Assembly: GCF_021513135.1 (NCBI RefSeq)
Contig: NZ_CP090981.1
Span: forward strand, 1,426,001 to 1,490,000
Direction of reading: 5' to 3'
DNA length: 64,000 nt
Source of the DNA: Vibrio sp. SS-MA-C1-2
GTDB taxonomy: Bacteria; Pseudomonadota; Gammaproteobacteria; Enterobacterales; Vibrionaceae
The position numbers and the translations under genes were made by a program. Under the pieces are notes generated by a model. The model did not search any database and was not told the origin of the DNA. It saw only the letters and a list, made by a program, of their open reading frames with translations. Positions within the stretch are counted from its first letter, which is position 1; each line of letters opens with the position of its first letter. Positions 1 to 64,000 of the stretch are shown here, piece after piece.

Positions 1-651
1 GCTTTAAAAATGGATATCGCTCACTTTTATTGCGAGCTTGCCATTCAAAGCTTAGATGTCAATGATATCCCACAAGCGAAGCAGCGTTTAAAGAAAGCGA
101 TAAATAGCGATAAAGCGTGTGTGCGTGCTGCACTTATTTCTGCGCAATTAGCGATTGATAATCAAGATTTTAAATTAGCATTAAAATACTTAGAGCCGAT
201 TTTAGAGTTAAATAAAGAGTTTATTAGTGAAGCATTACCATTGATTGAGATCTGTTATGCCAAGATGGATAAAGAGTTGGCATATATTAAATTCCTGCAA
301 CGCTGTATTGATGGAAAAGCTGGAGCAACCGCTGAATTACAACTTGCAGAGATGATTGATCACACCCAAGGGGTTGGTGTTGCTCAGAGCTTTTTAACTA
401 AGCAGTTAGTCAAAAACCCAACAATGAAAGGCTTCTATCATTTGATGGATTATCATTTGGAAGAGGCGGAAGATGGTCGAGCAAAAGAAAGCTTAACCAC
501 GTTACGAAAACTTGTTGGAGAGCAATTAAAAATCAAGCCACATTATCGGTGTGTTAAATGTGGATTTTCAACTCGCTCTCTTTATTGGCACTGCCCATCT
601 TGTAAAGGCTGGGGAACAGTAAAGCCAATTCGAGGATTAGATGGCGAGTAA
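1..651 (+). CDS. lapB: LapB (YciM), C-terminal part; gene starts before the window
   Basis: The reading frame is open from base 1, so only about the last 216 residues of a protein that is normally near 390 residues are present. The visible part has helical TPR-like repeats and ends in a rubredoxin-like metal-binding module with two Cys-x2-Cys pairs (YRCVKCGF and HCPSCKGW). LapB is an inner-membrane-anchored cytoplasmic protein that works with FtsH to control LpxC and so lipopolysaccharide synthesis. pyrF follows 85 bases downstream, the same order as in E. coli (lapA-lapB-pyrF). The assignment comes from the TPR plus rubredoxin architecture and this synteny. Confidence 0.93.
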   Translation, partial: ALKMDIAHFYCELAIQSLDVNDIPQAKQRLKKAINSDKACVRAALISAQLAIDNQDFKLALKYLEPILELNKEFISEALPLIEICYAKMDKELAYIKFLQRCIDGKAGATAELQLAEMIDHTQGVGVAQSFLTKQLVKNPTMKGFYHLMDYHLEEAEDGRAKESLTTLRKLVGEQLKIKPHYRCVKCGFSTRSLYWHCPSCKGWGTVKPIRGLDGE

Positions 652-736
652 AGAATTTAAATTAAGCGCATAACATTTAGTTCTTAAAGTAAAGATACAT
701 TAAAAATAAAGACGTAAATTCAGTTGTTAAAGAAGG

Positions 737-1447
737 ATGAATAAATTGAATAATTCTAAAATTATTGTTGCCTTAGATTATGATAACCAAAATGAGGCAC
801 TACAGTTTGTCGATAGCATTGATCCTAAAAGCTGCCGTTTAAAGGTAGGTAAGGAGATGTTTACTCTTTATGGGCCTGAATTTGTAAGACAATTACATCA
901 ACGTGGTTTTTCTGTTTTTCTTGATTTAAAATTCCACGATATTCCGAATACAACGGCAAAAGCGGTGGCGGCTGCTGCAGAGCTAGGTGTATGGATGGTC
1001 AATGTACATGCGAGTGGCGGAGAGCGGATGATGGTTGCAGCAAGAGAGGCGCTACAGCCTTATGGTGAACAACGCCCGCTATTAATTGCTGTAACGGTTT
1101 TAACCAGTATGGAGCAGTCAGACTTGCAAGGTCTTGGTATTCAAGTAACGCCTGCGCAGCAAGTTATGAATCTGGCGACATTAACTAAAAATAGTGGGTT
1201 AGATGGTGTGGTTTGTTCTGCCCATGAATCTTCACTATTAAAAGCGGAATTAGGCGCAGATTTCCAATTGATAACTCCGGGGATCCGTCCAGCAGGAAGT
1301 GATAGTGGTGATCAACGTCGAATTATGACACCGGTTGAAGCGGTTACTGCAGGTTCTGATTATTTAGTGATTGGACGCCCGATTACTCAATCAGAACAAC
1401 CTAATAAAGTACTGGCAACAATCAACCAACAGCTCGCCGCACTTTAA
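737..1447 (+). CDS. pyrF: orotidine 5'-phosphate decarboxylase
   Basis: The 236-residue protein matches OMP decarboxylase, which converts OMP to UMP in the last step of pyrimidine synthesis. The active-site stretch [10 protein letters not shown] is present, as are the N-terminal ALDYDNQ strand and the phosphate-binding GIRP and IGRPIT segments near the C-terminus. The length is ordinary for the family. AAGGATG overlaps the chosen ATG, so the ribosome site is close to the start. ATG codons are not available further upstream in frame. A hairpin terminator follows the gene and separates it from the convergent sap operon. Confidence 0.96.
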
Positions 1448-1466
1448 TCATCTTTAAAGTTTTAAT

Positions 1467-1511
1467 AAGTAGAGTTGAGGAGGAGAGATTAGCTCCTAAC
1501 TCTACTTGTTA
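1467..1511. terminator. bidirectional terminator between pyrF and sapF
   Basis: A perfect 10-bp stem (AAGTAGAGTT at 1467-1476 and AACTCTACTT at 1498-1507) has an inner GGAG/CTCC extension and is flanked by AT-rich sequence. It lies between the ends of two convergent genes. Confidence 0.7.
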
Positions 1512-1553
1512 TTTCTTACTTATTATTCTCTACGCCCTATTCTTTATACCTCT

Positions 1554-2384
1554 CTAGATTTCGATTTTAGGCGTATACATATCTCGACGAATTTGCTTTT
1601 TATTATCTCTGGTTGGCGGAGAAAAATGACTTTGAATCAATTTCTGAGTGAGCTTATGTTGAGGGTTTGCAAAAATATCTCGTGTCTCTCCTTGTTCCAC
1701 AACATGACCGTTTTGCATCACCAAAACTTTATCTGATATATGTTTTACTGAACCAAGGTGTTGAGATACATAGACATAAGCCAGCCCCATCTCTTCTTGC
1801 AGCTCTAACAGTAAGTTGAGTATCTGCGATCGAATTGACATATCTAAGCCATTAAATGCTTCATCAGCAACGATAATACAAGGTTGTAATATTAGAGCTC
1901 GAGCTAAATTTATACGTTGCTTTTGTCCTGTTGCCAGCATTTGAGGATAAAAGTAAGCATGCTCTTCCAATAATCCAACTCGCTTTAAGGTTGCCGCGAT
2001 ACGACGCTCTCTATCATGAGGTGACATATTGGTATTTCTTTTGAGTGGGCCTTCCAGTATTTGCCCAATACGTAGTCTTGGGTTTAGTGATGTATTGGGA
2101 TCTTGAAAGATCATTCTGATCAGTTTGCAACGAGTACTATAATCCTTAGGATGAAGCCTCTCGCCATTTACTTTAATCGATCCTGAACTTGGATCAACCA
2201 TGCCATTTAACATTTTTGCCAAGGTAGATTTACCTGAGCCATTTTCACCTATCAGCGCGATGGTCTCTCCTGCATTGAGAGAGAATGAGAGGGGCTTCAC
2301 CGCTTGAATCACTCGACGATGGAAGAGACCCGATCGATAATGGTAGTCTTTGGCTAAGTTTTCAACTTCAAGTAATGCACTCAT
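1554..2384 (-). CDS. sapF: Sap peptide transport ATP-binding protein SapF
   Basis: This 276-residue ABC ATPase has Walker [10 protein letters not shown], a degenerate signature (ATGQKQR rather than LSGGQ) and Walker [11 protein letters not shown]. The degenerate signature and the VADEA box are shared with E. coli SapF. With SapD it energises the SapBC inner-membrane permease, which is linked to uptake of cationic peptides and to potassium uptake. Its ATG overlaps the sapD stop codon in an ATGA arrangement, which indicates translational coupling. It is the last gene of the sap operon. Confidence 0.95.
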
Positions 2385-3382
2385 TTTTCAGCCTCCATAT
2401 TGAGTGGAAAATGGCAACTATACTTGTGATTCTTATCTATCACGCGGTAAGGAACCTCAACACATTTTCGTTGTGCATAAGGGCAACGAGGTCCTAAGCG
2501 ACAACCGATAGGTAAATGTTGCAAGGGAGGAATAGACCCCGGCAGTGTTGGTAACTTTGATTTATGGACAATCTCTGTTTCATTATCAAAATCAGGATTG
2601 GCCGCCAATAACGCAGCGGTATAAGGGTGGCGAGTATTATTGACTAACTGTTCTCTATTTCCCGACTCTACGGATTGGCCACAATACATCACGGTAATTC
2701 GATCTGCCCAGTGAGTCACGGCGGTTAAATCATGGCTGATCAACAATATTGCAGTATTATTAAGTTGATTCATATTACTTAATAAACGAAAAATCTGACT
2801 TTGAGTCAGCGCATCGAGGTCATTGGTTGGTTCATCAGCAATTAATAGGCGAGGACGGTTAGCGATTGCCATCGCGATACAGACTTTCTGACATTGTCCC
2901 TCAGTTAATTCATAAGGGTAGCTATTCATGATGCTCTTATGATCTTTTATCCCTACCTTATGGAGCAAAGTAATGGCTTGTCGACGCCGCCAGCGCCAAC
3001 GTTGCCACCATTTTCCTTTAAATACAGAAATAGGAATTGATTCTTCTAACTGTTCAAGGATCTTCTCTGAAGGATCTAACGTTAATGAAGCTTCTTGGAA
3101 AATCATGGCCATTTCACGACCAACAACTTTACGACGTTCTCTGGCTGACAATTTTAATAGATCAATATTACCGATCTGCATGCGATCAGCTGTTACCTTC
3201 CAAGTATCTTTAGTAATACCAACAATCGCTTTGGCAACCAGACTTTTACCTGAACCTGATTCACCCACTAGGCCACGAATTTCCCCTTCAGCAAGGGTTA
3301 AACTTACTCGGTCGACCGCTTTGACTCGACCTTGTGGGGTATCAATTTCAATCGTTAAATGTTTAATATCTAATAATGGCAT
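2381..3382 (-). CDS. sapD: Sap peptide transport ATP-binding protein SapD
   Basis: This is a 333-residue oligopeptide-type ABC ATPase with Walker A GESGSGKS, signature LTEGQCQK, and Walker [13 protein letters not shown]. The C-terminal oligopeptide-transporter extension carries a cysteine cluster ([15 protein letters not shown], then CHF), which may bind metal, as in E. coli SapD. It overlaps sapC by one base and sapF by four, so the operon is tightly packed. It acts on the cytoplasmic face of the SapBC permease. Confidence 0.95.
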
Positions 3383-4269
3383 TAATCTGTTCCTGCATTA
3401 ATTGCCTGACGAATCCCGTCACCGACTAAATTAATCACTAAAACTGTAAGCATAATACTAAAGCCCGGAAGCGTGACAGTCCAAGGTGCGTTGTAGACTA
3501 GTTCAATCGAATCTCCCAACATCGTTCCCCATTCAGGAGAGGGTGACTGTGCCCCTAATCCTAAAAATCCAAGGGCAGAAAAATCTAAAATGGCAATAGA
3601 AAAAGCGCGAGTTGCATTGGTTGCAATAGCGGGAAGAATATTCGGCAAAATTGAGTGGTAGAATATATAAAAACTACTCGCACCATCGAGTTTTGCCGCT
3701 ACCGTGTAGTCTTTTTCTATCTCTTCATGAACGGCGGTATAGGTTGAACGAATAAATCGAGGGATTAAAGCTAACCAAATAGAGATTAATACGGTTGTTT
3801 GGCTTGCCCCCATAAACGCAACAAGAATAATCGCCAATAACAGTGACGGGATAAATAGAACAGTATCAAGTAAGTGATTTAAAATGCTTGATTTTACACC
3901 TTGAGTCATTCCTGCTGCAGCACCAATTAATATGCCAACCACTGCTGCTGCAAGTGTAATCAGGACCGTGTATCCAAAGGTAATTTGTGCACCATATAAA
4001 AGACGAGAGAGAATATCTCGCCCTAAATCATCAGTACCTAAAAAGTATTCAATATGACCATCGTTACTCCAAGATGGCGGCGTTAGTGGGGTAAGGTGTT
4101 GTTCAAAAGGTGAATAAGGAGCGAATAGTGGTGCAAAAATTGTTAAAGCAATAATCAAGAGCAAGCACCAAAAACCAAACATACTGAGTGAGTTTTTACG
4201 AAATAATAACCAAGAACGTTGACGTTGAGTTGGAATTCTATTTTCAGCATAGATATTATCGGATGGCAT
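3382..4269 (-). CDS. sapC: Sap peptide transport permease SapC
   Basis: This is an inner-membrane permease of the DppC/OppC type, about 295 residues. The reading frame is open for 27 more codons upstream, but that part lies inside the sapB coding region. The start was placed at the ATG at 4269 because the following residues [11 protein letters not shown] align with the E. coli SapC N-terminus MPYDSVYSEKR. Conserved permease features include [10 protein letters not shown] and the EAA loop around [18 protein letters not shown]. The start overlaps the end of sapB by 14 bases. Confidence 0.94.
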
Positions 4270-5218
4270 AAAATTCTTTCCTAAGCAATGGATTAACAAT
4301 AGCGCCGACCAACTCAGAGATGATGCTTGCAACAAGAATAAATACTGCAACCGTTACAATTCCAGCTTGAATAGCGAGATAGTTTTGCTGGGCAACTGCA
4401 TCTAATAGCCAACGACCAATTCCTGGTCGGTTAAATACAAATTCAGTGAGTGTTGCCAACGTTAGCATCGTTGATAATTGAATTCCGATCGAAGGAATTA
4501 TTGGTGGAATTGCATTTTTTAACACATGGCGGAAGACGATGTTAAAACGCGATAAGCCTTTTGTTGCTGCAGCTTTAATGTAGTTTTGAGTCATGACCTC
4601 GGCCACTGAAGAGCGCATTTGGCCGATCACTTCAGTGGTTGGAGCAACGGCTAATACAATGGTAGGCAGAACAAGGTGCTCAATCACATTTTGTAATAAT
4701 TCTTGTTTATGAGGAATATCGGACAATAAGATATCAATGATCGATATCCCTGTAATATGAGGGATATCATACAGTAAATTATAACGACCTGAGACAGGGA
4801 GCCACTCTAGATTGATTGAGAAAAAAAGGATTAAGATAATGGCTAACCAGAATATTGGAATCGAATAACCGACTAAAGAAATTGACGTAATGACTTTATC
4901 CAGCAAACTATTTCGAGACATGCCTGCAAGGGTACCAACAGGGATCCCGATTAGTAATGAAACACAGAAAGCGATAAATATCAGCTCTAATGTTGCTGGA
5001 AACAAAACGATGATATCACTGACAACAGGAACTCCATTAGGGTAACGACCAAAATTTCCTTGCAACACTTGTAGGAGATAGTTCCACCAACCAGAGACTG
5101 CCGATTGATAAAACCAAGGTGACTCGGTATCTAGTCTTAAAATACTAAATCCAACCACTGTGATTAATAGCAGTGTGGTAATAAATAAGATTAAACGCCT
5201 AATTGTATATATCAGCAT
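4256..5218 (-). CDS. sapB: Sap peptide transport permease SapB
   Basis: This is an inner-membrane permease of the DppB/OppB type, 320 residues. The ATG at 5218 is preferred over an upstream in-frame start because MLIYTIRRLILF aligns with E. coli SapB MIIFTLRRILLL and because the start then follows the sapA stop by one base. The EAA-type loop (AAATKGLSRFNIVFRHVLKN) and the C-terminal EFYAIR are conserved with E. coli (EWYALR). Several hydrophobic membrane segments are visible. Confidence 0.94.
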   Translation of the reverse strand: MLIYTIRRLILFITTLLLITVVGFSILRLDTESPWFYQSAVSGWWNYLLQVLQGNFGRYPNGVPVVSDIIVLFPATLELIFIAFCVSLLIGIPVGTLAGMSRNSLLDKVITSISLVGYSIPIFWLAIILILFFSINLEWLPVSGRYNLLYDIPHITGISIIDILLSDIPHKQELLQNVIEHLVLPTIVLAVAPTTEVIGQMRSSVAEVMTQNYIKAAATKGLSRFNIVFRHVLKNAIPPIIPSIGIQLSTMLTLATLTEFVFNRPGIGRWLLDAVAQQNYLAIQAGIVTVAVFILVASIISELVGAIVNPLLRKEFYAIR

Positions 5219-5219
5219 A

Positions 5220-6881
5220 TTACTCGAAACTCCGAGAAACCGTAACAAATGAGTTTGTACCTAATGGACTCATTGTTAACCCTTTGATTGAATTATTATA
5301 GGTGAGAAATTGTAATCCATGCGCAAGAGGGATGATAGGGATATCTTGTGAAATTATCTTTTCTGCTTGACGATAAAGATGATTTTTTTCTGTTGTTGAG
5401 GTTGTGGTAATCGCTTTATTCAACAATTGGTCAAATTTTGGTTGGCACCAATTGGCATAATTAAGGCTACTCTTTTTAGTCGGGCATGCTAAAAGTGGAC
5501 GATAAAAATTTTCAGGTTCATTATTATCAGCAATCCAACCGCTTAATGTCATATCATGATCTTTATTCTTATGGCTTAAGCTTAATGTTGATAAATTAAT
5601 ACCTTTAATGGTGACATTAATACTTATTTTGGCTAGCTGTTGTTGGATTATTTCAGCTGCTTTTTTGGGTTGTGGATTATAAGGTCTAGAATCTATCGGG
5701 TACCAAAGAGTAAGGTTAATCGGTTTCTTAATATTTGCATCATCAATTAATTGTTTAGCATGAGCGATATTTGATCGGATATCAATGGATTGAATATTAT
5801 CAATCGCGCGTTCTAATGGAAGCAATGAACTGGCCACCGAAGCGTGGCGATAAAAAACTGAATTAATGAGGGCTTGTTTATCAATCGCCAGCTGAATAGC
5901 CTCTCTAACTTGATGTTTTTTTAATATTGGGTGCTGAGTATTTAATGCTAAGTAGGCTGTGTTTAATCCTTGCGCAGAAACTAAAGTGATGTCTTCACTT
6001 TGATTAATGGTCGGTAAGTGGTTAGCCAGAGGGGAAGCCAAAGCATCACACTCATGACGGATCAATTTCGCTAATGATCCAGTCCCTCTGGCTGAAATAT
6101 CGATAACGACTTGCTCAAGAGAAACCGATTGCTGCCAGTACCCCCAATGCCTTTTTAAGCGAATAAGGTAACCTTGTTGATAGTCATCTAACTTAAAAGG
6201 TCCTGTTCCGATCGGCTTATTATCAAGATCATTAGCACGCCCAGTTCGTAATATTTGTTGAGCATACTCTTGTGAATGGATAACGGCAAAATGAGTTGCA
6301 AGATTAGAGAGGAAGCTATTATTCGCCTCCTCTAATTGAAATTGAACATGATTTTCATCTAAAGCGGTAACGTTCTTGATCAGAGTGGTTAATCCGACAC
6401 TTTCAAACCATGGGTAGCGACCACCTGAAATATTATGATAAGGGCTTTTATTATCAAGAATACGTTGAAATGAAAAAACGACATCGTCAGCATTAAAGTA
6501 CCTGCTTGGTTTAAACCACGGTGTCGTATGAAAGGTGATATTTTGACGAAGTTGAAAAGTATAGGTTAAGCCATCGGAGGATACCTCCCAACTTTTTGCC
6601 AATGACGGCGTTGGCTGAAGTGTCACTGGATCGAAGTCGAGTAGACGATTATATAATTGAAGTGATAACGTATCGATAACAATCCCCCCATCGACTAACT
6701 GGGGATTAAAGGTGTTTGGGATACCTTGAGTGCAGTAAATAAATCCCCGTTCTTTGACATGTTGATTAGGCTCTGACTCTTTACAGCCTGTTAATAACAG
6801 TAAACTATAAACAGCAATAAAAAACCGGAAAATGGAAGTATGAATGAAAGTTGTTGCTCTATTTCTCGTTTTATTTTCCAT
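5220..6881 (-). CDS. sapA: SapA solute-binding protein, here apparently a lipoprotein
   Basis: This 553-residue family 5 extracytoplasmic solute-binding protein matches E. coli SapA along its length, for example YCTQGIPNTFNP, NADDVVFSFQRI and the C-terminal NSIKGLTMSPLGTNSF. The N-terminus has a basic stretch of about 19 residues, a hydrophobic core and a lipobox LLLLTGC with the cysteine at residue 33. E. coli SapA instead has an ordinary signal peptide, so anchoring to the membrane is inferred here. It is the first gene of the sap operon and lies 34 bases after pspF on the same strand, the same order as in E. coli. Confidence 0.94.
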   Translation of the reverse strand: MENKTRNRATTFIHTSIFRFFIAVYSLLLLTGCKESEPNQHVKERGFIYCTQGIPNTFNPQLVDGGIVIDTLSLQLYNRLLDFDPVTLQPTPSLAKSWEVSSDGLTYTFQLRQNITFHTTPWFKPSRYFNADDVVFSFQRILDNKSPYHNISGGRYPWFESVGLTTLIKNVTALDENHVQFQLEEANNSFLSNLATHFAVIHSQEYAQQILRTGRANDLDNKPIGTGPFKLDDYQQGYLIRLKRHWGYWQQSVSLEQVVIDISARGTGSLAKLIRHECDALASPLANHLPTINQSEDITLVSAQGLNTAYLALNTQHPILKKHQVREAIQLAIDKQALINSVFYRHASVASSLLPLERAIDNIQSIDIRSNIAHAKQLIDDANIKKPINLTLWYPIDSRPYNPQPKKAAEIIQQQLAKISINVTIKGINLSTLSLSHKNKDHDMTLSGWIADNNEPENFYRPLLACPTKKSSLNYANWCQPKFDQLLNKAITTTSTTEKNHLYRQAEKIISQDIPIIPLAHGLQFLTYNNSIKGLTMSPLGTNSFVTVSRSFE

Positions 6882-6915
6882 TTTCCTACCTTGAGGTCTA
6901 TTTAATTACTTATCT

Positions 6916-8031
6916 TTAACTATCACTATTACCATCGCCAACTAATTGATGTTTTCGTAATAATCCTCTTAATTGATGATAGCTCAATCCTAGCGATTCA
7001 GCGGCAATTCTTTGATTATAGCGAGCCTCATTTAATGCAAATTTGATTAACTCAATTTCTTGCTGTTGAATATGCTTTTTTAAATCAATAGGTAATTCCG
7101 GTTGCTGATAACTTAATGAATGGGGATAAGTGTGACTGGTTTTGATGCGAGTTGAATCGTCATTCATCACTGTCTTTTCTGGAGATAAATCGGGGCTATT
7201 GGTTTTAAGAATATCAGCGTTAAGGATATTTGTGCTAAGCGCGTTTGCTTGGGGAACTGGGTTCGAAGAGTTAAAAGGATTAATGGTAATGGTCTCAACC
7301 ATCTGTTCTGGCTCATGACGAAAGAGAGAGCGCTCGACAACATTTTTTAATTCACGAACATTGCCTGACCAGTGATGAGATAAAAGTTGCTGTTTTGCCA
7401 GTAGGGTAAAGCCGGGAAAGTAATCTCGATCTAACTCTTGGCATAAATTAATCGCAAAGTGTTCAGCGAGTAATAAAATATCTTCTTTTCGTTCTCTTAA
7501 TGGGGGGATATGAATTACTTCAAAAGCGAGGCGATCAAGTAGATCAGCACGAAACTTCCCCTTTTCAACCATTTCAGGAAGGTCTGCATTAGTCGCACAA
7601 ATAAGACGAACATCAGCAAAGCAGGTTTGGTTCCCGCCTACACGTTCATACTCACCATATTCAATCACACGCAATAACTTCTCTTGTACGGCTAAAGGGG
7701 AGTTTGCCAGCTCATCCAGAAATAGAGAACCATGTTGAGCTCGTTCGAAACGCCCTTGGTGTCGACGTTTTGCTCCTGTAAATGATCCCGCTTCATGACC
7801 AAATAGTTCAGAATCTAAGACACCTTCACTCAATGCGGCACAGTTGATGGTAATTAATGCCTGATCCCAACGTTTTGATAAGTAGTGTAAACGCTTTGCT
7901 ATGAGTTCTTTACCCGTACCGCGTTCACCAATAATCAGAATCGGGCGGTTGAGTTTAGCCAATCGGGATACATCATCTAAAATCGCTAAAAAGCTTTCAG
8001 ACTCACCAAGTAAGTTATCTAATTTTGCCAT
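6916..8031 (-). CDS. pspF: phage shock operon transcriptional activator PspF
   Basis: This is a sigma-54 activator without a receiver domain. The AAA+ domain has Walker A GERGTGKE and the sigma-54 loop GSFTGA, and the C-terminus carries a Fis-type helix-turn-helix (RIAAESLGLSYHQLRGLL). The frame extends 13 codons further upstream, but the ATG at 8031 gives MAKLDNLLGE, aligning with E. coli MAEYKDNLLGE. The protein is about 371 residues, roughly 45 more than E. coli PspF; the excess lies in a Ser/Thr/Asn-rich linker between the AAA+ domain and the DNA-binding domain. It is divergent from pspA, whose sigma-54 promoter it should activate, with PspA acting as its inhibitor. Confidence 0.95.
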   Translation of the reverse strand: MAKLDNLLGESESFLAILDDVSRLAKLNRPILIIGERGTGKELIAKRLHYLSKRWDQALITINCAALSEGVLDSELFGHEAGSFTGAKRRHQGRFERAQHGSLFLDELANSPLAVQEKLLRVIEYGEYERVGGNQTCFADVRLICATNADLPEMVEKGKFRADLLDRLAFEVIHIPPLRERKEDILLLAEHFAINLCQELDRDYFPGFTLLAKQQLLSHHWSGNVRELKNVVERSLFRHEPEQMVETITINPFNSSNPVPQANALSTNILNADILKTNSPDLSPEKTVMNDDSTRIKTSHTYPHSLSYQQPELPIDLKKHIQQQEIELIKFALNEARYNQRIAAESLGLSYHQLRGLLRKHQLVGDGNSDS

Positions 8032-8134
8032 AATCTTCTCTGTTAATGAAAACGATTTGAGTTTTTTCACGTATTATCGATTCAAATTACGCTGTTATTG
8101 TGAAGCTTTCAATCAGTTTAAATGGCATTAATGT

Positions 8135-8240
8135 TAATTTAACCAATAAATGGTTTTTTTTACCATAAATTGGTTTTATAGAGCATTTTTTTATTGGCTG
8201 AATTCATGTGAATCTATAAATTATTGATAACAAATGGTTT
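8135..8240 (+). promoter_or_regulatory. probable PspF upstream activating region
   Basis: The pspF-pspA gap contains three near-copies of AAWTGGTTTT (around 8148, 8167 and 8232) upstream of the sigma-54 promoter, partly as inverted ACCA/TGGT elements. Their position 60-110 bases before the -24 element suits enhancer sites. That PspF binds them is inferred. Confidence 0.4.
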
Positions 8241-8246
8241 TAAAAG

Positions 8247-8264
8247 TTGGCATGTAATCTGCTA
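8247..8264 (+). promoter_or_regulatory. sigma-54 promoter of pspABC
   Basis: The sequence TTGGCATGTAATCTGCTA has the invariant GG at 8249-8250 and GC at 8261-8262 separated by exactly 10 bases, the hallmark of -24/-12 promoters. It lies about 100 bases before pspA and is divergent from pspF. Confidence 0.8.
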
Positions 8265-8364
8265 TATAGTATTTGTAGTTACAGATTACAGATGATTATC
8301 TTTCATTCTCAAAATCTGAATCTTAAAATAATTAAAAATGATAAAAATAGTTAGGAGAATTATC

Positions 8365-9036
8365 ATGGGCATCTTTTCACGTTTTACCGATATTATAAAT
8401 GCAAACATCACCTCTCTACTTGATAAAGCTGAGAATCCTCAAAAAATGGTACGTTTGATAATCCAAGAAATGGAAGACACATTAGTTGAAGTTCGCTCTA
8501 CGTCGGCAAAAGCATTAGCCGATCAAAAAGAACTGGTACGTCGAATAGATTATTACCAAAAGCAGATGTCAACTTGGCAGGACAAAGCATCACTTGCTAT
8601 TCAAAAAGGACGTGAAGACCTGGCACGAGCAGCCTTGATTGAAAAGCAAAAAATGAGTGAAACATTAGAAACACTGGAACAAGAACATACATTATTAGCC
8701 GAGACTATTAATAAATTAACAACTGAAATTAATGAGCTTGAAGGTAAATTAGATGAAACTCGTGCCCGTCAACAGTCTCTAATTATACGACACAAAGCAG
8801 CAAGTAATCGTAAAGATGTCAGACGTCACCTAGATACCAATAAAACTGACGAAGCACTGGCGAAATTTGCCCAATATGAGCGTAGAATTGATGATTTAGA
8901 AGCAGAAGCTGATAGTTATAGCTTGGGTAAAGAGCAAAAATTAGAAGATCAATTTGCAGAATTAGAAGCTCAAGATGAGATCGAGAAAGAACTCGAGAAA
9001 CTGAAAGCTAAAATGAAATCATCGACGGATAAATAA
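8365..9036 (+). CDS. pspA: phage shock protein A
   Basis: This 223-residue, highly charged, almost wholly coiled-coil protein belongs to the PspA/IM30 (ESCRT-III-like) family. The N-terminal amphipathic helix [25 protein letters not shown] is followed by long helices rich in Glu, Lys and Gln. The start at 8365 follows a strong AGGAGA site. PspA inhibits PspF in unstressed cells and binds stressed inner membrane to limit proton leakage. It heads the pspABC operon behind a sigma-54 promoter. Confidence 0.97.
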
Positions 9037-9045
9037 GGAGTTGTT

Positions 9046-9276
9046 ATGTCAACGGGGATTATGATTGCACTACCATTAATGGTCTTTTTCATCTTTGTCG
9101 CCCCACTGTGGTTAGTGCTTTACTACCGTAGTCAAAATAAGATGGGAAAAGGATTAAATAACGAAGATTATGAAAAGTTGCAATCATTAACAGAAAAAGC
9201 AGAAATGATGCAGCAACGTGTTCAATCCTTAGAGAAGATTTTAGATGCTGAAGTGCCAGATTGGAGACGGAAATGA
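9046..9276 (+). CDS. pspB: phage shock protein B
   Basis: This 76-residue protein has one N-terminal membrane segment (residues about 5-25) and a cytoplasmic coiled coil ending in VPDWRRK, as in known PspB. An AAGGAG site lies seven bases before the ATG, nine bases after pspA. With PspC it senses membrane stress and draws PspA away from PspF. Its TGA overlaps the pspC ATG. Confidence 0.95.
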   Translation: MSTGIMIALPLMVFFIFVAPLWLVLYYRSQNKMGKGLNNEDYEKLQSLTEKAEMMQQRVQSLEKILDAEVPDWRRK

Positions 9277-9653
9277 ATCTATATCGCGACACAAAAAATG
9301 GCAAAATTAAAGGGGTTTGTGCAGGGATTGCTGCTAAATTGGGTATTGAAGTCTGGCTAGTCAGAATCTTAGCCATTAGTGCCCTTTTGCTAGGGGGAAG
9401 TTTTATTGTTATTTTGGCTTACATTGTTGCCAGTTTGATGTTAGATAAAATGCCCGAAGAGGAGTACTCTCAAACAGAGTATCAACGTCAACATACGGTG
9501 AAGAAAAAGCCATGGCAAAATGGTAATACACCACAGCAATCATTACAGCAAACAGAAAAAGTATTAAATGATGTTGAAGATTCAGTGCGCCAAATTGAGC
9601 GTTATGTAACGTCAACTTCATTCCAAGTTAATCGTGAGTTTAAGAACTTATAA
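9273..9653 (+). CDS. pspC: phage shock protein C
   Basis: This inner-membrane protein of about 126 residues has the PspC domain (LYRDTKNGKIKGVCAGIAAKLGIEVWLVRI) followed by a hydrophobic segment and a C-terminal tail with heptad-like character. The ATG at 9273 overlaps the pspB stop (ATGA) and is preferred to an upstream TTG that lies inside pspB. Together with PspB it forms the stress sensor of the Psp system. No pspD or pspE follows; a short ERIC-like element and a terminator come next. Confidence 0.94.
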   Translation: MNLYRDTKNGKIKGVCAGIAAKLGIEVWLVRILAISALLLGGSFIVILAYIVASLMLDKMPEEEYSQTEYQRQHTVKKKPWQNGNTPQQSLQQTEKVLNDVEDSVRQIERYVTSTSFQVNREFKNL

Positions 9654-9665
9654 TATAATTAAACT

Positions 9666-9743
9666 AGACCTAATATTATTGGAGTTGTTAGTAGGTGAAC
9701 GAGCGACGGCAACAACCTAGCAGCTTCAAGTATGAAGGGTATA
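9666..9743 (-). repeat. short ERIC-like element (central deletion form)
   Basis: This is about 78 bases long. It matches both ends of the 126-base ERIC-like repeat but lacks the middle ~45 bases, joining CGTTCACC directly to TACTAACAAC when read on the minus strand. It lies in the 3' region of pspABC. Confidence 0.8.
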
Positions 9744-9744
9744 G

Positions 9745-9772
9745 AAAGCTCAGCAAGATGCTGGGCTTTTAC
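9745..9772 (+). terminator. terminator after pspABC
   Basis: Stem AAAGCTCAGCA / TGCTGGGCTTTT with an AGA loop and terminal T residues, following the short ERIC-like element. Confidence 0.75.
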
Positions 9773-9811
9773 TATTGAGCATGTTTATTTTAGCGCAATT
9801 TAGGAATGACA

Positions 9812-11209
9812 ATGAAAAGTATCACTAATGAGATAAATAATATCGTTAACCGAGGACTCGATAGACATATTCGATTAGCTGTGACAGGGCTATCTCGAGC
9901 AGGAAAGACAGCATTTATTACCTCAGTAGTTAATCAACTTCTTCATAGTAGTCGTCATTCACAATTGCCGCTTTTTGCTCCTACGAGAGATAAACGATTG
10001 ATTGGGGCTAAACGTATTCCTCAAGTTGATCTCTGTACTCCTCGTTTTGATTATGATTCAGCAATGAATTCATTGAGAAAAGATCCACCTGAATGGCCAA
10101 AACCCACTCGTGATGTTAGTGAGATCCGACTTGCTCTTCGTTATAAAGCAAAATCAGGAGCACTGAAATATCTGCAAGATACTTCTACTTTGTATGTTGA
10201 TATTGTCGATTATCCTGGAGAGTGGTTATTAGATCTTCCATTGTTAGATTTAGATTATCTCACTTGGTCTAAACAACAACAAAAGCTTCTTGCTGGTGGT
10301 CGAGGTCAATATGCTCAACCATGGTTAGAAGCTTGTAAAGATTTCGACCCTTTAGCGGCAGTCGATGAATCTAAACTTGCTGAACTATCTGCACTATTTA
10401 CCCAATACCTTCATGACTGTAAAGATAAAGGCGAGTTTCATTGGGTTCAGCCGGGACGTTTTGTGCTTCCTGGAGAGTTAGAAGGGGCACCCGTATTGCA
10501 ATTTTTCCCCTTTATTTGGCTTGAACAATACAGCGAAGATCAATTGGCTAAAGCGGATAAAGAGAGCATGTATGGGATCTTAAATAAACGTTATCGTCAT
10601 TACCAAAAAAAGGTAGTGAAACAGTTCTATAATCAACACTTTTCTCAGTTTGATCGCCAGATTATTTTAGTCGATTGTCTTCAGCCTTTAAATAGTGGTG
10701 CTGAAGCCTTTAATGATATGAGACAAGCTTTAGAGCAACTCATGCAGAGCTTTAAATATGGCCGCAGTTCATTATTAAGCCGTCTATTTTCACCTAAAAT
10801 TGATAAGTTGCTGTTTGCGGCGACTAAAGCTGACCATATTACTCCCGATCAACATAGTAATTTAGTCAGTTTATTACAACAGATGACTCAAGAAGCATGG
10901 AATACCGCCTCGTTTGAAGGGATCAAAATGGAGTGTCAAAGCATTGCCTCTATTGCAGCGACTCAAGCTGGATATGTTGATCAGCAAGGAAAACCGGTTC
11001 CCGCTATTCGAGGGACTAGTTTACAAGGTCTCCCATTAACGGTTTATCCTGGAGATGTGCCGAAACGACTACCTAGTCAGGCATTTTGGAATGCACAAGG
11101 ATTTAAGTTTAATAGCTTTAGACCGCTGCCTTATCAACATGATGAGCCGTTACCTCATTACCGAATTGATAAAGTTTTACAGTTTTTATTAGGGGATAAA
11201 TTAGTATGA
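9812..11209 (+). CDS. ycjX: YcjX family P-loop NTPase
   Basis: The protein is about 465 residues and belongs to the YcjX (DUF463) family of stress-related GTPase-like proteins. A Walker A motif GLSRAGKT lies near residue 30, followed by switch-like VDYPGEWLLDLPLL. The ATG at 9812 is preferred over one two codons upstream because it stands six bases from the AGGA site. The gene is coupled to ycjF by a four-base overlap and lies downstream of psp, as in E. coli, where both are part of the Psp regulon. The exact molecular function is unknown. Confidence 0.93.
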   Translation: MKSITNEINNIVNRGLDRHIRLAVTGLSRAGKTAFITSVVNQLLHSSRHSQLPLFAPTRDKRLIGAKRIPQVDLCTPRFDYDSAMNSLRKDPPEWPKPTRDVSEIRLALRYKAKSGALKYLQDTSTLYVDIVDYPGEWLLDLPLLDLDYLTWSKQQQKLLAGGRGQYAQPWLEACKDFDPLAAVDESKLAELSALFTQYLHDCKDKGEFHWVQPGRFVLPGELEGAPVLQFFPFIWLEQYSEDQLAKADKESMYGILNKRYRHYQKKVVKQFYNQHFSQFDRQIILVDCLQPLNSGAEAFNDMRQALEQLMQSFKYGRSSLLSRLFSPKIDKLLFAATKADHITPDQHSNLVSLLQQMTQEAWNTASFEGIKMECQSIASIAATQAGYVDQQGKPVPAIRGTSLQGLPLTVYPGDVPKRLPSQAFWNAQGFKFNSFRPLPYQHDEPLPHYRIDKVLQFLLGDKLV

Positions 11210-12252
11210 CCGAATTGAAAGAGCAACAGTTATTCGAGCAACAGCAGTTTAGCTCTCGCCCTAAAGAACCTGAAGAGTTAGCCGGTAACCAAATATTTAA
11301 TGAGAAGCAACAATTTGAAGTTGAAGTACAAACAGAAAGCGAGAGTCAAGCTGAGGAAGAACTCGCTCAATTTTTAAGTCAACATAAGAAGCCTAGTCGT
11401 TGGAAAAAGTGGATCGGTTTTTCATTGGTTGCCGGTGTTGGGCTTTCAATTGCCGAATTGGTGAGCTATGTCTCTACGGCTATTCAAGAACAGAGCTGGT
11501 TATCTTTGGGTTGGGCTGGGATCTGTACTATTTTTGCCATGGCAGGTGCTGCGGCGATAGTTAAAGAGTTAATAGGACTCCGTCGATTAAAACAGCGTCA
11601 AAATGAACGAGATGAAGCCGAAAAATTATTAGAGAAAGATGGATTAGGTTCTGCTCAGGCTTTTTGCCGAAAGTTAGCTCAACAGGGAGGTGTTTCTCCA
11701 GAAAATGTAGGGTTTGACCGTTGGCAACATGCTGTAATAGATAGTCACACAGACCATGAAGTCATTACCCTTTATGATGATTTTGTTGTCAGTCAACAAG
11801 ATAAATTGGCGCAAAAAATGATCACTAAATATGCCAATGAATCAGCGATGATGGTCGCCGTTAGCCCATTGGCAATCTTGGATATTTTATTGGTTGCATG
11901 GCGTAATTTTGTTTTAATTGAAAAGATCGCTCAGGTCTATGGCGTTGAACTCGGTTATTGGTCTCGTATTCGACTGTTCCGTTTAGTGATGGTTAATTTA
12001 GCTTTTGTTGGGGTCTCTGATCTGGTGGCTGATGTTGGTATGGATATGGTCTCAATGGATGTGGTTGGGCGGGTATCAACTCGTGTCGCACAAGGCGTCG
12101 GTGTGGGTCTATTGACCGCACGTTTAGGTTATAAAGCAATGGGACTGACTCGTCCTCTACCATGGCTCTCTGAGAATAAACCGAAGTTGAGTGATATTAG
12201 AAAGCAATTAATTGGACAGTTAGTACCTAAAAAGCGGCATGATGTAGAATAG
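11206..12252 (+). CDS. ycjF: YcjF family inner-membrane protein
   Basis: This is a 348-residue protein of the TIGR01620/DUF697 family. A hydrophilic Glu/Gln-rich N-terminus (about residues 1-65) precedes two membrane segments (IGFSLVAGVGLSIAELVSYV and LGWAGICTIFAMAGAAAIV), followed by a cytoplasmic domain. Its start overlaps the ycjX stop as ATGA, which implies coupled translation. It is a usual partner of YcjX in the Psp regulon. The function is not established. Confidence 0.93.
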   Translation: MTELKEQQLFEQQQFSSRPKEPEELAGNQIFNEKQQFEVEVQTESESQAEEELAQFLSQHKKPSRWKKWIGFSLVAGVGLSIAELVSYVSTAIQEQSWLSLGWAGICTIFAMAGAAAIVKELIGLRRLKQRQNERDEAEKLLEKDGLGSAQAFCRKLAQQGGVSPENVGFDRWQHAVIDSHTDHEVITLYDDFVVSQQDKLAQKMITKYANESAMMVAVSPLAILDILLVAWRNFVLIEKIAQVYGVELGYWSRIRLFRLVMVNLAFVGVSDLVADVGMDMVSMDVVGRVSTRVAQGVGVGLLTARLGYKAMGLTRPLPWLSENKPKLSDIRKQLIGQLVPKKRHDVE

Positions 12253-12380
12253 ATATCCCCTTCTTACTCGAAGTTGTTTGCTTGTTGGCTGCACTCATAC
12301 ACCTCAATCATATCGTTAATCTATATTCATGGTGCCTCATTCACTTGCAGCCGACTCGCCGCTCTAATTACTTTGGGTAG
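12253..12380 (+). repeat. full-length ERIC-like element
   Basis: About 127 bases; begins ATATCCCCTTCTTACT and ends ACTTTGGGTAG, with internal imperfect dyad symmetry. It is a diverged copy of the repeat forming the 16.2-kb array and lies directly after ycjF. Confidence 0.8.
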
Positions 12381-12538
12381 AGTAACAGTACTTTGTTACT
12401 AATAAATGCGTTAATTGCTTAATTTCAATGCAATTAAGTGAACAAGAGCCCATTATTTGTGGTTTAGCTCTCTTTCATCGATAAAAACAAAGAGAATGGC
12501 TTGACGATGATCTATCGCTATCGCACAATTTACTAAGG

Positions 12539-12556
12539 TGTCAATATTTGTTGACG
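12539..12556 (+). promoter_or_regulatory. possible TyrR box upstream of tyrR
   Basis: TGTCAATATTTGTTGACG is a dyad with TGTCAA and TTGACG separated by six bases, resembling TyrR's TGTAAA-N6-TTTACA consensus at four positions per half. It stands 40 bases before the tyrR start, a place fit for autoregulation. The match is weak. Confidence 0.35.
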
Positions 12557-12596
12557 GTTTACTCTAATGTGTAACATTGTGTTGTGGTGGTAATAA

Positions 12597-14132
12597 ATGA
12601 AACTGGAAGTCTTTTGTACTCAACGTTTAGGCTTAGCTCAAGAGTTGCTCGAGCTTCTAGTCAAAAAACAGATCGATCTATTGGGAATGGAAGTCAATTC
12701 ACAAGGTATTGTTTATATTCACTTCCCTGAAATTGATTTTGATCTCTTTAGTCATTTAATGTCAGCCATTCGTTTAATCCCAGGTGTTAATGATGTTAAG
12801 AAAGTCGTGTTTATGCCTTCTGAGCGTGATAAGGCCGGCGTTGAGCTACTTTTAAATACGTTTAATGAGCCTGTTTTCACTATTACACCGAGTGGCAAAA
12901 TAGAGTTTGTTAATCTCGCTGCTTGTCAGGCCTTCACAGAGAGTCCACAACAGATTATCGGTAAAATGATCCAGCATTATATTCCTCAACCTCAGTTTGC
13001 CCGTTGGTTAGATTCTAAGTTAGTGAAGAGTGAGTCTTATGCGACAGAAGTTGCCGGGGAAGACTACTTATTAACAGCGCGACCACTATTTATCGATGAA
13101 GAGAGTCAGCACAAAGTTTTAGCGAATATTATCATCACTCTCAAGCCTGTAAACGCTCAAAAAGCAACGAGCCAATATATGATTAATCCAGATATTAATT
13201 TGGGCTTTGAACATTTTGTTGGTAACTCCAATCGACATTTTCAATTGATCAATCAAGCGAAAAAGCTAGCTTTATTTGATGCTCCTCTTTTAATTCAAGG
13301 TGAGACAGGAACCGGCAAAGAGATGTTGGCTCGATCTTGCCATCAACGTTCAGAGCGCAGAAGCTCGCCTTTTTTAGTCTTAAACTGTATATCAATGCCC
13401 GATTCTGCGGCAGAAAGTGAGATTTTTGGTTCCATTCAAGATGGTGTGGTACAGAAAGGCATTTTTGAACAAGCCGATGGTGGGACGGTGTTTCTTTATG
13501 AAGTGGGGGAGATGTCATCACACCTACAAGAGAAGTTACTTCGTTTTTTGCAAGATAGTACTTTCCGTCGTGTCGGTGAAGAACATGAAATTCATGTCAA
13601 CGTCCGAGTGATCTGTTCAACTAAAAAGCAGTTAACTGAATTGGTTATGCAACAGAAATTTCGTGAAGATCTCTTTTATCGTTTAAATGTATTAACGTTA
13701 ACAATTCCACCACTTCGAGAGCGTGCGAGTGATATTGAATCTCTGTTAAATCTCTTTATTAGTCAAATTAGCCTAGAGATGAAAATTAAACAACCAAGGT
13801 TGGATGCAGGGTTAGTTGATTTCCTTAGTCATTACTCTTGGCCAGGCAATGTTCGACAGTTAAAAAATGTTATTTACCGAGCATTAACGCAACTTACCGA
13901 TGATGTCATGCGTGTTGAACATATTCAGTTACCGGATGTTGACACTATTAGTTCGACAACGTCAGATAATATTGATGGCTCTCTTGATGATATAATGAAA
14001 AGGCACGAAAGAAGTGTACTGAGTAATCTTTATAAAAATTACCCATCAACACGAAAGTTAGCAACACGGTTAGGTGTTTCTCATACTGCGATTGCCAATA
14101 AACTACGTGAGTATGGGATAAATAAGAAATAG
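12597..14132 (+). CDS. tyrR: aromatic amino acid regulator TyrR
   Basis: This 511-residue protein has an N-terminal ACT domain (MKLEVFCTQRLGLAQELLELL), a PAS region near residues 85-150, an AAA+ domain with Walker A GETGTGKE at residues 235-242, and a C-terminal helix-turn-helix (TRKLATRLGVSHTAIANKL). The sigma-54 contact loop GAFTGA is absent (IFGSIQDGVVQKG there), as expected for TyrR, which acts on sigma-70 promoters. It controls aromatic amino-acid synthesis and transport genes in response to tyrosine, phenylalanine or tryptophan. It closes the sap-psp-ycjXF-tyrR block conserved with E. coli. Confidence 0.96.
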   Translation: MKLEVFCTQRLGLAQELLELLVKKQIDLLGMEVNSQGIVYIHFPEIDFDLFSHLMSAIRLIPGVNDVKKVVFMPSERDKAGVELLLNTFNEPVFTITPSGKIEFVNLAACQAFTESPQQIIGKMIQHYIPQPQFARWLDSKLVKSESYATEVAGEDYLLTARPLFIDEESQHKVLANIIITLKPVNAQKATSQYMINPDINLGFEHFVGNSNRHFQLINQAKKLALFDAPLLIQGETGTGKEMLARSCHQRSERRSSPFLVLNCISMPDSAAESEIFGSIQDGVVQKGIFEQADGGTVFLYEVGEMSSHLQEKLLRFLQDSTFRRVGEEHEIHVNVRVICSTKKQLTELVMQQKFREDLFYRLNVLTLTIPPLRERASDIESLLNLFISQISLEMKIKQPRLDAGLVDFLSHYSWPGNVRQLKNVIYRALTQLTDDVMRVEHIQLPDVDTISSTTSDNIDGSLDDIMKRHERSVLSNLYKNYPSTRKLATRLGVSHTAIANKLREYGINKK

Positions 14133-14233
14133 ATAAATGACGAGATATTTAAGGTCTTCAAAGTTTTAAATATCTGAACAGTGAGATCTGACATCCTTGT
14201 CATTGATCTTCCAGTATCTGTCTGCATTCAATC

Positions 14234-15916
14234 TTAATAGAAAATAATGATTAAGGTTCCAGCAAAGGTAAGTAAGACATTGGCGATGGCATAGGTTCCT
14301 GCATAACCTAAAGCAGGAATCGAGCTACGTGCATAGTGGTTGATCATATCCATCGCTGGAGCACAAGTTCGGGCACCTATCATGGCACCAAAGAGTAATG
14401 CGCGATTCATTTTTAAGATATAAGCACCAACCAAATAGGCAATTAATACAGGAACAATACTGATGAGTAAACTGCCAATTAAAACATCGACACCGATTAA
14501 TGGTAAATAATCTAATAGCTTGGTTCCAGCACTTAAGCCAACCCCAACCATAAACACCATCAAACCAAAGTCTTTGAGCAGGTTTAATGCTCCTTGAGGG
14601 ACATAGCCAAATGTCGGGTGGTTTGCTCGTAGAAATCCTAATGTAATCCCCGCGATTAATAGACTGGCAGCATTTCCTAACCCAACACTAAATTGACCAA
14701 AAGTAACGGTGACGGTTCCCATTAATAAGCCAAAAATGAAGAATGAACAGAAGGCAAGAAGATCAGCGATTTGACTATGAATAGTGATAAATCCCACTTT
14801 ATCTGCTAGCGCTAATACGCGAGATTTTTCGCCACTGACTTGCAGGATATCTCCTTTATCTAACACGATATTATGATCAAGAGGCATTTCAATTTGGGCA
14901 CGAATGACTCGATTTAAGAAACAACCATAATCAGACAAATTCAACTCAGAGAGACGTTTACCGGAAATATTATCATTTTTCACGACAATACTTTCATCAA
15001 CAATACGGAGGTCGAGCAGATCGCGATCAAATACCTCTTTGCCATTCTTAAAGCTTGGGTCTAAGCGAGCATGGCTGTCAGGATAGCCAACTAAAGCGAT
15101 TTCGTCGCCTTGTTGCAAAATGGCATCACCATCTGGGTGAGCTAAAATACCATTGCGTCGAATACGTTCAATATAACAGCCAGTTTGACGATAGATTCCG
15201 AGCTCTCTTAAATTTTTCCCATCCGTCCATTTTAAAAGATCTTCACCGACTCGATAAGCGCGAATAATTGGGAGATAAACCTTACGCTTGCTGGATGCAT
15301 CAAGACCACGTTCTCTGGCGATCTGTTGAGCACTGTCTTCTAAACTCTCTTTTTGTAATTTTGGTAGTAAGCGAGCCATCATAATTAGACTGACCAAGCC
15401 GACCAAATAAGCCATCGCATAACCGACACTTAGATCATTAATGATAGAGGCGAGTTGTTGTTGTCCTGCTGAGTTTAATAACCCAGAGTTTAATGCATCT
15501 TTTGCACCGACTAATACAGGTGTCGCCGTTAATGCTCCTGCCATCATCCCTGTTGAGATACCAATGCCTAACTCTAAGTAGTGCGATAATCCTATTGTTA
15601 GAGCCACAGCAGAAAGAATGACGGTTAATGAGAGGATAAGATAATGCTTACCGTCACGGAAGAAAATACCAAAGAAGTTAGGGCCAGCTTCAATGCCAAC
15701 ACAGTAGATAAATAACATAAAGCCAATAGAGAGTGACTCGGCATCAAATTGAAAGCCCAGATTTCCCATTAACAGTGCGGCAATTAAAACACCAATTGAG
15801 CTTCCTAATTGAACACTTCCTAAACGGATCTTTCCGATAGAGAGCCCTAAAGTGAGAACAACAAAAAGTAGTAGGGTATTGTTTTGGTGTAGTAGTGCGC
15901 CAATATCAATATTCAA
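14234..15916 (-). CDS. ybjL: YbjL, AspT/YidE-family putative transporter
   Basis: This 560-residue membrane protein has two hydrophobic blocks of about five segments each, separated by a cytoplasmic region (residues about 205-370) with two TrkA-C/RCK_C-like domains ([19 protein letters not shown] and [15 protein letters not shown]). This is the plan of the aspartate:alanine exchanger family. Length and the nearby grxA match E. coli ybjL-grxA. The substrate is unknown. The tandem ERIC array lies about 250 bases upstream of its start. Confidence 0.9.
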
Positions 15917-16162
15917 AGCAGTGGTCCAGAATGGTTAGAGTAAAATAAATAATAGGACAAATTTGCGAGTAGGGTATGCTTGATATCTTGATAAAGCCAC
16001 TATTTTTTGTCAGTTTTCTGGTAAAAAACGTGATTAAAATAGAAGTGTTTTATTTAAGTGATTATTTTTCAAGAAGTGTTGCTGATTTGTAGAATAGTTG
16101 ATGTGAAAAAATGGTAGAGAAATAAAAATGCTTATTTACCTACCATTTTGAGTTTAAATAAC

Positions 16163-16795
16163 TATACCCTTCATACTTGAAGTCGCTAGGTTGTTGGCTA
16201 CACTCGTTCACCCCAATCATATAGCACACCTATACTCATGGGGCCTCACTCACTTGCCGCCTACTAGCAACACCAATTATTTTAGGTATATACCCTTCAT
16301 ACTTGAAGTCGCTAGGTTGTTGGCTACACTCGTTCACCCCAATCATATAGCACACCTATACTCATGGGGCCTCACTCACTTGCCGCCTACTAGCAACACC
16401 AATTATTTTAGGTATATACCCTTCATACTTGAAGTCGCTAGGTTGTTGGCTACACTCGTTCACCCCAATCATATAGCACACCTATACTCATGGGGCCTCA
16501 CTCACTTGCCGCCTACTAGCAACACCAATTATTTTAGGTATATACCCTTCATACTTGAAGTCGCTAGGTTGTTGGCTACACTCGTTCACCCCAATCATAT
16601 AGCACACCTATACTCATGGGGCCTCACTCACTTGCCGCCTACTAGCAACACCAATTATTTTAGGTATATACCCTTCATACTTGAAGTCGCTAAGTTGTTG
16701 GCTGCACTCGTTCACCTCAATCATATAGTCCACCTATACTTATGGGGTCGTACTTGCTTACCACCGACTAACAACGTCAATGACTTTAGGCATAT
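16163..16795. repeat. tandem array of five ERIC-like elements
   Basis: Five head-to-tail copies with a 126-base period start at 16163, 16289, 16415, 16541 and 16667. The first four appear identical; the fifth is diverged at many positions. Each unit starts TATACCCTTCATACTTGAAG, ends CCAATTATTTTAGGTA, and is an imperfect palindrome in the style of the enterobacterial repetitive intergenic consensus. Because 126 is a multiple of three and one frame has no stop, the array contains a long spurious reading frame of 42-residue repeats. It lies between grxA and ybjL. Confidence 0.92.
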
Positions 16796-16838
16796 CGTAA
16801 GGTTAGGTTAATTCAACATTACGATTAAGTCATTAAGC

Positions 16839-17102
16839 TTATTGGAAAAGACCTAAGTTCTCTCTTGCATAAGCTTCAAATTCGGTATAACCGCCAACGT
16901 GATCTTGGTCAACAAAAATCTGTGGAACGGTTTCTACAGGTTTGCCAACTGTTTTCTCTAAATCTGCTTTAGAGATACCTTCTGCATGAATATCAACATA
17001 ACGATAATTAAAATCTTCACGGCTCTGTTTTAAGTCTTCAGCTAGATCTTTTGCACGTACACAGTATGGGCAGCCTGGGCGGCCAAAAATAACGACAAAC
17101 AT
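16839..17102 (-). CDS. grxA: glutaredoxin 1
   Basis: This 87-residue glutaredoxin has the active-site CPYC at residues 11-14, the cis-proline TVPQIFVD loop and the GGYTEFEAYAR glutathione-site segment, all as in GrxA. It reduces disulfides, including those of ribonucleotide reductase and OxyR, with glutathione in the cytoplasm. An AAGGAG site stands before the ATG. Proximity to ybjL matches E. coli, although the ERIC array now separates them. Confidence 0.96.
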   Translation of the reverse strand: MFVVIFGRPGCPYCVRAKDLAEDLKQSREDFNYRYVDIHAEGISKADLEKTVGKPVETVPQIFVDQDHVGGYTEFEAYARENLGLFQ

Positions 17103-17374
17103 TTTTTAATCTCCTTACATATAATAGTCTTACTATGCCCTAGATGGGTCTAATATTATAGTAGGCACTGCCTTTTAATTTAATAGATAAAACCAATTAA
17201 TCTATTTTCAGCTAAAAAACAGCAGTTAAGAGGTTGGAATTTATGATTGGTAGTGCATAGGACTTAATATTTACTAAGTACCCTTTAGTTATTAAAACTG
17301 TTAATAGGTTAATGATGTAACTAACAACTGAGCTGTTTCAAGTCAAAAGGGTATTAAAACATTTAAGGATAGCT

Positions 17375-18622
17375 ATGTTTCAATTTATGACATCAACAAA
17401 AATTGTTTTTGGCGAAGGCTCGCTTGATAACTCATTAACCTTATTAAACCAATTTGGTTATAGCGCATTATTGTTAACAGGAGAAGATAGTCAACGTAGT
17501 GAGTCAATTATTCGCTACTTTAAACAACAAAATATTCGTTATCAACAGGTTGCCATTTTAGGTGAACCTATGATTGCAATGATTGAAGAGCTAGCAGCAA
17601 AAGGACGTAAACTAAACCCAGAAATGATAATTGCGATTGGCGGTGGAAGCGTGATTGATGCGGGAAAAGCCCTTGCGGGGTTAATTCCCAATCAAGGTAG
17701 TGTGTATGACTATATTGAAGTTGTTGGGCGAAATATGCCGTTACGAGCAGAACCGCTTCCGTTTATCGCGATTCCAACGACAGCAGGAACCGGAGCAGAA
17801 GTCACACAAAATGCGGTCTTGAAATCAGCACAAGAAAATGTAAAGGTCAGTATTCGAAACCCCGAAATGCTACCTAATTTAGCGATTATTGACCCTACAT
17901 TAACTTATGGTATGGATAAGAGCCTTAGTGGGCGAACAGGGATGGATGCCTTTGTTCATTTGGTTGAATCTTATGTTTGCGGTGAACCAAATCCAATTAC
18001 TGATATGATTTGCGAAGAAGGATTAAGACGTTTCTCTTCTGCGATACTGCTTGCTTGTGAGGATGATAATCCTAGAGCGAGATCTGATATGTCTTTTGTG
18101 GCAATGTTAGGTGGAATGGCGCTTACAAATGCTAAATTAGGAGCTGCTCATGCCCTTGCATCTTCATTAGGGGGACGTATATCAGCACCACATGGCCTGA
18201 TCACAGCAGAGTTATCGCCTTATGTCATGCAAGAGAACATTGATGCAGCAACAGAAGCAGGGAGAAGCGATATTTTAAATCGCTACCGTCAATTATCCGT
18301 GTTGTTGACCGGACGCATGGATGCTGATGTTGATGATTGTATTTTATGGACATCGCGATTATTAAAACGGTTAGAGTTAGGTACTTTAGTGGAGTATGGC
18401 TTGTGTGAAGTCAATTTAGATCAAGTCGCTAATGATGCACTTAGAGCGAATGCTATTCGAGGAAATCCGATTCCATTAAATCAACAACGTTTAAAAAACA
18501 TTCTACAACAGGCTTCAATTTTGTGTCCATTTGAACGAAATCAAGAACAAAGTAGTGCTCAACAGTGCAAAAAAGATCAAGTGATAAACCATGATTCAAC
18601 GCCACAACTTGGTAACATTTAG
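17375..18622 (+). CDS. iron-containing alcohol dehydrogenase
   Basis: This 415-residue protein is a group III (iron-type) alcohol dehydrogenase. It has the NAD-binding GGGSVIDAGKA, the PTTAGTGAE motif and metal-ligand segments GMDAFVHLVESYV and HALASSLGGRISAPHG. The substrate cannot be told from the sequence; relatives oxidise or reduce short alcohols and aldehydes. The C-terminal ~30 residues are a polar tail beyond the conserved domain. An AAGGA site precedes the ATG. A transporter of the acetate family follows 145 bases downstream, which may hint at two-carbon metabolism. Confidence 0.88.
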   Translation: MFQFMTSTKIVFGEGSLDNSLTLLNQFGYSALLLTGEDSQRSESIIRYFKQQNIRYQQVAILGEPMIAMIEELAAKGRKLNPEMIIAIGGGSVIDAGKALAGLIPNQGSVYDYIEVVGRNMPLRAEPLPFIAIPTTAGTGAEVTQNAVLKSAQENVKVSIRNPEMLPNLAIIDPTLTYGMDKSLSGRTGMDAFVHLVESYVCGEPNPITDMICEEGLRRFSSAILLACEDDNPRARSDMSFVAMLGGMALTNAKLGAAHALASSLGGRISAPHGLITAELSPYVMQENIDAATEAGRSDILNRYRQLSVLLTGRMDADVDDCILWTSRLLKRLELGTLVEYGLCEVNLDQVANDALRANAIRGNPIPLNQQRLKNILQQASILCPFERNQEQSSAQQCKKDQVINHDSTPQLGNI

Positions 18623-18766
18623 TCTAGCTGATTTACAACTATTGTAAAACTTCATTCTTGTTATTGAATATTGGAATAATTGGTTGACTCTTGTGCAATA
18701 AAATGAATAATGACGCGCTTGCTTATGCGCAGATATTTTAATTATTCAATTTTTATGGAGTTTCAC

Positions 18767-19336
18767 ATGTCAACCAACCAATATGCAAATCCTGGTCCTT
18801 TAGGTTTAATGGGATTTGGGATGACAACTGTTCTACTTAATATCCACAATGCTGGATTCATGCCTTTGAATTCAATGATTCTTGCTATGGGAATTTTTTA
18901 TGGCGGTATTGCACAAATTATCGCTGGTATCCTAGAATTCCGTAAAGGTAACACTTTTGGTACAACCGCATTTACTTCTTATGGCGCATTTTGGTTGTCT
19001 CTTGTTGCTTTAATTTTTCTTCCTGAATTAGGTCTTGGTGCAGCGACATCTGCGACAGGCATGGGTTTCTATCTGTTAATGTGGGGCATCTTCACTGCAT
19101 TTATGTTTGTTGGTACATTACGTTTACCTCGTGCAAAACAATTTATTTTTGCAAGCTTGACGGTTCTTTTTGCACTATTAGCTCTAAGTGAGTTTACTGG
19201 TAGCGCAATAATTGGTCGTATCGCTGGTTTTGAAGGTATTATTTGTGGAGCAAGTGCTATTTATTTAGCAGTTGCAACTGTAATCAATGGTGAGCTAGGT
19301 CGTACTGTGCTACCAATTGGTGAACTAAAGAAGTAA
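18767..19336 (+). CDS. satP: acetate/succinate uptake transporter, SatP (YaaH) type
   Basis: This 189-residue protein of the GPR1/FUN34/YaaH family has the family signature [23 protein letters not shown] at its N-terminus and six membrane segments. The ATG at 18767 follows GGAG at seven bases and gives the normal SatP length; an upstream in-frame ATG at 18710 would add 19 residues not typical of the family. The expected role is proton-coupled uptake of acetate or succinate across the inner membrane. Confidence 0.9.
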
Positions 19337-19442
19337 TTTAAGCGACTTACTCCCTTCTTACTTGAAGTATAAGTTGATTAATAACCGGTAAAGCCGTGAT
19401 ATCCACTGTTATCTATCAATAATAGTGAAGTAATGAATAAAG

Positions 19443-19490
19443 ATGGCGAATATGAATAATATTAAACGTATTCAGTTCGCCATTTTTTCT
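19443..19490. terminator. terminator between satP and the NSS transporter operon
   Basis: ATGGCGAA pairs with TTCGCCAT, with an inner TGAATA/TATTCA extension and TTTTTTC after the stem. It serves satP and is placed between convergent genes. Confidence 0.75.
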
Positions 19491-19535
19491 TTTAGCGTTA
19501 AACTTTTGGTCTTTAATTATCGTCAAAATGAGATG

Positions 19536-19640
19536 TTAGGATTTTATTGATGAGCGCATCGCCTTCCTAATACAGTAAACTGCACCGCCCCAAGTCACCC
19601 CCAATCCAATGAACATCATCACAATTGCGCTAGTTGTCAT
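19536..19640 (-). CDS. MetS-like small subunit of NSS amino-acid transporter
   Basis: This 34-residue protein (MTTSAIVMMFIGLGVTWGG and a basic C-terminus with CIRKAMRSS) has one membrane segment. Its ATG overlaps the stop of the upstream transporter gene in an ATGA junction. This matches the small subunit MetS of the methionine/alanine importer MetPS. An upstream in-frame extension to 19721 lies inside the transporter gene and is not used. It probably binds the NSS transporter in the inner membrane. Confidence 0.82.
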   Translation of the reverse strand: MTTSAIVMMFIGLGVTWGGAVYCIRKAMRSSIKS

Positions 19641-21127
19641 ATTTCTTCCTCCATGGTAATCGGTTTGGTTGTTGAGTTGATAAATAGTCCAACCAGTAAC
19701 ATCACTGCAAGGACTCCCCAACCTAAAATGAGTAAGTCTAAATGGTCATAGCCGCCATAACCAGTTGAGATGGTACTGACAAATTTACTAATAACGATAA
19801 ACGTTAAGATCAACGGACTAATAAAACGGAAGCAGAGCGCAAAACCTTGACCCAATGTAAATTCCGATTGTTGATTAACATAATTGTGGATATCAATATT
19901 TTTAAATACCCAACCAATAAGAATGAGCTCAACTAAACAGCTGGTTAGAATCGCAATGTTATTAATGAAATAGTCGACTAAATCAAGTAATAACAGACCA
20001 CCATTACAAGCAAAGGCTAATGAGACAACAAGGCCTACGCCACAGGTGGTGAAAGCGACTTTCTTTCTCTGCCAGCCCGTTTTATCCATGATCGCAGAAA
20101 CCACCGCTTCAGTGATTGAAATATGCGAGCTGAGTCCTGCCATCATTAAGGTTAAAAAGAGTAAAGGACCTAAAACATAAGGGATAGGAAGAAGGTTTAT
20201 TGCTTCAGGCAGAGTGACAAAAGCTAACCCAACACCAGCACTGACAACATCAGTAATAGGTTTAGCTTGATCTTGCGCCATATAGCCTAAAACGGCAAAA
20301 ATTAAGACCCCAGATATGATAGAGAAACCACAATTGATCAATACGATCATACAGGCGTTATTATTGATATCTGATTTGTCAGGAAGGTAACTGGAATAAG
20401 CTAGCATTATGGAAAAACCGACACTAAGAGTAAAAAATATTTGTCCATAAGCAGCGGCCCAAACGTTGATATCCCAAATCTTATCGAAATCAGGTTCAAA
20501 CAGATAATTTAATCCGGTCATGGCTCCAGGTAAATATAGAACCCGTAAAATTAGCGCTAAGATCATTAAGAAGAGCAGAGGCATCATGATCTTGTTTGCA
20601 CGCTCAATACCTGATTTAACCCCTCTAAACACCGCAATAAAAGTTACTCCCCAAGCTAAAACCATCGGCAGTGCGATGTGGATTTGAATTGAGCCTAACT
20701 GACTTGGCGAGTGACCATCCCCTAACTTTAAATATTGACCAAAGAAGAAGGCATTAGTATCTGTTCCCCATGTTTGATTGAAAGCAAAGCCAAAAAATGA
20801 GATAGACCAGCCAATAATCGCGATATAATAAACAGCAATCACGGCAGCAATAAAGACCTGAAACCAACCTAGCCACTCTAATTTACTGTGAATGTTACTC
20901 CAGATTTTAGGTGCAGAACCGCGAAACTTATTACCTAATCCAAACTCAATAATCATAAAGGGAATGCCAGCGGTTAGCATTGCAACCAAGTAAGGAATAA
21001 AAAACGCACCACCTCCATTTTCATAAGCCATATAAGGGAAGCGCCAAATATTCCCTAATCCAATTGCAGATCCAACAGCGGCTAAAATAAAGCCGATCCG
21101 AGAGCCCCACTGTTCTCGTTTTATCAT
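19637..21127 (-). CDS. sodium-dependent amino-acid transporter (NSS/SNF family)
   Basis: This 496-residue protein has about twelve membrane segments and the family's N-terminal sodium-site sequence GSAIGLGNIWRFPYM. The coupled small subunit suggests a MetP-like importer of methionine and/or alanine, but the substrate is inferred from context only. An AAGGATAT site precedes the ATG. The gene is convergent with satP and shares its terminator. Confidence 0.88.
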   Translation of the reverse strand: MIKREQWGSRIGFILAAVGSAIGLGNIWRFPYMAYENGGGAFFIPYLVAMLTAGIPFMIIEFGLGNKFRGSAPKIWSNIHSKLEWLGWFQVFIAAVIAVYYIAIIGWSISFFGFAFNQTWGTDTNAFFFGQYLKLGDGHSPSQLGSIQIHIALPMVLAWGVTFIAVFRGVKSGIERANKIMMPLLFLMILALILRVLYLPGAMTGLNYLFEPDFDKIWDINVWAAAYGQIFFTLSVGFSIMLAYSSYLPDKSDINNNACMIVLINCGFSIISGVLIFAVLGYMAQDQAKPITDVVSAGVGLAFVTLPEAINLLPIPYVLGPLLFLTLMMAGLSSHISITEAVVSAIMDKTGWQRKKVAFTTCGVGLVVSLAFACNGGLLLLDLVDYFINNIAILTSCLVELILIGWVFKNIDIHNYVNQQSEFTLGQGFALCFRFISPLILTFIVISKFVSTISTGYGGYDHLDLLILGWGVLAVMLLVGLFINSTTKPITMEEEI

Positions 21128-21300
21128 AGTTATATCCTTATATTTGTTTTTTTTCTGACCAGAATATTAGGTGAAAAACTAAGGTTAACGAGCTGAAGTG
21201 TCGAGATCAATAATGTCTAATTTTTGAGAAAAAATGGTCGTTTAGTTTAATGTGATGGAGTCCTCAGCAATAAAAGGTAACTTGGTTTGTAATAGGAAGA

Positions 21301-21489
21301 ATGGTGGTGGAGTACACTGTGTATTTATTGATTTTTAGTTTGTCTTTATTGTTCTCTTATTTATTGTTATTTCTATTGAATATTAAAAATAAGACAAAAG
21401 AGTCTGAGATAAACGTTGAATGGTTATTTCGATTCAATTCATTTTATATTGTGATCGTCCTCCTTTTATTCTTACTCATATATACCTAA
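21301..21489 (+). CDS. possible small two-segment membrane protein
   Basis: The 62-residue frame shows two hydrophobic stretches separated by a charged loop (NIKNKTKESEINVEW). An AGGA sits only three bases from the ATG. The stop lies inside the left end of an ERIC-like element, so the C-terminus may have been set by that insertion. Hydrophobic frames arise by chance in AT-rich DNA and I recognise no family. Treat as doubtful. Confidence 0.25.
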   Translation: MVVEYTVYLLIFSLSLLFSYLLLFLLNIKNKTKESEINVEWLFRFNSFYIVIVLLLFLLIYT

Positions 21490-21585
21490 AGTAATTGAAG
21501 TTGCTAGTCGACGGCAAGTGAATGAGGTCCCATGAATTATATGGTAGGGGCGAATGGCTATAGCCAACAACCTAGCAACGTCCAC
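21481..21585 (-). repeat. ERIC-like element, one end degraded
   Basis: On the plus strand it begins TATACCTAAAGTAATTGAAG and contains GCCAACAACCTAGCAA, matching the reverse complement of the full repeat, but the final CTTCAAGTATGAAGGGTATA end is not recognisable. Confidence 0.7.
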
Positions 21586-21636
21586 TCAAAGACGACATGT
21601 ATTCTCAATTGATTAACGTTGATATAAGGAAATATA

Positions 21637-21729
21637 ATGTTAGATAGTGATCTTAAAATTGCACTTATTATCGTTACTGCAGCTCTATTATCAATCGGTA
21701 TTTATAGTCTATTAACGCTTTTTAATTAA
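21637..21729 (+). CDS. YnhF-like 30-residue membrane protein
   Basis: A short frame of 30 codons encodes one membrane segment after a charged start (MLDSDLKIALIIVTAALLS). AAGGA stands six bases before the ATG, a well-formed ribosome site. From memory, the DLK-x2-L start and overall layout resemble E. coli YnhF (29 residues, MSTDLKFSLV...). YnhF is a formylated inner-membrane protein of unknown function. It lies alone between an ERIC-like element and the patatin gene. Short length makes homology uncertain. Confidence 0.6.
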   Translation: MLDSDLKIALIIVTAALLSIGIYSLLTLFN

Positions 21730-21819
21730 CGATAGCCTCTCATAATGCTTGAAGTTTCAGTCGCTTAACTTTAGATTATTAGGTGAGTAAATCTTAGATA
21801 TTTGATCGGAGTATATCGG

Positions 21820-23028
21820 ATGGGACAAAGAGTAGTTATTACTGAAAAAGATCAAAAAACAGTTGAGCTGCTCAACACCCTTGCAAAATTAAAAGAAGAG
21901 AGAGGAGCAATACCAAAAAAAGTTGCATTGGTGACTCAAGGTGGCGGTGAGCGGGGTATTTTTACTGCCGGTGTTCTGGATACTTTTTTAGAGCAACAAT
22001 TTGATCCCTTTGAACTCTATATTGGAACATCGGCAGGTGCATTAAATTTGAGTGCTTTCTTATCGAGACAGCAAGGGTACGGCTATCGCTTTATACGAGA
22101 AGTGATTGGCGATAAGCGTTTCTTTGATCTATTTCGTTTTATTCGCCATAACCAAGCGATGGATTTAGATTGGGCTATTGGTCTGAGTCAACAGGCAGGG
22201 GAATTTGCTCTTGATGTTTCCACTGCACGACAGGTTTTGAAAGGAAAAAAAGCCTTTGCTAGTGCGACTCGTGTGGATTCTCTACATGATCATTATTTCC
22301 CTCTTTATCAAAGCGATTGGCAAGAGGTGCTCAAGGCGACCAGTGCGATTCCGATTCTCTACCCTGAACCCGTCAATATGAGAGGCTACAGCTGGATTGA
22401 TGGAGGCGTATCTGCTGGAATTCCAGCGCAAGAAGCCTATAAGCAAGGCGCGAATATCATTGTGGTTGTTCGTACAGAACCTGCTAATCAATACGATGGG
22501 GACTTAGAATTTATTCAACAATTACAACATCAGTTTGAACAACATCTTCCTAACTATTTAAAACGTTTAAACTTGAGTGATAACCTAACACGCTGGCAGC
22601 GCTTTCATCAAGAGTTAAGCCAGAAGATGGAACAGTTTCAAGGCGAGCAAAAAAAACAGAATAGTGAGCCTATACCGATCCCTCAAACGCCTAAATTTAT
22701 TGAACAAGCGTTGTTAAATGGGGAGCGTTGGCTATTTGGTCAAGATAAAATTTATCGTCTCGCTGTTTTAAATAATCGTCCAGCGATGGCAGATTTTTTG
22801 GACATGCTTTGGGTCCACTATGTAAGTTATCGTGAGACACAACAGTTTCTACTTAACCCACCCGATGATTTAACGATAATTGAGTTAGCTCCTTCTGCAG
22901 AGTTACAGAGTCGAGCACTGCTTAGTCAATCTATGTGGTTAGATCTAGATTATCAGTTAGGTAAAGATGTGGGAGAAAATTTTTTACACATTCTCTCTTC
23001 GGTTCTTCAACCTAATACTGTTATTTAA
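21820..23028 (+). CDS. patatin-like phospholipase family protein (YjjU-like)
   Basis: The protein is about 402 residues. It has the oxyanion-hole glycines GGGERGIFTAGVLD, the nucleophile elbow GTSAGAL and the catalytic Asp in DGGVSAGIP, so the Ser-Asp dyad is intact. The ATG at 21820 (GGAG upstream) is preferred to an in-frame TTG at 21802. No signal peptide is visible, so it is probably a cytoplasmic lipid acyl hydrolase; the C-terminal ~170 residues are of unknown role. Confidence 0.88.
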   Translation: MGQRVVITEKDQKTVELLNTLAKLKEERGAIPKKVALVTQGGGERGIFTAGVLDTFLEQQFDPFELYIGTSAGALNLSAFLSRQQGYGYRFIREVIGDKRFFDLFRFIRHNQAMDLDWAIGLSQQAGEFALDVSTARQVLKGKKAFASATRVDSLHDHYFPLYQSDWQEVLKATSAIPILYPEPVNMRGYSWIDGGVSAGIPAQEAYKQGANIIVVVRTEPANQYDGDLEFIQQLQHQFEQHLPNYLKRLNLSDNLTRWQRFHQELSQKMEQFQGEQKKQNSEPIPIPQTPKFIEQALLNGERWLFGQDKIYRLAVLNNRPAMADFLDMLWVHYVSYRETQQFLLNPPDDLTIIELAPSAELQSRALLSQSMWLDLDYQLGKDVGENFLHILSSVLQPNTVI

Positions 23029-23074
23029 TGAGGAGGGGGGTAATGATCATGGATAAGTGTTGTGATATTGAAAA

Positions 23075-23110
23075 AAGCTCAACGATACAATGATTATCGT
23101 TGAGCTTAAT
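23075..23110 (+). terminator. terminator after the patatin-like gene
   Basis: A 13-bp perfect stem AAGCTCAACGATA / TATCGTTGAGCTT with a seven-base loop. The T tract is weak (AATTGGTTTT). Confidence 0.6.
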
Positions 23111-23139
23111 TGGTTTTCAGCGCGCTAACTAAAGCAGTT

Positions 23140-23221
23140 TATCCCCTTTATATTTGGCGTTGCTAGGTTGTTGACTACGTTCGTTCGCCACCTAATAGCA
23201 ATTCCAATTATTTTAGGTATA
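23140..23221 (+). repeat. short ERIC-like element (central deletion form)
   Basis: About 82 bases with both ERIC-like ends (TATCCCCTTTATATTTGG and CCAATTATTTTAGGTATA) but lacking the middle: CGTTCGCC joins directly to ACCTAATAGCAA. It lies between convergent ends of the patatin-like gene and ppaC. Confidence 0.8.
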
Positions 23222-23241
23222 AGCCTCTTATTTAATATGTC

Positions 23242-24147
23242 TTACGCTAATATTTCTTGTAGCCAAGGCCAACCCTGCTTTTTACGGCTTAGGGTATTTT
23301 CCATCATTAGCTGGCCATCAACAACATGAGAAGCCAGTTTCTCAGCCCATTCACCACAGAATAGCAGGCGAGTTGTGCTCGTGGTAATGTCTGTTAGCAT
23401 TAGTGCAGCAAAAGCAAAGTTTTCTTCCTTACAACGACGCTCTAGATCTGCGTGTAGCTCTGCGATCATGCCATCAACTTGCTCTAGTGTTGCTAATTCA
23501 ATTTGACCAACAATAACGTCACGACCATTGAACGGATAACCTTTAAGATCTTTATCAACAAGTTGAGTCGCAGTTAAACCTTCAATATCGGTCTTTGCAA
23601 TAAGTAGCTCTTTGATGAATAGATCAAGATCAGTGACTTCAGCAATGGGAGCTAACTCGTAGATTGCATCTTTATCTTTTTGCGTACAAGTCGGAGAAGC
23701 AAAACCAACGGTATCACTTAAAATTGCAGACATCATTAATGTTGCTAATTCACGAGTGATTGTCGCTTCTTCCATTTTGAATAGATTAAATAAAATAGTA
23801 CAAGTACAACCTACAGGCCAAATCCATGCTTCTAATGGATGAGTTGTCGTCACATCACCTAAACGGTGGTGATCAACAATACCTAAAATTTCTGCATCAG
23901 CGATATCGTCAGGTGCTTGAGATAGGTCTGAATAGTCAACAAGCCAAACAGATTGCCCAGCAACACCGTGACACATCTCTGGCTGTTCTACACCAGCTTT
24001 GTTTAATATAAACTGAGTTTCACGGTTTAACTCGCCTTGACGAACAGCTTTTGCTTCTAGGCCGCGTGCTTTAAGAAGTTCTGTTGCAACAAGTGCAGAA
24101 CAGATACTATCACTATCTGGGTTTTTGTGACCAACCACTTGGATCAT
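23242..24147 (-). CDS. ppaC: manganese-dependent inorganic pyrophosphatase
   Basis: This 301-residue family II pyrophosphatase of the DHH superfamily has the N-terminal metal site GHKNPDSDSI, the DHH motif VDHHRLGD and the C-terminal DHHA2-type substrate site ending in SRKKQ. It hydrolyses pyrophosphate to phosphate in the cytoplasm with Mn2+. Family II enzymes are found in Vibrio. AAGGAAAA precedes the ATG. Confidence 0.95.
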   Translation of the reverse strand: MIQVVGHKNPDSDSICSALVATELLKARGLEAKAVRQGELNRETQFILNKAGVEQPEMCHGVAGQSVWLVDYSDLSQAPDDIADAEILGIVDHHRLGDVTTTHPLEAWIWPVGCTCTILFNLFKMEEATITRELATLMMSAILSDTVGFASPTCTQKDKDAIYELAPIAEVTDLDLFIKELLIAKTDIEGLTATQLVDKDLKGYPFNGRDVIVGQIELATLEQVDGMIAELHADLERRCKEENFAFAALMLTDITTSTTRLLFCGEWAEKLASHVVDGQLMMENTLSRKKQGWPWLQEILA

Positions 24148-24561
24148 CGTTTTTTCCTTTCAATTCTTAGTTTCTGAGTTAATGTTCTCTCAGCTTGGAG
24201 TCAATATCACCTAACTATTGTAATCACTTTTACGGAAAATAAATATTAACTTAACAAAAAAAGAGTAAAAAAAACTAACGATCTGGTAAAAAGGAAAATA
24301 TAATAGAGAGCATAATCGCTGGGATCATGAGTAATGAATATGCTTAACCCTCTTATTTTCCTTAATTAATATAGTTACATTAACCGCTATTTTTGACTAC
24401 GTTTTTCTGTCTCATGATATGGATGAGCTATTTTTATTTGAGAGAAAAAACGTGCTGATTAGATTGTCTTAATAGCCTTGATAACATTAAGAAGAAAATG
24501 AGTGGGTTTTATTTTATAATCGCCCTAGCATAAATTTTATTGAGAATGAGTATAAACAGAT
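24148..24561. other. 414-base intergenic region upstream of ppaC and ribA
   Basis: This AT-rich gap holds the divergent promoters of ppaC and ribA. I see no convincing gene, strong hairpin or repeat in it, and no FMN-riboswitch-like sequence before ribA. Confidence 0.5.
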
Positions 24562-25161
24562 ATGGCAAAAGTACGAGCGCGCATTGGATTAAAAGTTGGA
24601 AAGCGCAGCCACATTCCTGCTGAGATTGCATCTTTTCATGGGTTGTCATCAGATAAAGAACATATTGCGATGGTTTTTAAAGGCGCGGATAGTGAAGCTG
24701 CCCCTCTAGTTAGAATGCACTCTGAATGTTTAACCGGTGATGTATTCCACTCATCTCGTTGTGATTGTGGCGAACAGCTTGATGAAACCATTGAGCGTAT
24801 GGGCCAAGAGGGTGGTGTGCTACTTTATTTACGCCAAGAAGGGCGTGGTATCGGTCTTTATAATAAAATTGATGCTTATCAGCTACAGAGCCAAGGAATG
24901 AATACTTATGAAGCGAATAATCATTTAGGTTTTGGGGATGATCTACGAGATTTCTCTGAAGCGGCGCAAATGTTTAAAGCGATGGGCATCAATAAAATTC
25001 GTTTAATCACCAATAACCCTAAAAAAATCACTGAAATTCAAGAGTATGGAATTGAGATTGAAGAGGTTGTTGGTACAGGTGTCCATATTAAAGACGGTAA
25101 TGAAGGTTATTTAAAGGCGAAAAAGTCTCACGGTCATCACGATCTTGATATCGATGAATAA
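24562..25161 (+). CDS. ribA: GTP cyclohydrolase II
   Basis: This 199-residue protein is a stand-alone GTP cyclohydrolase II, the first step of riboflavin synthesis from GTP. The zinc-binding cysteines C56, C67 and C69 lie in [18 protein letters not shown] and the catalytic segment RQEGRGIGL is present. The length is typical of enterobacterial RibA, with no DHBP-synthase fusion. A strong bidirectional terminator follows. Confidence 0.95.
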
Positions 25162-25236
25162 GCGACGACTTTATTCACCTTGTCTCATTTCATTTTATTC
25201 GTCATAAATTTGATGATACGAACAGTTAAAGACAAA

Positions 25237-25292
25237 AAAAGCCTCTGATTAATAGACAGAATAGAGTTATTAATCAGAGGCTTTTCTATTTT
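25237..25292. terminator. bidirectional terminator after ribA
   Basis: A 13-bp perfect stem (GCCTCTGATTAAT at 25241-25253, ATTAATCAGAGGC at 25269-25281) is preceded by seven A and followed by TTTTCTATTTTTT. It serves ribA and the convergent small regulator gene. Confidence 0.9.
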
Positions 25293-25310
25293 TTAGCGCG
25301 TAGATTGATA

Positions 25311-25529
25311 TTATTTAAGTCTTTGCTTTATTATCTCTTGTGCAATCTCATCATTGAGCGCAAAAAATGTATCAATATGGTGAAGAATATAGGTTCTACT
25401 CTCTCTAGCACCCGATTTAAACTCACTAAATTTACTTGGTTTAATCCCAAGTACCTTCGCCGATTCAGTACCAGATAACTGATATTTTTCCATGAACTTC
25501 TGATAAATATTGTCGTTATTATCGCTCAT
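25311..25529 (-). CDS. small HTH-like protein, unknown
   Basis: This 72-residue charged protein contains a Cro/C1-like helix-turn-helix pattern (SGTESAKVLGIKPSKFSEFKSGARESR, residues about 19-45). No binding partner or effector domain is present. It is single, convergent with ribA and shares its terminator; htpX lies divergently upstream about 260 bases away. I do not recognise a specific family; a small DNA-binding regulator is the likely reading. Confidence 0.6.
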   Translation of the reverse strand: MSDNNDNIYQKFMEKYQLSGTESAKVLGIKPSKFSEFKSGARESRTYILHHIDTFFALNDEIAQEIIKQRLK

Positions 25530-25788
25530 AAAGTTTCACTATATTAAAAGTGGTTATAAGGTTTATATGCTTACTTGATTCATTAATAAAATAAACCTTA
25601 TTCATAAAGGTGAAATTATATCAGTATTTGCTATAAAATAAAAAACTTCCTTAATTCATTAAAGAAACGTAACAAAATGCTACATTCTCTTGTATTACTT
25701 CTGAGCCTTTATATTATAGCAGGGTGAGATAACCGGTAATAAAACATTTAGTTGATTACCAATGATTAATGAAAGGATATAAACAGCT

Positions 25789-26673
25789 ATGAAACGTATC
25801 GCTCTATTTTTAGCGACCAATTTTGCCGTATTGATTGTTTTCAGTATCGTATTAAATATTGTCTATGCTTTTACTGGCATTCAAGCTGGTAGCTTATCTG
25901 GTTTACTGGTGATGGCCGTTATATTTGGTTTTGGTGGATCGTTGATTTCACTCTTTATGTCCAAATCAATGGCTCTTCGCTCTGTTGGTGGTCAAGTGAT
26001 TGAACAACCAAGAAATGAGACGGAACATTGGTTAATGACAACGGTAGCAAGACAGGCTCAGCAAGCTGGTATTGGTATGCCTCAAGTTGCGATTTATCAA
26101 TCAGCGGATATCAATGCTTTTGCCACCGGTGCAAAAAAGAATGAAGCTTTAGTTGCTGTTTCAACTGGATTGATGCAAAACATGACGCGTGATGAAGCAG
26201 AAGCAGTATTAGCTCATGAGATTAGTCATATTGCTAATGGCGACATGGTGACATTGACGTTGATTCAAGGTGTCGTTAATACCTTTGTCATCTTTATTGC
26301 TCGCTTAGTTGCTGGTCTTGTTAGTGGTGTGATGAGCAATAACGATGATGGTGAAGAGAGTGGCGGTAGCTATATAACTTACTTTATTGTTTCTTCTATC
26401 ATGGAAATCTTGTTTGGCTTCTTAGCAAGCACAATCGTGATGTACTTTAGCCGTTACCGTGAATATAAAGCCGATGCAGGTTCTGCTCATTTGGTTGGTA
26501 AGCAGAAGATGATCGCTGCACTTGAGCGTTTAAAGATAAGTCACGAACCTCAATTAGAAGGCTCTATGATGGCATTCGGTATTAATGGTAAGCGCTCTTT
26601 AAGTGAGCTATTTATGAGCCATCCACCTCTTGATAAGCGTATTAATGCATTACGTAATGAAGATCATCTTTAA
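25789..26673 (+). CDS. htpX: protease HtpX
   Basis: This 294-residue M48 family inner-membrane metalloprotease has the zinc motif HEISH ([11 protein letters not shown]) and the third ligand Glu in the conserved YREYKAD segment. Two N-terminal and two central hydrophobic segments anchor it. It helps FtsH degrade misfolded membrane proteins under envelope stress. AAAGGA precedes the ATG. A long-stem terminator follows. Confidence 0.96.
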
Positions 26674-26762
26674 TTAAAGAGTGTAAACAGTATTAAAGAG
26701 AAGAGTACCAATACAACTGAAATGATCAATTACCATTTAAATTGATTCTGTTATTTGGTTCT

Positions 26763-26818
26763 AAAAAGGCCACCTAAACTGAGCGATAATTTCGAACAGT
26801 AATAGGTGGCCTTTTATT
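26763..26818. terminator. bidirectional terminator between htpX and punC
   Basis: AAAAGGCCACCTA pairs with TAGGTGGCCTTTT across a ~26-base loop, with A and T tracts on the two sides, between convergent genes. Confidence 0.85.
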
Positions 26819-26847
26819 TGATTCATCGTTATCAGTTGGGGGTAAGT

Positions 26848-28041
26848 TTAAGCGATAGCCGCTTGTTTACGTCCTTTTTTAAATAGCGAGAAACCAAAAG
26901 TAATAAACAGTAATTGCCCTGCCATTACGAATGTCACACCGATTAAACCGGTATTAGCTAAACTAGAAACTAACGCGCTTGCAGCAAAACTTAACAGTGT
27001 CTGTAGGACATTTAATAATCCCGCTGCCGTTGCACTACAGTGTTTAAACTCGCTTAAGGCTTGGTTAACAACAATCGGGTAGATAGCACCATTACATGCT
27101 GCCATGACACAAAATGGAATTAACACTAAAACAATGGTTGTTGGTTGAGTTAATGCAATCGCCACCATTGATAAGATGCTTACCGCTAGAACAAGTAATA
27201 GCCAAGGGAGAAGTTTTGGTCCCTCAATTTTATTTAATAAAGAACGACAACCATAACCACCAATAATGAATGCAATTGTTTGTGGAATATAGCTTAAGCC
27301 AATATCTGCACCAGAATAGCCCATCGCAGACATGACAAATGGTGAACCTGTTAACCATGCAAAGAATGCTGCAGAACAGCCCGCATAAATCAGCATGTTA
27401 CCTTTGAAATTGCTTGAACTGAAGATTTCACGATAATCTTGTTTTAACTGCTTAAACCAAGATTGAGAAATGGCTTTTTTCTGTAAAGATTCTGGCTGGA
27501 AAGCAGTTGCTAAAGCTAATAAAGCACCAAGTCCAATTAAAGTATAAAAGATTGATCGCCAGCCTAAGTGAGCATCAAGGAATGAACCTAAAAGTGGAGC
27601 CAACGCTGGTGATAGCGCAACAAGTGGCATGATAGTCGCAAAGATACGCTGACTTTGAATACTATCGTAACGGTCGATAACAACAGCCTGCCAGATAACT
27701 GCAGCACTACATGCCCCCAATGCTTGAAAAAATCGCATTGTCAGAAGAACATAGATAGATTCAGTTGTCGCACAAACAAAACTCGTAATAGCAAAAAGGG
27801 TTAAACCAAAAATTAGTGCTTTTTTACGACCAATACGATCTGATAACGGACCATAGACCAATTGACCGAGTGCCATACCAAGTAAAAAGATACTCATTGT
27901 CCAGCCGATCATGCTTTTATCTGTCATTAAACTTTGTTGCATAGAATGGAACGCTGGAAGGTACATATCAGTGGCGATAAAACCTAACATGCTCAAACCA
28001 GCAAACCAGATAAAAGTAAATGTGTTTATTGCTACTCTCAT
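26848..28041 (-). CDS. punC: Bcr/CflA family MFS transporter, PunC-like
   Basis: This 397-residue major-facilitator protein has about 12 membrane segments and the MFS loop motif YGPLSDRIGRKKAL. The N-terminal FIATDMYLPAF is typical of the Bcr/CflA group. It is divergent from a LysR gene matching PunR (YdhB), the same arrangement as E. coli ydhC-ydhB (punC-punR), where PunC moves purine nucleosides under PunR control. The name rests mainly on this pairing. Confidence 0.82.
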   Translation of the reverse strand: MRVAINTFTFIWFAGLSMLGFIATDMYLPAFHSMQQSLMTDKSMIGWTMSIFLLGMALGQLVYGPLSDRIGRKKALIFGLTLFAITSFVCATTESIYVLLTMRFFQALGACSAAVIWQAVVIDRYDSIQSQRIFATIMPLVALSPALAPLLGSFLDAHLGWRSIFYTLIGLGALLALATAFQPESLQKKAISQSWFKQLKQDYREIFSSSNFKGNMLIYAGCSAAFFAWLTGSPFVMSAMGYSGADIGLSYIPQTIAFIIGGYGCRSLLNKIEGPKLLPWLLLVLAVSILSMVAIALTQPTTIVLVLIPFCVMAACNGAIYPIVVNQALSEFKHCSATAAGLLNVLQTLLSFAASALVSSLANTGLIGVTFVMAGQLLFITFGFSLFKKGRKQAAIA

Positions 28042-28150
28042 TAAATCATACTCTTTTCATTATTAATTATAATCGGCGCTATTCTAGGGCTAGATGTTTC
28101 CCGTGTGAAACAGTATTATTTGATGCATGGTTTCAAAAAATTTGATGCGT

Positions 28151-29050
28151 ATGTTTTCATATCAAGAATTACAAGTTATTGACGTGGTTGCTAGGCGTGA
28201 AAGCTTTTCTGCTGCGGCAGAGGAACTTCATAAAGTACCTAGTGCAATTAGTTATACCGTTAAATTGGTTGAAGAGCGTTTATCAGTCAATTTATTTGAA
28301 AGGCTTCATCGACAAGTTAAGTTAACCCCTGCCGGAGACTACTTTGTCAAAGAGGCAAGAAAAATGATGAAATCGATGGATGATCTTCGTCGACAAACTC
28401 AGCGAGTTGCAAATGGTTGGGAGCATACTGTCTCTCTCGCATTAGATAATGTGGTTAGAGAGGATAGAGTCAGTGCTTTAGTGCGGGACTTCTATCTTCA
28501 ATTTCCTAATGTTGAACTCTCCATTACGATGGAAGTATTTAATGGGGTTTGGGATGCATTAGCAGATAAGCGTGTAGATTTAGCCATTGGTGCAACGACA
28601 GCCATACCTGTTGGTGGAAACTTTGCTTATCGTGAGATGGGCTATTTGAAATGGAAATTTGTTGTGAGTCAACACCATCCATTAACCCACCACCAACAAC
28701 CTTTACGTGAAGATGAGCTGTATCAATATCCAGCGATTACTTTAGAAGATACCAGTCGTCGGCTGCCAAAACGAAATACGTGGTTATTTGATAATCAACG
28801 CCGTTTGACTGTACCTAATTGGTATAGTGCAATTCAATGTTTTAATGCAGGATTAGGCATTGGTGTAATGCCTGCTCATATCGCTGAACCATTGATTGCA
28901 AGTGGGCTGGTGGTTGAGAAAGAGTTAGCGGTGCCTTGCCCTGATAGTCCATGTTGTGTAGCTTGGAATTTAGACAAGATTAATCCACCCATCGAGTGGC
29001 TATTAAACTATTTAGGTGATAGTTCAAAGTTGCAAGATGAGTGGTTATAA
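28151..29050 (+). CDS. punR: LysR family regulator PunR
   Basis: This 299-residue LysR regulator has an N-terminal winged helix-turn-helix (SFSAAAEELHKVPSAISYTVKLVEERL) very close to E. coli PunR (YdhB), including the unusual VPSA-SYTV wording. The ATG at 28151 gives MFSYQELQVIDVVAR, matching the E. coli start MWSEYSLEVVDAVAR; in-frame ATGs up to 28127 would add eight residues. It should activate the divergent punC in response to purine nucleosides. Confidence 0.86.
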   Translation: MFSYQELQVIDVVARRESFSAAAEELHKVPSAISYTVKLVEERLSVNLFERLHRQVKLTPAGDYFVKEARKMMKSMDDLRRQTQRVANGWEHTVSLALDNVVREDRVSALVRDFYLQFPNVELSITMEVFNGVWDALADKRVDLAIGATTAIPVGGNFAYREMGYLKWKFVVSQHHPLTHHQQPLREDELYQYPAITLEDTSRRLPKRNTWLFDNQRRLTVPNWYSAIQCFNAGLGIGVMPAHIAEPLIASGLVVEKELAVPCPDSPCCVAWNLDKINPPIEWLLNYLGDSSKLQDEWL

Positions 29051-29068
29051 CTTTTTTGATCCGACGTC

Positions 29069-29196
29069 TATACCCTCCATACTTGAAGTTGCTAGGTTGT
29101 TGGCTACACTCGTTCGCCCCAATTATATAGCACATCTATATTCATGGAGCCTCACTCACTTGCCGCCTACTAGCAACGCCAATAATTTTAGGTGTA
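29069..29196 (+). repeat. full-length ERIC-like element
   Basis: About 128 bases, beginning TATACCCTCCATACTTGAAG and ending CCAATAATTTTAGGTGTA. It lies between the convergent ends of punR and lysO and has the full central region. Confidence 0.85.
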
Positions 29197-29204
29197 AATA
29201 TTGA

Positions 29205-30104
29205 TTAGAGTGATAAGAAAAAGAGAATAAAAACAGGAACAAGTAAGCTTAATAAGAAGCCGCTAACAATTGCAACAGGAATACAGCGAACGCCGCCTGA
29301 ATTCTGAATAACAGGAAGAGTAAAATCCATTGCTGTTGCGCCGCCATAACCAATAGCGGTATGAGGGTAGCGGCGAATAAGTAAAGGAATGACCACAATT
29401 GCCACTAATTCTCTTAAGAGTTCATTCATAAATGATGCACCGCCATAAATGGGGCCCAATCCATCACCCATTAATATTCCCGCTAAAGAGTACCAGCCAA
29501 AGCCTGAAGCCATCGCTAAACCGTGGTTATAAGGAATAGACAAAAATTTTGCAGCAACTAAACCACCAATCCAAGAACTAAGGATAATCACCACTGCGAT
29601 CGCAAGACCATGCTTATTTAAGATGATCTGTTTTAGTGTCATACCGCTATTTCTAAGCTGAATGCCAATTAAAAAAAGTAAAATTAATAATACCATTTCA
29701 CTGGCTGCATCAACCCATCCCAGATGATCTGGAATAAATAGCCCAATAAATAGACCACCAATAACAACAAACATCAATTTCAGCGACTCCATTACCATTG
29801 TGAGAATAGGCAGTTGTTTATGATGTTGTTCGGTATCCATCGGCATGATTTTATCGATCAGGGGTAAGGTTGCAAAGTTGGCCAATGTAATACAGCTAAA
29901 GAAAACTAATGTATAAGTGAGGATCTGGTTGAGGTTTTCGGTTAAGTTATCTAAGCTCGCAAGGCTTAGTCCCATTAAACCTAAAATGATAAAAACCAGT
30001 CGGCTAGTTAAACTATTAATCTGCTCAAGATGGTTTTTTTGTTTTATTGGAATGAGGTACCCAATAATCAGTGGTAAAAAAATGTATAGCATCCCTGTGT
30101 ACAT
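29205..30104 (-). CDS. lysO: L-lysine exporter LysO (YbjE)
   Basis: This 299-residue DUF340 membrane protein matches E. coli LysO closely from its first residues (MYTGMLYIFLPLIIGYLIPI against MFSGLLIILVPLIVGYLIPL) through LLFLIGIQLRNSGMTLKQI and ASGFGWYSLAGIL to the C-terminus. It exports lysine and toxic lysine analogues across the inner membrane. In E. coli it is controlled by ArgP and lysine; no comparable regulatory site was identified here. Confidence 0.93.
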   Translation of the reverse strand: MYTGMLYIFLPLIIGYLIPIKQKNHLEQINSLTSRLVFIILGLMGLSLASLDNLTENLNQILTYTLVFFSCITLANFATLPLIDKIMPMDTEQHHKQLPILTMVMESLKLMFVVIGGLFIGLFIPDHLGWVDAASEMVLLILLFLIGIQLRNSGMTLKQIILNKHGLAIAVVIILSSWIGGLVAAKFLSIPYNHGLAMASGFGWYSLAGILMGDGLGPIYGGASFMNELLRELVAIVVIPLLIRRYPHTAIGYGGATAMDFTLPVIQNSGGVRCIPVAIVSGFLLSLLVPVFILFFLSL

Positions 30105-30222
30105 AATTGTCGCTTATTGGTTGATAGATGGATAGTGATTTCAGGGTAACAGTCAGTTAAATAGTTGGTCAATCATTAACTTATTTGATATCGAATCATT
30201 TCTATTTATGATGCTTTTTGCT

Positions 30223-30347
30223 ATATCATCGTCATACTTGAAGCGACTAGATTGTTGACTGTGTTAGCTCCAATTATATAGAAAAATCATTTTCATGGAA
30301 CCTCACTCACTTGCCACCTACTAGCAACTCCAATTATTTTAGGTATA
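30223..30347 (+). repeat. ERIC-like element, diverged
   Basis: About 125 bases with recognisable CATACTTGAAGCGACTAG start and CCAATTATTTTAGGTATA end and an altered centre. It lies upstream of lysO. Confidence 0.75.
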
Positions 30348-30652
30348 TGCTCATAGACTGTGATTTACTTGTCGTCAACTAAAAACTCCCCTTATTTTTA
30401 CAATGAAATTATAAAGTTAAAGAGTTGATTTCATAAGTTAGAGTGATTTAACTAATTGGCCTCAATATTGGAACTGGAATTTGAATCACAAAACCATATA
30501 AATAAATTGCAGTGATAATCAAAATAGATAAAAATGATAACCAAAGGGAGATATAGCAACAAGGATGAATAATTATAAATTGTAATAAAGAACTTCAAAT
30601 ATAATATTTACCTAATATAACGATGAGTCTATATTTGAAGTTAGGAGCAAAA
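30348..30652. other. AT-rich intergenic region before the lipoprotein gene
   Basis: Only an AT-rich stretch with likely promoter sequence for the downstream lipoprotein was seen. A minus-strand frame rich in hydrophobic residues ends near 30450 but has no usable start codon. Confidence 0.4.
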
Positions 30653-31327
30653 ATGAAAAAAGTACTTCTAACAACATGCATCTCTGCAACATTATTACTT
30701 GCTGGCTGCCAAACAACAAACCATTCAAATAATGATAGCCAAGTAAACACAACCAATGCTCAAAAAATGAGCGTTGAAAAGTTTCAACAGCTAATGACTA
30801 ATGCACCTAAGTATAATGGTTATAATGATTTCACTGCTGAGTACGCTCACTATATAGATAATGATAATATTTATTATATTGATACTACTTTTACTCAAGA
30901 TGAGTGGCATCAGTTAAATGAAAAATCAGGTGATGGTTATTTTATTAAAAACTCAATTGCAGTCACTAATCAGCCTATTACAAAAGAACAGCAAGGTAAA
31001 CAGGCTCTAATTACTGATCCTAATGACTATGTTGTTTTTGATAATGACTCAAAATACTGGCATAACAAGAAAAAAATTAACACTGAGGAAAACTCCACAC
31101 ATCATGTGGTATCTAAAGATGTTAAGCAATCGATACTAAATCATCAAGAGCGAGTCTATTTTACTCTTAGTAATGCAGAGCTTTATTCTGTCAGTCATGG
31201 AAGTTATGTTGGCTACCCAGTGAATTGTCATCAGCGTTTAGTTAAATCAGAATCGAGCAATATAAAAGAGTTGAGTCGTGGTTGTTATGTGAGTGCTGAC
31301 ATTGTGAAAGTAGAAATACTTAATTAA
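30653..31327 (+). CDS. lipoprotein of unknown function
   Basis: This 224-residue protein starts with a clear lipoprotein signal (MKKVLLTTCISATLLLAGC, cysteine at residue 19) followed by an Asn/Thr/Ser-rich spacer. AGGAG stands before the ATG at 30653; an upstream in-frame start at 30623 would spoil the signal. The mature part is polar and rich in Asn, Asp, Tyr and Lys, with no motif that I recognise. It is probably anchored in the outer membrane. It has its own terminator. Confidence 0.8.
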   Translation: MKKVLLTTCISATLLLAGCQTTNHSNNDSQVNTTNAQKMSVEKFQQLMTNAPKYNGYNDFTAEYAHYIDNDNIYYIDTTFTQDEWHQLNEKSGDGYFIKNSIAVTNQPITKEQQGKQALITDPNDYVVFDNDSKYWHNKKKINTEENSTHHVVSKDVKQSILNHQERVYFTLSNAELYSVSHGSYVGYPVNCHQRLVKSESSNIKELSRGCYVSADIVKVEILN

Positions 31328-31357
31328 TCATTTAAATATTTAATTATTAATTAATAG

Positions 31358-31391
31358 AAAGAGTCCAATAATTAATTGGGCTCTTTTTTTT
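31358..31391 (+). terminator. terminator after the lipoprotein gene
   Basis: AAAGAGTCCAAT / AATTGGGCTCTTT stem (one G-U pair) followed by eight T. Confidence 0.85.
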
Positions 31392-31760
31392 ATGTCTGAT
31401 ATATAAGTTTTAGTGGTGGTTTTATAGGGAACCTTTCAGATACGTAACCGAGAATAACCTTGATGATATATTCTTAATAATAAGAATACGAGGGGATTTA
31501 ATTGGAATAATGATTTTAAAATGGAAAGTGCTCATGCAATATAATGACAAATACCTATTTATTACATTAAATATGTGAGGTTGAAATTGCAATAAATGTA
31601 AATATTTATGGTAAGTATACTTTTAACGCGACAGAATAAATAGTGTGTTAACTTATTCTATTTAAAGTACTTGTTGTCGTAAATAGATACCTGACTTGAA
31701 TTTATTTTCTACTGTAAACCAGTCTCAATTAAGGAAGATAAGCGAACTTAAGGAGAAGTT
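31392..31760. other. 369-base region upstream of the TfoX-family gene
   Basis: AT-rich; it should hold the promoter. I looked for the conserved core of a c-di-GMP-I riboswitch, which precedes tfoY in V. cholerae, and did not see it. No gene of convincing length is present. Confidence 0.45.
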
Positions 31761-32399
31761 ATGATTAATATAAATAAGATTACCAAAGAAAGAGTAAGTC
31801 GATATTGTCATCAATTTGGTCCAGTTCAGACTCGGACGATGTTTGGTGATACGGGTTTTTTTATTCATGGTGCAATTTATTTTTGGCACCATAAAGACAG
31901 GCTCTATTTACGTGGAGGAGGCGGACTTGATCAACTATTGCTTGAACATGATTGTGAAGCTTTTGATTTTAAAAAGAAATCCACAATAACCAGAGTAAGG
32001 TATTATGATATTAGTCGTTATTTTAATGATACCGCTCTTAGCTGCCAGATTAGAGTTAACTCTTGGGTATTGACAGCCATTATAATATCTCGAGTTGATA
32101 AGTGTGTTGAAGAGCGAAATGAGGGGAGTCGACTTAGAGATTTACCTAATCTACAACTCTCTTTAGAGCGCATGTTGATTCGAGCTAAAATAACAGATTG
32201 TCAGAGCTTTAAATCATTAGGGCCTTTAGAGTCTTACCTGAGAGTCAAGAAGATCTATGGAAGAGGTGCAAATAGAGAATTGTTGTGGAAGTTCGCGGGA
32301 GCATGTTACAACTATCATTGGCAACTACTACCTAATGAAATCAAGGCTGAGTTAATGATAGAGCTTCAACAGAAAGACAAGTTAATAAAAACTCCATGA
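31761..32399 (+). CDS. TfoX/Sxy family competence-type regulator
   Basis: This 212-residue protein has the two-domain plan of TfoX/Sxy: an N-terminal TfoX_N domain (PVQTRTMFGDTGFFIHGAIYF) and a C-terminal helix-hairpin-helix-like TfoX_C domain (LPNLQLSLERMLIRAKITDCQSFKSLGPLESYL). Vibrios have two such proteins: TfoX, the chitin-linked competence activator acting with CRP, and TfoY, linked to c-di-GMP, motility and type VI secretion. I cannot tell which this is; the first domain reads MFGD where many members have MFGG. AAGGAG precedes the ATG. Confidence 0.85.
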   Translation: MININKITKERVSRYCHQFGPVQTRTMFGDTGFFIHGAIYFWHHKDRLYLRGGGGLDQLLLEHDCEAFDFKKKSTITRVRYYDISRYFNDTALSCQIRVNSWVLTAIIISRVDKCVEERNEGSRLRDLPNLQLSLERMLIRAKITDCQSFKSLGPLESYLRVKKIYGRGANRELLWKFAGACYNYHWQLLPNEIKAELMIELQQKDKLIKTP

Positions 32400-32442
32400 G
32401 TATATGTTATCTATTTTCATAGAGTATTCATGGAGTTTTAAT
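32388..32442 (+). terminator. terminator overlapping the TfoX-family stop codon
   Basis: AAAACTCCATGA (32388-32399, including the stop codon) pairs perfectly with TCATGGAGTTTT (32428-32439). Confidence 0.75.
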
Positions 32443-32479
32443 GATGGTTTTTCGTTATTGTTATAATAAATCTTAAATC

Positions 32480-33034
32480 TTAAATCTTAAAGCGTGCAGT
32501 AAACATAAGTTGTTCATTGTAAGCTTCATTGATTCGGAATTCTGCACCTAAGGAGAATAGTTCAGAGGTATGAAACCGTCCAAAAATAGATCCAGTAGTC
32601 TCTTCTACATCATCCGCAGATAGGTGACCAATTTTACCGCCAACTTCTATTTGAGCACCTAACCATTGACGATAACCTAAGTTAATTTCAATACCGTAAG
32701 CATCATCATGGTCACTCATACGGGTTTTTAACCCTCTAGCTAACAATTCTCCGGTGATATCGGCCCAATTTGTGACTGGGGCATGAAAACCAGCACCAGC
32801 AGCAAAATCCCAATCATTATCAAACTTTGAGTCAAATCGAGCGACAACGTGAGCATTTGGGTGAATAGATTTACTGATTTCAGCACCGTAGGTTAATGGG
32901 CTCGCACCAATTCGAGCATCAACATAGTCATAATTGAAGTTACTCATCTGTGGGGCTTGATGGTCATCCATAGCAACCGCAGCTGAAGAGAAAAGGGCGA
33001 TCATTAGAGGCGTCGTTATTAGCGATTTACGCAT
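32480..33034 (-). CDS. predicted outer-membrane beta-barrel protein, unknown
   Basis: This 184-residue protein starts at the ATG at 33034 with a signal peptide (MRKSLITTPLMIALFSSAAVA, then MDDHQ). The mature part shows alternating hydrophobic strands with Gly and aromatic residues (YDYVDARIGASPLTYG, GIEINLGYRQWLGAQIEVGG) and ends with MFTARFKI, a terminal beta-strand pattern with Ile at the end. This suggests a small barrel in the outer membrane. No specific family was recognised. The frame extends 17 codons upstream but that would bury the signal. Confidence 0.75.
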   Translation of the reverse strand: MRKSLITTPLMIALFSSAAVAMDDHQAPQMSNFNYDYVDARIGASPLTYGAEISKSIHPNAHVVARFDSKFDNDWDFAAGAGFHAPVTNWADITGELLARGLKTRMSDHDDAYGIEINLGYRQWLGAQIEVGGKIGHLSADDVEETTGSIFGRFHTSELFSLGAEFRINEAYNEQLMFTARFKI

Positions 33035-33323
33035 AGGGGATTCTATTCCTTGAATGGTTATTTTAAATATTATCTTTACTCTCAATAGTATAGGTTAATT
33101 TTTGGTAAATATGAAAGAGGGTAAAAGGCAAGAAATTGTAAATTTTTAATTAATAATGTGGTGTGGTTAATATTATTATATGTTCAAAAAATTGGATTTT
33201 TTATACAAATGGTCAGTGAGATCCCATCAATATCGATGTGCTATTTAGATAAATTATATCGACCTTGTATGTAAATAGATTAAAGAGAGGGGGACGGTCT
33301 TGCTCCCCCACATTTTATTCGAC

Positions 33324-33824
33324 TTAATAATCAGATAAGCTTTGACGATTTTGGCTAATAGCATTCAAAATTTTACCGGTATCAAGCGTACTTGCCCATG
33401 TCATTGGATTTTTATCATGTTGGATAACAAACTCGGTGAGTTGCTCGATGACAACGGCTTTTAGTTCATCTTTATTCCAAGGCTTAGCGATAAAGTAGTC
33501 GATACTATGATTATTAATTGCGGTAATTGTTTCTGGTAGTCCTGCTTGCCCAGTTAATAAGATCTTTTGGGCATTTTTCGTTTCATCTTTCTCTGTTAGT
33601 TCAATTAAAAAATCAATACCGGTCTCTTTTGGCATTTGATGATCACAAAGAACAAGAGCGAGTGTCACCCCTTCTTTTTGAGCATCAATAATAACCTCTC
33701 TTGCCTCAGCAACAGACTCTGCAGCTTCGAGCATGAAGTGAGCCTCAAGGTCGGTGATATCATGTAATACACTGTCTAAAACTTCTCTTTCATCATCGAT
33801 ACAGATAATTAAATATTTATTCAT
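33324..33824 (-). CDS. single-domain response regulator
   Basis: This 166-residue protein is a receiver domain with the acidic pair IDDE (residues 10-12), phosphoacceptor D61 (LVLCDHQMP), T91 (KILLTG) and the conserved Lys in AKPW. There is no recognised output domain, only a ~35-residue tail (TWASTLDTGKILNAI). It lies 43 bases after the kinase gene on the same strand, so it is probably cotranscribed. Its sequence resembles the kinase's own N-terminal receiver and the linker behind it, suggesting an origin by duplication. Confidence 0.9.
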   Translation of the reverse strand: MNKYLIICIDDEREVLDSVLHDITDLEAHFMLEAAESVAEAREVIIDAQKEGVTLALVLCDHQMPKETGIDFLIELTEKDETKNAQKILLTGQAGLPETITAINNHSIDYFIAKPWNKDELKAVVIEQLTEFVIQHDKNPMTWASTLDTGKILNAISQNRQSLSDY

Positions 33825-33867
33825 ACGAGCTCCTTATTAATTATAAATTTAGGTTAAGTTTTGTGAC

Positions 33868-35838
33868 TTAGGTCTCTGGTTGGTTAAAGATATTCGATTG
33901 CAGAGGAAGAGTGACCACCATTTTTGTAAATTGATCGAGTTTAGAATGAACGGTAATCGAACCGTTATGTTGATGAACAATTTGCTGACAAATCGATAAG
34001 CCAATACCGAGACCAAAATTACCTTCACTCTTTGTGGTAAAATTGAGCTCAAAAATACGTTCAATTTTTTCAGGAGAAATACCTTCACCATTATCTTCAA
34101 TTATGATGACTAATCTTGGTGAAAGAGAGTCATGGATATATTGAGTGGACACAGTTAAAATATTTTCTTGCAAATTGGATCGTTTAAGTGCGTTCATCGC
34201 ATCAAGTGCATTGGAAATTAAGTTGGTCCAAACTTGTTGCAAAGCAATGGGGTGACATTCGATTAAAGGAAGATCTGCATAGTCTTTGATGACCGTTATT
34301 TTTTTTAACTGATTATCAAAAATGGTGAGCGTATCTTCTAGCCCTTCATGGATATCTATGGTTGATATCATCTCTAAATCTTGTCGAGCATAACTCTTTA
34401 AGCTTTTTACCAGATCAGAGATACGTTGAGAGCAGACATTTATTGAACGAAGAAAATTTCCTGCTTGATAAAATTCATGCCACTGCTGGATCACCTGATT
34501 ACGTTGGCTACCCAGTGGTTTTATCCAATGTTCTATTTGTTGGTCACGACTTAATCCCATTAATACGACTTTTTTTGCTAAGTGGCGATCTTCTATAATC
34601 GGTGTGAGCTTTTTCGATTCTTCTCTCATGACCATTGTTGATATTGGTTTTGACACTAAGGCTTGTTGTAATATATTAATTCCTTGCTGTTGTTGTTGCT
34701 CGTTTAACGTGTTATTCAGCAAAGAGGGAATACTCTTTTTTAAGGTGTCTGCACCTCGAAGAATGGCCGATATAGGATTATTGAGTTCATGAGCAACGCC
34801 TGACACTAATTGACCGAGCATCGCCATTTTTTCTTTATTGATTAATTCTTGTTGAGCAACTTCTAAAGATTTTAACGTGGATTGCAATGCCATTTCCGTC
34901 GTAATACTGCTTTTGATTCGACGGTTAAAGTGACGCAACAGTAAGTTAGTAAATAGCGGTAGTAATTCACTACGAGTATGCATGACTTTAGCGAATAGCT
35001 TTTTATCTAATTTAATCACTTTGGTCTGAGCAAGTGTAATTCCTGTGGAAAAAGAGGGCTCACCAGAAATAAAAGACATTCCTCCTACTAAAGCACCACT
35101 ACCATGACGAATAACTTCATGTTTCTCACCATGGTTATCTTGTTTAAAAAGTGCGACGGAACCTTCAACAATAAACCAGAGATAGTAGTTGGGATCACCC
35201 TCAATCGTTAAGTGGTGATTTTTGCTGTAAGTTCGACAAGCATGGCCGTCATCGTTACCATCGAAAAAGTCATAAAGTGCAGAGATGACTTGATTGGATA
35301 AGTCTTGATCATCTAAATCATGATAGTTAAGAAAGCCTGAACGATAGTTGGCCATTTTTTGTTCAAAGTAACTTTTTAATATTCTCTGAGTATCTAAAAT
35401 CGGACTGTACTTTAACCAATTATCAGGGGCAGATTTTAATATAAAGTTAGTTAATTCTCGGCGAATAACGGGTTGAATATCTTCTGGCTGCCAGGGTTTG
35501 GTCATACAGTGATCTAACCGTCCTTCATTGACCGCCGCCATAATTGTTTCCAGTTGTAGCAGATCATTGAGAAGAATTTTTCGTGCTGGGCGAGTTTTAT
35601 CTTGGTGAGAGAGTTTAATTAAAAAGTCCACCCCCCGCTGTTGATTGAGTTCATTATCACAAATAACTAAGGCGAGATGTTGCCCTTTTTGTTCAATCTC
35701 TTCTATTTTTAAGTCAGCCTCTTCGATGGTATATGCACAAATAACGTCAAAGAGAGAGGAAAATGGAGTGAGATCAACCGTAAGTTGATGAACAACCATA
35801 GGGTCATCATCAAGACAAATAATCGCAAACTTATGCAC
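33868..35838 (-). CDS. REC - cyclic-nucleotide-binding - histidine kinase protein
   Basis: This 656-residue protein combines three parts: a receiver (residues 1-125, phosphoacceptor D61, but N91 where the conserved Thr/Ser should be), a cyclic-nucleotide-binding-type domain (about 190-305, IVEGSVALFKQ and GALVGGMSFISGEP), and a histidine kinase with H350 in GVAHELNNPISAIL, N-box near N543 and ATP-lid motifs DNGEG (582-586) and GLGIGL. About 110 residues separate the H-box from the next helix, much more than usual. No membrane segment is present, so it acts in the cytoplasm. The companion receiver lies directly downstream. Input signal and target are unknown. Confidence 0.9.
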   Translation of the reverse strand: MHKFAIICLDDDPMVVHQLTVDLTPFSSLFDVICAYTIEEADLKIEEIEQKGQHLALVICDNELNQQRGVDFLIKLSHQDKTRPARKILLNDLLQLETIMAAVNEGRLDHCMTKPWQPEDIQPVIRRELTNFILKSAPDNWLKYSPILDTQRILKSYFEQKMANYRSGFLNYHDLDDQDLSNQVISALYDFFDGNDDGHACRTYSKNHHLTIEGDPNYYLWFIVEGSVALFKQDNHGEKHEVIRHGSGALVGGMSFISGEPSFSTGITLAQTKVIKLDKKLFAKVMHTRSELLPLFTNLLLRHFNRRIKSSITTEMALQSTLKSLEVAQQELINKEKMAMLGQLVSGVAHELNNPISAILRGADTLKKSIPSLLNNTLNEQQQQQGINILQQALVSKPISTMVMREESKKLTPIIEDRHLAKKVVLMGLSRDQQIEHWIKPLGSQRNQVIQQWHEFYQAGNFLRSINVCSQRISDLVKSLKSYARQDLEMISTIDIHEGLEDTLTIFDNQLKKITVIKDYADLPLIECHPIALQQVWTNLISNALDAMNALKRSNLQENILTVSTQYIHDSLSPRLVIIIEDNGEGISPEKIERIFELNFTTKSEGNFGLGIGLSICQQIVHQHNGSITVHSKLDQFTKMVVTLPLQSNIFNQPET

Positions 35839-36302
35839 TAGGCTGCCCCTTTTAGTAATGAGAGTTCATTGATTATTATCATTATTTTCTTTATTAGTTT
35901 AGCTTAAATAATAGTGTAGAGTCTGAGAGATCCTCGACATAACACAGTAATTTTTTCTTTTTTAACAAAAATTATCGTCAATAGTTGGAGCGGATAATTG
36001 AGATCGTTCCATAATAAATATGATTTTTGATGTCTCTATAATTGGAATGATAGAGATACACCGTATTCACTGAAACAAGGTGCTATATCTAATAAGTAAA
36101 GTTTCACCTATTCTTAAAATAGGATTTAACAATTGGCGAAGTGGCGATAGTTGGTTAATAATTGAGTTAACAGTAAGTGATAAATGATACACATTATCAT
36201 TTATTGCCAACTATAAAATTGGAACTTTAACGAGTGCAGTTCTGTACTTGGTTGAAATAAATGGATTTATGGTGTGAGTCGCCATAAACAAAGAGGTGAA
36301 TT
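35839..36302. other. 464-base intergenic region between kinase and CBS genes
   Basis: This gap holds divergent promoters for the kinase and CBS genes and a 25-base palindrome (listed separately). No gene was found. Confidence 0.45.
36180..36204. promoter_or_regulatory. 25-base palindrome, candidate operator
   Basis: Perfect 10-base inverted repeat ATAAATGATA / TATCATTTAT around CACAT, about 100 bases before the CBS gene. The TGATA..TATCA halves recall Fur-type boxes but the spacing is not canonical. The binding protein is unknown. Confidence 0.45.
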
Positions 36303-36719
36303 ATGCAATCATTAAAAGTTAAAGAATATATGAATTCTCGTCCAGTAACATTTAACCCAAACACTTCCGTTGCTATTGCATTAGAAAAGTTACTGAACTC
36401 AAATCAAACAGGTGGTCCAGTTGTTGATGAAAATAATCGCTTAATTGGATTCCTTTCTGAACAAGATATGTTGCATAAACTCTTAAAAATGAGTTATCAC
36501 TGTGAAGACACGACATTGGTCAGTGAATGTATGCGAACAGATGTTTTATCATCAACACCTGATTCATCTATTGTCGATTTGGCTGAAACAATGACGGGAG
36601 AAAAACCAAAAGTTTACCCAGTCGTTGATAATGGCTTTGTTGTAGGCGTGATTACTCGTCGTGATGTGCTAAAAGCGATTTCAGAGCAAATTAAGGTCTG
36701 TTTCAAGCAACCAGTCTAA
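36303..36719 (+). CDS. CBS-domain pair protein
   Basis: This 138-residue protein consists of two CBS motifs (VKEYMNSRPVTFNPNTSVAIAL and CMRTDVLSSTPDSSIVDLAE) and nothing else. Such stand-alone Bateman modules bind adenine nucleotides and regulate partner proteins. An AGAGGTG site precedes the ATG. Its partner is unknown; the neighbouring kinase locus is divergent and the MATE gene is 258 bases downstream behind a terminator. Confidence 0.88.
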   Translation: MQSLKVKEYMNSRPVTFNPNTSVAIALEKLLNSNQTGGPVVDENNRLIGFLSEQDMLHKLLKMSYHCEDTTLVSECMRTDVLSSTPDSSIVDLAETMTGEKPKVYPVVDNGFVVGVITRRDVLKAISEQIKVCFKQPV

Positions 36720-36777
36720 TTAAACGCTGATTTTATTCGTCGTTAAGCTGTGTGATCAATTCTGTATAATAGATAGT

Positions 36778-36793
36778 GGTGATCTTTGTCACA
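36778..36793 (+). promoter_or_regulatory. CRP-like site in the CBS-MATE gap
   Basis: GGTGATCTTTGTCACA matches the TGTGA-N6-TCACA consensus at nine of ten core positions. It stands upstream of possible -10 sequences TACAAT/TATAAA at 36824-36834. Function is inferred. Confidence 0.4.
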
Positions 36794-36923
36794 TTTAATT
36801 GCTATTTTTATGCAAGATTGCACTACAATATAAAGACTCTTCTATTAAACGTTGCAACGATCTTTTCTTGTAACTTAAAATAATTTAGAGCTCAGTTGCA
36901 TGTTTTAGTCTGTGATTGTAAGT

Positions 36924-36956
36924 AAGAGAGGATAGGGTAACCACCTCTCTTTTTTA
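36924..36956 (+). terminator. intrinsic terminator just before the MATE gene
   Basis: AAGAGAGG (36924-36931) pairs with CCTCTCTT (36944-36951), followed by TTTT. It lies 21 bases before the MATE start codon, more than 200 bases after the CBS stop. It may end the CBS transcript, a small RNA, or act as an attenuator. Confidence 0.8.
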
Positions 36957-36977
36957 TTGTTTTCAATAAGGTTCTTT

Positions 36978-38453
36978 ATGGCTAATAAAAATCAAGCGAA
37001 GTTTTTAGACGGATCTTTAATGCAACATATTATGGTGATGTCAGGAACTGGCGCTATCGGTTTGATGGCGCTATTTGCTGTTGATTTGCTCGATATGTTT
37101 TTTATTAGTCAACTTGGTCATGTGGAACTTGCGGCTGCGATTGGTTATGCGGGGTCATTACTCTTTTTCTCGACGTCTATTTCGATTGGATCTTCTATTG
37201 CAATGGGTGCATTGGTCTCTAAGGAATTAGGGGCTGGAAATAGAGAGAAAGCGAGAGAGTTAGCTGGCAGTGTCTTGGTCTTTGCCGTGACCTTTAATAT
37301 TATTATTGTCAGTATCATGCTTTATTTTCTTCCTGAATTAGTGACGCTATTAGGCGCAAAAGGGGAAGCTCATCAAAAAGCTTTAGACTATCTCTATATT
37401 TTATTGCCTAGTTCACCGGTGATTGCGATTTCAATGGCGGCAATGGCAGCACTTCGTGGTGTTGGTGATGCTAAAAATGCCATGTATGCGACGTTGGCAG
37501 GTGGAGCGGTTAATGCGGTACTTGACCCTATTTTTATTTTTGTTTTAAATCTCAATGTTGAAGGTGCAGCGATTGCCTCTGTTATTGCTAGATTTACTGT
37601 TCTCTTCTTTGCGTTATATAAGTTGCTCTCTTACCATAAGTTGGTAGCGCCTCCCTCTTTTTCTCATCTTATCGAACACCAACGTTTAATTGTTAAAATA
37701 GCCTTTCCCGCAATTCTTACCAATGTGGCAACGCCTATCGCCAATGCTTATGTGACAAAAAGTGTCGCTGTTTTTGGTGATGATTATGTCGCTGGCTTTG
37801 CCGTAATGGGGCGGATCATGCCAGTTTGTTTTGCGATTATTTTCTCGTTATCTGGCGCTATTGGTCCTATTATCGGGCAAAATTTTGGTGCAGAACGCTG
37901 GGATCGTGTTCGTCAGGCATTAAATGATGCGGTGATTTTTACTTCACTTTATTGTATCGGCGTTTCAATCATTCTCTACTTTGTGCAAGATTTTATTATT
38001 ATTGGTTTTGACTTAACAGGAGATGCGGCTGAAGTGTTAACTGTTTTTTGTACTTATATTGCGGTGACTTTTATCTTTAATGGGATGTTATTTATTGCCA
38101 ATGCCGTTTTTAATAATTTACAACGTCCTGCTTGGTCAATGCTATTAAATATCGGAAAAGCAACCATTGGTACCCTCCCTTTTGTTTATTTTGGTGGGTT
38201 ATGGTATGGCGCGATTGGTATTTTAATTGGGCAAGCGATTGGAGGGATTCTTTTTGGTATTATTGGTTATTTCTTAGTGCGTTATAGAGTGAAAAGAATG
38301 ACTGATAAGCATGAACGAGAAAAAGAGAAAGAGAGAAAAACCTGTTTAGAAACCGGAATGCCAATGACCCCTTATTGTTCTTCAAGGGCTTATATGGCAG
38401 CCGCAGATATGCAAGTTTTAGCGTCAGAAAAGAAACCTGTTAACATTAAATAG
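36978..38453 (+). CDS. MATE family efflux transporter
   Basis: This protein of about 491 residues has twelve membrane segments and belongs to the multidrug and toxic compound extrusion family (NorM/DinF superfamily), for example AALRGVGDAKNAMYATLAGGAVNAVLDPIFIF. The ATG at 36978 has AAGG nearby and follows an in-frame TTG at 36957, which is less likely. The C-terminal ~45 residues are a charged tail (KHEREKEKERK) ending in the cytoplasm. The substrate is unknown. The gene directly follows an intrinsic terminator. Confidence 0.88.
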   Translation: MANKNQAKFLDGSLMQHIMVMSGTGAIGLMALFAVDLLDMFFISQLGHVELAAAIGYAGSLLFFSTSISIGSSIAMGALVSKELGAGNREKARELAGSVLVFAVTFNIIIVSIMLYFLPELVTLLGAKGEAHQKALDYLYILLPSSPVIAISMAAMAALRGVGDAKNAMYATLAGGAVNAVLDPIFIFVLNLNVEGAAIASVIARFTVLFFALYKLLSYHKLVAPPSFSHLIEHQRLIVKIAFPAILTNVATPIANAYVTKSVAVFGDDYVAGFAVMGRIMPVCFAIIFSLSGAIGPIIGQNFGAERWDRVRQALNDAVIFTSLYCIGVSIILYFVQDFIIIGFDLTGDAAEVLTVFCTYIAVTFIFNGMLFIANAVFNNLQRPAWSMLLNIGKATIGTLPFVYFGGLWYGAIGILIGQAIGGILFGIIGYFLVRYRVKRMTDKHEREKEKERKTCLETGMPMTPYCSSRAYMAAADMQVLASEKKPVNIK

Positions 38454-38491
38454 TTTGAAACCCCAGTGTGGCGTGATCTGTTTTTACATCA

Positions 38492-38622
38492 ACTGCCTTC
38501 TTCATACTTGAAGCTATTAGGTTGTTGGCTACGCTCGTTCGCCCCAATCATATAGTAAACCTATACTCATTGAGCCTCATTCACTTGCCGCCGACTAGCA
38601 ACTCCAATTATTTTGGGTATAG
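38492..38622 (+). repeat. full-length ERIC-like element
   Basis: About 131 bases from CTGCCTTCTTCATACTTG to ATTATTTTGGGTATAG, located in the 3' region of the MATE gene just before its terminator. Confidence 0.82.
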
Positions 38623-38650
38623 AGTAGTTACAAAACATTTTTAAATATTA

Positions 38651-38679
38651 AAAACAGACCCATTGAGTCTGTTTTTTTA
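38651..38679 (+). terminator. terminator after the MATE gene
   Basis: AAAACAGAC / GTCTGTTTT stem with a short loop and seven T. Confidence 0.85.
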
Positions 38680-38688
38680 TATCTGTTA

Positions 38689-38720
38689 TTGACCTTGAAG
38701 TTAACTCCAATGTTTAAAGT
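38689..38720 (+). promoter_or_regulatory. MerR-family-type promoter of zntA
   Basis: A -35 box TTGACC (38689-38694) and a -10 box TAAAGT (38715-38720) are separated by 20 bases, the over-long spacing typical of promoters driven by MerR-family regulators. The spacer holds an imperfect dyad CTTGAAGTT/AACTCCAAT. A ZntR-type regulator is expected, but no such gene is in the window. Confidence 0.7.
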
Positions 38721-38758
38721 GAGGATTCTTACGTTAAATCGCTTGAAGGAGTAAAACG

Positions 38759-40950
38759 ATGGGTAGCAAACAATGTCAGCATAATCATCAACAGATGACA
38801 GAGAAAAAACGGATATTTCAGAAGGACAAGCAACCCGTAGTTGGTTTATTAAAGGAATGGATTGTCCTAGTTGTGCGCAGAAAATTGAGAATGCCGTACT
38901 TTCTGTTGAGGGGGTTGAAGGTGCTCAAGTAAAGTTTGCAACAGAGAAGTTAGTGGTGAGCTTTTCTGACTATAATGATGAAGCTGAACTTGAGATAAAA
39001 AGCGTCGCAAAAAGTTTAGGTTTTCAGTTTTTAGAGACTAAATCGTCGATGAGCAGAGAAAATGATAATGGCTCTAAACGTCACTTTATTGATAAATACC
39101 GAGGGATCCTCTCTTATACTCTGTTTGTCATCATCGCTTTCTTCTGTTCATTGTTCTCTGACAAGTTAGGAAGTATTACATTTATTGCTGCAACATTATG
39201 GGGACTCTATCCCGTAGGCAAGAAAGCGATCAGTTTAATTAAAAGTGATACCCCGTTTGCTATTGAAACCTTGATGAGTGTGGCTGCGATTGGCGCACTT
39301 TATTTGGGGGAAACGGCTGAGGCGACTTTAGTGCTATTGCTCTTTATGATTGGAGAGCAATTAGAAGCATTTGCAGCGGGACGAGCTCGTCAAGGGGTTA
39401 AAGCCTTAATGGATCTGGTTCCAGAAGAGGTAGATAAAGTCGTCGATGGAGTAAAAACACGTGTTGCAGCCGAGTCATTAATTCCAGGTGATATTATTGA
39501 AATCTCTCCAGGATCCCGATTACCTGCTGATGGTTTGCTCTTTGATACCTATGCCAGTTTTGATGAGAGTGCATTAACAGGGGAGTCACTGCCTGTTGAG
39601 AAAAATATTGGCGATAAAGTGATGGCAGGAGCAATGGTTGCCGATCGTGTTGTTCAGATAAAAATTGTCTCTGAGCAAGGAGAAAATGCCATTGATCGTA
39701 TTCTGCACTTAATTGAAGAGGCTGAACTCAGAAAAGCACCACTTGAACGATTTATTGATAAGTTTAGTCGTATTTATACGCCAATGATGATGGTGTTAGC
39801 GTTAATGGTTGTGATTATTCCACCTTTATTATTTGGTGGTTTGTGGGATGTTTGGCTCTATCGTGGATTGACTCTACTATTAATTGCTTGTCCTTGTGCC
39901 TTGGTTATCTCAATTCCTGCTGCGATTACATCAGGGTTAGCGGCAGCAGCAAAACGGGGTGTTTTGATTAAAGGCGGAGCAACACTAGAGCAGATTGGTA
40001 ATATTAAAAATATCGCTTTTGATAAAACAGGGACTTTAACCGAAGGTAAACCAATCGTGACTGATCTTAATGGCTGGGGGGTTTCTGACGATCAATTGTT
40101 AGCGGATGCAGCGGCTGTTGAGATGGGGTCTCATCACCCTTTAGCTCAGGCGGTCATTAATCGAGCAGAACTGCAATCAATCAACGTTGTTGAGGCTGAG
40201 GAGCGAGAAGTCATTGTTGGTAAAGGCATTCAAGGTAAGGTGAATGGCGTACTGTTACGACTCAGTGCCGCTGATCGTCTACCTGAAGGTGTTGAGTTAT
40301 CTGAGCAACAGCAGGCTGAGGTGATTAAGTTGGAGTCACAAGGAAAAACATTGGTTGTTGCACTCTATGGCAATATCGGACAACAAATCATGGTAATGGG
40401 TGTAATTGCGTGGCGAGATGAGATCCGCTCAGATGCTAAGCAAGCCATTAAACAGCTAGATAGCATGGGCGTTAATTCTATTATGTTAACGGGAGATAAC
40501 CCAAGAGCGGCACACGCCATTGCTGATGAATTGAATATTGAGTTTAAAGCAAGCCTACTTCCTGAAGATAAAGTTCGTTATGTTCAAGAACTGACAGAAA
40601 AAGAGTCAACGGCCATGGTAGGGGATGGGATTAACGATGCACCTGCGATGAAAACGGCGACAGTCGGTATTGCAATGGGCGGTGGAACAGATGTCGCATT
40701 AGAAACTGCAGATGCAGCGATCACTCATAATCGAGTATCTGAACTCTCATCGATGGTGAAGTTATCACAAGCGACGCTTACGATTATTCGACAAAATGTC
40801 ACCATTGTATTAGGGTTAAAAGGGCTATTTTTAGTGATGACACTTTTTGGAATGGTAAGTTTATGGATGGCGGTATTGGCAGATACTGGTGCAACAGTGA
40901 TAGTGACAATGAATGCATTAAGGCTACTGAAAATTATTGATGATAAGTGA
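38759..40950 (+). CDS. zntA: Zn/Cd/Pb-exporting P-type ATPase, ZntA, with apparent -1 frameshift near the start
   Basis: This P1B-type ATPase exports Zn2+, Cd2+ or Pb2+ from the cytoplasm. From 38857 an unbroken frame encodes an HMA metal-binding domain (GMDCPSCAQKIE), the TGES segment, the CPC metal site, DKTGT (40021-40035), GDGINDAP and DTGATVIVTMNALRLL, the last typical of the P1B-2 subgroup. The only good ribosome site (AAGGAG) serves the ATG at 38759, which opens MGSKQCQHNHQQMTEKK in another frame. A shift of -1 at the A6 run 38804-38809 joins this to TDISEGQATRSWFIKGMDCPSC, restoring a normal ZntA start. The ATG at 38857 has no usable ribosome site and would cut the HMA domain. An indel, sequencing error or programmed shift are all possible. 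Confidence 0.88.
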
Positions 40951-40994
40951 AATTAATGTTCAATTTTTACTGGAACATAAAATGTAAAAAATAG

Positions 40995-41053
40995 ACCACG
41001 TAACTCTCTCTATTTTTAATGAATGAGAATAAAAAATAGTTACGTGGTTTTTA
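40995..41053. terminator. bidirectional terminator between zntA and rihA
   Basis: ACCACGTAACT (40995-41005) pairs with AGTTACGTGGT (41038-41048) followed by TTTTT, between convergent genes. An inner AT-rich stem is also possible. Confidence 0.8.
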
Positions 41054-41076
41054 TTAGAACCATTTTAGGTCACGTA

Positions 41077-42018
41077 TTATTCTTGATCAAAAAAACGCAG
41101 ACGATCAATCAGTAAATCAACAAACCCTTGGCGATCAATATCCATTACCACTGTTGTATTGGCTGGGTTATCGGTTAATTCATAATAATCAACAATCGTC
41201 ATCCCTTGAGTGAACTCACCTTTTGTTTCAATGCCAACCCAACAGTCGTGAGTGACAAATAACTCGGGCGCAATTAACCAAGCAATAGTACAAGGATCGT
41301 GTAATGGAGCGCCTTTAAAGCCCCATTTAGGGTCACGGTGGTAGATCATGAAAAAGTCTAAAAGATCACCAACAACGGTCGATATTGGATTATCTATCTC
41401 TTTGATCAAGTCAATATCATGATGCATGATTTGAGCTTTATGAGTGACATCCAAGCCACACATGGTGATAGGAACCCCTGATTTAAAGACAATATCAGCA
41501 GCTTCAGGATCAACGTAAATATTAAATTCTGCCGCCGGTGTCCAGTTTCCTTCTCGAGCAGTTCCTCCCATCAATACAATACGCTCGATCTTATCGTGCA
41601 GCTCTGGGTGTGCCGCTAAGAATAGCGCGATATTGGTTAAAGGTCCTGTAGGAACCAGCGTTACAGGCTCTGGTGAATGACTGATCTTTTCAGCCATTAA
41701 TGTAATTGCATCACAAGGTTGTGGAGCAAAGCTTGGTAATGGAAGTATTGGACCATCTAATCCAGTTTCACCATGTACGCTATCCGCAATGATCAACTCT
41801 CTGGCTAATGGTTTTGCTGCGCCTCCGGCAACCGGAATATCCGTTCTTCCAAGCAGTGTTAAGATGCGTAATGCGTTATTGAGTGTTTTATCAGGTGTTT
41901 GATTTCCTGCGCTGGTGGTTACTGCTAACACTTCTAGTTCAGGACTTGCTGCTGCCAATATTAAAGCAATAGCATCATCATGCCCTGGATCACAATCGAT
42001 AATTATTGGTCTACTCAT
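41077..42018 (-). CDS. rihA: pyrimidine-type ribonucleoside hydrolase RihA
   Basis: This 313-residue nucleoside hydrolase has the N-terminal calcium/substrate site [12 protein letters not shown] and aligns closely with E. coli RihA ([48 protein letters not shown], the HDPCTIAWL segment). It cleaves nucleosides to ribose and free base. The ATG at 42018 has GGAGG upstream; the frame continues upstream only through an ERIC-like element, which is not part of the protein. That element begins 18 bases before the start codon. Confidence 0.93.
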
Positions 42019-42035
42019 ACATCCTCCAAACTGCG

Positions 42036-42195
42036 TATACCCTTCATACTTGAAGTCGCTAGGTTGTTGGCGTCGCTCATTCACTTGCCGTCTACTAGTC
42101 ACTCCAATTATTTTAGGTATATACCCTACTTACTTGAAGTTGCTAAGATGTTTCAGCGTATGTTTGCTTACTCGCAACTCCAATCACTTTGGGCG
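42036..42195. repeat. two adjacent shortened ERIC-like elements
   Basis: A short element (42036-42122, TATACCCTTCATACTTGAAG to TTTTAGGTATA, middle deleted) abuts a degenerate short one (about 42121-42195, ATACCCTACTTACTTGAAG to CAATCACTTTGGG). Together they fill the region directly upstream of the rihA start codon. Confidence 0.78.
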
Positions 42196-42489
42196 AATCA
42201 AAAATAAAAATATAAACTAGCATGCATTATCATTAATAAAGGTGATATAGATAACAAATATGATCCATGCTGTTTTTATGATTAATTTTCAAGCGCCTAT
42301 TAAAAGTGAGATAAAATCGCATTTTTTGAATTATTTTGTTCAAAAAAACAGCGACTAGTGAGTTTTTTGAGATAGAGCACAAATTCAATCAAGATGATGA
42401 TTTCAGTTTTGGGCAAACTTGGGTAATATGTCACTAAATATGTTTGATCAGGTGATCGAACAAAATGTGTATATGACGGAGATACAAGA

Positions 42490-43134
42490 GTGATAAATGT
42501 ATTCCTGGTAGATGATCATGAACTGGTTCGCACAGGGATAAGGCGTATACTTGAAGACATCCGTGGTATTAAAGTTGTTGGTGAGGCAGAAAGTGGTGAA
42601 GAGGCGGTAAAATGGAACCGTGCGAATCTCACAGACGTCATATTGATGGATATGAATATGCCTGGTATTGGTGGTTTAGATGCAATGAGGAAGATATTGC
42701 GATTTAACCCAGATGTAAAAGTGATTGTGTTAACGATCCATACTGAAAATCCATTTCCAACTAAAGTAATGCAAGCTGGCGCAGCAGGCTACCTAACAAA
42801 AGGTGCAGCACCAGATGAAATGATTAATGCAATTCGAATGGTCAATGCTGGTCAACGTTATATCTCACCAGAAATAGCCCAACAAATGGCATTAAGTCAA
42901 TTTACAACCGCAGCTGAAAATCCATTTAAAGAGTTATCCGAGCGTGAACTCCAGATCATGTTAATGATCACTAAGGGAGAGAAGGTGACCGATATCTCTG
43001 AGCAGTTAAGCCTGAGTCCGAAAACCGTAAATAGTTATCGCTATCGACTGTTTAATAAGTTGAATATTAGTGGTGATGTTGAGTTAACACATTTAGCCAT
43101 ACGTCACGGTATGCTAAATACAGAGAAATTATAA
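42490..43134 (+). CDS. uvrY: response regulator UvrY (GacA/VarA)
   Basis: This 214-residue regulator has a receiver with phosphoacceptor D54 (VILMDMNMPGIGG) and a LuxR-type helix-turn-helix (LSERELQIMLMITKGEKVTDISEQLSLSPKTVNSYRYRLF). It is the partner of BarA/VarS and activates CsrB-type small RNAs that titrate CsrA. It starts with ATG-like GTG (GTGATAAATG, 42490). The gene is directly followed by uvrC with no gap, the conserved uvrY-uvrC pair of gammaproteobacteria. Confidence 0.95.
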   Translation: MINVFLVDDHELVRTGIRRILEDIRGIKVVGEAESGEEAVKWNRANLTDVILMDMNMPGIGGLDAMRKILRFNPDVKVIVLTIHTENPFPTKVMQAGAAGYLTKGAAPDEMINAIRMVNAGQRYISPEIAQQMALSQFTTAAENPFKELSERELQIMLMITKGEKVTDISEQLSLSPKTVNSYRYRLFNKLNISGDVELTHLAIRHGMLNTEKL

Positions 43135-44967
43135 TTGTCAATTTCCACTTTTGATGCAGATAGCTTTTTAAAGACAATAACAGATCAGCCTGGTGTGTAC
43201 AGGATGTATAGTCAGGTTGATGATGTTATCTATGTTGGTAAAGCAAAAAACCTCAAAAAACGACTGGCAAGCTATTTTCGTAAACAGTTAAATAATAAAA
43301 AAACGGAAGCCCTTGTTAGCCATATCGCTAAAGTTGAGGTGACGGTTACCCACAGTGAAACGGAAGCGCTACTCCTTGAACATAATTTAATAAAACAGTA
43401 TCGACCAAAATATAATGTTTTATTAAGAGATGATAAATCCTACCCTTATATATTAATTACCAAGCATAAACATCCACGGCTAACCCTACATCGTGGTGCT
43501 AAATATCGTAAAGGTGATTACTTTGGCCCTTACCCTGATTCTGGTGCAGTCAGAGAAAGTCTTCATCTATTACAGAAAATATTTCCTATTCGTCAATGTG
43601 AAGATTCAGTTTACAGCAATCGAAGTCGCCCTTGTTTGATGCATCAAATTGGACGTTGTAATGCCCCTTGTGTTAAAGATACCATTTCAGATCAAGACTA
43701 TTCAGAGCAAGTAGAATTAGTGCGTCTCTTTCTGCAAGGCCGAGATCGTCAGATCATCGATATGTTGGTGAATAAAATGGAAGTGGCGAGTAATACCCTT
43801 GAGTTTGAAAAAGCCGCAACCTATCGAGACCAGATCCAAGCTTTACGGCGAGTGCAAGAGCAGCAGTTTGTTTCTGGAGATGACGAAGATCTTGATGTAT
43901 TAGGGGTTGGTTTTAAAAATGGGATGGCTTGTATCCATGTGCTATTTTTACGACAAGGCAAAATTTTGGGAAGTCGCAGCTATTTTCCAAAAGTTCCAGC
44001 CAATACTGAGCCATCCGAAATTATGACCACTTTTATGGGGCAGTTTTATCTCAGTCAAGAGCAAGGAAGAACGATGCCGTCTCAAGTGCTGGTGGGTAAT
44101 AGCGACATTGAAGATCTCAACTTACTCAAAGCGACACTTTCGGAAGTGGCAGGACGGAAAGTCTCTATTCTATTAAAGCCTCGTGGTGAAAAAGCGCGTT
44201 ACCTGAAATTAGCACAAACTAACGCGATGACGGCGCTAGTGAGTAAGCTCCATCATAAAATGACCATTCAACAGCGTTTCAGTGCTTTATCCAAGCAGCT
44301 CTCTCTTGATAACTTACAGCGAATGGAATGTTTTGATATCAGTCATACCATGGGGGAGAAAACCGTTGCCTCTTGTGTGGTTTTTAATCAAGAAGGGCCA
44401 CTGAAAAAAGAGTACCGTCGTTATAATATCGAAGGGATCACCGGAGGAGATGATTACGCCGCAATGGGGCAGGTTTTAACTCGTCGTTATGGCAAGCAGA
44501 TGGAACCTGAAAAGATCCCAGATATTATCTTTATTGATGGTGGCAAAGGGCAGCTCAATCGTGCAGATGAAATTGTGACGCCTTATATGGATAACTGGCC
44601 TAAACGTCCGCTTTTAATTGGTGTTGCAAAAGGAGTGACACGTAAAGCAGGACTTGAAACTTTAGTTTTCACTTCTGGAAAAATGGTCTCTCTGCCAGAA
44701 GATTCCCCCGCACTGCATTTGATTCAGCACATTCGAGATGAGAGTCATAACCATGCCATTGGTGGGCATCGAGCACAACGTGATAAAGCAAGAAAGCAGA
44801 GTCAGTTAGAGCAGATCGAAGGGGTTGGACCTAAACGACGTCAAGCGTTGTTAAAGTATTTAGGTGGTATGCAAGAACTTAAGAAAGCGAGTATCGATGA
44901 AATCGCTAAAGTTCCTGGCATAAGTTATCAATTAGCGGAAAAAATTCATGCTAATCTCAAACACTGA
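43135..44967 (+). CDS. uvrC: excinuclease ABC subunit C
   Basis: This 610-residue nucleotide-excision-repair nuclease has an N-terminal GIY-YIG domain ([26 protein letters not shown]), a cysteine-containing region, the UVR domain ([19 protein letters not shown]), the RNase H-like endonuclease domain ([27 protein letters not shown]) and C-terminal helix-hairpin-helix motifs ([18 protein letters not shown]). The start is a TTG immediately after the uvrY TAA; no in-frame ATG is closer to the conserved N-terminus. Translation is likely coupled to uvrY. Confidence 0.96.
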
Positions 44968-45026
44968 TTGCATGATCACCGACAATACGGCAACATGGTC
45001 GGGTGATTCATAACAGAACGATTATC

Positions 45027-45596
45027 ATGCGCTTGAATATCCCAAATATCTTAACATTTATACGTATTGCACTTATACCGTGCTTTGTTGTTGTTTTTTA
45101 CTTGCCTTATCCGTGGTCAGCCTTTGTTGCTTCATTGATTTTTGTTATCGCTGCTGTGACCGATTGGTTCGATGGTTATCTAGCAAGAAAACTGAAGCAG
45201 ATGACACGATTTGGTGCTTTTTTAGATCCCGTTGCTGATAAAGTGATGGTTGCAGTTGCTTTGGTTTTAGTGACAGAGCATTATGCTTCTATTTGGGTGA
45301 CTATTCCTGCGATAACGATGATTGCTCGTGAAATTATTATTTCAGCCCTTCGCGAATGGATGGCAGAAATTGGTAAACGTTCAAGTGTTGCTGTTTCATG
45401 GATTGGAAAATTTAAAACAGCGACTCAGATGTTTGCGCTTGTTCTGTTACTTTGGCATCCTCATGATTATGTGACTTGGGCTGGGTATGTATTCTTGTAT
45501 ATCGCAACAGCGTTGACTTACTGGTCCATGTATCAGTATATTAAAGCTGCAAAAGATGATCTTCTTAACTCAGAAGATGACTCTCTTAATTCATAA
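45027..45596 (+). CDS. pgsA: CDP-diacylglycerol-glycerol-3-phosphate 3-phosphatidyltransferase
   Basis: This 189-residue inner-membrane enzyme makes phosphatidylglycerol phosphate from CDP-diacylglycerol and glycerol-3-phosphate. The CDP-alcohol phosphotransferase signature D-x2-DG-x2-AR-x8-G-x3-D-x3-D is complete ([18 protein letters not shown] and AFLDPVADK). The ATG at 45027 gives [13 protein letters not shown], matching E. coli MQFNIPTLLTLFR; an in-frame GTG at 45003 is less likely. It follows uvrC and precedes the tRNA cluster, as in E. coli. Confidence 0.95.
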
Positions 45597-45745
45597 TCGA
45601 TATCTGATTGAAATATTAGAGAATAACATTCTATAAAATTGAGCTTAAATTTGTAGTTAACTGTTGTTTGTTTGAACAAGTTGATTAAAAAATAGAATCT
45701 GTTGCTTGAAAAAACAGCAAGCAGTTAAAAAACAACATTTTTATG

Positions 45746-45773
45746 TTGACTATGAAGCTCTAATCCGTAGAAT
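45746..45773 (+). promoter_or_regulatory. promoter of the tRNA cluster
   Basis: TTGACT (45746-45751), a 16-base spacer and TAGAAT (45768-45773), followed by the GC-rich discriminator GCGTCC, typical of stringently controlled stable-RNA promoters. About 35 bases upstream of tRNA-Cys. Confidence 0.75.
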
Positions 45774-45808
45774 GCGTCCTGTTCCCAAACGGAACTAAGT
45801 AAAACAAA

Positions 45809-45882
45809 GGCGCGTTGGCAGAGTGGCTATGCAGCGGATTGCAAATCCGTGGACCTCGGTTCGACTCCGGGACGCGCCTCCA
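45809..45882 (+). tRNA. tRNA-Cys (GCA), first copy
   Basis: Full cloverleaf of 74 bases with acceptor GGCGCGT/ACGCGCC, anticodon GCA in GGATTGCAAATCC, T-loop GGTTCGACTCC and encoded CCA. Confidence 0.97.
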
Positions 45883-45908
45883 ATTTCTTTTTAAGAAATG
45901 GTATTTAA

Positions 45909-45984
45909 GCGACACTAGCTCAGCTGGTAGAGCGCGACCTTGCCAAGGTCGAGGTCACGAGTTCGAACCTCGTGTGTCGCTCCA
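45909..45984 (+). tRNA. tRNA-Gly (GCC), first copy
   Basis: 76 bases with acceptor GCGACAC/GTGTCGC, anticodon GCC in CCTTGCCAAGG, T-loop GTTCGAACC and encoded CCA. Confidence 0.97.
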
Positions 45985-46063
45985 AATTAAAGAAGTATTG
46001 ACTATTCAATATTTCAAGATGGTGTCTGACTAACATAGTTAGGTGCATCGCAAAGAATTGCGT

Positions 46064-46150
46064 GCCCTGGTGGTGGAATTGGTAGACACAAGGGATTTAA
46101 AATCCCTCGGCGTTCGCGCTGTGCCGGTTCAAGTCCGGCCCGGGGCACCA
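46064..46150 (+). tRNA. tRNA-Leu (TAA), first copy
   Basis: 87 bases with acceptor GCCCTGG/CCGGGGC, anticodon TAA in GGATTTAAAATCC, long variable arm (CGGCGTTCGCGCTG), T-loop GGTTCAAGTCC and encoded CCA. A CGCAA-AGAA-TTGCG hairpin stands directly upstream. Confidence 0.97.
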
Positions 46151-46188
46151 TCTAATTTGCTAAATTATATTTAGCGAATAAAAAATAA

Positions 46189-46262
46189 GGCGCGTTGGCA
46201 GAGTGGCTATGCAGCGGATTGCAAATCCGTGGACCTCGGTTCGACTCCGGGACGCGCCTCCA
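46189..46262 (+). tRNA. tRNA-Cys (GCA), second copy
   Basis: Identical to the copy at 45809-45882 over all 74 bases; first gene of the duplicated cassette. Confidence 0.97.
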
Positions 46263-46287
46263 ATTTCTTTTTAAGAAATGGTATTTA

Positions 46288-46363
46288 GCGACACTAGCTC
46301 AGCTGGTAGAGCGCGACCTTGCCAAGGTCGAGGTCACGAGTTCGAACCTCGTGTGTCGCTCCA
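46288..46363 (+). tRNA. tRNA-Gly (GCC), second copy
   Basis: Identical to the copy at 45909-45984. The spacer to the next tRNA is 36 bases longer than in the first cassette. Confidence 0.97.
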
Positions 46364-46478
46364 AATTAAATCGTTATTGTCTTTTGATGATAATGAAACT
46401 AAATAAGAAGTATTGACTATTCAATATTTCAAGATGGTGTCTGACTAACATAGTTAGGTGCATCGCAAAGAATTGCGT

Positions 46479-46565
46479 GCCCTGGTGGTGGAATTGGTAG
46501 ACACAAGGGATTTAAAATCCCTCGGCGTTCGCGCTGTGCCGGTTCAAGTCCGGCCCGGGGCACCA
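46479..46565 (+). tRNA. tRNA-Leu (TAA), second copy
   Basis: Identical to the copy at 46064-46150, preceded by the same ~65-base leader. The cluster ends with a terminator directly after it. Confidence 0.97.
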
Positions 46566-46576
46566 TCTATTAAGAA

Positions 46577-46605
46577 GGCTCAACAGCAATGTTGAGCCTT
46601 TTTTT
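46577..46605 (+). terminator. terminator of the tRNA cluster
   Basis: GGCTCAAC / GTTGAGCC stem with a six-base loop and seven T. Confidence 0.9.
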
Positions 46606-46762
46606 CGTCTGCAATTTGTCCTACCTAACGTTGTCTTGTTTCTATTGTTTTATTACGAACAATCTCTTATTAACCAGCTCTAAATAAAGTGTGATCTCAC
46701 AATAAAATTATTATCAACAGAGTTGCCGTTATTATCGATAGCGAGTATTGTTCAACCATTGG

Positions 46763-46780
46763 ATTGTAAACGTTTACAAT
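46763..46780. promoter_or_regulatory. LacI/GalR-type operator upstream of the alpha-galactosidase gene
   Basis: ATTGTAAACGTTTACAAT is a perfect 18-base palindrome with the central CG typical of LacI/GalR-family operators. It lies about 225 bases before the alpha-galactosidase start. No LacI-family gene is in the window. Confidence 0.6.
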
Positions 46781-46865
46781 TGCTTCCTCTGAGGTTAATC
46801 AGAGTGTTTATTTTGAACTTAGCGTCTTGAACTAACATTGGTTATACCCAAGTGAAATGGGGATA

Positions 46866-46944
46866 TATACCTAAAATAATTGGAGTTGCTAGTAGGCGAA
46901 CGAGTACAGCCAACAACCTAGCGACTTCAAGTATGAAAGGTATA
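46866..46944 (-). repeat. short ERIC-like element (central deletion form)
   Basis: 79 bases; on the minus strand it joins CGTTCGCC directly to TACTAGCAAC, the same junction as the other short copies. It lies between the operator and the alpha-galactosidase start. Confidence 0.8.
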
Positions 46945-47004
46945 GCTGTTATTTTATAGATTATTGCGAATAAAGATTACTTGATAAAAAATAGAGATTT
47001 GAAA

Positions 47005-49140
47005 ATGAAAAATCAGCTTATTCATCTACAAAGTGCCACTTCAAGCCTTGTTATTCAGCCACTTCCTATGCCAGAAATTCTGTACTGGGGAAAACGTTTA
47101 AACCACTTTGATCCTGATTCTTCACAGGCGATGCAATTAACAACAAACCGTGCCATTCCTCAAGCGCGTATTGATAATGATATCGCAGTTACACTTTGTC
47201 CTGAAAATAGTCGAGGCCTTTATAGCTCACCGGGTATTGAAGGACACCGGGAAAGTAAAGATTGGGCGCCTGTGTTTACTTGCAATGAAGTAAAACTAAA
47301 TGGTCAAGACGTTGAGTTTATCTGCCAAGATGATGTAGCTCAACTGGCGCTAATCATTAAGCTTAAACTCGACAAAATCTCAGGTGTGTTAGAGAAGTCG
47401 ATTTCTGTTACTAACCTTTCTAAACATTCATATCAATTAGATAAACTGGTGTCGACATTAACGCTGCCAGCAAACGTGATGGAACTGCAAACATTCCATG
47501 GACGCTGGAGCCGTGAGTTTCAACCAAATCGCGTTAATATTACTCATGGTGCTTTTGTTCAAGAGAACCGTCGTGGTCGTACATCACATGAATATTTTCC
47601 TGGCTTTATGGCAGGAAGTAAAAACTTTACTGAGCAAACAGGTGAAGTATGGGGATTCCATTTAGGCTGGAGTGGTAACCACCAGATCCGTGCTGAAGTG
47701 AAAAGTGATGGTCGCCGTTTTATGCAAGCAGGGGAGCTGTTCTATCCGGGTGAAATGGTGCTTGAACAGAATCAATCGTTCACAACACCGACTCTTTATG
47801 CTTGCTATAGTCAGCAAGGGTTAAATGGCATTACAACCAGCTTCCATCAGTTTGTTCGTGATCATATTGTGCGTTTCCCTCTTGATCCAAAAACGAATCA
47901 GCCAAAACCTCGCCCTGTCCATCTTAATACATGGGAAGGGATCTATTTCCAACATGATCCTAAATATATTATGGATATGGCGACGCAAGCAGCAGAAATT
48001 GGTGTTGAACGTTTTATTATCGATGATGGTTGGTTCAAAGGACGAGATCACGATAAAGCCGCACTCGGGGATTGGTTCCTTGATACCACGAAATACCCTG
48101 ATGGATTAGAGCCGGTTATTGAGCATGTTAATAACCGTGGCATGGAGTTTGGTTTATGGGTTGAGCCAGAGATGATGAATCCAGATTCTGATCTTTTTCG
48201 TGCACATCCAGAGTGGTTATTAGCACTAGAGGGTTATGAGCAGCCAACAGGTCGTTATCAATATGTTTTAAACCTACAAAATGATGACTGTTTCGATTAC
48301 TTACTAACGTGTTTGGATGATCTGTTGACTCAGTACAATATTGGTTACTTTAAGTGGGATATGAATCGCGAACTGGTTCAGCCTGCACATAACCATAAAG
48401 CGGCAGTACATGGACAAACTAAGCGATATTACGATTTAGTCGATCAGCTTCGTGATCGTCATCCGAATGTTGAGATTGAGTCTTGCTCTTCAGGTGGTGG
48501 TCGCATCGATTTTGAAGTACTGAAACGTACTCATCGTTTTTGGGCATCTGATTGTAACGATGCATTAGAACGTCAGACTATTCAGAAAGGCATGGGATAT
48601 TTCTTCCCACCCGAAGTCATGGGTGCGCATATTGGTCCACAAGAGAGTCATACAACTCGCCGTAGTCATCACATCAATTTACGCGGTGTGACAGCATTAG
48701 GTGGTCATATGGGGGTTGAGCTTGATCCTGTTAAAGAGAGTGAAGAGCAGAAGCAAGGCTTTGCACACTATATTGCGCTTCATAAACAGTATCGAGAACT
48801 ACTACATAGTGGAACTAGCTTCCGTTTAGACTCTTATGATCCTTCTCGTAATGTCTATGGTGTTCAATCTGAAAATGAAGCGTTAGTCACGGTTTGCCAG
48901 TTAACTATGCCAGATTATGCGATTGCAGAACCTCTACGTTTTGGTTTGCTTGATCCGACAAAACAGTATCAGGTGACAATTATTGATGAACCAACAGCAA
49001 GCTTCCAGCTAATGAAAAAGCGCCCAGATTGGGTTAATGAGCCCGTCGTGATTAGTGGAGAATGGTTAAATGAAGTTGGACTTTCTTTACCTTTGCTTGA
49101 TCCCGAGTCTGCAATGTTGATCCATTTAAAAGCGGTGTAA
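47005..49140 (+). CDS. alpha-galactosidase, glycoside hydrolase family 36
   Basis: This protein of about 711 residues has the GH36 plan: an N-terminal beta-sandwich, a catalytic barrel with the nucleophile motif KWDMNR (D452), a downstream acid/base motif WASDCND (about residues 513-519) and the SSGGGRIDFEVL loop, and a C-terminal domain. It should release terminal alpha-1,6-galactose from melibiose, raffinose or similar sugars; no signal peptide is visible, so it acts in the cytoplasm. The ATG at 47005 is preferred to an upstream TTG at 46981. No sugar transporter or regulator gene lies beside it, unusual for this enzyme, and it is set between two tRNA-Leu units. Confidence 0.93.
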   Translation: MKNQLIHLQSATSSLVIQPLPMPEILYWGKRLNHFDPDSSQAMQLTTNRAIPQARIDNDIAVTLCPENSRGLYSSPGIEGHRESKDWAPVFTCNEVKLNGQDVEFICQDDVAQLALIIKLKLDKISGVLEKSISVTNLSKHSYQLDKLVSTLTLPANVMELQTFHGRWSREFQPNRVNITHGAFVQENRRGRTSHEYFPGFMAGSKNFTEQTGEVWGFHLGWSGNHQIRAEVKSDGRRFMQAGELFYPGEMVLEQNQSFTTPTLYACYSQQGLNGITTSFHQFVRDHIVRFPLDPKTNQPKPRPVHLNTWEGIYFQHDPKYIMDMATQAAEIGVERFIIDDGWFKGRDHDKAALGDWFLDTTKYPDGLEPVIEHVNNRGMEFGLWVEPEMMNPDSDLFRAHPEWLLALEGYEQPTGRYQYVLNLQNDDCFDYLLTCLDDLLTQYNIGYFKWDMNRELVQPAHNHKAAVHGQTKRYYDLVDQLRDRHPNVEIESCSSGGGRIDFEVLKRTHRFWASDCNDALERQTIQKGMGYFFPPEVMGAHIGPQESHTTRRSHHINLRGVTALGGHMGVELDPVKESEEQKQGFAHYIALHKQYRELLHSGTSFRLDSYDPSRNVYGVQSENEALVTVCQLTMPDYAIAEPLRFGLLDPTKQYQVTIIDEPTASFQLMKKRPDWVNEPVVISGEWLNEVGLSLPLLDPESAMLIHLKAV

Positions 49141-49175
49141 AATAACGTGTTGTACCTGCTGATCGGATAAACGTT

Positions 49176-49318
49176 CTACTCTTCATATTTAAGATATTAG
49201 GGTAATATCAATCTAACCTAGCAACTTATGGTAAAAAGAGTATCACTTTCTTACTTGACGTTGCTAGGCTGTATTCATTTACTTGTTATCGCCTAGCAAC
49301 GCCAATGACTTTGGGAAT
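49176..49318. repeat. degenerate ERIC-like sequences
   Basis: Two damaged short units: CTTCATATTTAAGATATTAG and the remnant following it, then TCTTACTTGACGTTGCTAGG through GCCAATGACTTTGGGA. Homology to the ERIC-like repeat is weaker than elsewhere. Confidence 0.5.
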
Positions 49319-49415
49319 TGACTTCAAGGGAGGAGGGCTTAAACCGGTTATTTGATGTGATTTCACCCAACTCGTAGAGTTTTTAATCATTTGAATTGAA
49401 AAGATTAATTTTTTA

Positions 49416-49443
49416 TTGACTCATTTCTGTAATCAGGTAAAGT
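49416..49443 (+). promoter_or_regulatory. promoter of the solitary tRNA-Leu
   Basis: TTGACT (49416-49421), 16 bases, TAAAGT (49438-49443). Same -35 and spacing as the Cys-Gly-Leu cluster promoter. Confidence 0.65.
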
Positions 49444-49558
49444 ACATCTCGTTCTCAAGGCAAAGCCAATTTGAGATAACAATTTAAAAAATATTGAGTC
49501 ATCAATATTTAAGATGGTGTCTAACTAACAGAGTTGGGTGCATCGCAAAGAATTGCGT

Positions 49559-49645
49559 GCCCTGGTGGTGGAATTGGTAGACACAAGGGATTTAAAATCC
49601 CTCGGCGTTCGCGCTGTGCCGGTTCAAGTCCGGCCCGGGGCACCA
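49559..49645 (+). tRNA. tRNA-Leu (TAA), third copy
   Basis: The 87-base gene is identical to the other two tRNA-Leu genes. Its ~60-base leader and its terminator are close but diverged copies of those around the second tRNA-Leu, so the whole unit was duplicated. It has its own promoter. Confidence 0.97.
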
Positions 49646-49655
49646 TCTATTAAGA

Positions 49656-49686
49656 AACCTCAACAGTCATGTTGAGGTTTTTTTTC
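49656..49686 (+). terminator. terminator after the third tRNA-Leu
   Basis: AACCTCAAC / GTTGAGGTT stem with eight T; related to the terminator at 46577 with compensating stem changes. Confidence 0.9.
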
Positions 49687-49764
49687 GTCTGTTGTTTTTC
49701 TATTTTTATTCCCCTCTCTCTTTTTTGTCTTATTTTTCCAGTATCGAATATTCTGGGTGTAAAA

Positions 49765-49812
49765 AAGCCTACTTTTTTCTCAAATATAGAGTGAAAAGAA
49801 AGTAGGCTTAAT
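49765..49812 (-). terminator. terminator after yccT
   Basis: AAGCCTACTTT (49765-49775) pairs with AAAGTAGGCTT (49799-49809), with an A-rich tract that becomes T on the minus strand, downstream of yccT. Confidence 0.75.
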
Positions 49813-49862
49813 ATTATTTAAATAGAATCTAGATAACGTCAGAACGTGAGGTAGCTCAGTAA

Positions 49863-50567
49863 TTACTGACCATTAACAAACGCTTTAAAACGCGCTTTAG
49901 TTGCTGCGTCTGCTTTCTGGTACCAAAAGTGAAGCATCTGCTCTTCCGTTGTTTGTGCTGAAGCCGGTACTTGTTGAACTACTGGCGCTGTCGATGCCGC
50001 TGATGTGGTCACTGCCGCAGTTGTCGCAACGGTTGCTGTTGCAACAGGGACTGTCGCTACAGGCATTGTCACAAAGCTCGGTGCAGCAGCAGAAGCGGCT
50101 GTCTGATTGAATGCTAACATCTCTTGTTGATAGTTACGGTTTAACTGAAAACCACTCTGCATTAGTTTATTCACTTCATAACGAATATTTTGACCAGAAG
50201 AGTCCGTTAAAGTCACTGATGGTTTTTTATTAAAGGCAGTAAAATCAAAATTGTCATTAATTCTAGGAAGGGCTAGTTTTACCGTATCATTTGTCGCTTG
50301 GAATTTGATAATAATAGTATCAGACGTAAATTGCTCGGCATTATCACCACGACCATAAGAGTCATCATATCGAAAGACAATTTGTTGAGTACCATCTGGA
50401 AGTTTTAATTTAGATTTGGTATTGAAGAAGTCATTAGATGCTTTATGGCCATTAATCACTAGAATATCAGCACTGGTTGGCAATTTTAATTCTACTTCAG
50501 CAAGGCTTGAGAAAGAAGTAATAGCAGTAAGTGAAGCACAAAGTAGAGAGAGCTTTTTTAGGTTCAT
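49863..50567 (-). CDS. yccT: DUF2057 (YccT/CsgI) family periplasmic protein
   Basis: This 234-residue exported protein has a signal peptide (about residues 1-23, ending SFSSLA before EVELKLP). The DUF2057 core includes ILVINGHKASNDFF, GTQQIVFRYDDSYGR and LALPRINDNFDFTAFNKKPSV. Residues about 155-205 are an Ala/Thr/Val-rich low-complexity linker, before a C-terminal EEQMLHFWYQKADAATKARF segment like that of E. coli YccT. E. coli YccT (CsgI) modulates curli export. It neighbours rlmI, as in E. coli. Confidence 0.88.
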   Translation of the reverse strand: MNLKKLSLLCASLTAITSFSSLAEVELKLPTSADILVINGHKASNDFFNTKSKLKLPDGTQQIVFRYDDSYGRGDNAEQFTSDTIIIKFQATNDTVKLALPRINDNFDFTAFNKKPSVTLTDSSGQNIRYEVNKLMQSGFQLNRNYQQEMLAFNQTAASAAAPSFVTMPVATVPVATATVATTAAVTTSAASTAPVVQQVPASAQTTEEQMLHFWYQKADAATKARFKAFVNGQ

Positions 50568-50788
50568 TATGGATATTCCTATAGCTTAATAGCGTCATAT
50601 TATAATGAAATTATAACATTAGATTGTGTGAATTCTACAATAGAGTGCTGGAATGGTTAGTATCTTTGGTTTTAAAGATGGTAAATCAGTTTGCGGTTTT
50701 GGTGAGAATAAAAATTATTGGTTATATTAATAGCGCTATTTTCTGTGTCTAAAATTAAGAAAATAGCGCCAATGACGTTCAAATAAAA

Positions 50789-51979
50789 TTAGTTAACTTG
50801 GCAAGCAAAACCTTTTAGGTAAAAACCTTCAGGGTAAGCAGTATCGACAGGATGATCGGCAGCTTGACCAAATCGCTCAATAAACTGAGCATGACGACCC
50901 GCATCTAGTGCCGCATCGGCAATGATCTTTTGGAATAATCCTTGATCCATCAAACCAGAACAAGAATAAGTTAATAGCGTACCGCCTGGTTTTAGTAACT
51001 GCATTGCGAGCATGTTGATATCTTTATAACCACGACATGCACCGTTCAATTGCGCTTTAGATTCAGCAAATTTAGGTGGGTCCATAATAATCACATCAAA
51101 CAGTTCATTTTGATCACGATATTGACGTAGTAATTTAAAGACATCTGCATTAATAAATTGCGCTTTACTGCTATCTAGCTGATTAATTTCTGCATTACGT
51201 GCTGCACAGTCTAAAGCTGGCTGCGAGACATCGATATTTTGTACTTCATCCGCCCCTCCTTTTAAGGCATATAGACCAAAACCACCGGTATAACAGAAAC
51301 AGTTAAGTACACGTTTACCATTAACATACTTCATGGCAGCTAAACGGCTATCACGCTGGTCAAGGTAGAAACCTGTCTTATGACCACCAACAATATCAAC
51401 ACTGATTTTGATACCGTTCTCTTCAATCTCAACCCATTTTGGTGGTTCTTCACCGTGCAGTACGCCAACCTGCTCTTTCAATCCCTCTTTTTTACGAACC
51501 GAAACATCAGAGCGTTCATAAATACTGCACTCTGGATAACACTCTTTTAATGCTTCAATAAGGGTTTCACGCTGGAATTCTGCACCAGCACTCAATAGCT
51601 GACAGACTAAAAAGTTTTGATAGCGATCAATGGTGATACCTGGTAAACCGTCAGATTCAGCTGCAATTAAACGGTAACCTGTTAATCCATCACGATCAGC
51701 AAGGGTTGTTCGCAACTGTTGAGCTCGGTTAAGGCGGTTAATAAAGAATGCTTTATCGACTTTCTCTTTCTTTTTGAAGCTCCAAACGCGAGCACGAATT
51801 TGTGACTTTGGAGAAAAAGCGGCATAAGCAACCCAATTTCCGTGAGCATCAAAGACACTAACTGTTTCACCCAGTTCAGGATTACCTTCTACCTTTTGAA
51901 TGCCTCGTGAAAAGATCCAAGGATGGCGGCGGCGCAGTGATTTTTCTCGACCTTTAACAAGGTGAATTGAAGCAGTCAT
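50789..51979 (-). CDS. rlmI: 23S rRNA m5C1962 methyltransferase RlmI
   Basis: The protein is about 396 residues. It has an N-terminal PUA domain ([23 protein letters not shown]) and a SAM-dependent methyltransferase domain with [20 protein letters not shown], the catalytic-loop [10 protein letters not shown] and TYSCSGLM. It methylates C1962 of 23S rRNA. The ATG at 51979 is preferred to one seven codons upstream, matching E. coli. acyP is divergent from it, as in E. coli. Confidence 0.95.
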
Positions 51980-52171
51980 AATATCTATCCAGTAGCTCAC
52001 AAATAAGGTGGCGTATTGTGATGTTTATGGTGATAAAAAGCAAATTTACCGCTGACTTTATTGTATTTCGTAATTGATGAGCTGGTATCTATTTTAGCTT
52101 TGATTTATCTTATTTATACTTAATGAATTATTTTATAAACAATAAAATAATGGATTAAAAAGGAGAACAAT

Positions 52172-52444
52172 ATGTCAAAAGTTGGCGTAAAAGTTTTAGT
52201 AACGGGTCATGTGCAGTGTGTTGGGTTCCGTTACCATACTGCTCATGAAGGGTTAAAACTTGATTTAACAGGGTTTGCTAAAAATCTTGTCGATGGGCGT
52301 GTTGAAGTTCAAGCATTTGGTGACGTTGCTCAGATAGAGATATTAGTGAAGTGGTTAGAAGAAGGCCCTATAACCGCTCGTGTCGATAACATTGATATTG
52401 AGTCGATTGAATGGCTGCATTATAAGAGTTTTACAATAAAGTAG
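52172..52444 (+). CDS. acyP: acylphosphatase
   Basis: This 90-residue protein has the acylphosphatase motif [16 protein letters not shown] with the catalytic Arg, and the catalytic Asn in [13 protein letters not shown]. It hydrolyses acyl phosphates in the cytoplasm. A clear AAGGAGAA site precedes the ATG. It lies between rlmI (divergent) and tusE (convergent), the E. coli yccW-yccX-yccK order. Confidence 0.95.
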
Positions 52445-52555
52445 CCTCTCTGAATGGAATAGATGGTTCTTCAATATGAAAAGTAATAAGAAGAGTAGAA
52501 TAACATAAAGCCTCTTCTCTTCTTTAATATTAACTGTACTTAATCAACATTGAGC

Positions 52556-52885
52556 TTAAATACACTTAACCGGCTTGGGTAATCCTGCTAACTTTGTCGC
52601 TTGCTTTGCTGGTCCTTTTGGAAACAAACGATAGAGGTAACGGCTATTGCCTTTTTCTGGGCCATACTTTTTCTCCATCGCTTTTACGAGCATTCTAATC
52701 GCAGGAGAGGTTTTATATTCTAAATAGAAATCACGAACAAAGTTGACCACTTCAATATGTGAAGGCGTTAACTCAATACTCTCTTCTAGGGCTAGCAGTT
52801 CAACCATCTCTGGTTGCCAATCGATAACGTTTTTTAAATAGCCGTGGGCATCGGTTTCAATTTCTTGACCATTAAATAGCAGCAT
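52556..52885 (-). CDS. tusE: sulfurtransferase TusE (DsrC family)
   Basis: This protein of about 109 residues ends in the DsrC/TusE tail [19 protein letters not shown], whose penultimate cysteine accepts sulfur. It relays sulfur from TusBCD to MnmA for 2-thiolation of tRNA wobble uridine. The start at 52885 gives [17 protein letters not shown], matching E. coli MLIFEGKEIETDTEGYL. Confidence 0.95.
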
Positions 52886-53064
52886 TTTTACTCTCAAAGC
52901 GAAATTTTGACTAAGATAGGATAGAGATTTCTCTATATCGACGCAAGTTTGTTATCAATTTGGCGAGTTTATTGGTTAAATAGTTGCCAATCACCTTGCA
53001 CATTGAACCGAGTCCCTGTAGGCTTGCGCAGCTTTTTTTCGAAAAAATATTAGGATTATAAACA

Positions 53065-54657
53065 TTGATTTCTACAGCTAACATTACACAACAGTTTGGC
53101 GCGAAGCCACTTTTTGAAAATATCTCAGTAAAATTTGGTGAAGGTAACCGTTATGGTCTTATCGGCGCAAATGGCTGTGGTAAATCTACTTTTATGAAAA
53201 TTTTGAGTGGGGAGCTGGAACCAAGCGGTGGTAATGTCAGTACCGATCCTAATGAGCGTGTTGCAAAGCTTAACCAGAATCAGTTTGAGTATGAAGAATT
53301 TACCGTTATTGATACGGTAATCATGGGCTATAAAGAGCTGTGGGAAGTAAAAAAAGAGCGTGATCGCATCTATGGTTTACCTGAGATGACTGAAGATGAA
53401 GGGATGCTAGTGGCAGACCTAGAAGTTCAGTTTGCTGAGATGGATGGCTACATGTGCGATTCAAAAGCAGGTGAACTTTTATTAGCCGTTGGTATCCCAG
53501 AGGAGCAACATTACGGCTTAATGAGCGAAGTCGCGCCAGGTTGGAAACTGCGTGTACTATTGGCTCAGGTACTTTTTGCTGACCCGCATATCTTACTTCT
53601 TGATGAACCAACCAACAACTTGGATATGGATACCATTCGCTGGTTAGAACATACGCTGAATGAACGTAACTGTACGATGATCATCATCTCGCATGACCGT
53701 CATTTCTTGAATTCAGTGTGTACTCATATGGCTGACCTTGATTATGGTGAACTACGTCTATTTACCGGTAACTATGATGAGTATATGTTAGCGGCGACAC
53801 AAGCGCGTGAACGTCTACTTTCTGACAACGCTAAGAAAAAAGCACAAATTTCTGATTTACAACAGTTTGTTGCTCGTTTCTCGGCAAATGCATCAAAAGC
53901 AAAACAAGCGACATCTCGTGCTAAACAGATTGATAAGATTCAACTTGATGAAGTTAAACCATCAAGCCGCCAGAATCCATTTATCCGTTTTGAACAGACG
54001 AAAGAGCTATTTCGTAATGCTTTAGTTTTAGAACACTTAACTCAAGGTTTTGAAGACGATCTATTTACTGACTTTAATGCGATTTTTGAAGTGGGTGAAC
54101 GTGTTGCGATTATCGGTGAGAATGGGGTAGGTAAAACAACCTTACTGAATACATTAGCCGGTAACCTTGTACCAAGATCTGGCGAATATAAGTGGTCTGA
54201 TAATGCCAATATTGGTTATTATGCGCAAGATCATGCTGAAGAGTTTGCCGTTGACATGAACTTAATGGACTGGATGGGGCAATGGCGTCAGACTGGCGAT
54301 GATGAGCAGACTGTTCGTAGTTTCCTTGGTCGTATGTTGTTCTCTCAAGATGATATCAACAAGTCGATTAAAGTTCTTTCTGGTGGTGAACAAGGCCGTA
54401 TGTTATTGGGTAAAATCCAAATGCATAAGCCAAATATCCTATTAATGGATGAACCAACCAACCACATGGATATGGAATCGATTGAATCATTAAATATGGC
54501 GTTAGAAGAGTTCAAAGGAACGTTATTCTTCGTTTCGCATGACCGTATTTTTGTTGATTCACTAGCAACACGTATTATTGAAATTAAAAAGGACAAGATT
54601 GTTGACTTCAAAGGAAGTTACAGTGAGTTCTTAGCCGCGAAAGGTATTGCTGATTAA
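53065..54657 (+). CDS. ybiT: ABC-F family ATPase YbiT
   Basis: This 530-residue soluble protein has two ABC ATPase domains (Walker [10 protein letters not shown] and GENGVGKTT; Walker [12 protein letters not shown] and [11 protein letters not shown]) joined by the charged ABC-F linker ([19 protein letters not shown]). It has no membrane domain. Sequence matches E. coli YbiT closely ([18 protein letters not shown] at the start). ABC-F proteins act on ribosomes. The start is a TTG, with AGGA about ten bases upstream. Confidence 0.94.
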
Positions 54658-54712
54658 TTATTCGTTAATGATTATCTGATTAAAATACATAGCTAATCAA
54701 TAAATGAATAAG

Positions 54713-54744
54713 AAGGTAAGGGCATTGCTCTTGCCTTTTTTTAT
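54713..54744 (+). terminator. terminator after ybiT
   Basis: AAGGTAAGGGC / GCTCTTGCCTT stem with an ATT loop and seven T. Confidence 0.85.
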
Positions 54745-54829
54745 GTCTGTATGATTAGAAATAGTCATACTTATCTTTAAACGTTTTATTCAAGTTGAGC
54801 TCGGTGTTTTTAGTGAATAAAAAGCACAA

Positions 54830-54876
54830 AAAAGCCAACATTATTAACTATCGCTAGTTAACTCTGTTGGCTTTTA
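54830..54876 (-). terminator. terminator after yccA
   Basis: AAAGCCAAC pairs with GTTGGCTTT, with inner TTAACTA/TAGTTAA pairing and A/T tracts on both sides. It may also serve ybiT. Confidence 0.75.
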
Positions 54877-54921
54877 TTATCCATAATTAATTACATATTA
54901 GAATATTTTCTAAAGTGGTAA

Positions 54922-55587
54922 TTAATCGTCACTACCCATAATACCTAGAATTGAAAGTAGGCTGATAAATAGATTGTAGATTGATACATACAGCGTAATG
55001 GTTGCTGAGATGTAGTTTGTCTCGCCACCACGTACAATCGACTGAGTGGTCAGAAGAATTGAACCGGTAGAGAAAAGGACAAATAAGCCACTAATTGCTA
55101 ATGAAAGCATAGGAAGCTGTAGGAAGATGTTCGCAACGACACCGATCACTAATACGATGAAGCCAGCAAGTAGCATACCGTTTAAGAACGAGAGGTCACG
55201 CTTAGTTGTTAGTGCGTAAGCTGAACATGCTAGGAACGTTAATGCAGTACCACCAAGAGCTAACATGATAGACTCTTCAAGACCCGCGCTAACATACATG
55301 TTTAGGATTGGCCCTAAGGTATAGCCCAAGAAACCGGTAAATAGGAACGTAAAGACAATACCTAATCCAGAGTCACGGTTTTTTTCCGTTAAGAAAAGTA
55401 AGCCGTAAAAGCCGACTAGCATAATGATTAACCCTGGACGAGGAAGGTTAAGTGCCATTGAGATACCTGCAATTGCCGCTGACCATAATAGTGTCAACGA
55501 TAAAAGGAAATAGGTATTACGAAGCACCTTATTGGTAGCAAGTACACTCTGGCCTGAAGAACCATGTGAAACTATACGATCTGACAT
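54922..55587 (-). CDS. yccA: Bax inhibitor-1/YccA family membrane protein
   Basis: This 221-residue protein has seven membrane segments and belongs to the BI-1 (UPF0005) family. E. coli YccA binds FtsH and HflKC and modulates membrane-protein degradation. The neighbourhood (rlmI, acyP, tusE on one side, tRNA-Ser-TGA on the other) matches E. coli, supporting yccA over its paralogue ybhL. It ends in a short acidic tail, GIMGSDD. GGGGGAG-like sequence precedes the ATG. Confidence 0.9.
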
Positions 55588-55911
55588 ATTACTCCCCCTT
55601 TAGGGTTTTATTATTAAATCTAACTAAGTATTAAGACATTTATGGGGTCAAAAGTTCAATTTTCAACCTCTAATAATAAATGGCTTGTTGATTATTTGTG
55701 ATAAGTCTATTAGCAATGATACTCAATATTCTAAAGGTTGTGATAGCCATTTTGTAAAAGAATGTTTCAACTCGCTGATGGTTCACAAATTATCATTTTA
55801 TAAATAATAGTTTATAACAAATTATACAACCTACAGGCTAATTTGGTTCACTTTATTGAAAAAATCTATACACTGTTCGGCTTCTCAATCAGTAATATGG
55901 AAATTACCCCA
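55588..55911. other. 324-base intergenic region between yccA and the nucleosidase gene
   Basis: Divergent promoter region, AT-rich. I see no gene, hairpin or ERIC-like element in it. Confidence 0.45.
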
Positions 55912-56679
55912 ATGAAAAAATACCTTTTATCTTTTATTTTATTTAGTACCTCTTTTTTTGCTCACGCTACGCAAACGATTGCGATAATGGGAGCGATGGA
56001 TGTTGAAATTGAAGCTTTACTTCCTAGTATTCAGAATAGCCAAGAGAAGACAATTGGTGGACACAGCTATTATACCGGAATGATTGAAGATAAAAATGTC
56101 GTTGTGACTCGTTCAGGGGTGGGGAAAGTCAATGCTGCTATTACGACGACTGTGCTTATTCGTGAGTTTAATGCCGATAAAATCATCTTCACAGGCATTG
56201 CGGGAGCCGTTGATCCTAAATTAAATCCGCTTGATGTGGTTGTCTCTACAGGACTTGTACAACACGATGTTGACTTAACGGCATTTAACCGTCCAAAAGG
56301 TCTACTTCCTGAATATGATGACCGTTTTTTCTATAGTGACAAAGCATTAAATAAAATTGCGTTTGATGCAGCAAGTGCAGTAGTTCAAGATTCGACAGAA
56401 AAACATGCGGTTTACCAAGGCGTGATTGCAACAGGTGATCAATTTATTGCCAATAAAGAGGTTGTTCATCATCTTTATACTGAATTCAATGCAATGGCCG
56501 TAGAGATGGAAGGCGCAGCTGTTGCTCAAGCAGCATTTAACTTTAACGTCCCTTTTGTTGTCATTCGAACAATTTCAGATAAAGCGGATGGTTCTGCTCA
56601 TATGGTTTATAGTGAACTGAAAAAAGCAACGGCGGATAACTCTGCAGCAATTACATTAAAAATGCTACAAGGTCTGTAG
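55912..56679 (+). CDS. exported 5'-methylthioadenosine/S-adenosylhomocysteine nucleosidase-like protein
   Basis: This 255-residue protein has a clear signal peptide (MKKYLLSFILFSTSFFAHA, cut before TQTIAIMG) in front of a complete MTA/SAH nucleosidase domain. The catalytic Glu of the N-terminal GAMDVEIEALL, the VEMEGAAVA glutamate and the Asp of RTISDKAD are all kept, so it should be active, and IFTGIAGAVD is the substrate loop. Ordinary MtnN is cytoplasmic and recycles MTA and SAH; this one should act in the periplasm. The upstream in-frame ATG at 55843 would hide the signal and has no ribosome site. A regular cytoplasmic mtnN is expected elsewhere. Confidence 0.85.
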   Translation: MKKYLLSFILFSTSFFAHATQTIAIMGAMDVEIEALLPSIQNSQEKTIGGHSYYTGMIEDKNVVVTRSGVGKVNAAITTTVLIREFNADKIIFTGIAGAVDPKLNPLDVVVSTGLVQHDVDLTAFNRPKGLLPEYDDRFFYSDKALNKIAFDAASAVVQDSTEKHAVYQGVIATGDQFIANKEVVHHLYTEFNAMAVEMEGAAVAQAAFNFNVPFVVIRTISDKADGSAHMVYSELKKATADNSAAITLKMLQGL

Positions 56680-56789
56680 TGTCACTTATGCTTTTCGAGG
56701 TAGAGGTGGATGATTAGCCGATTTCTTGCTTAAAAAAGCGGTAGTTTGATCTATTTTTAGTCACTTGATTTAAAGTAGTAAAAAAACTA

Positions 56790-56818
56790 TTTACAATAGA
56801 ATAAGAACTCCGTATTAT
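56790..56818 (+). promoter_or_regulatory. promoter of tRNA-Ser
   Basis: TTTACA (56790-56795), 17 bases, TATTAT (56813-56818), then GC-rich TCGCCCTG before the tRNA. Confidence 0.65.
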
Positions 56819-56832
56819 TCGCCCTGTTCCGC

Positions 56833-56923
56833 GGAGAGATGGCTGAGTGGTCGAAAGCACCGGTCTTGAAAACCGGCAAGGGTTTGTAGCCCTTCTAGGG
56901 TTCAAATCCCTATCTCTCCGCCA
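56833..56923 (+). tRNA. tRNA-Ser (TGA)
   Basis: 91 bases with acceptor GGAGAGA/TCTCTCC, anticodon TGA in GGTCTTGAAAACC, long variable arm, T-loop GGTTCAAATCC and encoded CCA. E. coli also has serT close to yccA. Confidence 0.96.
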
Positions 56924-56928
56924 CATTT

Positions 56929-56962
56929 AAAAAAGCCACTGATTTATCAGTGGCTTTTTTGC
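56929..56962 (+). terminator. terminator after tRNA-Ser
   Basis: AAGCCACTGAT / ATCAGTGGCTT perfect stem followed by TTTT. Confidence 0.9.
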
Positions 56963-57089
56963 GTTTTATCGGAATGACTGTGAACTCATCTAAAAAGTAA
57001 TCTTTTAGCCAAGTATACTTGTTAGAATGATCTTTTATTTATTGAGTCTCTTTGATTAATCCCTGCCGCTATCTCTGTTATATCACTGG

Positions 57090-57229
57090 TATATCCTTCA
57101 TATTTGAAACTGTTAGATTGTTGGTCATATCCGTTGACCTCATCCATATTTACTTTTATTACTTTTATTACTTGATGTTGCTCGGCTGTTGGCTGTGTTT
57201 GTTTGCAACTCTAATTATTTTAGGTCTGG
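57090..57229. repeat. degenerate ERIC-like sequence
   Basis: It begins TATATCCTTCATATTTGAAA and ends CTAATTATTTTAGGTCT, with what looks like a second left end (TTACTTGATGTTGCTCGG) fused inside. Strongly diverged. Confidence 0.5.
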
Positions 57230-57789
57230 AACTTTAAAACTTAATTTAAACTCATCTTATGGTTATTTTTAATGACTCTATATGGAATCAGATCTGAGGT
57301 ATATTTTAATCAATGCGAGGAAGTAGTAAATAGATATAATAACCATATTTTAATTGTTGATATCGGCTGGTTTATTTGATGCTTTTAATAAAAAGTAGAC
57401 ATAAAAATAAAATATACGAATTTTTTAATTTTTATTTTTCATCGTGTACTTAAAATGTTTTTTTTGAAATTTATCTATATTTTTCAATTTGATAATGGAA
57501 AGCTGGGTTAATCTAATTTGTTGTTTTTTATTGTTATTTTCATTTTTGTTGTGTGGCTTTTTTGTGTTTTTTATTTTTAATATTTTATTGCGGATATACT
57601 ATTTCCAATGTTGTGTAAATCACAATGAAATTTACTATTCATATTTAATAGCATCATTGCTTGTTGTTAAGTTTAATTTTTTTGTTAGTATATCCCCGCA
57701 TGATTTTATGCGGAACCTAAACGGAGGTATGTTCTGTTGTTACTTTGGTGGCTATTTTTAGATGCTGAAAACAACCTAATTTAATATAC
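57230..57789. other. 560-base AT-rich region upstream of the BCCT gene
   Basis: Very T-rich on the plus strand. It holds a short hairpin CCGCAT-GATTTT-ATGCGG (57696-57713). A 90-codon hydrophobic frame at 57489-57761 exists but has no good ribosome site and reads like T-rich noise. The promoter of the transporter must lie here. Confidence 0.45.
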
Positions 57790-59394
57790 ATGAGTAATCA
57801 AAATAAAAAATACAGTATAGAAACGACTGACTATGAAGTTGGTCAAGATAATATCCAAAAATGGGGTTTTGATATACATAATCCAGTATTTGGAACCAGT
57901 GCGATTTTAATTATACTTACTTTAGCCAGCCTATTATATGTTGGACCTGAAATTGCTTTAACTTCCCTGAATGCAGTCAAAAATAGCATCATAGAACAAT
58001 TTGATTCGTTCTTTATGTGGTCAACCAACTTATTTCTTCTTTTTGCATTTCTTCTTATTCTTTCACCATTAGGTAAAATTCGTATTGGTGGTAAAAATGC
58101 GAATGCTGAGCACAGCCGCTTATCTTGGTTAGCGATGCTTTTTGCTGCTGGTATGGGGATTGGACTCTTATTCTGGGGTGTTGCAGAACCTGTTGCATAC
58201 TTTACGGATTGGTGGGGAACACCATTAAACGTCCAAGCTTATAGTGAAGAGGCTAAATCACTTGCATTAGGCGCGACTATTTTCCATTGGGGGCTACATG
58301 GTTGGAGTATTTATGCCATCGTTGCCTTATCACTCGCATTCTTTGCTTATAACAAAGGTCTACCTCTCTCTATTCGTTCTACCTTTTACCCTATATTTGG
58401 TGATCGATCTTGGGGATGGTTAGGTCATGTTATTGATATTTTGGCTGTATTATCTACGTTGTTTGGTTTAGCGACATCTCTTGGTTTAGGGGCTCAACAG
58501 GCAACGAGCGGCTTGAACCATGTCTTCGGTTTAGAAGGTGGCATTGGTTTACAACTAGTGATTATTGCCATTGTCACTATTATTGCTTCAATTTCTGTAA
58601 TTAGAGGGATTAATGGTGGTGTTAAACTATTAAGTAATATTAATATGGTTGCCGCTTTTGGATTATTAGTTTTCATTACGATAGTTGGCTGGCGTACCGT
58701 ATTACCGTCTATTTGGGAAACGTTAACCAGTTATGCAGCTAACTTCATCACACTAAGTAGTCCTAATGGACGTGAAGATATCAGTTGGATGCATGGCTGG
58801 ACTGTATTCTATTGGGCTTGGTGGATATCATGGTCACCATTTGTTGGGATGTTTATTGCGCGTATCTCTAAAGGTCGTACAGTCCGTGAATTCTTAATTG
58901 CCGTTGTTTTAATTCCAACGTCTGTAACGTTGATATGGATGTCCATTTTTGGTGGTATTGCTATTGATCAAGTCGTGAATAAAATAGGTCTGCTTGGTGC
59001 TAATGGATTAACGGATATCTCTTTGACGCTCTTTTATGTCTTTGATGCATTACCGTTTAGCTCGGTGCTTTCTGTTCTTTCAATTGCTTTAATTCTTGTG
59101 TTCTTTGTTACTTCAGCAGACTCTGGTGCTTTAGTTATTGATAGTATTACAGCGGGCGGTAAGGTCGATTCACCTGCGCCACAACGCGTTTTTTGGACGT
59201 GTATTGGTGGTGCGATAGCGGCTGTTATGCTCTGGGTTGGTGGTAAAGATGCACTTCAAGCATTGCAATCTGGGGTTGTGGCAACAGCACTTCCTTTTGC
59301 CTTTGTGTTATTAATGATGTGTGTCAGTTTAACCAAAGGGCTGTTATCTGAAATGCCTGAATATAAAAGATCAGCATTGAAAATGAATCGTTAA
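57790..59394 (+). CDS. BCCT family transporter (betaine/choline/carnitine type)
   Basis: This 534-residue inner-membrane protein has twelve segments and the BCCT signatures GMGIGLLFWGVAEPV and YWAWWISWSPFVGMFIARISKGRTVREF, including the tryptophan-rich substrate box. It should take up a quaternary amine or related osmolyte; the exact substrate is not decidable. No long cytoplasmic osmosensing tail is present at the C-terminus. No Shine-Dalgarno-like sequence is obvious before the ATG. Confidence 0.9.
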   Translation: MSNQNKKYSIETTDYEVGQDNIQKWGFDIHNPVFGTSAILIILTLASLLYVGPEIALTSLNAVKNSIIEQFDSFFMWSTNLFLLFAFLLILSPLGKIRIGGKNANAEHSRLSWLAMLFAAGMGIGLLFWGVAEPVAYFTDWWGTPLNVQAYSEEAKSLALGATIFHWGLHGWSIYAIVALSLAFFAYNKGLPLSIRSTFYPIFGDRSWGWLGHVIDILAVLSTLFGLATSLGLGAQQATSGLNHVFGLEGGIGLQLVIIAIVTIIASISVIRGINGGVKLLSNINMVAAFGLLVFITIVGWRTVLPSIWETLTSYAANFITLSSPNGREDISWMHGWTVFYWAWWISWSPFVGMFIARISKGRTVREFLIAVVLIPTSVTLIWMSIFGGIAIDQVVNKIGLLGANGLTDISLTLFYVFDALPFSSVLSVLSIALILVFFVTSADSGALVIDSITAGGKVDSPAPQRVFWTCIGGAIAAVMLWVGGKDALQALQSGVVATALPFAFVLLMMCVSLTKGLLSEMPEYKRSALKMNR

Positions 59395-59420
59395 GTCATT
59401 TTTCAATCACAGTAAAAATA

Positions 59421-59468
59421 AAAGCCTGATTCACCTCTAGATATTTAGAGAGTGACCAGGCTTTTTTC
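59421..59468. terminator. bidirectional terminator after the BCCT gene
   Basis: AAAGCCTG..TCAC pairs with GTGA..CAGGCTTT, with an inner CTCTAGATATTTAGAG stem and six T. Confidence 0.85.
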
Positions 59469-59503
59469 GATGAGATAACGTTATTTTTTATTAACAAGTA
59501 ACG

Positions 59504-60106
59504 CTAAAAGAACCAACTGCGATTATCTTCTAATTCTTCACGACATTGCTTTAATTGCCAGCCATAGGTTTTAGCTTGTTTTTCTACTTTGCGAGAAATC
59601 CGAATTAGCGTTGGTTTGCCTTTATAACTGCCACGTTTATAGCCGCCGCGACCTTCATGATAAGCTAGATATTGGTTGTAAGGATCCCATAATGAAACAC
59701 CTAATTGGCGACGAGTTTCATGAGTGTACCAACCAACAAACATCATAGCGTCATCAAAACTAGTCCTCGATCCACCCTGGTCAGTCGCTTTTTGAAAGTC
59801 TTCCCAAGCAGGATCTTGAGCTTGAGCGTAACCATAAGCGCTGCTGACTCTTCCCCAAGGAATAAAGCCTAATACATAATCTTTAGGTGGTCGGGCATCA
59901 TGGCGATAGCTGCTCTCTTGTTTTATAATGGCCATCGCAACATTAATTGGCGTACCCCATTCATCTTCCATATCTGTAGCATCATCATACCAACCTGATT
60001 TTTCACGGAAGATCTCACAGATATCCTCTTGATTTTTAGGTGGAGCAGTGGAGCAGCCTGCGAGTAAAACAATACTCAACCCAATGGTTAACAATTTAAT
60101 ATTCAA
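59504..60106 (-). CDS. SLT-domain lipoprotein, probable lytic transglycosylase
   Basis: This 200-residue protein has a lipobox (VLLAGC, cysteine 18) and a soluble-lytic-transglycosylase-like domain with the presumed catalytic Glu64 in AIIKQESSYRHDARPP, then the AYGYAQAQDPAW and YLAYHEGRGGY segments. It should cleave peptidoglycan glycan strands from the inner face of the outer membrane. It is similar in size to EmtA but I do not assign that name. Convergent with the BCCT gene. Confidence 0.85.
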   Translation of the reverse strand: MNIKLLTIGLSIVLLAGCSTAPPKNQEDICEIFREKSGWYDDATDMEDEWGTPINVAMAIIKQESSYRHDARPPKDYVLGFIPWGRVSSAYGYAQAQDPAWEDFQKATDQGGSRTSFDDAMMFVGWYTHETRRQLGVSLWDPYNQYLAYHEGRGGYKRGSYKGKPTLIRISRKVEKQAKTYGWQLKQCREELEDNRSWFF

Positions 60107-60347
60107 TCCTTGCCCTTACTGTTGGTTAACGATACTTCAGTGACATTAACAACGATATTATATCTAGCCTATTGATAATATAAACTAAAAAAAATTTAAA
60201 TCGTAATTTGGCTTATTTACGTTTTAATTCAACAAAAAACCGGTTCAACTTAACAATTTTGTAACAATTACTTTTACATTAAATGAAAATGAATTTAGCT
60301 TAGTTCATATATATTAAAATCCACTCAAATTTTATAGCAGGGAAAAC

Positions 60348-61100
60348 ATGGATATAGTTACTCAGCAATGGATTGATGAATTAAAGAAATTTGATGTACC
60401 AACCGTCTGTAATGCATTAGAAGCCTTAACGGGGGATCGGCTGGGTGGTTTTATGAAGCCTGGGATGCTGCCGAGAACAGGAGGTGTTTATCAAGTGCCA
60501 ATGGTTGGTTACGCAGCGACCGCAAAAGTCAGTGCTCAATTAGCAGGAAAAGGCGACAAGATTGCTCCATTAATGGACTATTATCATCATGTCCGTGAAA
60601 TGAGTAAGCCAACGATTGCTGTCATTCAGGATATCGACCCAGAACCCATTGGATCATTTTGGGGGGAAGTTCAAGCCACGGTTCATAAATCTCTAGGTTC
60701 TGTTGGAACATTAACAGAAGGTGGGGTTCGAGATATTAAAGAGTGTGCTAATTTAGGCTTTTCAATGTACTCAAAATACGTGATGTCGAGTCATGCTTAT
60801 ATTCATGTAGAGACTTCTAATTGTCCTGTCTTGGTTGGTGGATTAGTTGTTAACCCTCGTGATTTATTGTTTTGCGATCATCATGGCGTGGTTGTTATTC
60901 CACCTCAATTTCTCTCCGTGATCCATTTGGCTTGTGAGCGGATAATCGCGGCAGAAATGCCTGTTTTAACACCATGTCGGCAAGCGATAGAAGATCAACG
61001 AATGCCAACGGTTGATGAGCTAAAAGAGTGGCGTTTAGCAATGGAAGAAGCGCGAAAAGAGGTAACGAAGTTGGTCGAGTCGAATGATCGTCTTTGTTGA
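60348..61100 (+). CDS. RraA-like family protein
   Basis: This 250-residue protein belongs to the RraA-like/HMG-aldolase fold family, with FDVPTVCNALEAL at the start, WGEVQATVHKSLGSVGTLTEGG and the active-site GGVRDI. Members include 4-hydroxy-4-methyl-2-oxoglutarate aldolases and oxaloacetate decarboxylases as well as RraA itself. The length exceeds true RraA (about 160 residues), with extensions at both ends, so a small-molecule lyase is more likely than the RNase E inhibitor. No operon partner points to the substrate. GGGA lies before the ATG. Confidence 0.8.
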   Translation: MDIVTQQWIDELKKFDVPTVCNALEALTGDRLGGFMKPGMLPRTGGVYQVPMVGYAATAKVSAQLAGKGDKIAPLMDYYHHVREMSKPTIAVIQDIDPEPIGSFWGEVQATVHKSLGSVGTLTEGGVRDIKECANLGFSMYSKYVMSSHAYIHVETSNCPVLVGGLVVNPRDLLFCDHHGVVVIPPQFLSVIHLACERIIAAEMPVLTPCRQAIEDQRMPTVDELKEWRLAMEEARKEVTKLVESNDRLC

Positions 61101-61144
61101 GTTAATTAGAAGGTAAAGCTGTTGGGGATTGGTTTTGATGCTGA

Positions 61145-62881
61145 CTATTGGTGTGTAGATCCCCATTTTGTTAACATTGCTCGCAAATCCTCAATATTGT
61201 AGGGTTTAGTCAAAATATCATCCATCCCTGATTCTATACATTGCTCCCGTTCTGGTAATGTTGTTCCCGCTGTCAGTGCAATAATCGGCTTGCTAAAATC
61301 TTGTGACCTCAAGGTAGATGTCGCCTCGAATCCATCCATTTCTGGCATTCGGCAATCCATTAAAATCAGATCATAGGTGTTATTTTCGCAATAAGATATT
61401 GCTTCTACTCCATTGATGGCTAAGTCTGGTGTGATACCTAATTTACCTAACATACGTTTGATGACGATTTGGTTCATTTTTACATCCTCTACAACAAGGA
61501 GTGAGAGATGCTCAAAAGTGATTGGCTGAAGGGGATTGGCGATCTGTAAATCCGTCTCTTCAAGTACTCCTTTTTTAATCGGAATTGAACCAAAGAATTC
61601 GCTACCTTGATCAACCTTGCTGGTTAATGAAATCTCTCCCTCCATTAATTGAACTAATTGCAGACAGATAGCCAGTCCAAGTCCTGTCCCTTCATAGTTT
61701 CGGGAGCTAGAACGATCGACTTGAGTAAAGGGTCGAAAAAGTTTCGTTTGTGCCTCTTTACTGATTCCAATGCCGGTATCTTTGACGGCAAAGTTAAGTC
61801 TTTCACTTTCCCAGCTTAGACTTATGGTGACTGAACCTTTATCAGTGAACTTAACCGCATTGCCGATTAAGTTGACCATAATTTGAGTTAAACGTTCAAG
61901 GTCTCCCTGTAAAATCATCGCTTGTGGACAATGATTAATAATAATGAGCTGAATGCCTTTCTCTTTTGCTTTAGATTGAAAAATACTGTCGATAGTTTGA
62001 AGTAGGGCGTTAAGTTTGAAGTTACCCATAATCAACTCAAAGACACCAGAGTTAATCTTACTGTAATCAAGGAGATCATTGATAATGGCACGTAATAATT
62101 CCCCTGATTGGGATATATTATTAAGTAGAAGCTGTTGTTCTGAGTTGAGAGGTGACTCTTTGAGTAATTCGGAACTGCCTAACAAACCGTTGAGTGGCGT
62201 TCTTAACTCATGGTTTATCATCGCTAAGAAATCTCGAGTTGAACGTTCAGATTTTTCTGCCATCTTACGCGATTCAATATTGCGATAAATAACGTGTTGC
62301 CGATTCAGTGCTGAAGATAATATATCACTGACTAATTTTAGTGATCCTTCTACAAATTCGGCTTCGATAAACTCTGTAGAGACTTCGACCGTCAACGTTC
62401 CAATTTGTTCGTCATTAATTATTAAAGGAAGAAATAACTCACCATCTTGCCATTGTGGATTCAGTTGTGAAATAGAAGGGGTATGAAACTTTTCACCGCC
62501 ATAAAAGCGGTGATGTAGTTCTAATCCTAGGTTGGGATTAACCGTTAATTTGGCACCTGTAATGAGCCTATTTTCTTGTAAACGAGATATAAAGCGAGTT
62601 AATAAGTGATCATCAATATTGGTATTTAGGAAGACACGACCAAAATAGATCAATAACTTATCAATATTCTGCTGAAAGTCGAGTTTAATTAAATTTTCAG
62701 CCGATGATTTCTCTAACTGTTGAATGGCTAATTCGAGTTGCTTATTACTATCGAAAAGCTCGCGACTTTTTTGTTCTAGTAGTTGCTCTGCTTGCTTACG
62801 AGCACCCGACTCACGTGCGATTTTTCGCATCAAGGCTTTGGGTGACGGCGTATTGTCAATTTCACTCATAATTTTAGCCAT
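61145..62881 (-). CDS. H-NOX-associated hybrid histidine kinase
   Basis: This 578-residue protein has an N-terminal coiled coil (about residues 15-60), a GAF-like middle region (60-190), a kinase core with H224 in AMINHELRTPLNGLLGSS, ATP-lid motifs DTGIGIS and GTGLGLAIC, and a C-terminal receiver with D509 (LILMDCRMPEMDG). There is no membrane segment. It is 29 bases downstream of an H-NOX gene, so it fits the H-NOX-associated kinases whose autophosphorylation is switched by NO bound to H-NOX. A second ATG four codons later may be the true start; neither has a clear ribosome site. Confidence 0.9.
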   Translation of the reverse strand: MAKIMSEIDNTPSPKALMRKIARESGARKQAEQLLEQKSRELFDSNKQLELAIQQLEKSSAENLIKLDFQQNIDKLLIYFGRVFLNTNIDDHLLTRFISRLQENRLITGAKLTVNPNLGLELHHRFYGGEKFHTPSISQLNPQWQDGELFLPLIINDEQIGTLTVEVSTEFIEAEFVEGSLKLVSDILSSALNRQHVIYRNIESRKMAEKSERSTRDFLAMINHELRTPLNGLLGSSELLKESPLNSEQQLLLNNISQSGELLRAIINDLLDYSKINSGVFELIMGNFKLNALLQTIDSIFQSKAKEKGIQLIIINHCPQAMILQGDLERLTQIMVNLIGNAVKFTDKGSVTISLSWESERLNFAVKDTGIGISKEAQTKLFRPFTQVDRSSSRNYEGTGLGLAICLQLVQLMEGEISLTSKVDQGSEFFGSIPIKKGVLEETDLQIANPLQPITFEHLSLLVVEDVKMNQIVIKRMLGKLGITPDLAINGVEAISYCENNTYDLILMDCRMPEMDGFEATSTLRSQDFSKPIIALTAGTTLPEREQCIESGMDDILTKPYNIEDLRAMLTKWGSTHQ

Positions 62882-62910
62882 TTAGATCGGGCTCAAACTA
62901 GCTCAATCAG

Positions 62911-63453
62911 TTAGTTAATCAAGGTGATAGTAAATTGTACTTGGCTGCCATCTTGAGTGACGGGGTCCAATTGAACGTCAACCTTTTGGTTAAAATGTTT
63001 AGCACACCCTTTTATTAAGCCTAAACAGACATGGGACATACAGCGAGCGCTGGCATACTCCATCACTAATTGTGTTTCATTTTCTGAGATAAACTTAAAA
63101 CAAGGAGGCTTTGCATCAGGATAGAGTTTTTTGACTTCAACATGAATATACTCTTCAACATGACGAATAAACTGGAAGCAAGAGTCACTCTCTCTTAACT
63201 GAATATCGGGCAGCACTGTATTTAACAAATTTAAAAAAACGGCTTCACCAAATACCTCTTGAAGCTGTTCAGGAGATATGTTGGTCGTTTTACTTAAATG
63301 GATAATTAATTTAACCAGATCACGATGATCATAACTCCCTACGGATGTATAGATCCCTTCATCTTTGGCGTCGTCTAAGACTTTATCTAAAATATCGAGC
63401 CCAAATGTCTGCTCTACGAGATCCATAAACTCAGTAAAAATTATACCTTTCAT
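62911..63453 (-). CDS. heme nitric oxide/oxygen binding protein (H-NOX)
   Basis: This 180-residue H-NOX protein has the proximal heme ligand H104 in YIHVEVKKLYPDA and the heme-propionate motif Y133-x-S135-x-R137. The cysteines in the C-terminal half (RCMSHVCLG) are like those of vibrio H-NOX that bind zinc or sense oxidation. It binds NO in the cytoplasm and inhibits or releases the adjacent kinase, affecting biofilm or quorum-linked pathways in relatives. It starts with MKGIIFTEFMDLVE, the usual H-NOX beginning. Confidence 0.94.
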   Translation of the reverse strand: MKGIIFTEFMDLVEQTFGLDILDKVLDDAKDEGIYTSVGSYDHRDLVKLIIHLSKTTNISPEQLQEVFGEAVFLNLLNTVLPDIQLRESDSCFQFIRHVEEYIHVEVKKLYPDAKPPCFKFISENETQLVMEYASARCMSHVCLGLIKGCAKHFNQKVDVQLDPVTQDGSQVQFTITLIN

Positions 63454-63637
63454 ATATATCCCTTATTACATGACTAAACTTGTTAAACCAGTAAAAGCAA
63501 AGGTGGATCAGTATGCATATCTCTTTCATAAAAATAGGCAATAATAGAAGGAAACTCAAGATTTAAGATAAACTCTTATGTTACGCTCTTATTATCTATT
63601 TGTTATCGATGATAATTGAATTGAAAGGAGTAAGAAG

Positions 63638-64000
63638 ATGAGTCAAATTAAACTTTATTATGTCTATGATCCAATGTGTGCTTGGTGTTGGGGGTTTAAA
63701 CCAACGTGGCAGAAAATCAAAGCACAACTACCGAAGCAGTGTGACGTTATTTATGTACTGGGAGGATTAGCGCCAGATTCAGATCAACCAATGCCAATCC
63801 AGCAACGACAAGCGATAGAAAGTTATTGGTATACCATAACAGAAAAACTGGGGACAGAGTTTAATCATCAATTTTGGCAATTAAACACTCCTCGCCGTTC
63901 AACTTATCCTTCTTGTCGTGCGGTTTTGGCTGCTAGGAAACAAGATAGAGAATTGCAGATGTATGCGGCTATTCAAGAAGCCTATTATTTACAAGCAAAA
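63638..64000 (+). CDS. DsbA-family thioredoxin-like protein, 5' part; continues past the window
   Basis: The frame starts at an ATG with AAAGGAG upstream and is open to the last base, giving 121 residues of a longer protein. It begins with SQIKLYYVYDPMCAWCWGF, in which CAWC is the CxxC redox site of the DsbA/FrnE-like cytoplasmic group. There is no signal peptide. The rest (YPSCRAVLAARKQ) agrees with that family. The substrate is unknown. Confidence 0.85.
   Translation, partial: MSQIKLYYVYDPMCAWCWGFKPTWQKIKAQLPKQCDVIYVLGGLAPDSDQPMPIQQRQAIESYWYTITEKLGTEFNHQFWQLNTPRRSTYPSCRAVLAARKQDRELQMYAAIQEAYYLQAK

Follow-up and report, generated by a model that had tools for sequence, protein, structure and literature searches.

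The split in the zntA gene of Vibrio sp. SS-MA-C1-2 very likely reflects the loss of one adenine from a run in the assembled sequence, one instance of homopolymer deletions that recur genome-wide, with the gene itself intact in the cell. I infer that the error lies in the sequence file and not in the organism that was sequenced. Positions below are those of the window, the whole 64,000-nucleotide stretch of DNA that was analysed, unless a contig is named.

As assembled, the ZntA reading frame is not intact from its Shine-Dalgarno-led start codon. An upstream frame of 57 codons (MGSKQCQHNHQQMTEKKRIFQ...) opens there, the ZntA frame lies at -1 relative to it, and the two meet at a run of six adenines (A6) flanked by G on the 5' side and C on the 3' side (Table 1). 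The zero frame at the run reads GAG AAA AAA CGG, and a -1 move after the run gives ACG GAT ATT TCA (TDISEGQATRSWFIKGMDCPSC). A Markov frame model trained on the strain's own genome and run at a low frameshift penalty placed a -1 switch at 38802. About 15 codons from 38759 onwards thus look coding, and the split goes beyond chance. Codons 1-17 of the upstream frame (MGSKQCQHNHQQMTEKK) are probably the N-terminus of ZntA, the remainder being out of frame. The ZntA frame has 24 open codons 5' of 38857 and no ATG, GTG or TTG among them, and at 38857 an AAGGA runs straight into the ATG, leaving no room for a spacer. A first-pass annotation, made from the sequence alone, had described the Shine-Dalgarno site and the ATG opening a frame, the -1 relation at the A6 run and the want of an earlier standard start, all of which hold in the sequence, the frame model placing its switch at the same junction.

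The downstream part of the gene encodes 697 aa without a stop and is highly conserved, with up to 63% identity to related Vibrionaceae proteins. NCBIfam model PRK11033 names it ZntA, at 1057.5 bits where the cut-off is 1005; the match spans profile positions 50-729 of 731, the 49 N-terminal positions being absent because of the frame break; the score against the stricter model NF033775 (912.2) falls below its cut-off of 1240. In the same NCBIfam search the upstream 57-codon frame had no match and no HMA domain. Two more metal P-type ATPases with several HMA-like repeats are encoded elsewhere in the genome (L002 and L004, at C3:99440-100933 and C1:322115-323701), one of them on a 218-kb replicon.

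Table 1. Features of the zntA locus (window positions) and homopolymer frame breaks elsewhere in the assembly (contig positions)
Feature	Position	Strand	Basis or remark
T-tailed, terminator-like hairpin 5' of zntA	38650..38676	+	sequence
MerR/ZntR-type operator-promoter TTGACCTTGAAGTTAACTCCAATGTTTAAAGT	38689..38720	+	20/21 consensus positions
Shine-Dalgarno AAGGAG	38746..38751	+	sequence; 7 nt ahead of ATG 38759
Upstream frame, ATG 38759, 57 codons (57-aa ORF)	38759..38932	+	sequence and frame scan
A6 run, one base short, site of the -1 frame loss	38804..38809	+	sequence and frame scan
ZntA frame, zinc/cadmium/lead P1B-type ATPase	38785..40950	+	open up to the stop at 40950
nrdB, -1 break at T7 (A7 on + strand)	C2:1399984		L080, also L192; outside the window
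ispD, break at C6/G6	C2:177428		L180; halves match consecutive parts of Pfam IspD
fadH-like 2,4-dienoyl-CoA reductase, three breaks, each G6	C2:1264414, 1264682, 1265648		L073
purH, break at A7 or C6/G6	C2:363463
tolC-like, break at A7 or C6/G6	C2:271400
barA-like, break at A7 or C6/G6	C2:188359
yoaA-like, break at A7 or C6/G6	C2:1362248
CrtC/AttH lipocalin, break at A7 or C6/G6	C2:1536222
yeaH, break at A7 or C6/G6	C2:1253771
Further candidate breaks (-1) on or close to G8, A7, G6, G7	C2:1398203, 1563389, 201854, 342888 (approximate)		low-penalty scan alone; positions are those of its frame switches

The signals ahead of the upstream frame support 38759 as the biological start of zntA, since a predicted zinc-responsive promoter of the MerR type, the Shine-Dalgarno sequence and the ATG stand there together. 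The MerR/ZntR-type site is the sole match of such quality within the window. Its consensus was modelled in part on the E. coli zntA promoter and was built with the site at 38689-38720 in view; independent support comes from the relatives, where 60 of 63 related zntA loci have such an element upstream, in most of them about as far away, with scores of 17-21 against 16 at most for shuffled upstream DNA.

The same relatives show how the N-terminus is usually encoded. In 62 of the 63 loci, all outside the host genus and with two genomes counted twice, the ZntA frame runs unbroken back to a Shine-Dalgarno-led start, and the split arrangement is therefore not one that relatives keep; the one locus that departs from this is only partially matched and belongs to Serratia symbiotica, a reduced symbiont (L040). 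The related proteins begin with a His/Cys-rich extension of 46-174 residues in a single frame, which makes it fair to call the peptide before the break His/Cys-rich, as was done at first pass. The present locus shares with known ZntR-regulated ZntA systems (PRK11033) the sequence of the whole core, a single HMA domain with MDCPSC, the ZntR-type promoter and the presence of His and Cys in the N-terminal extension. It is unlike them in that its N-terminus is one base out of frame as assembled and in that the joined extension is short, with 33 residues before MDC.

Breaks of the same kind recur through the assembly. In 800 kb of it, 11 further -1 breaks were found across nine conserved genes, every one inside a homopolymer, whereas 1.6 Mb of a relative (G084) yielded no comparable set; G084 is Photobacterium-like, a placement taken from the resemblance of its ZntA to that of P. 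ganghwense. An initial frameshift test on 59 orthologs had found no breaks, an outcome that changed with a larger sample. When the 400 kb around the window were compared with G084 proteins by tblastn, three of 154 orthologs proved to be broken, namely fadH (three times), yeaH and nrdB, each break being -1 and lying exactly at G6 or T7, and the reverse comparison for that stretch, of G084 against the strain's own proteins, found none. A second 400 kb of the assembly, with 55 testable orthologs, gave no broken genes and just a match to a tRNA cluster, and the reverse comparison there gave one candidate break in G084. Two apparent breaks, one per 400-kb stretch, were discarded as tRNA clusters. 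Within the window itself, positions 45785-46568 of the + strand hold tRNA-like repeats that read as overlapping ORFs (ALAEWLCSGLQIRGPRF..., LVVELVDTRDLKSLGVRAVPVQVRPGAPS); this is apparently a tRNA array, which gives spurious ORFs in relatives too.

A Viterbi frame-switch scan, which is independent of any relative, was run over the 800 kb and over the 1.6 Mb of G084. Many of its switches were discarded as gene-overlap junctions. Switches at runs of at least six bases made up 8 of 18 in the strain's assembly, all of them -1 and inside genes, and 3 of 40 in G084, in contexts like ordinary gene junctions. The genes struck were fadH, nrdB, ispD, purH, a CrtC/AttH lipocalin gene and yoaA-like, barA-like and tolC-like genes (the yoaA-like and barA-like names being a reading of the sequences by eye), and at a low penalty the scan recovered zntA and all three fadH breaks. 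In Pfam, the second half of ispD takes up the family model where the first leaves off, as it does for purH and for the CrtC gene, and both halves of the tolC-like efflux gene belong to the OEP family.

Two of these genes should be needed by the cell. The genome has no Ribonuc_red_sm locus besides the broken nrdB, and no full IspD besides the split ispD, since its two remaining IspD matches are partial and weak. An aerobic gamma-proteobacterium in which nrdB and ispD were both truly broken is not expected to grow. Because these single-copy and presumably needed genes are broken, the simplest account is that the assembly rather than the organism is short of bases. What would mark a homopolymer artefact, the same breaks in other conserved or essential genes with a bias to deletion, is what was found, and the suggestion at first pass, that the split is most simply explained by a one-base indel or an error of sequencing, gains its support from these many -1 breaks in conserved genes of the same assembly.

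The breaks also depend steeply on run length, a pattern expected of miscalling. By inferred length, and counting coding runs, breaks fell in about one of 169 A/T runs of the zntA class, a rate that rests on that single case and on a tally in which terminal breaks are harder to detect, and in about seven of 28 A/T runs one base longer, a count that takes in one A7 candidate from the scan alone; among G/C runs, six of nine look short. Of the breaks found, zntA alone lies at A6, and every other one in an A/T run lies at A7. It is in line with the trend, one case in 169 being what miscalling would allow, yet it is the least typical member of the set. Long runs did not prove to be grossly shortened across the board, A/T runs of seven being as common as in G084; only G/C runs shift from seven towards six, and A/T runs of eight are somewhat low. 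Systematic Nanopore errors are mainly homopolymer indels, which shift reading frames (PMC8011154), and the present genome, assembled in three contigs, has in common with long-read assemblies that suffer homopolymer deletions both the lack of single bases from A/T and G/C runs within conserved genes and the strong dependence on length.

The chief rival is a real and recent one-base deletion in the strain's own A run, a spontaneous slippage mutation that would deprive zntA of its normal start and largely inactivate it. I consider this unlikely, and give it the weight I do because zntA is the least typical break and has the shortest A run: its A6, where the other A runs are A7, fits the error trend worst of all. 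Such a mutation would also be viable in zntA, which is dispensable without metal stress. However, the same signature in single-copy, presumably essential nrdB and ispD means that the assembly very probably does contain errors of this type, and zntA beyond the break is intact, with high conservation. There is only a very slight chance that many genes, among them nrdB and ispD, genuinely carry one-base-short runs that the organism tolerates through slippage of RNA polymerase or ribosome, with zntA one of many recoded genes; slippage at homopolymers has been proposed for some reduced endosymbiont genomes. Equally improbable is translation of ZntA from the ATG at 38857, or from a rare start such as ATT in the ZntA frame, with the upstream ORF as a leader peptide. 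Although 38857 is the first standard start codon in that frame, its AAGGA leaves no spacer, the promoter, Shine-Dalgarno sequence and ATG form a set at 38689-38761, and relatives extend N-terminally in frame from a Shine-Dalgarno-led start and keep the strand before the CxxC motif (SWxVxGMDCPSC) that a start at 38857 would remove.

Recoding at the run, whether ribosomes are programmed to shift by -1 on GAG AAA AAA CGG or transcription slips there, would yield full-length ZntA together with a 57-aa short product, and was raised at first pass on the model of copA. In E. coli, copA, a related metal ATPase gene, is a known case in which a -1 shift gives a putative copper chaperone of about 70 residues with the first metal-binding domain, while the CopA pump itself is read in the zero frame and needs no shift (PMC5009743, PMC6747150). 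The zntA locus shares with copA and CopA(Z) the type of gene, a metal P1B ATPase, and the -1 direction, and a tRNA-Lys in the P site could re-pair on AAA one base back, with CGG as the next zero-frame codon. In zntA, however, it is the pump that could not be made without the shift, the short product lacks an HMA domain, and the arrangement is absent from relatives, which makes the analogy weak. The heptamer G AAA AAA fails the X XXY YYZ rule for tandem slippage because G precedes the A run, so a single P-site tRNA could slip at most; the 101 nt downstream of A6, in a search for a stimulatory structure among pseudoknot-free folds, fold no better than shuffles (z 0.16); and unrelated genes show breaks of this type too, whether the run is of G, T or A. 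With relatives unsplit, copA-like recoding thus finds no support here, and I judge it highly improbable.

The split of zntA is real in the file, but the organism itself most probably does not have it. On the reading preferred here, a deletion in the assembly, zntA would be an ordinary intact gene with a ZntR-controlled promoter, a Shine-Dalgarno sequence, an ATG at 38759 and a continuous frame to 40950, its product carrying residues of TDISEGQATRSWFIKG joined to MTEKK and comprising a short N-terminus with His and Cys, a single HMA domain and the P-type ATPase core; the assembly would show a pattern typical of insufficiently polished long-read assemblies. The parts examined hold about one homopolymer frame break per 50-70 kb, which calls for caution, and claims of a frameshift, pseudogene or recoding made from this assembly should wait until the reads have been consulted. 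Real breaks would make the organism a striking example of essential genes rescued by slippage.
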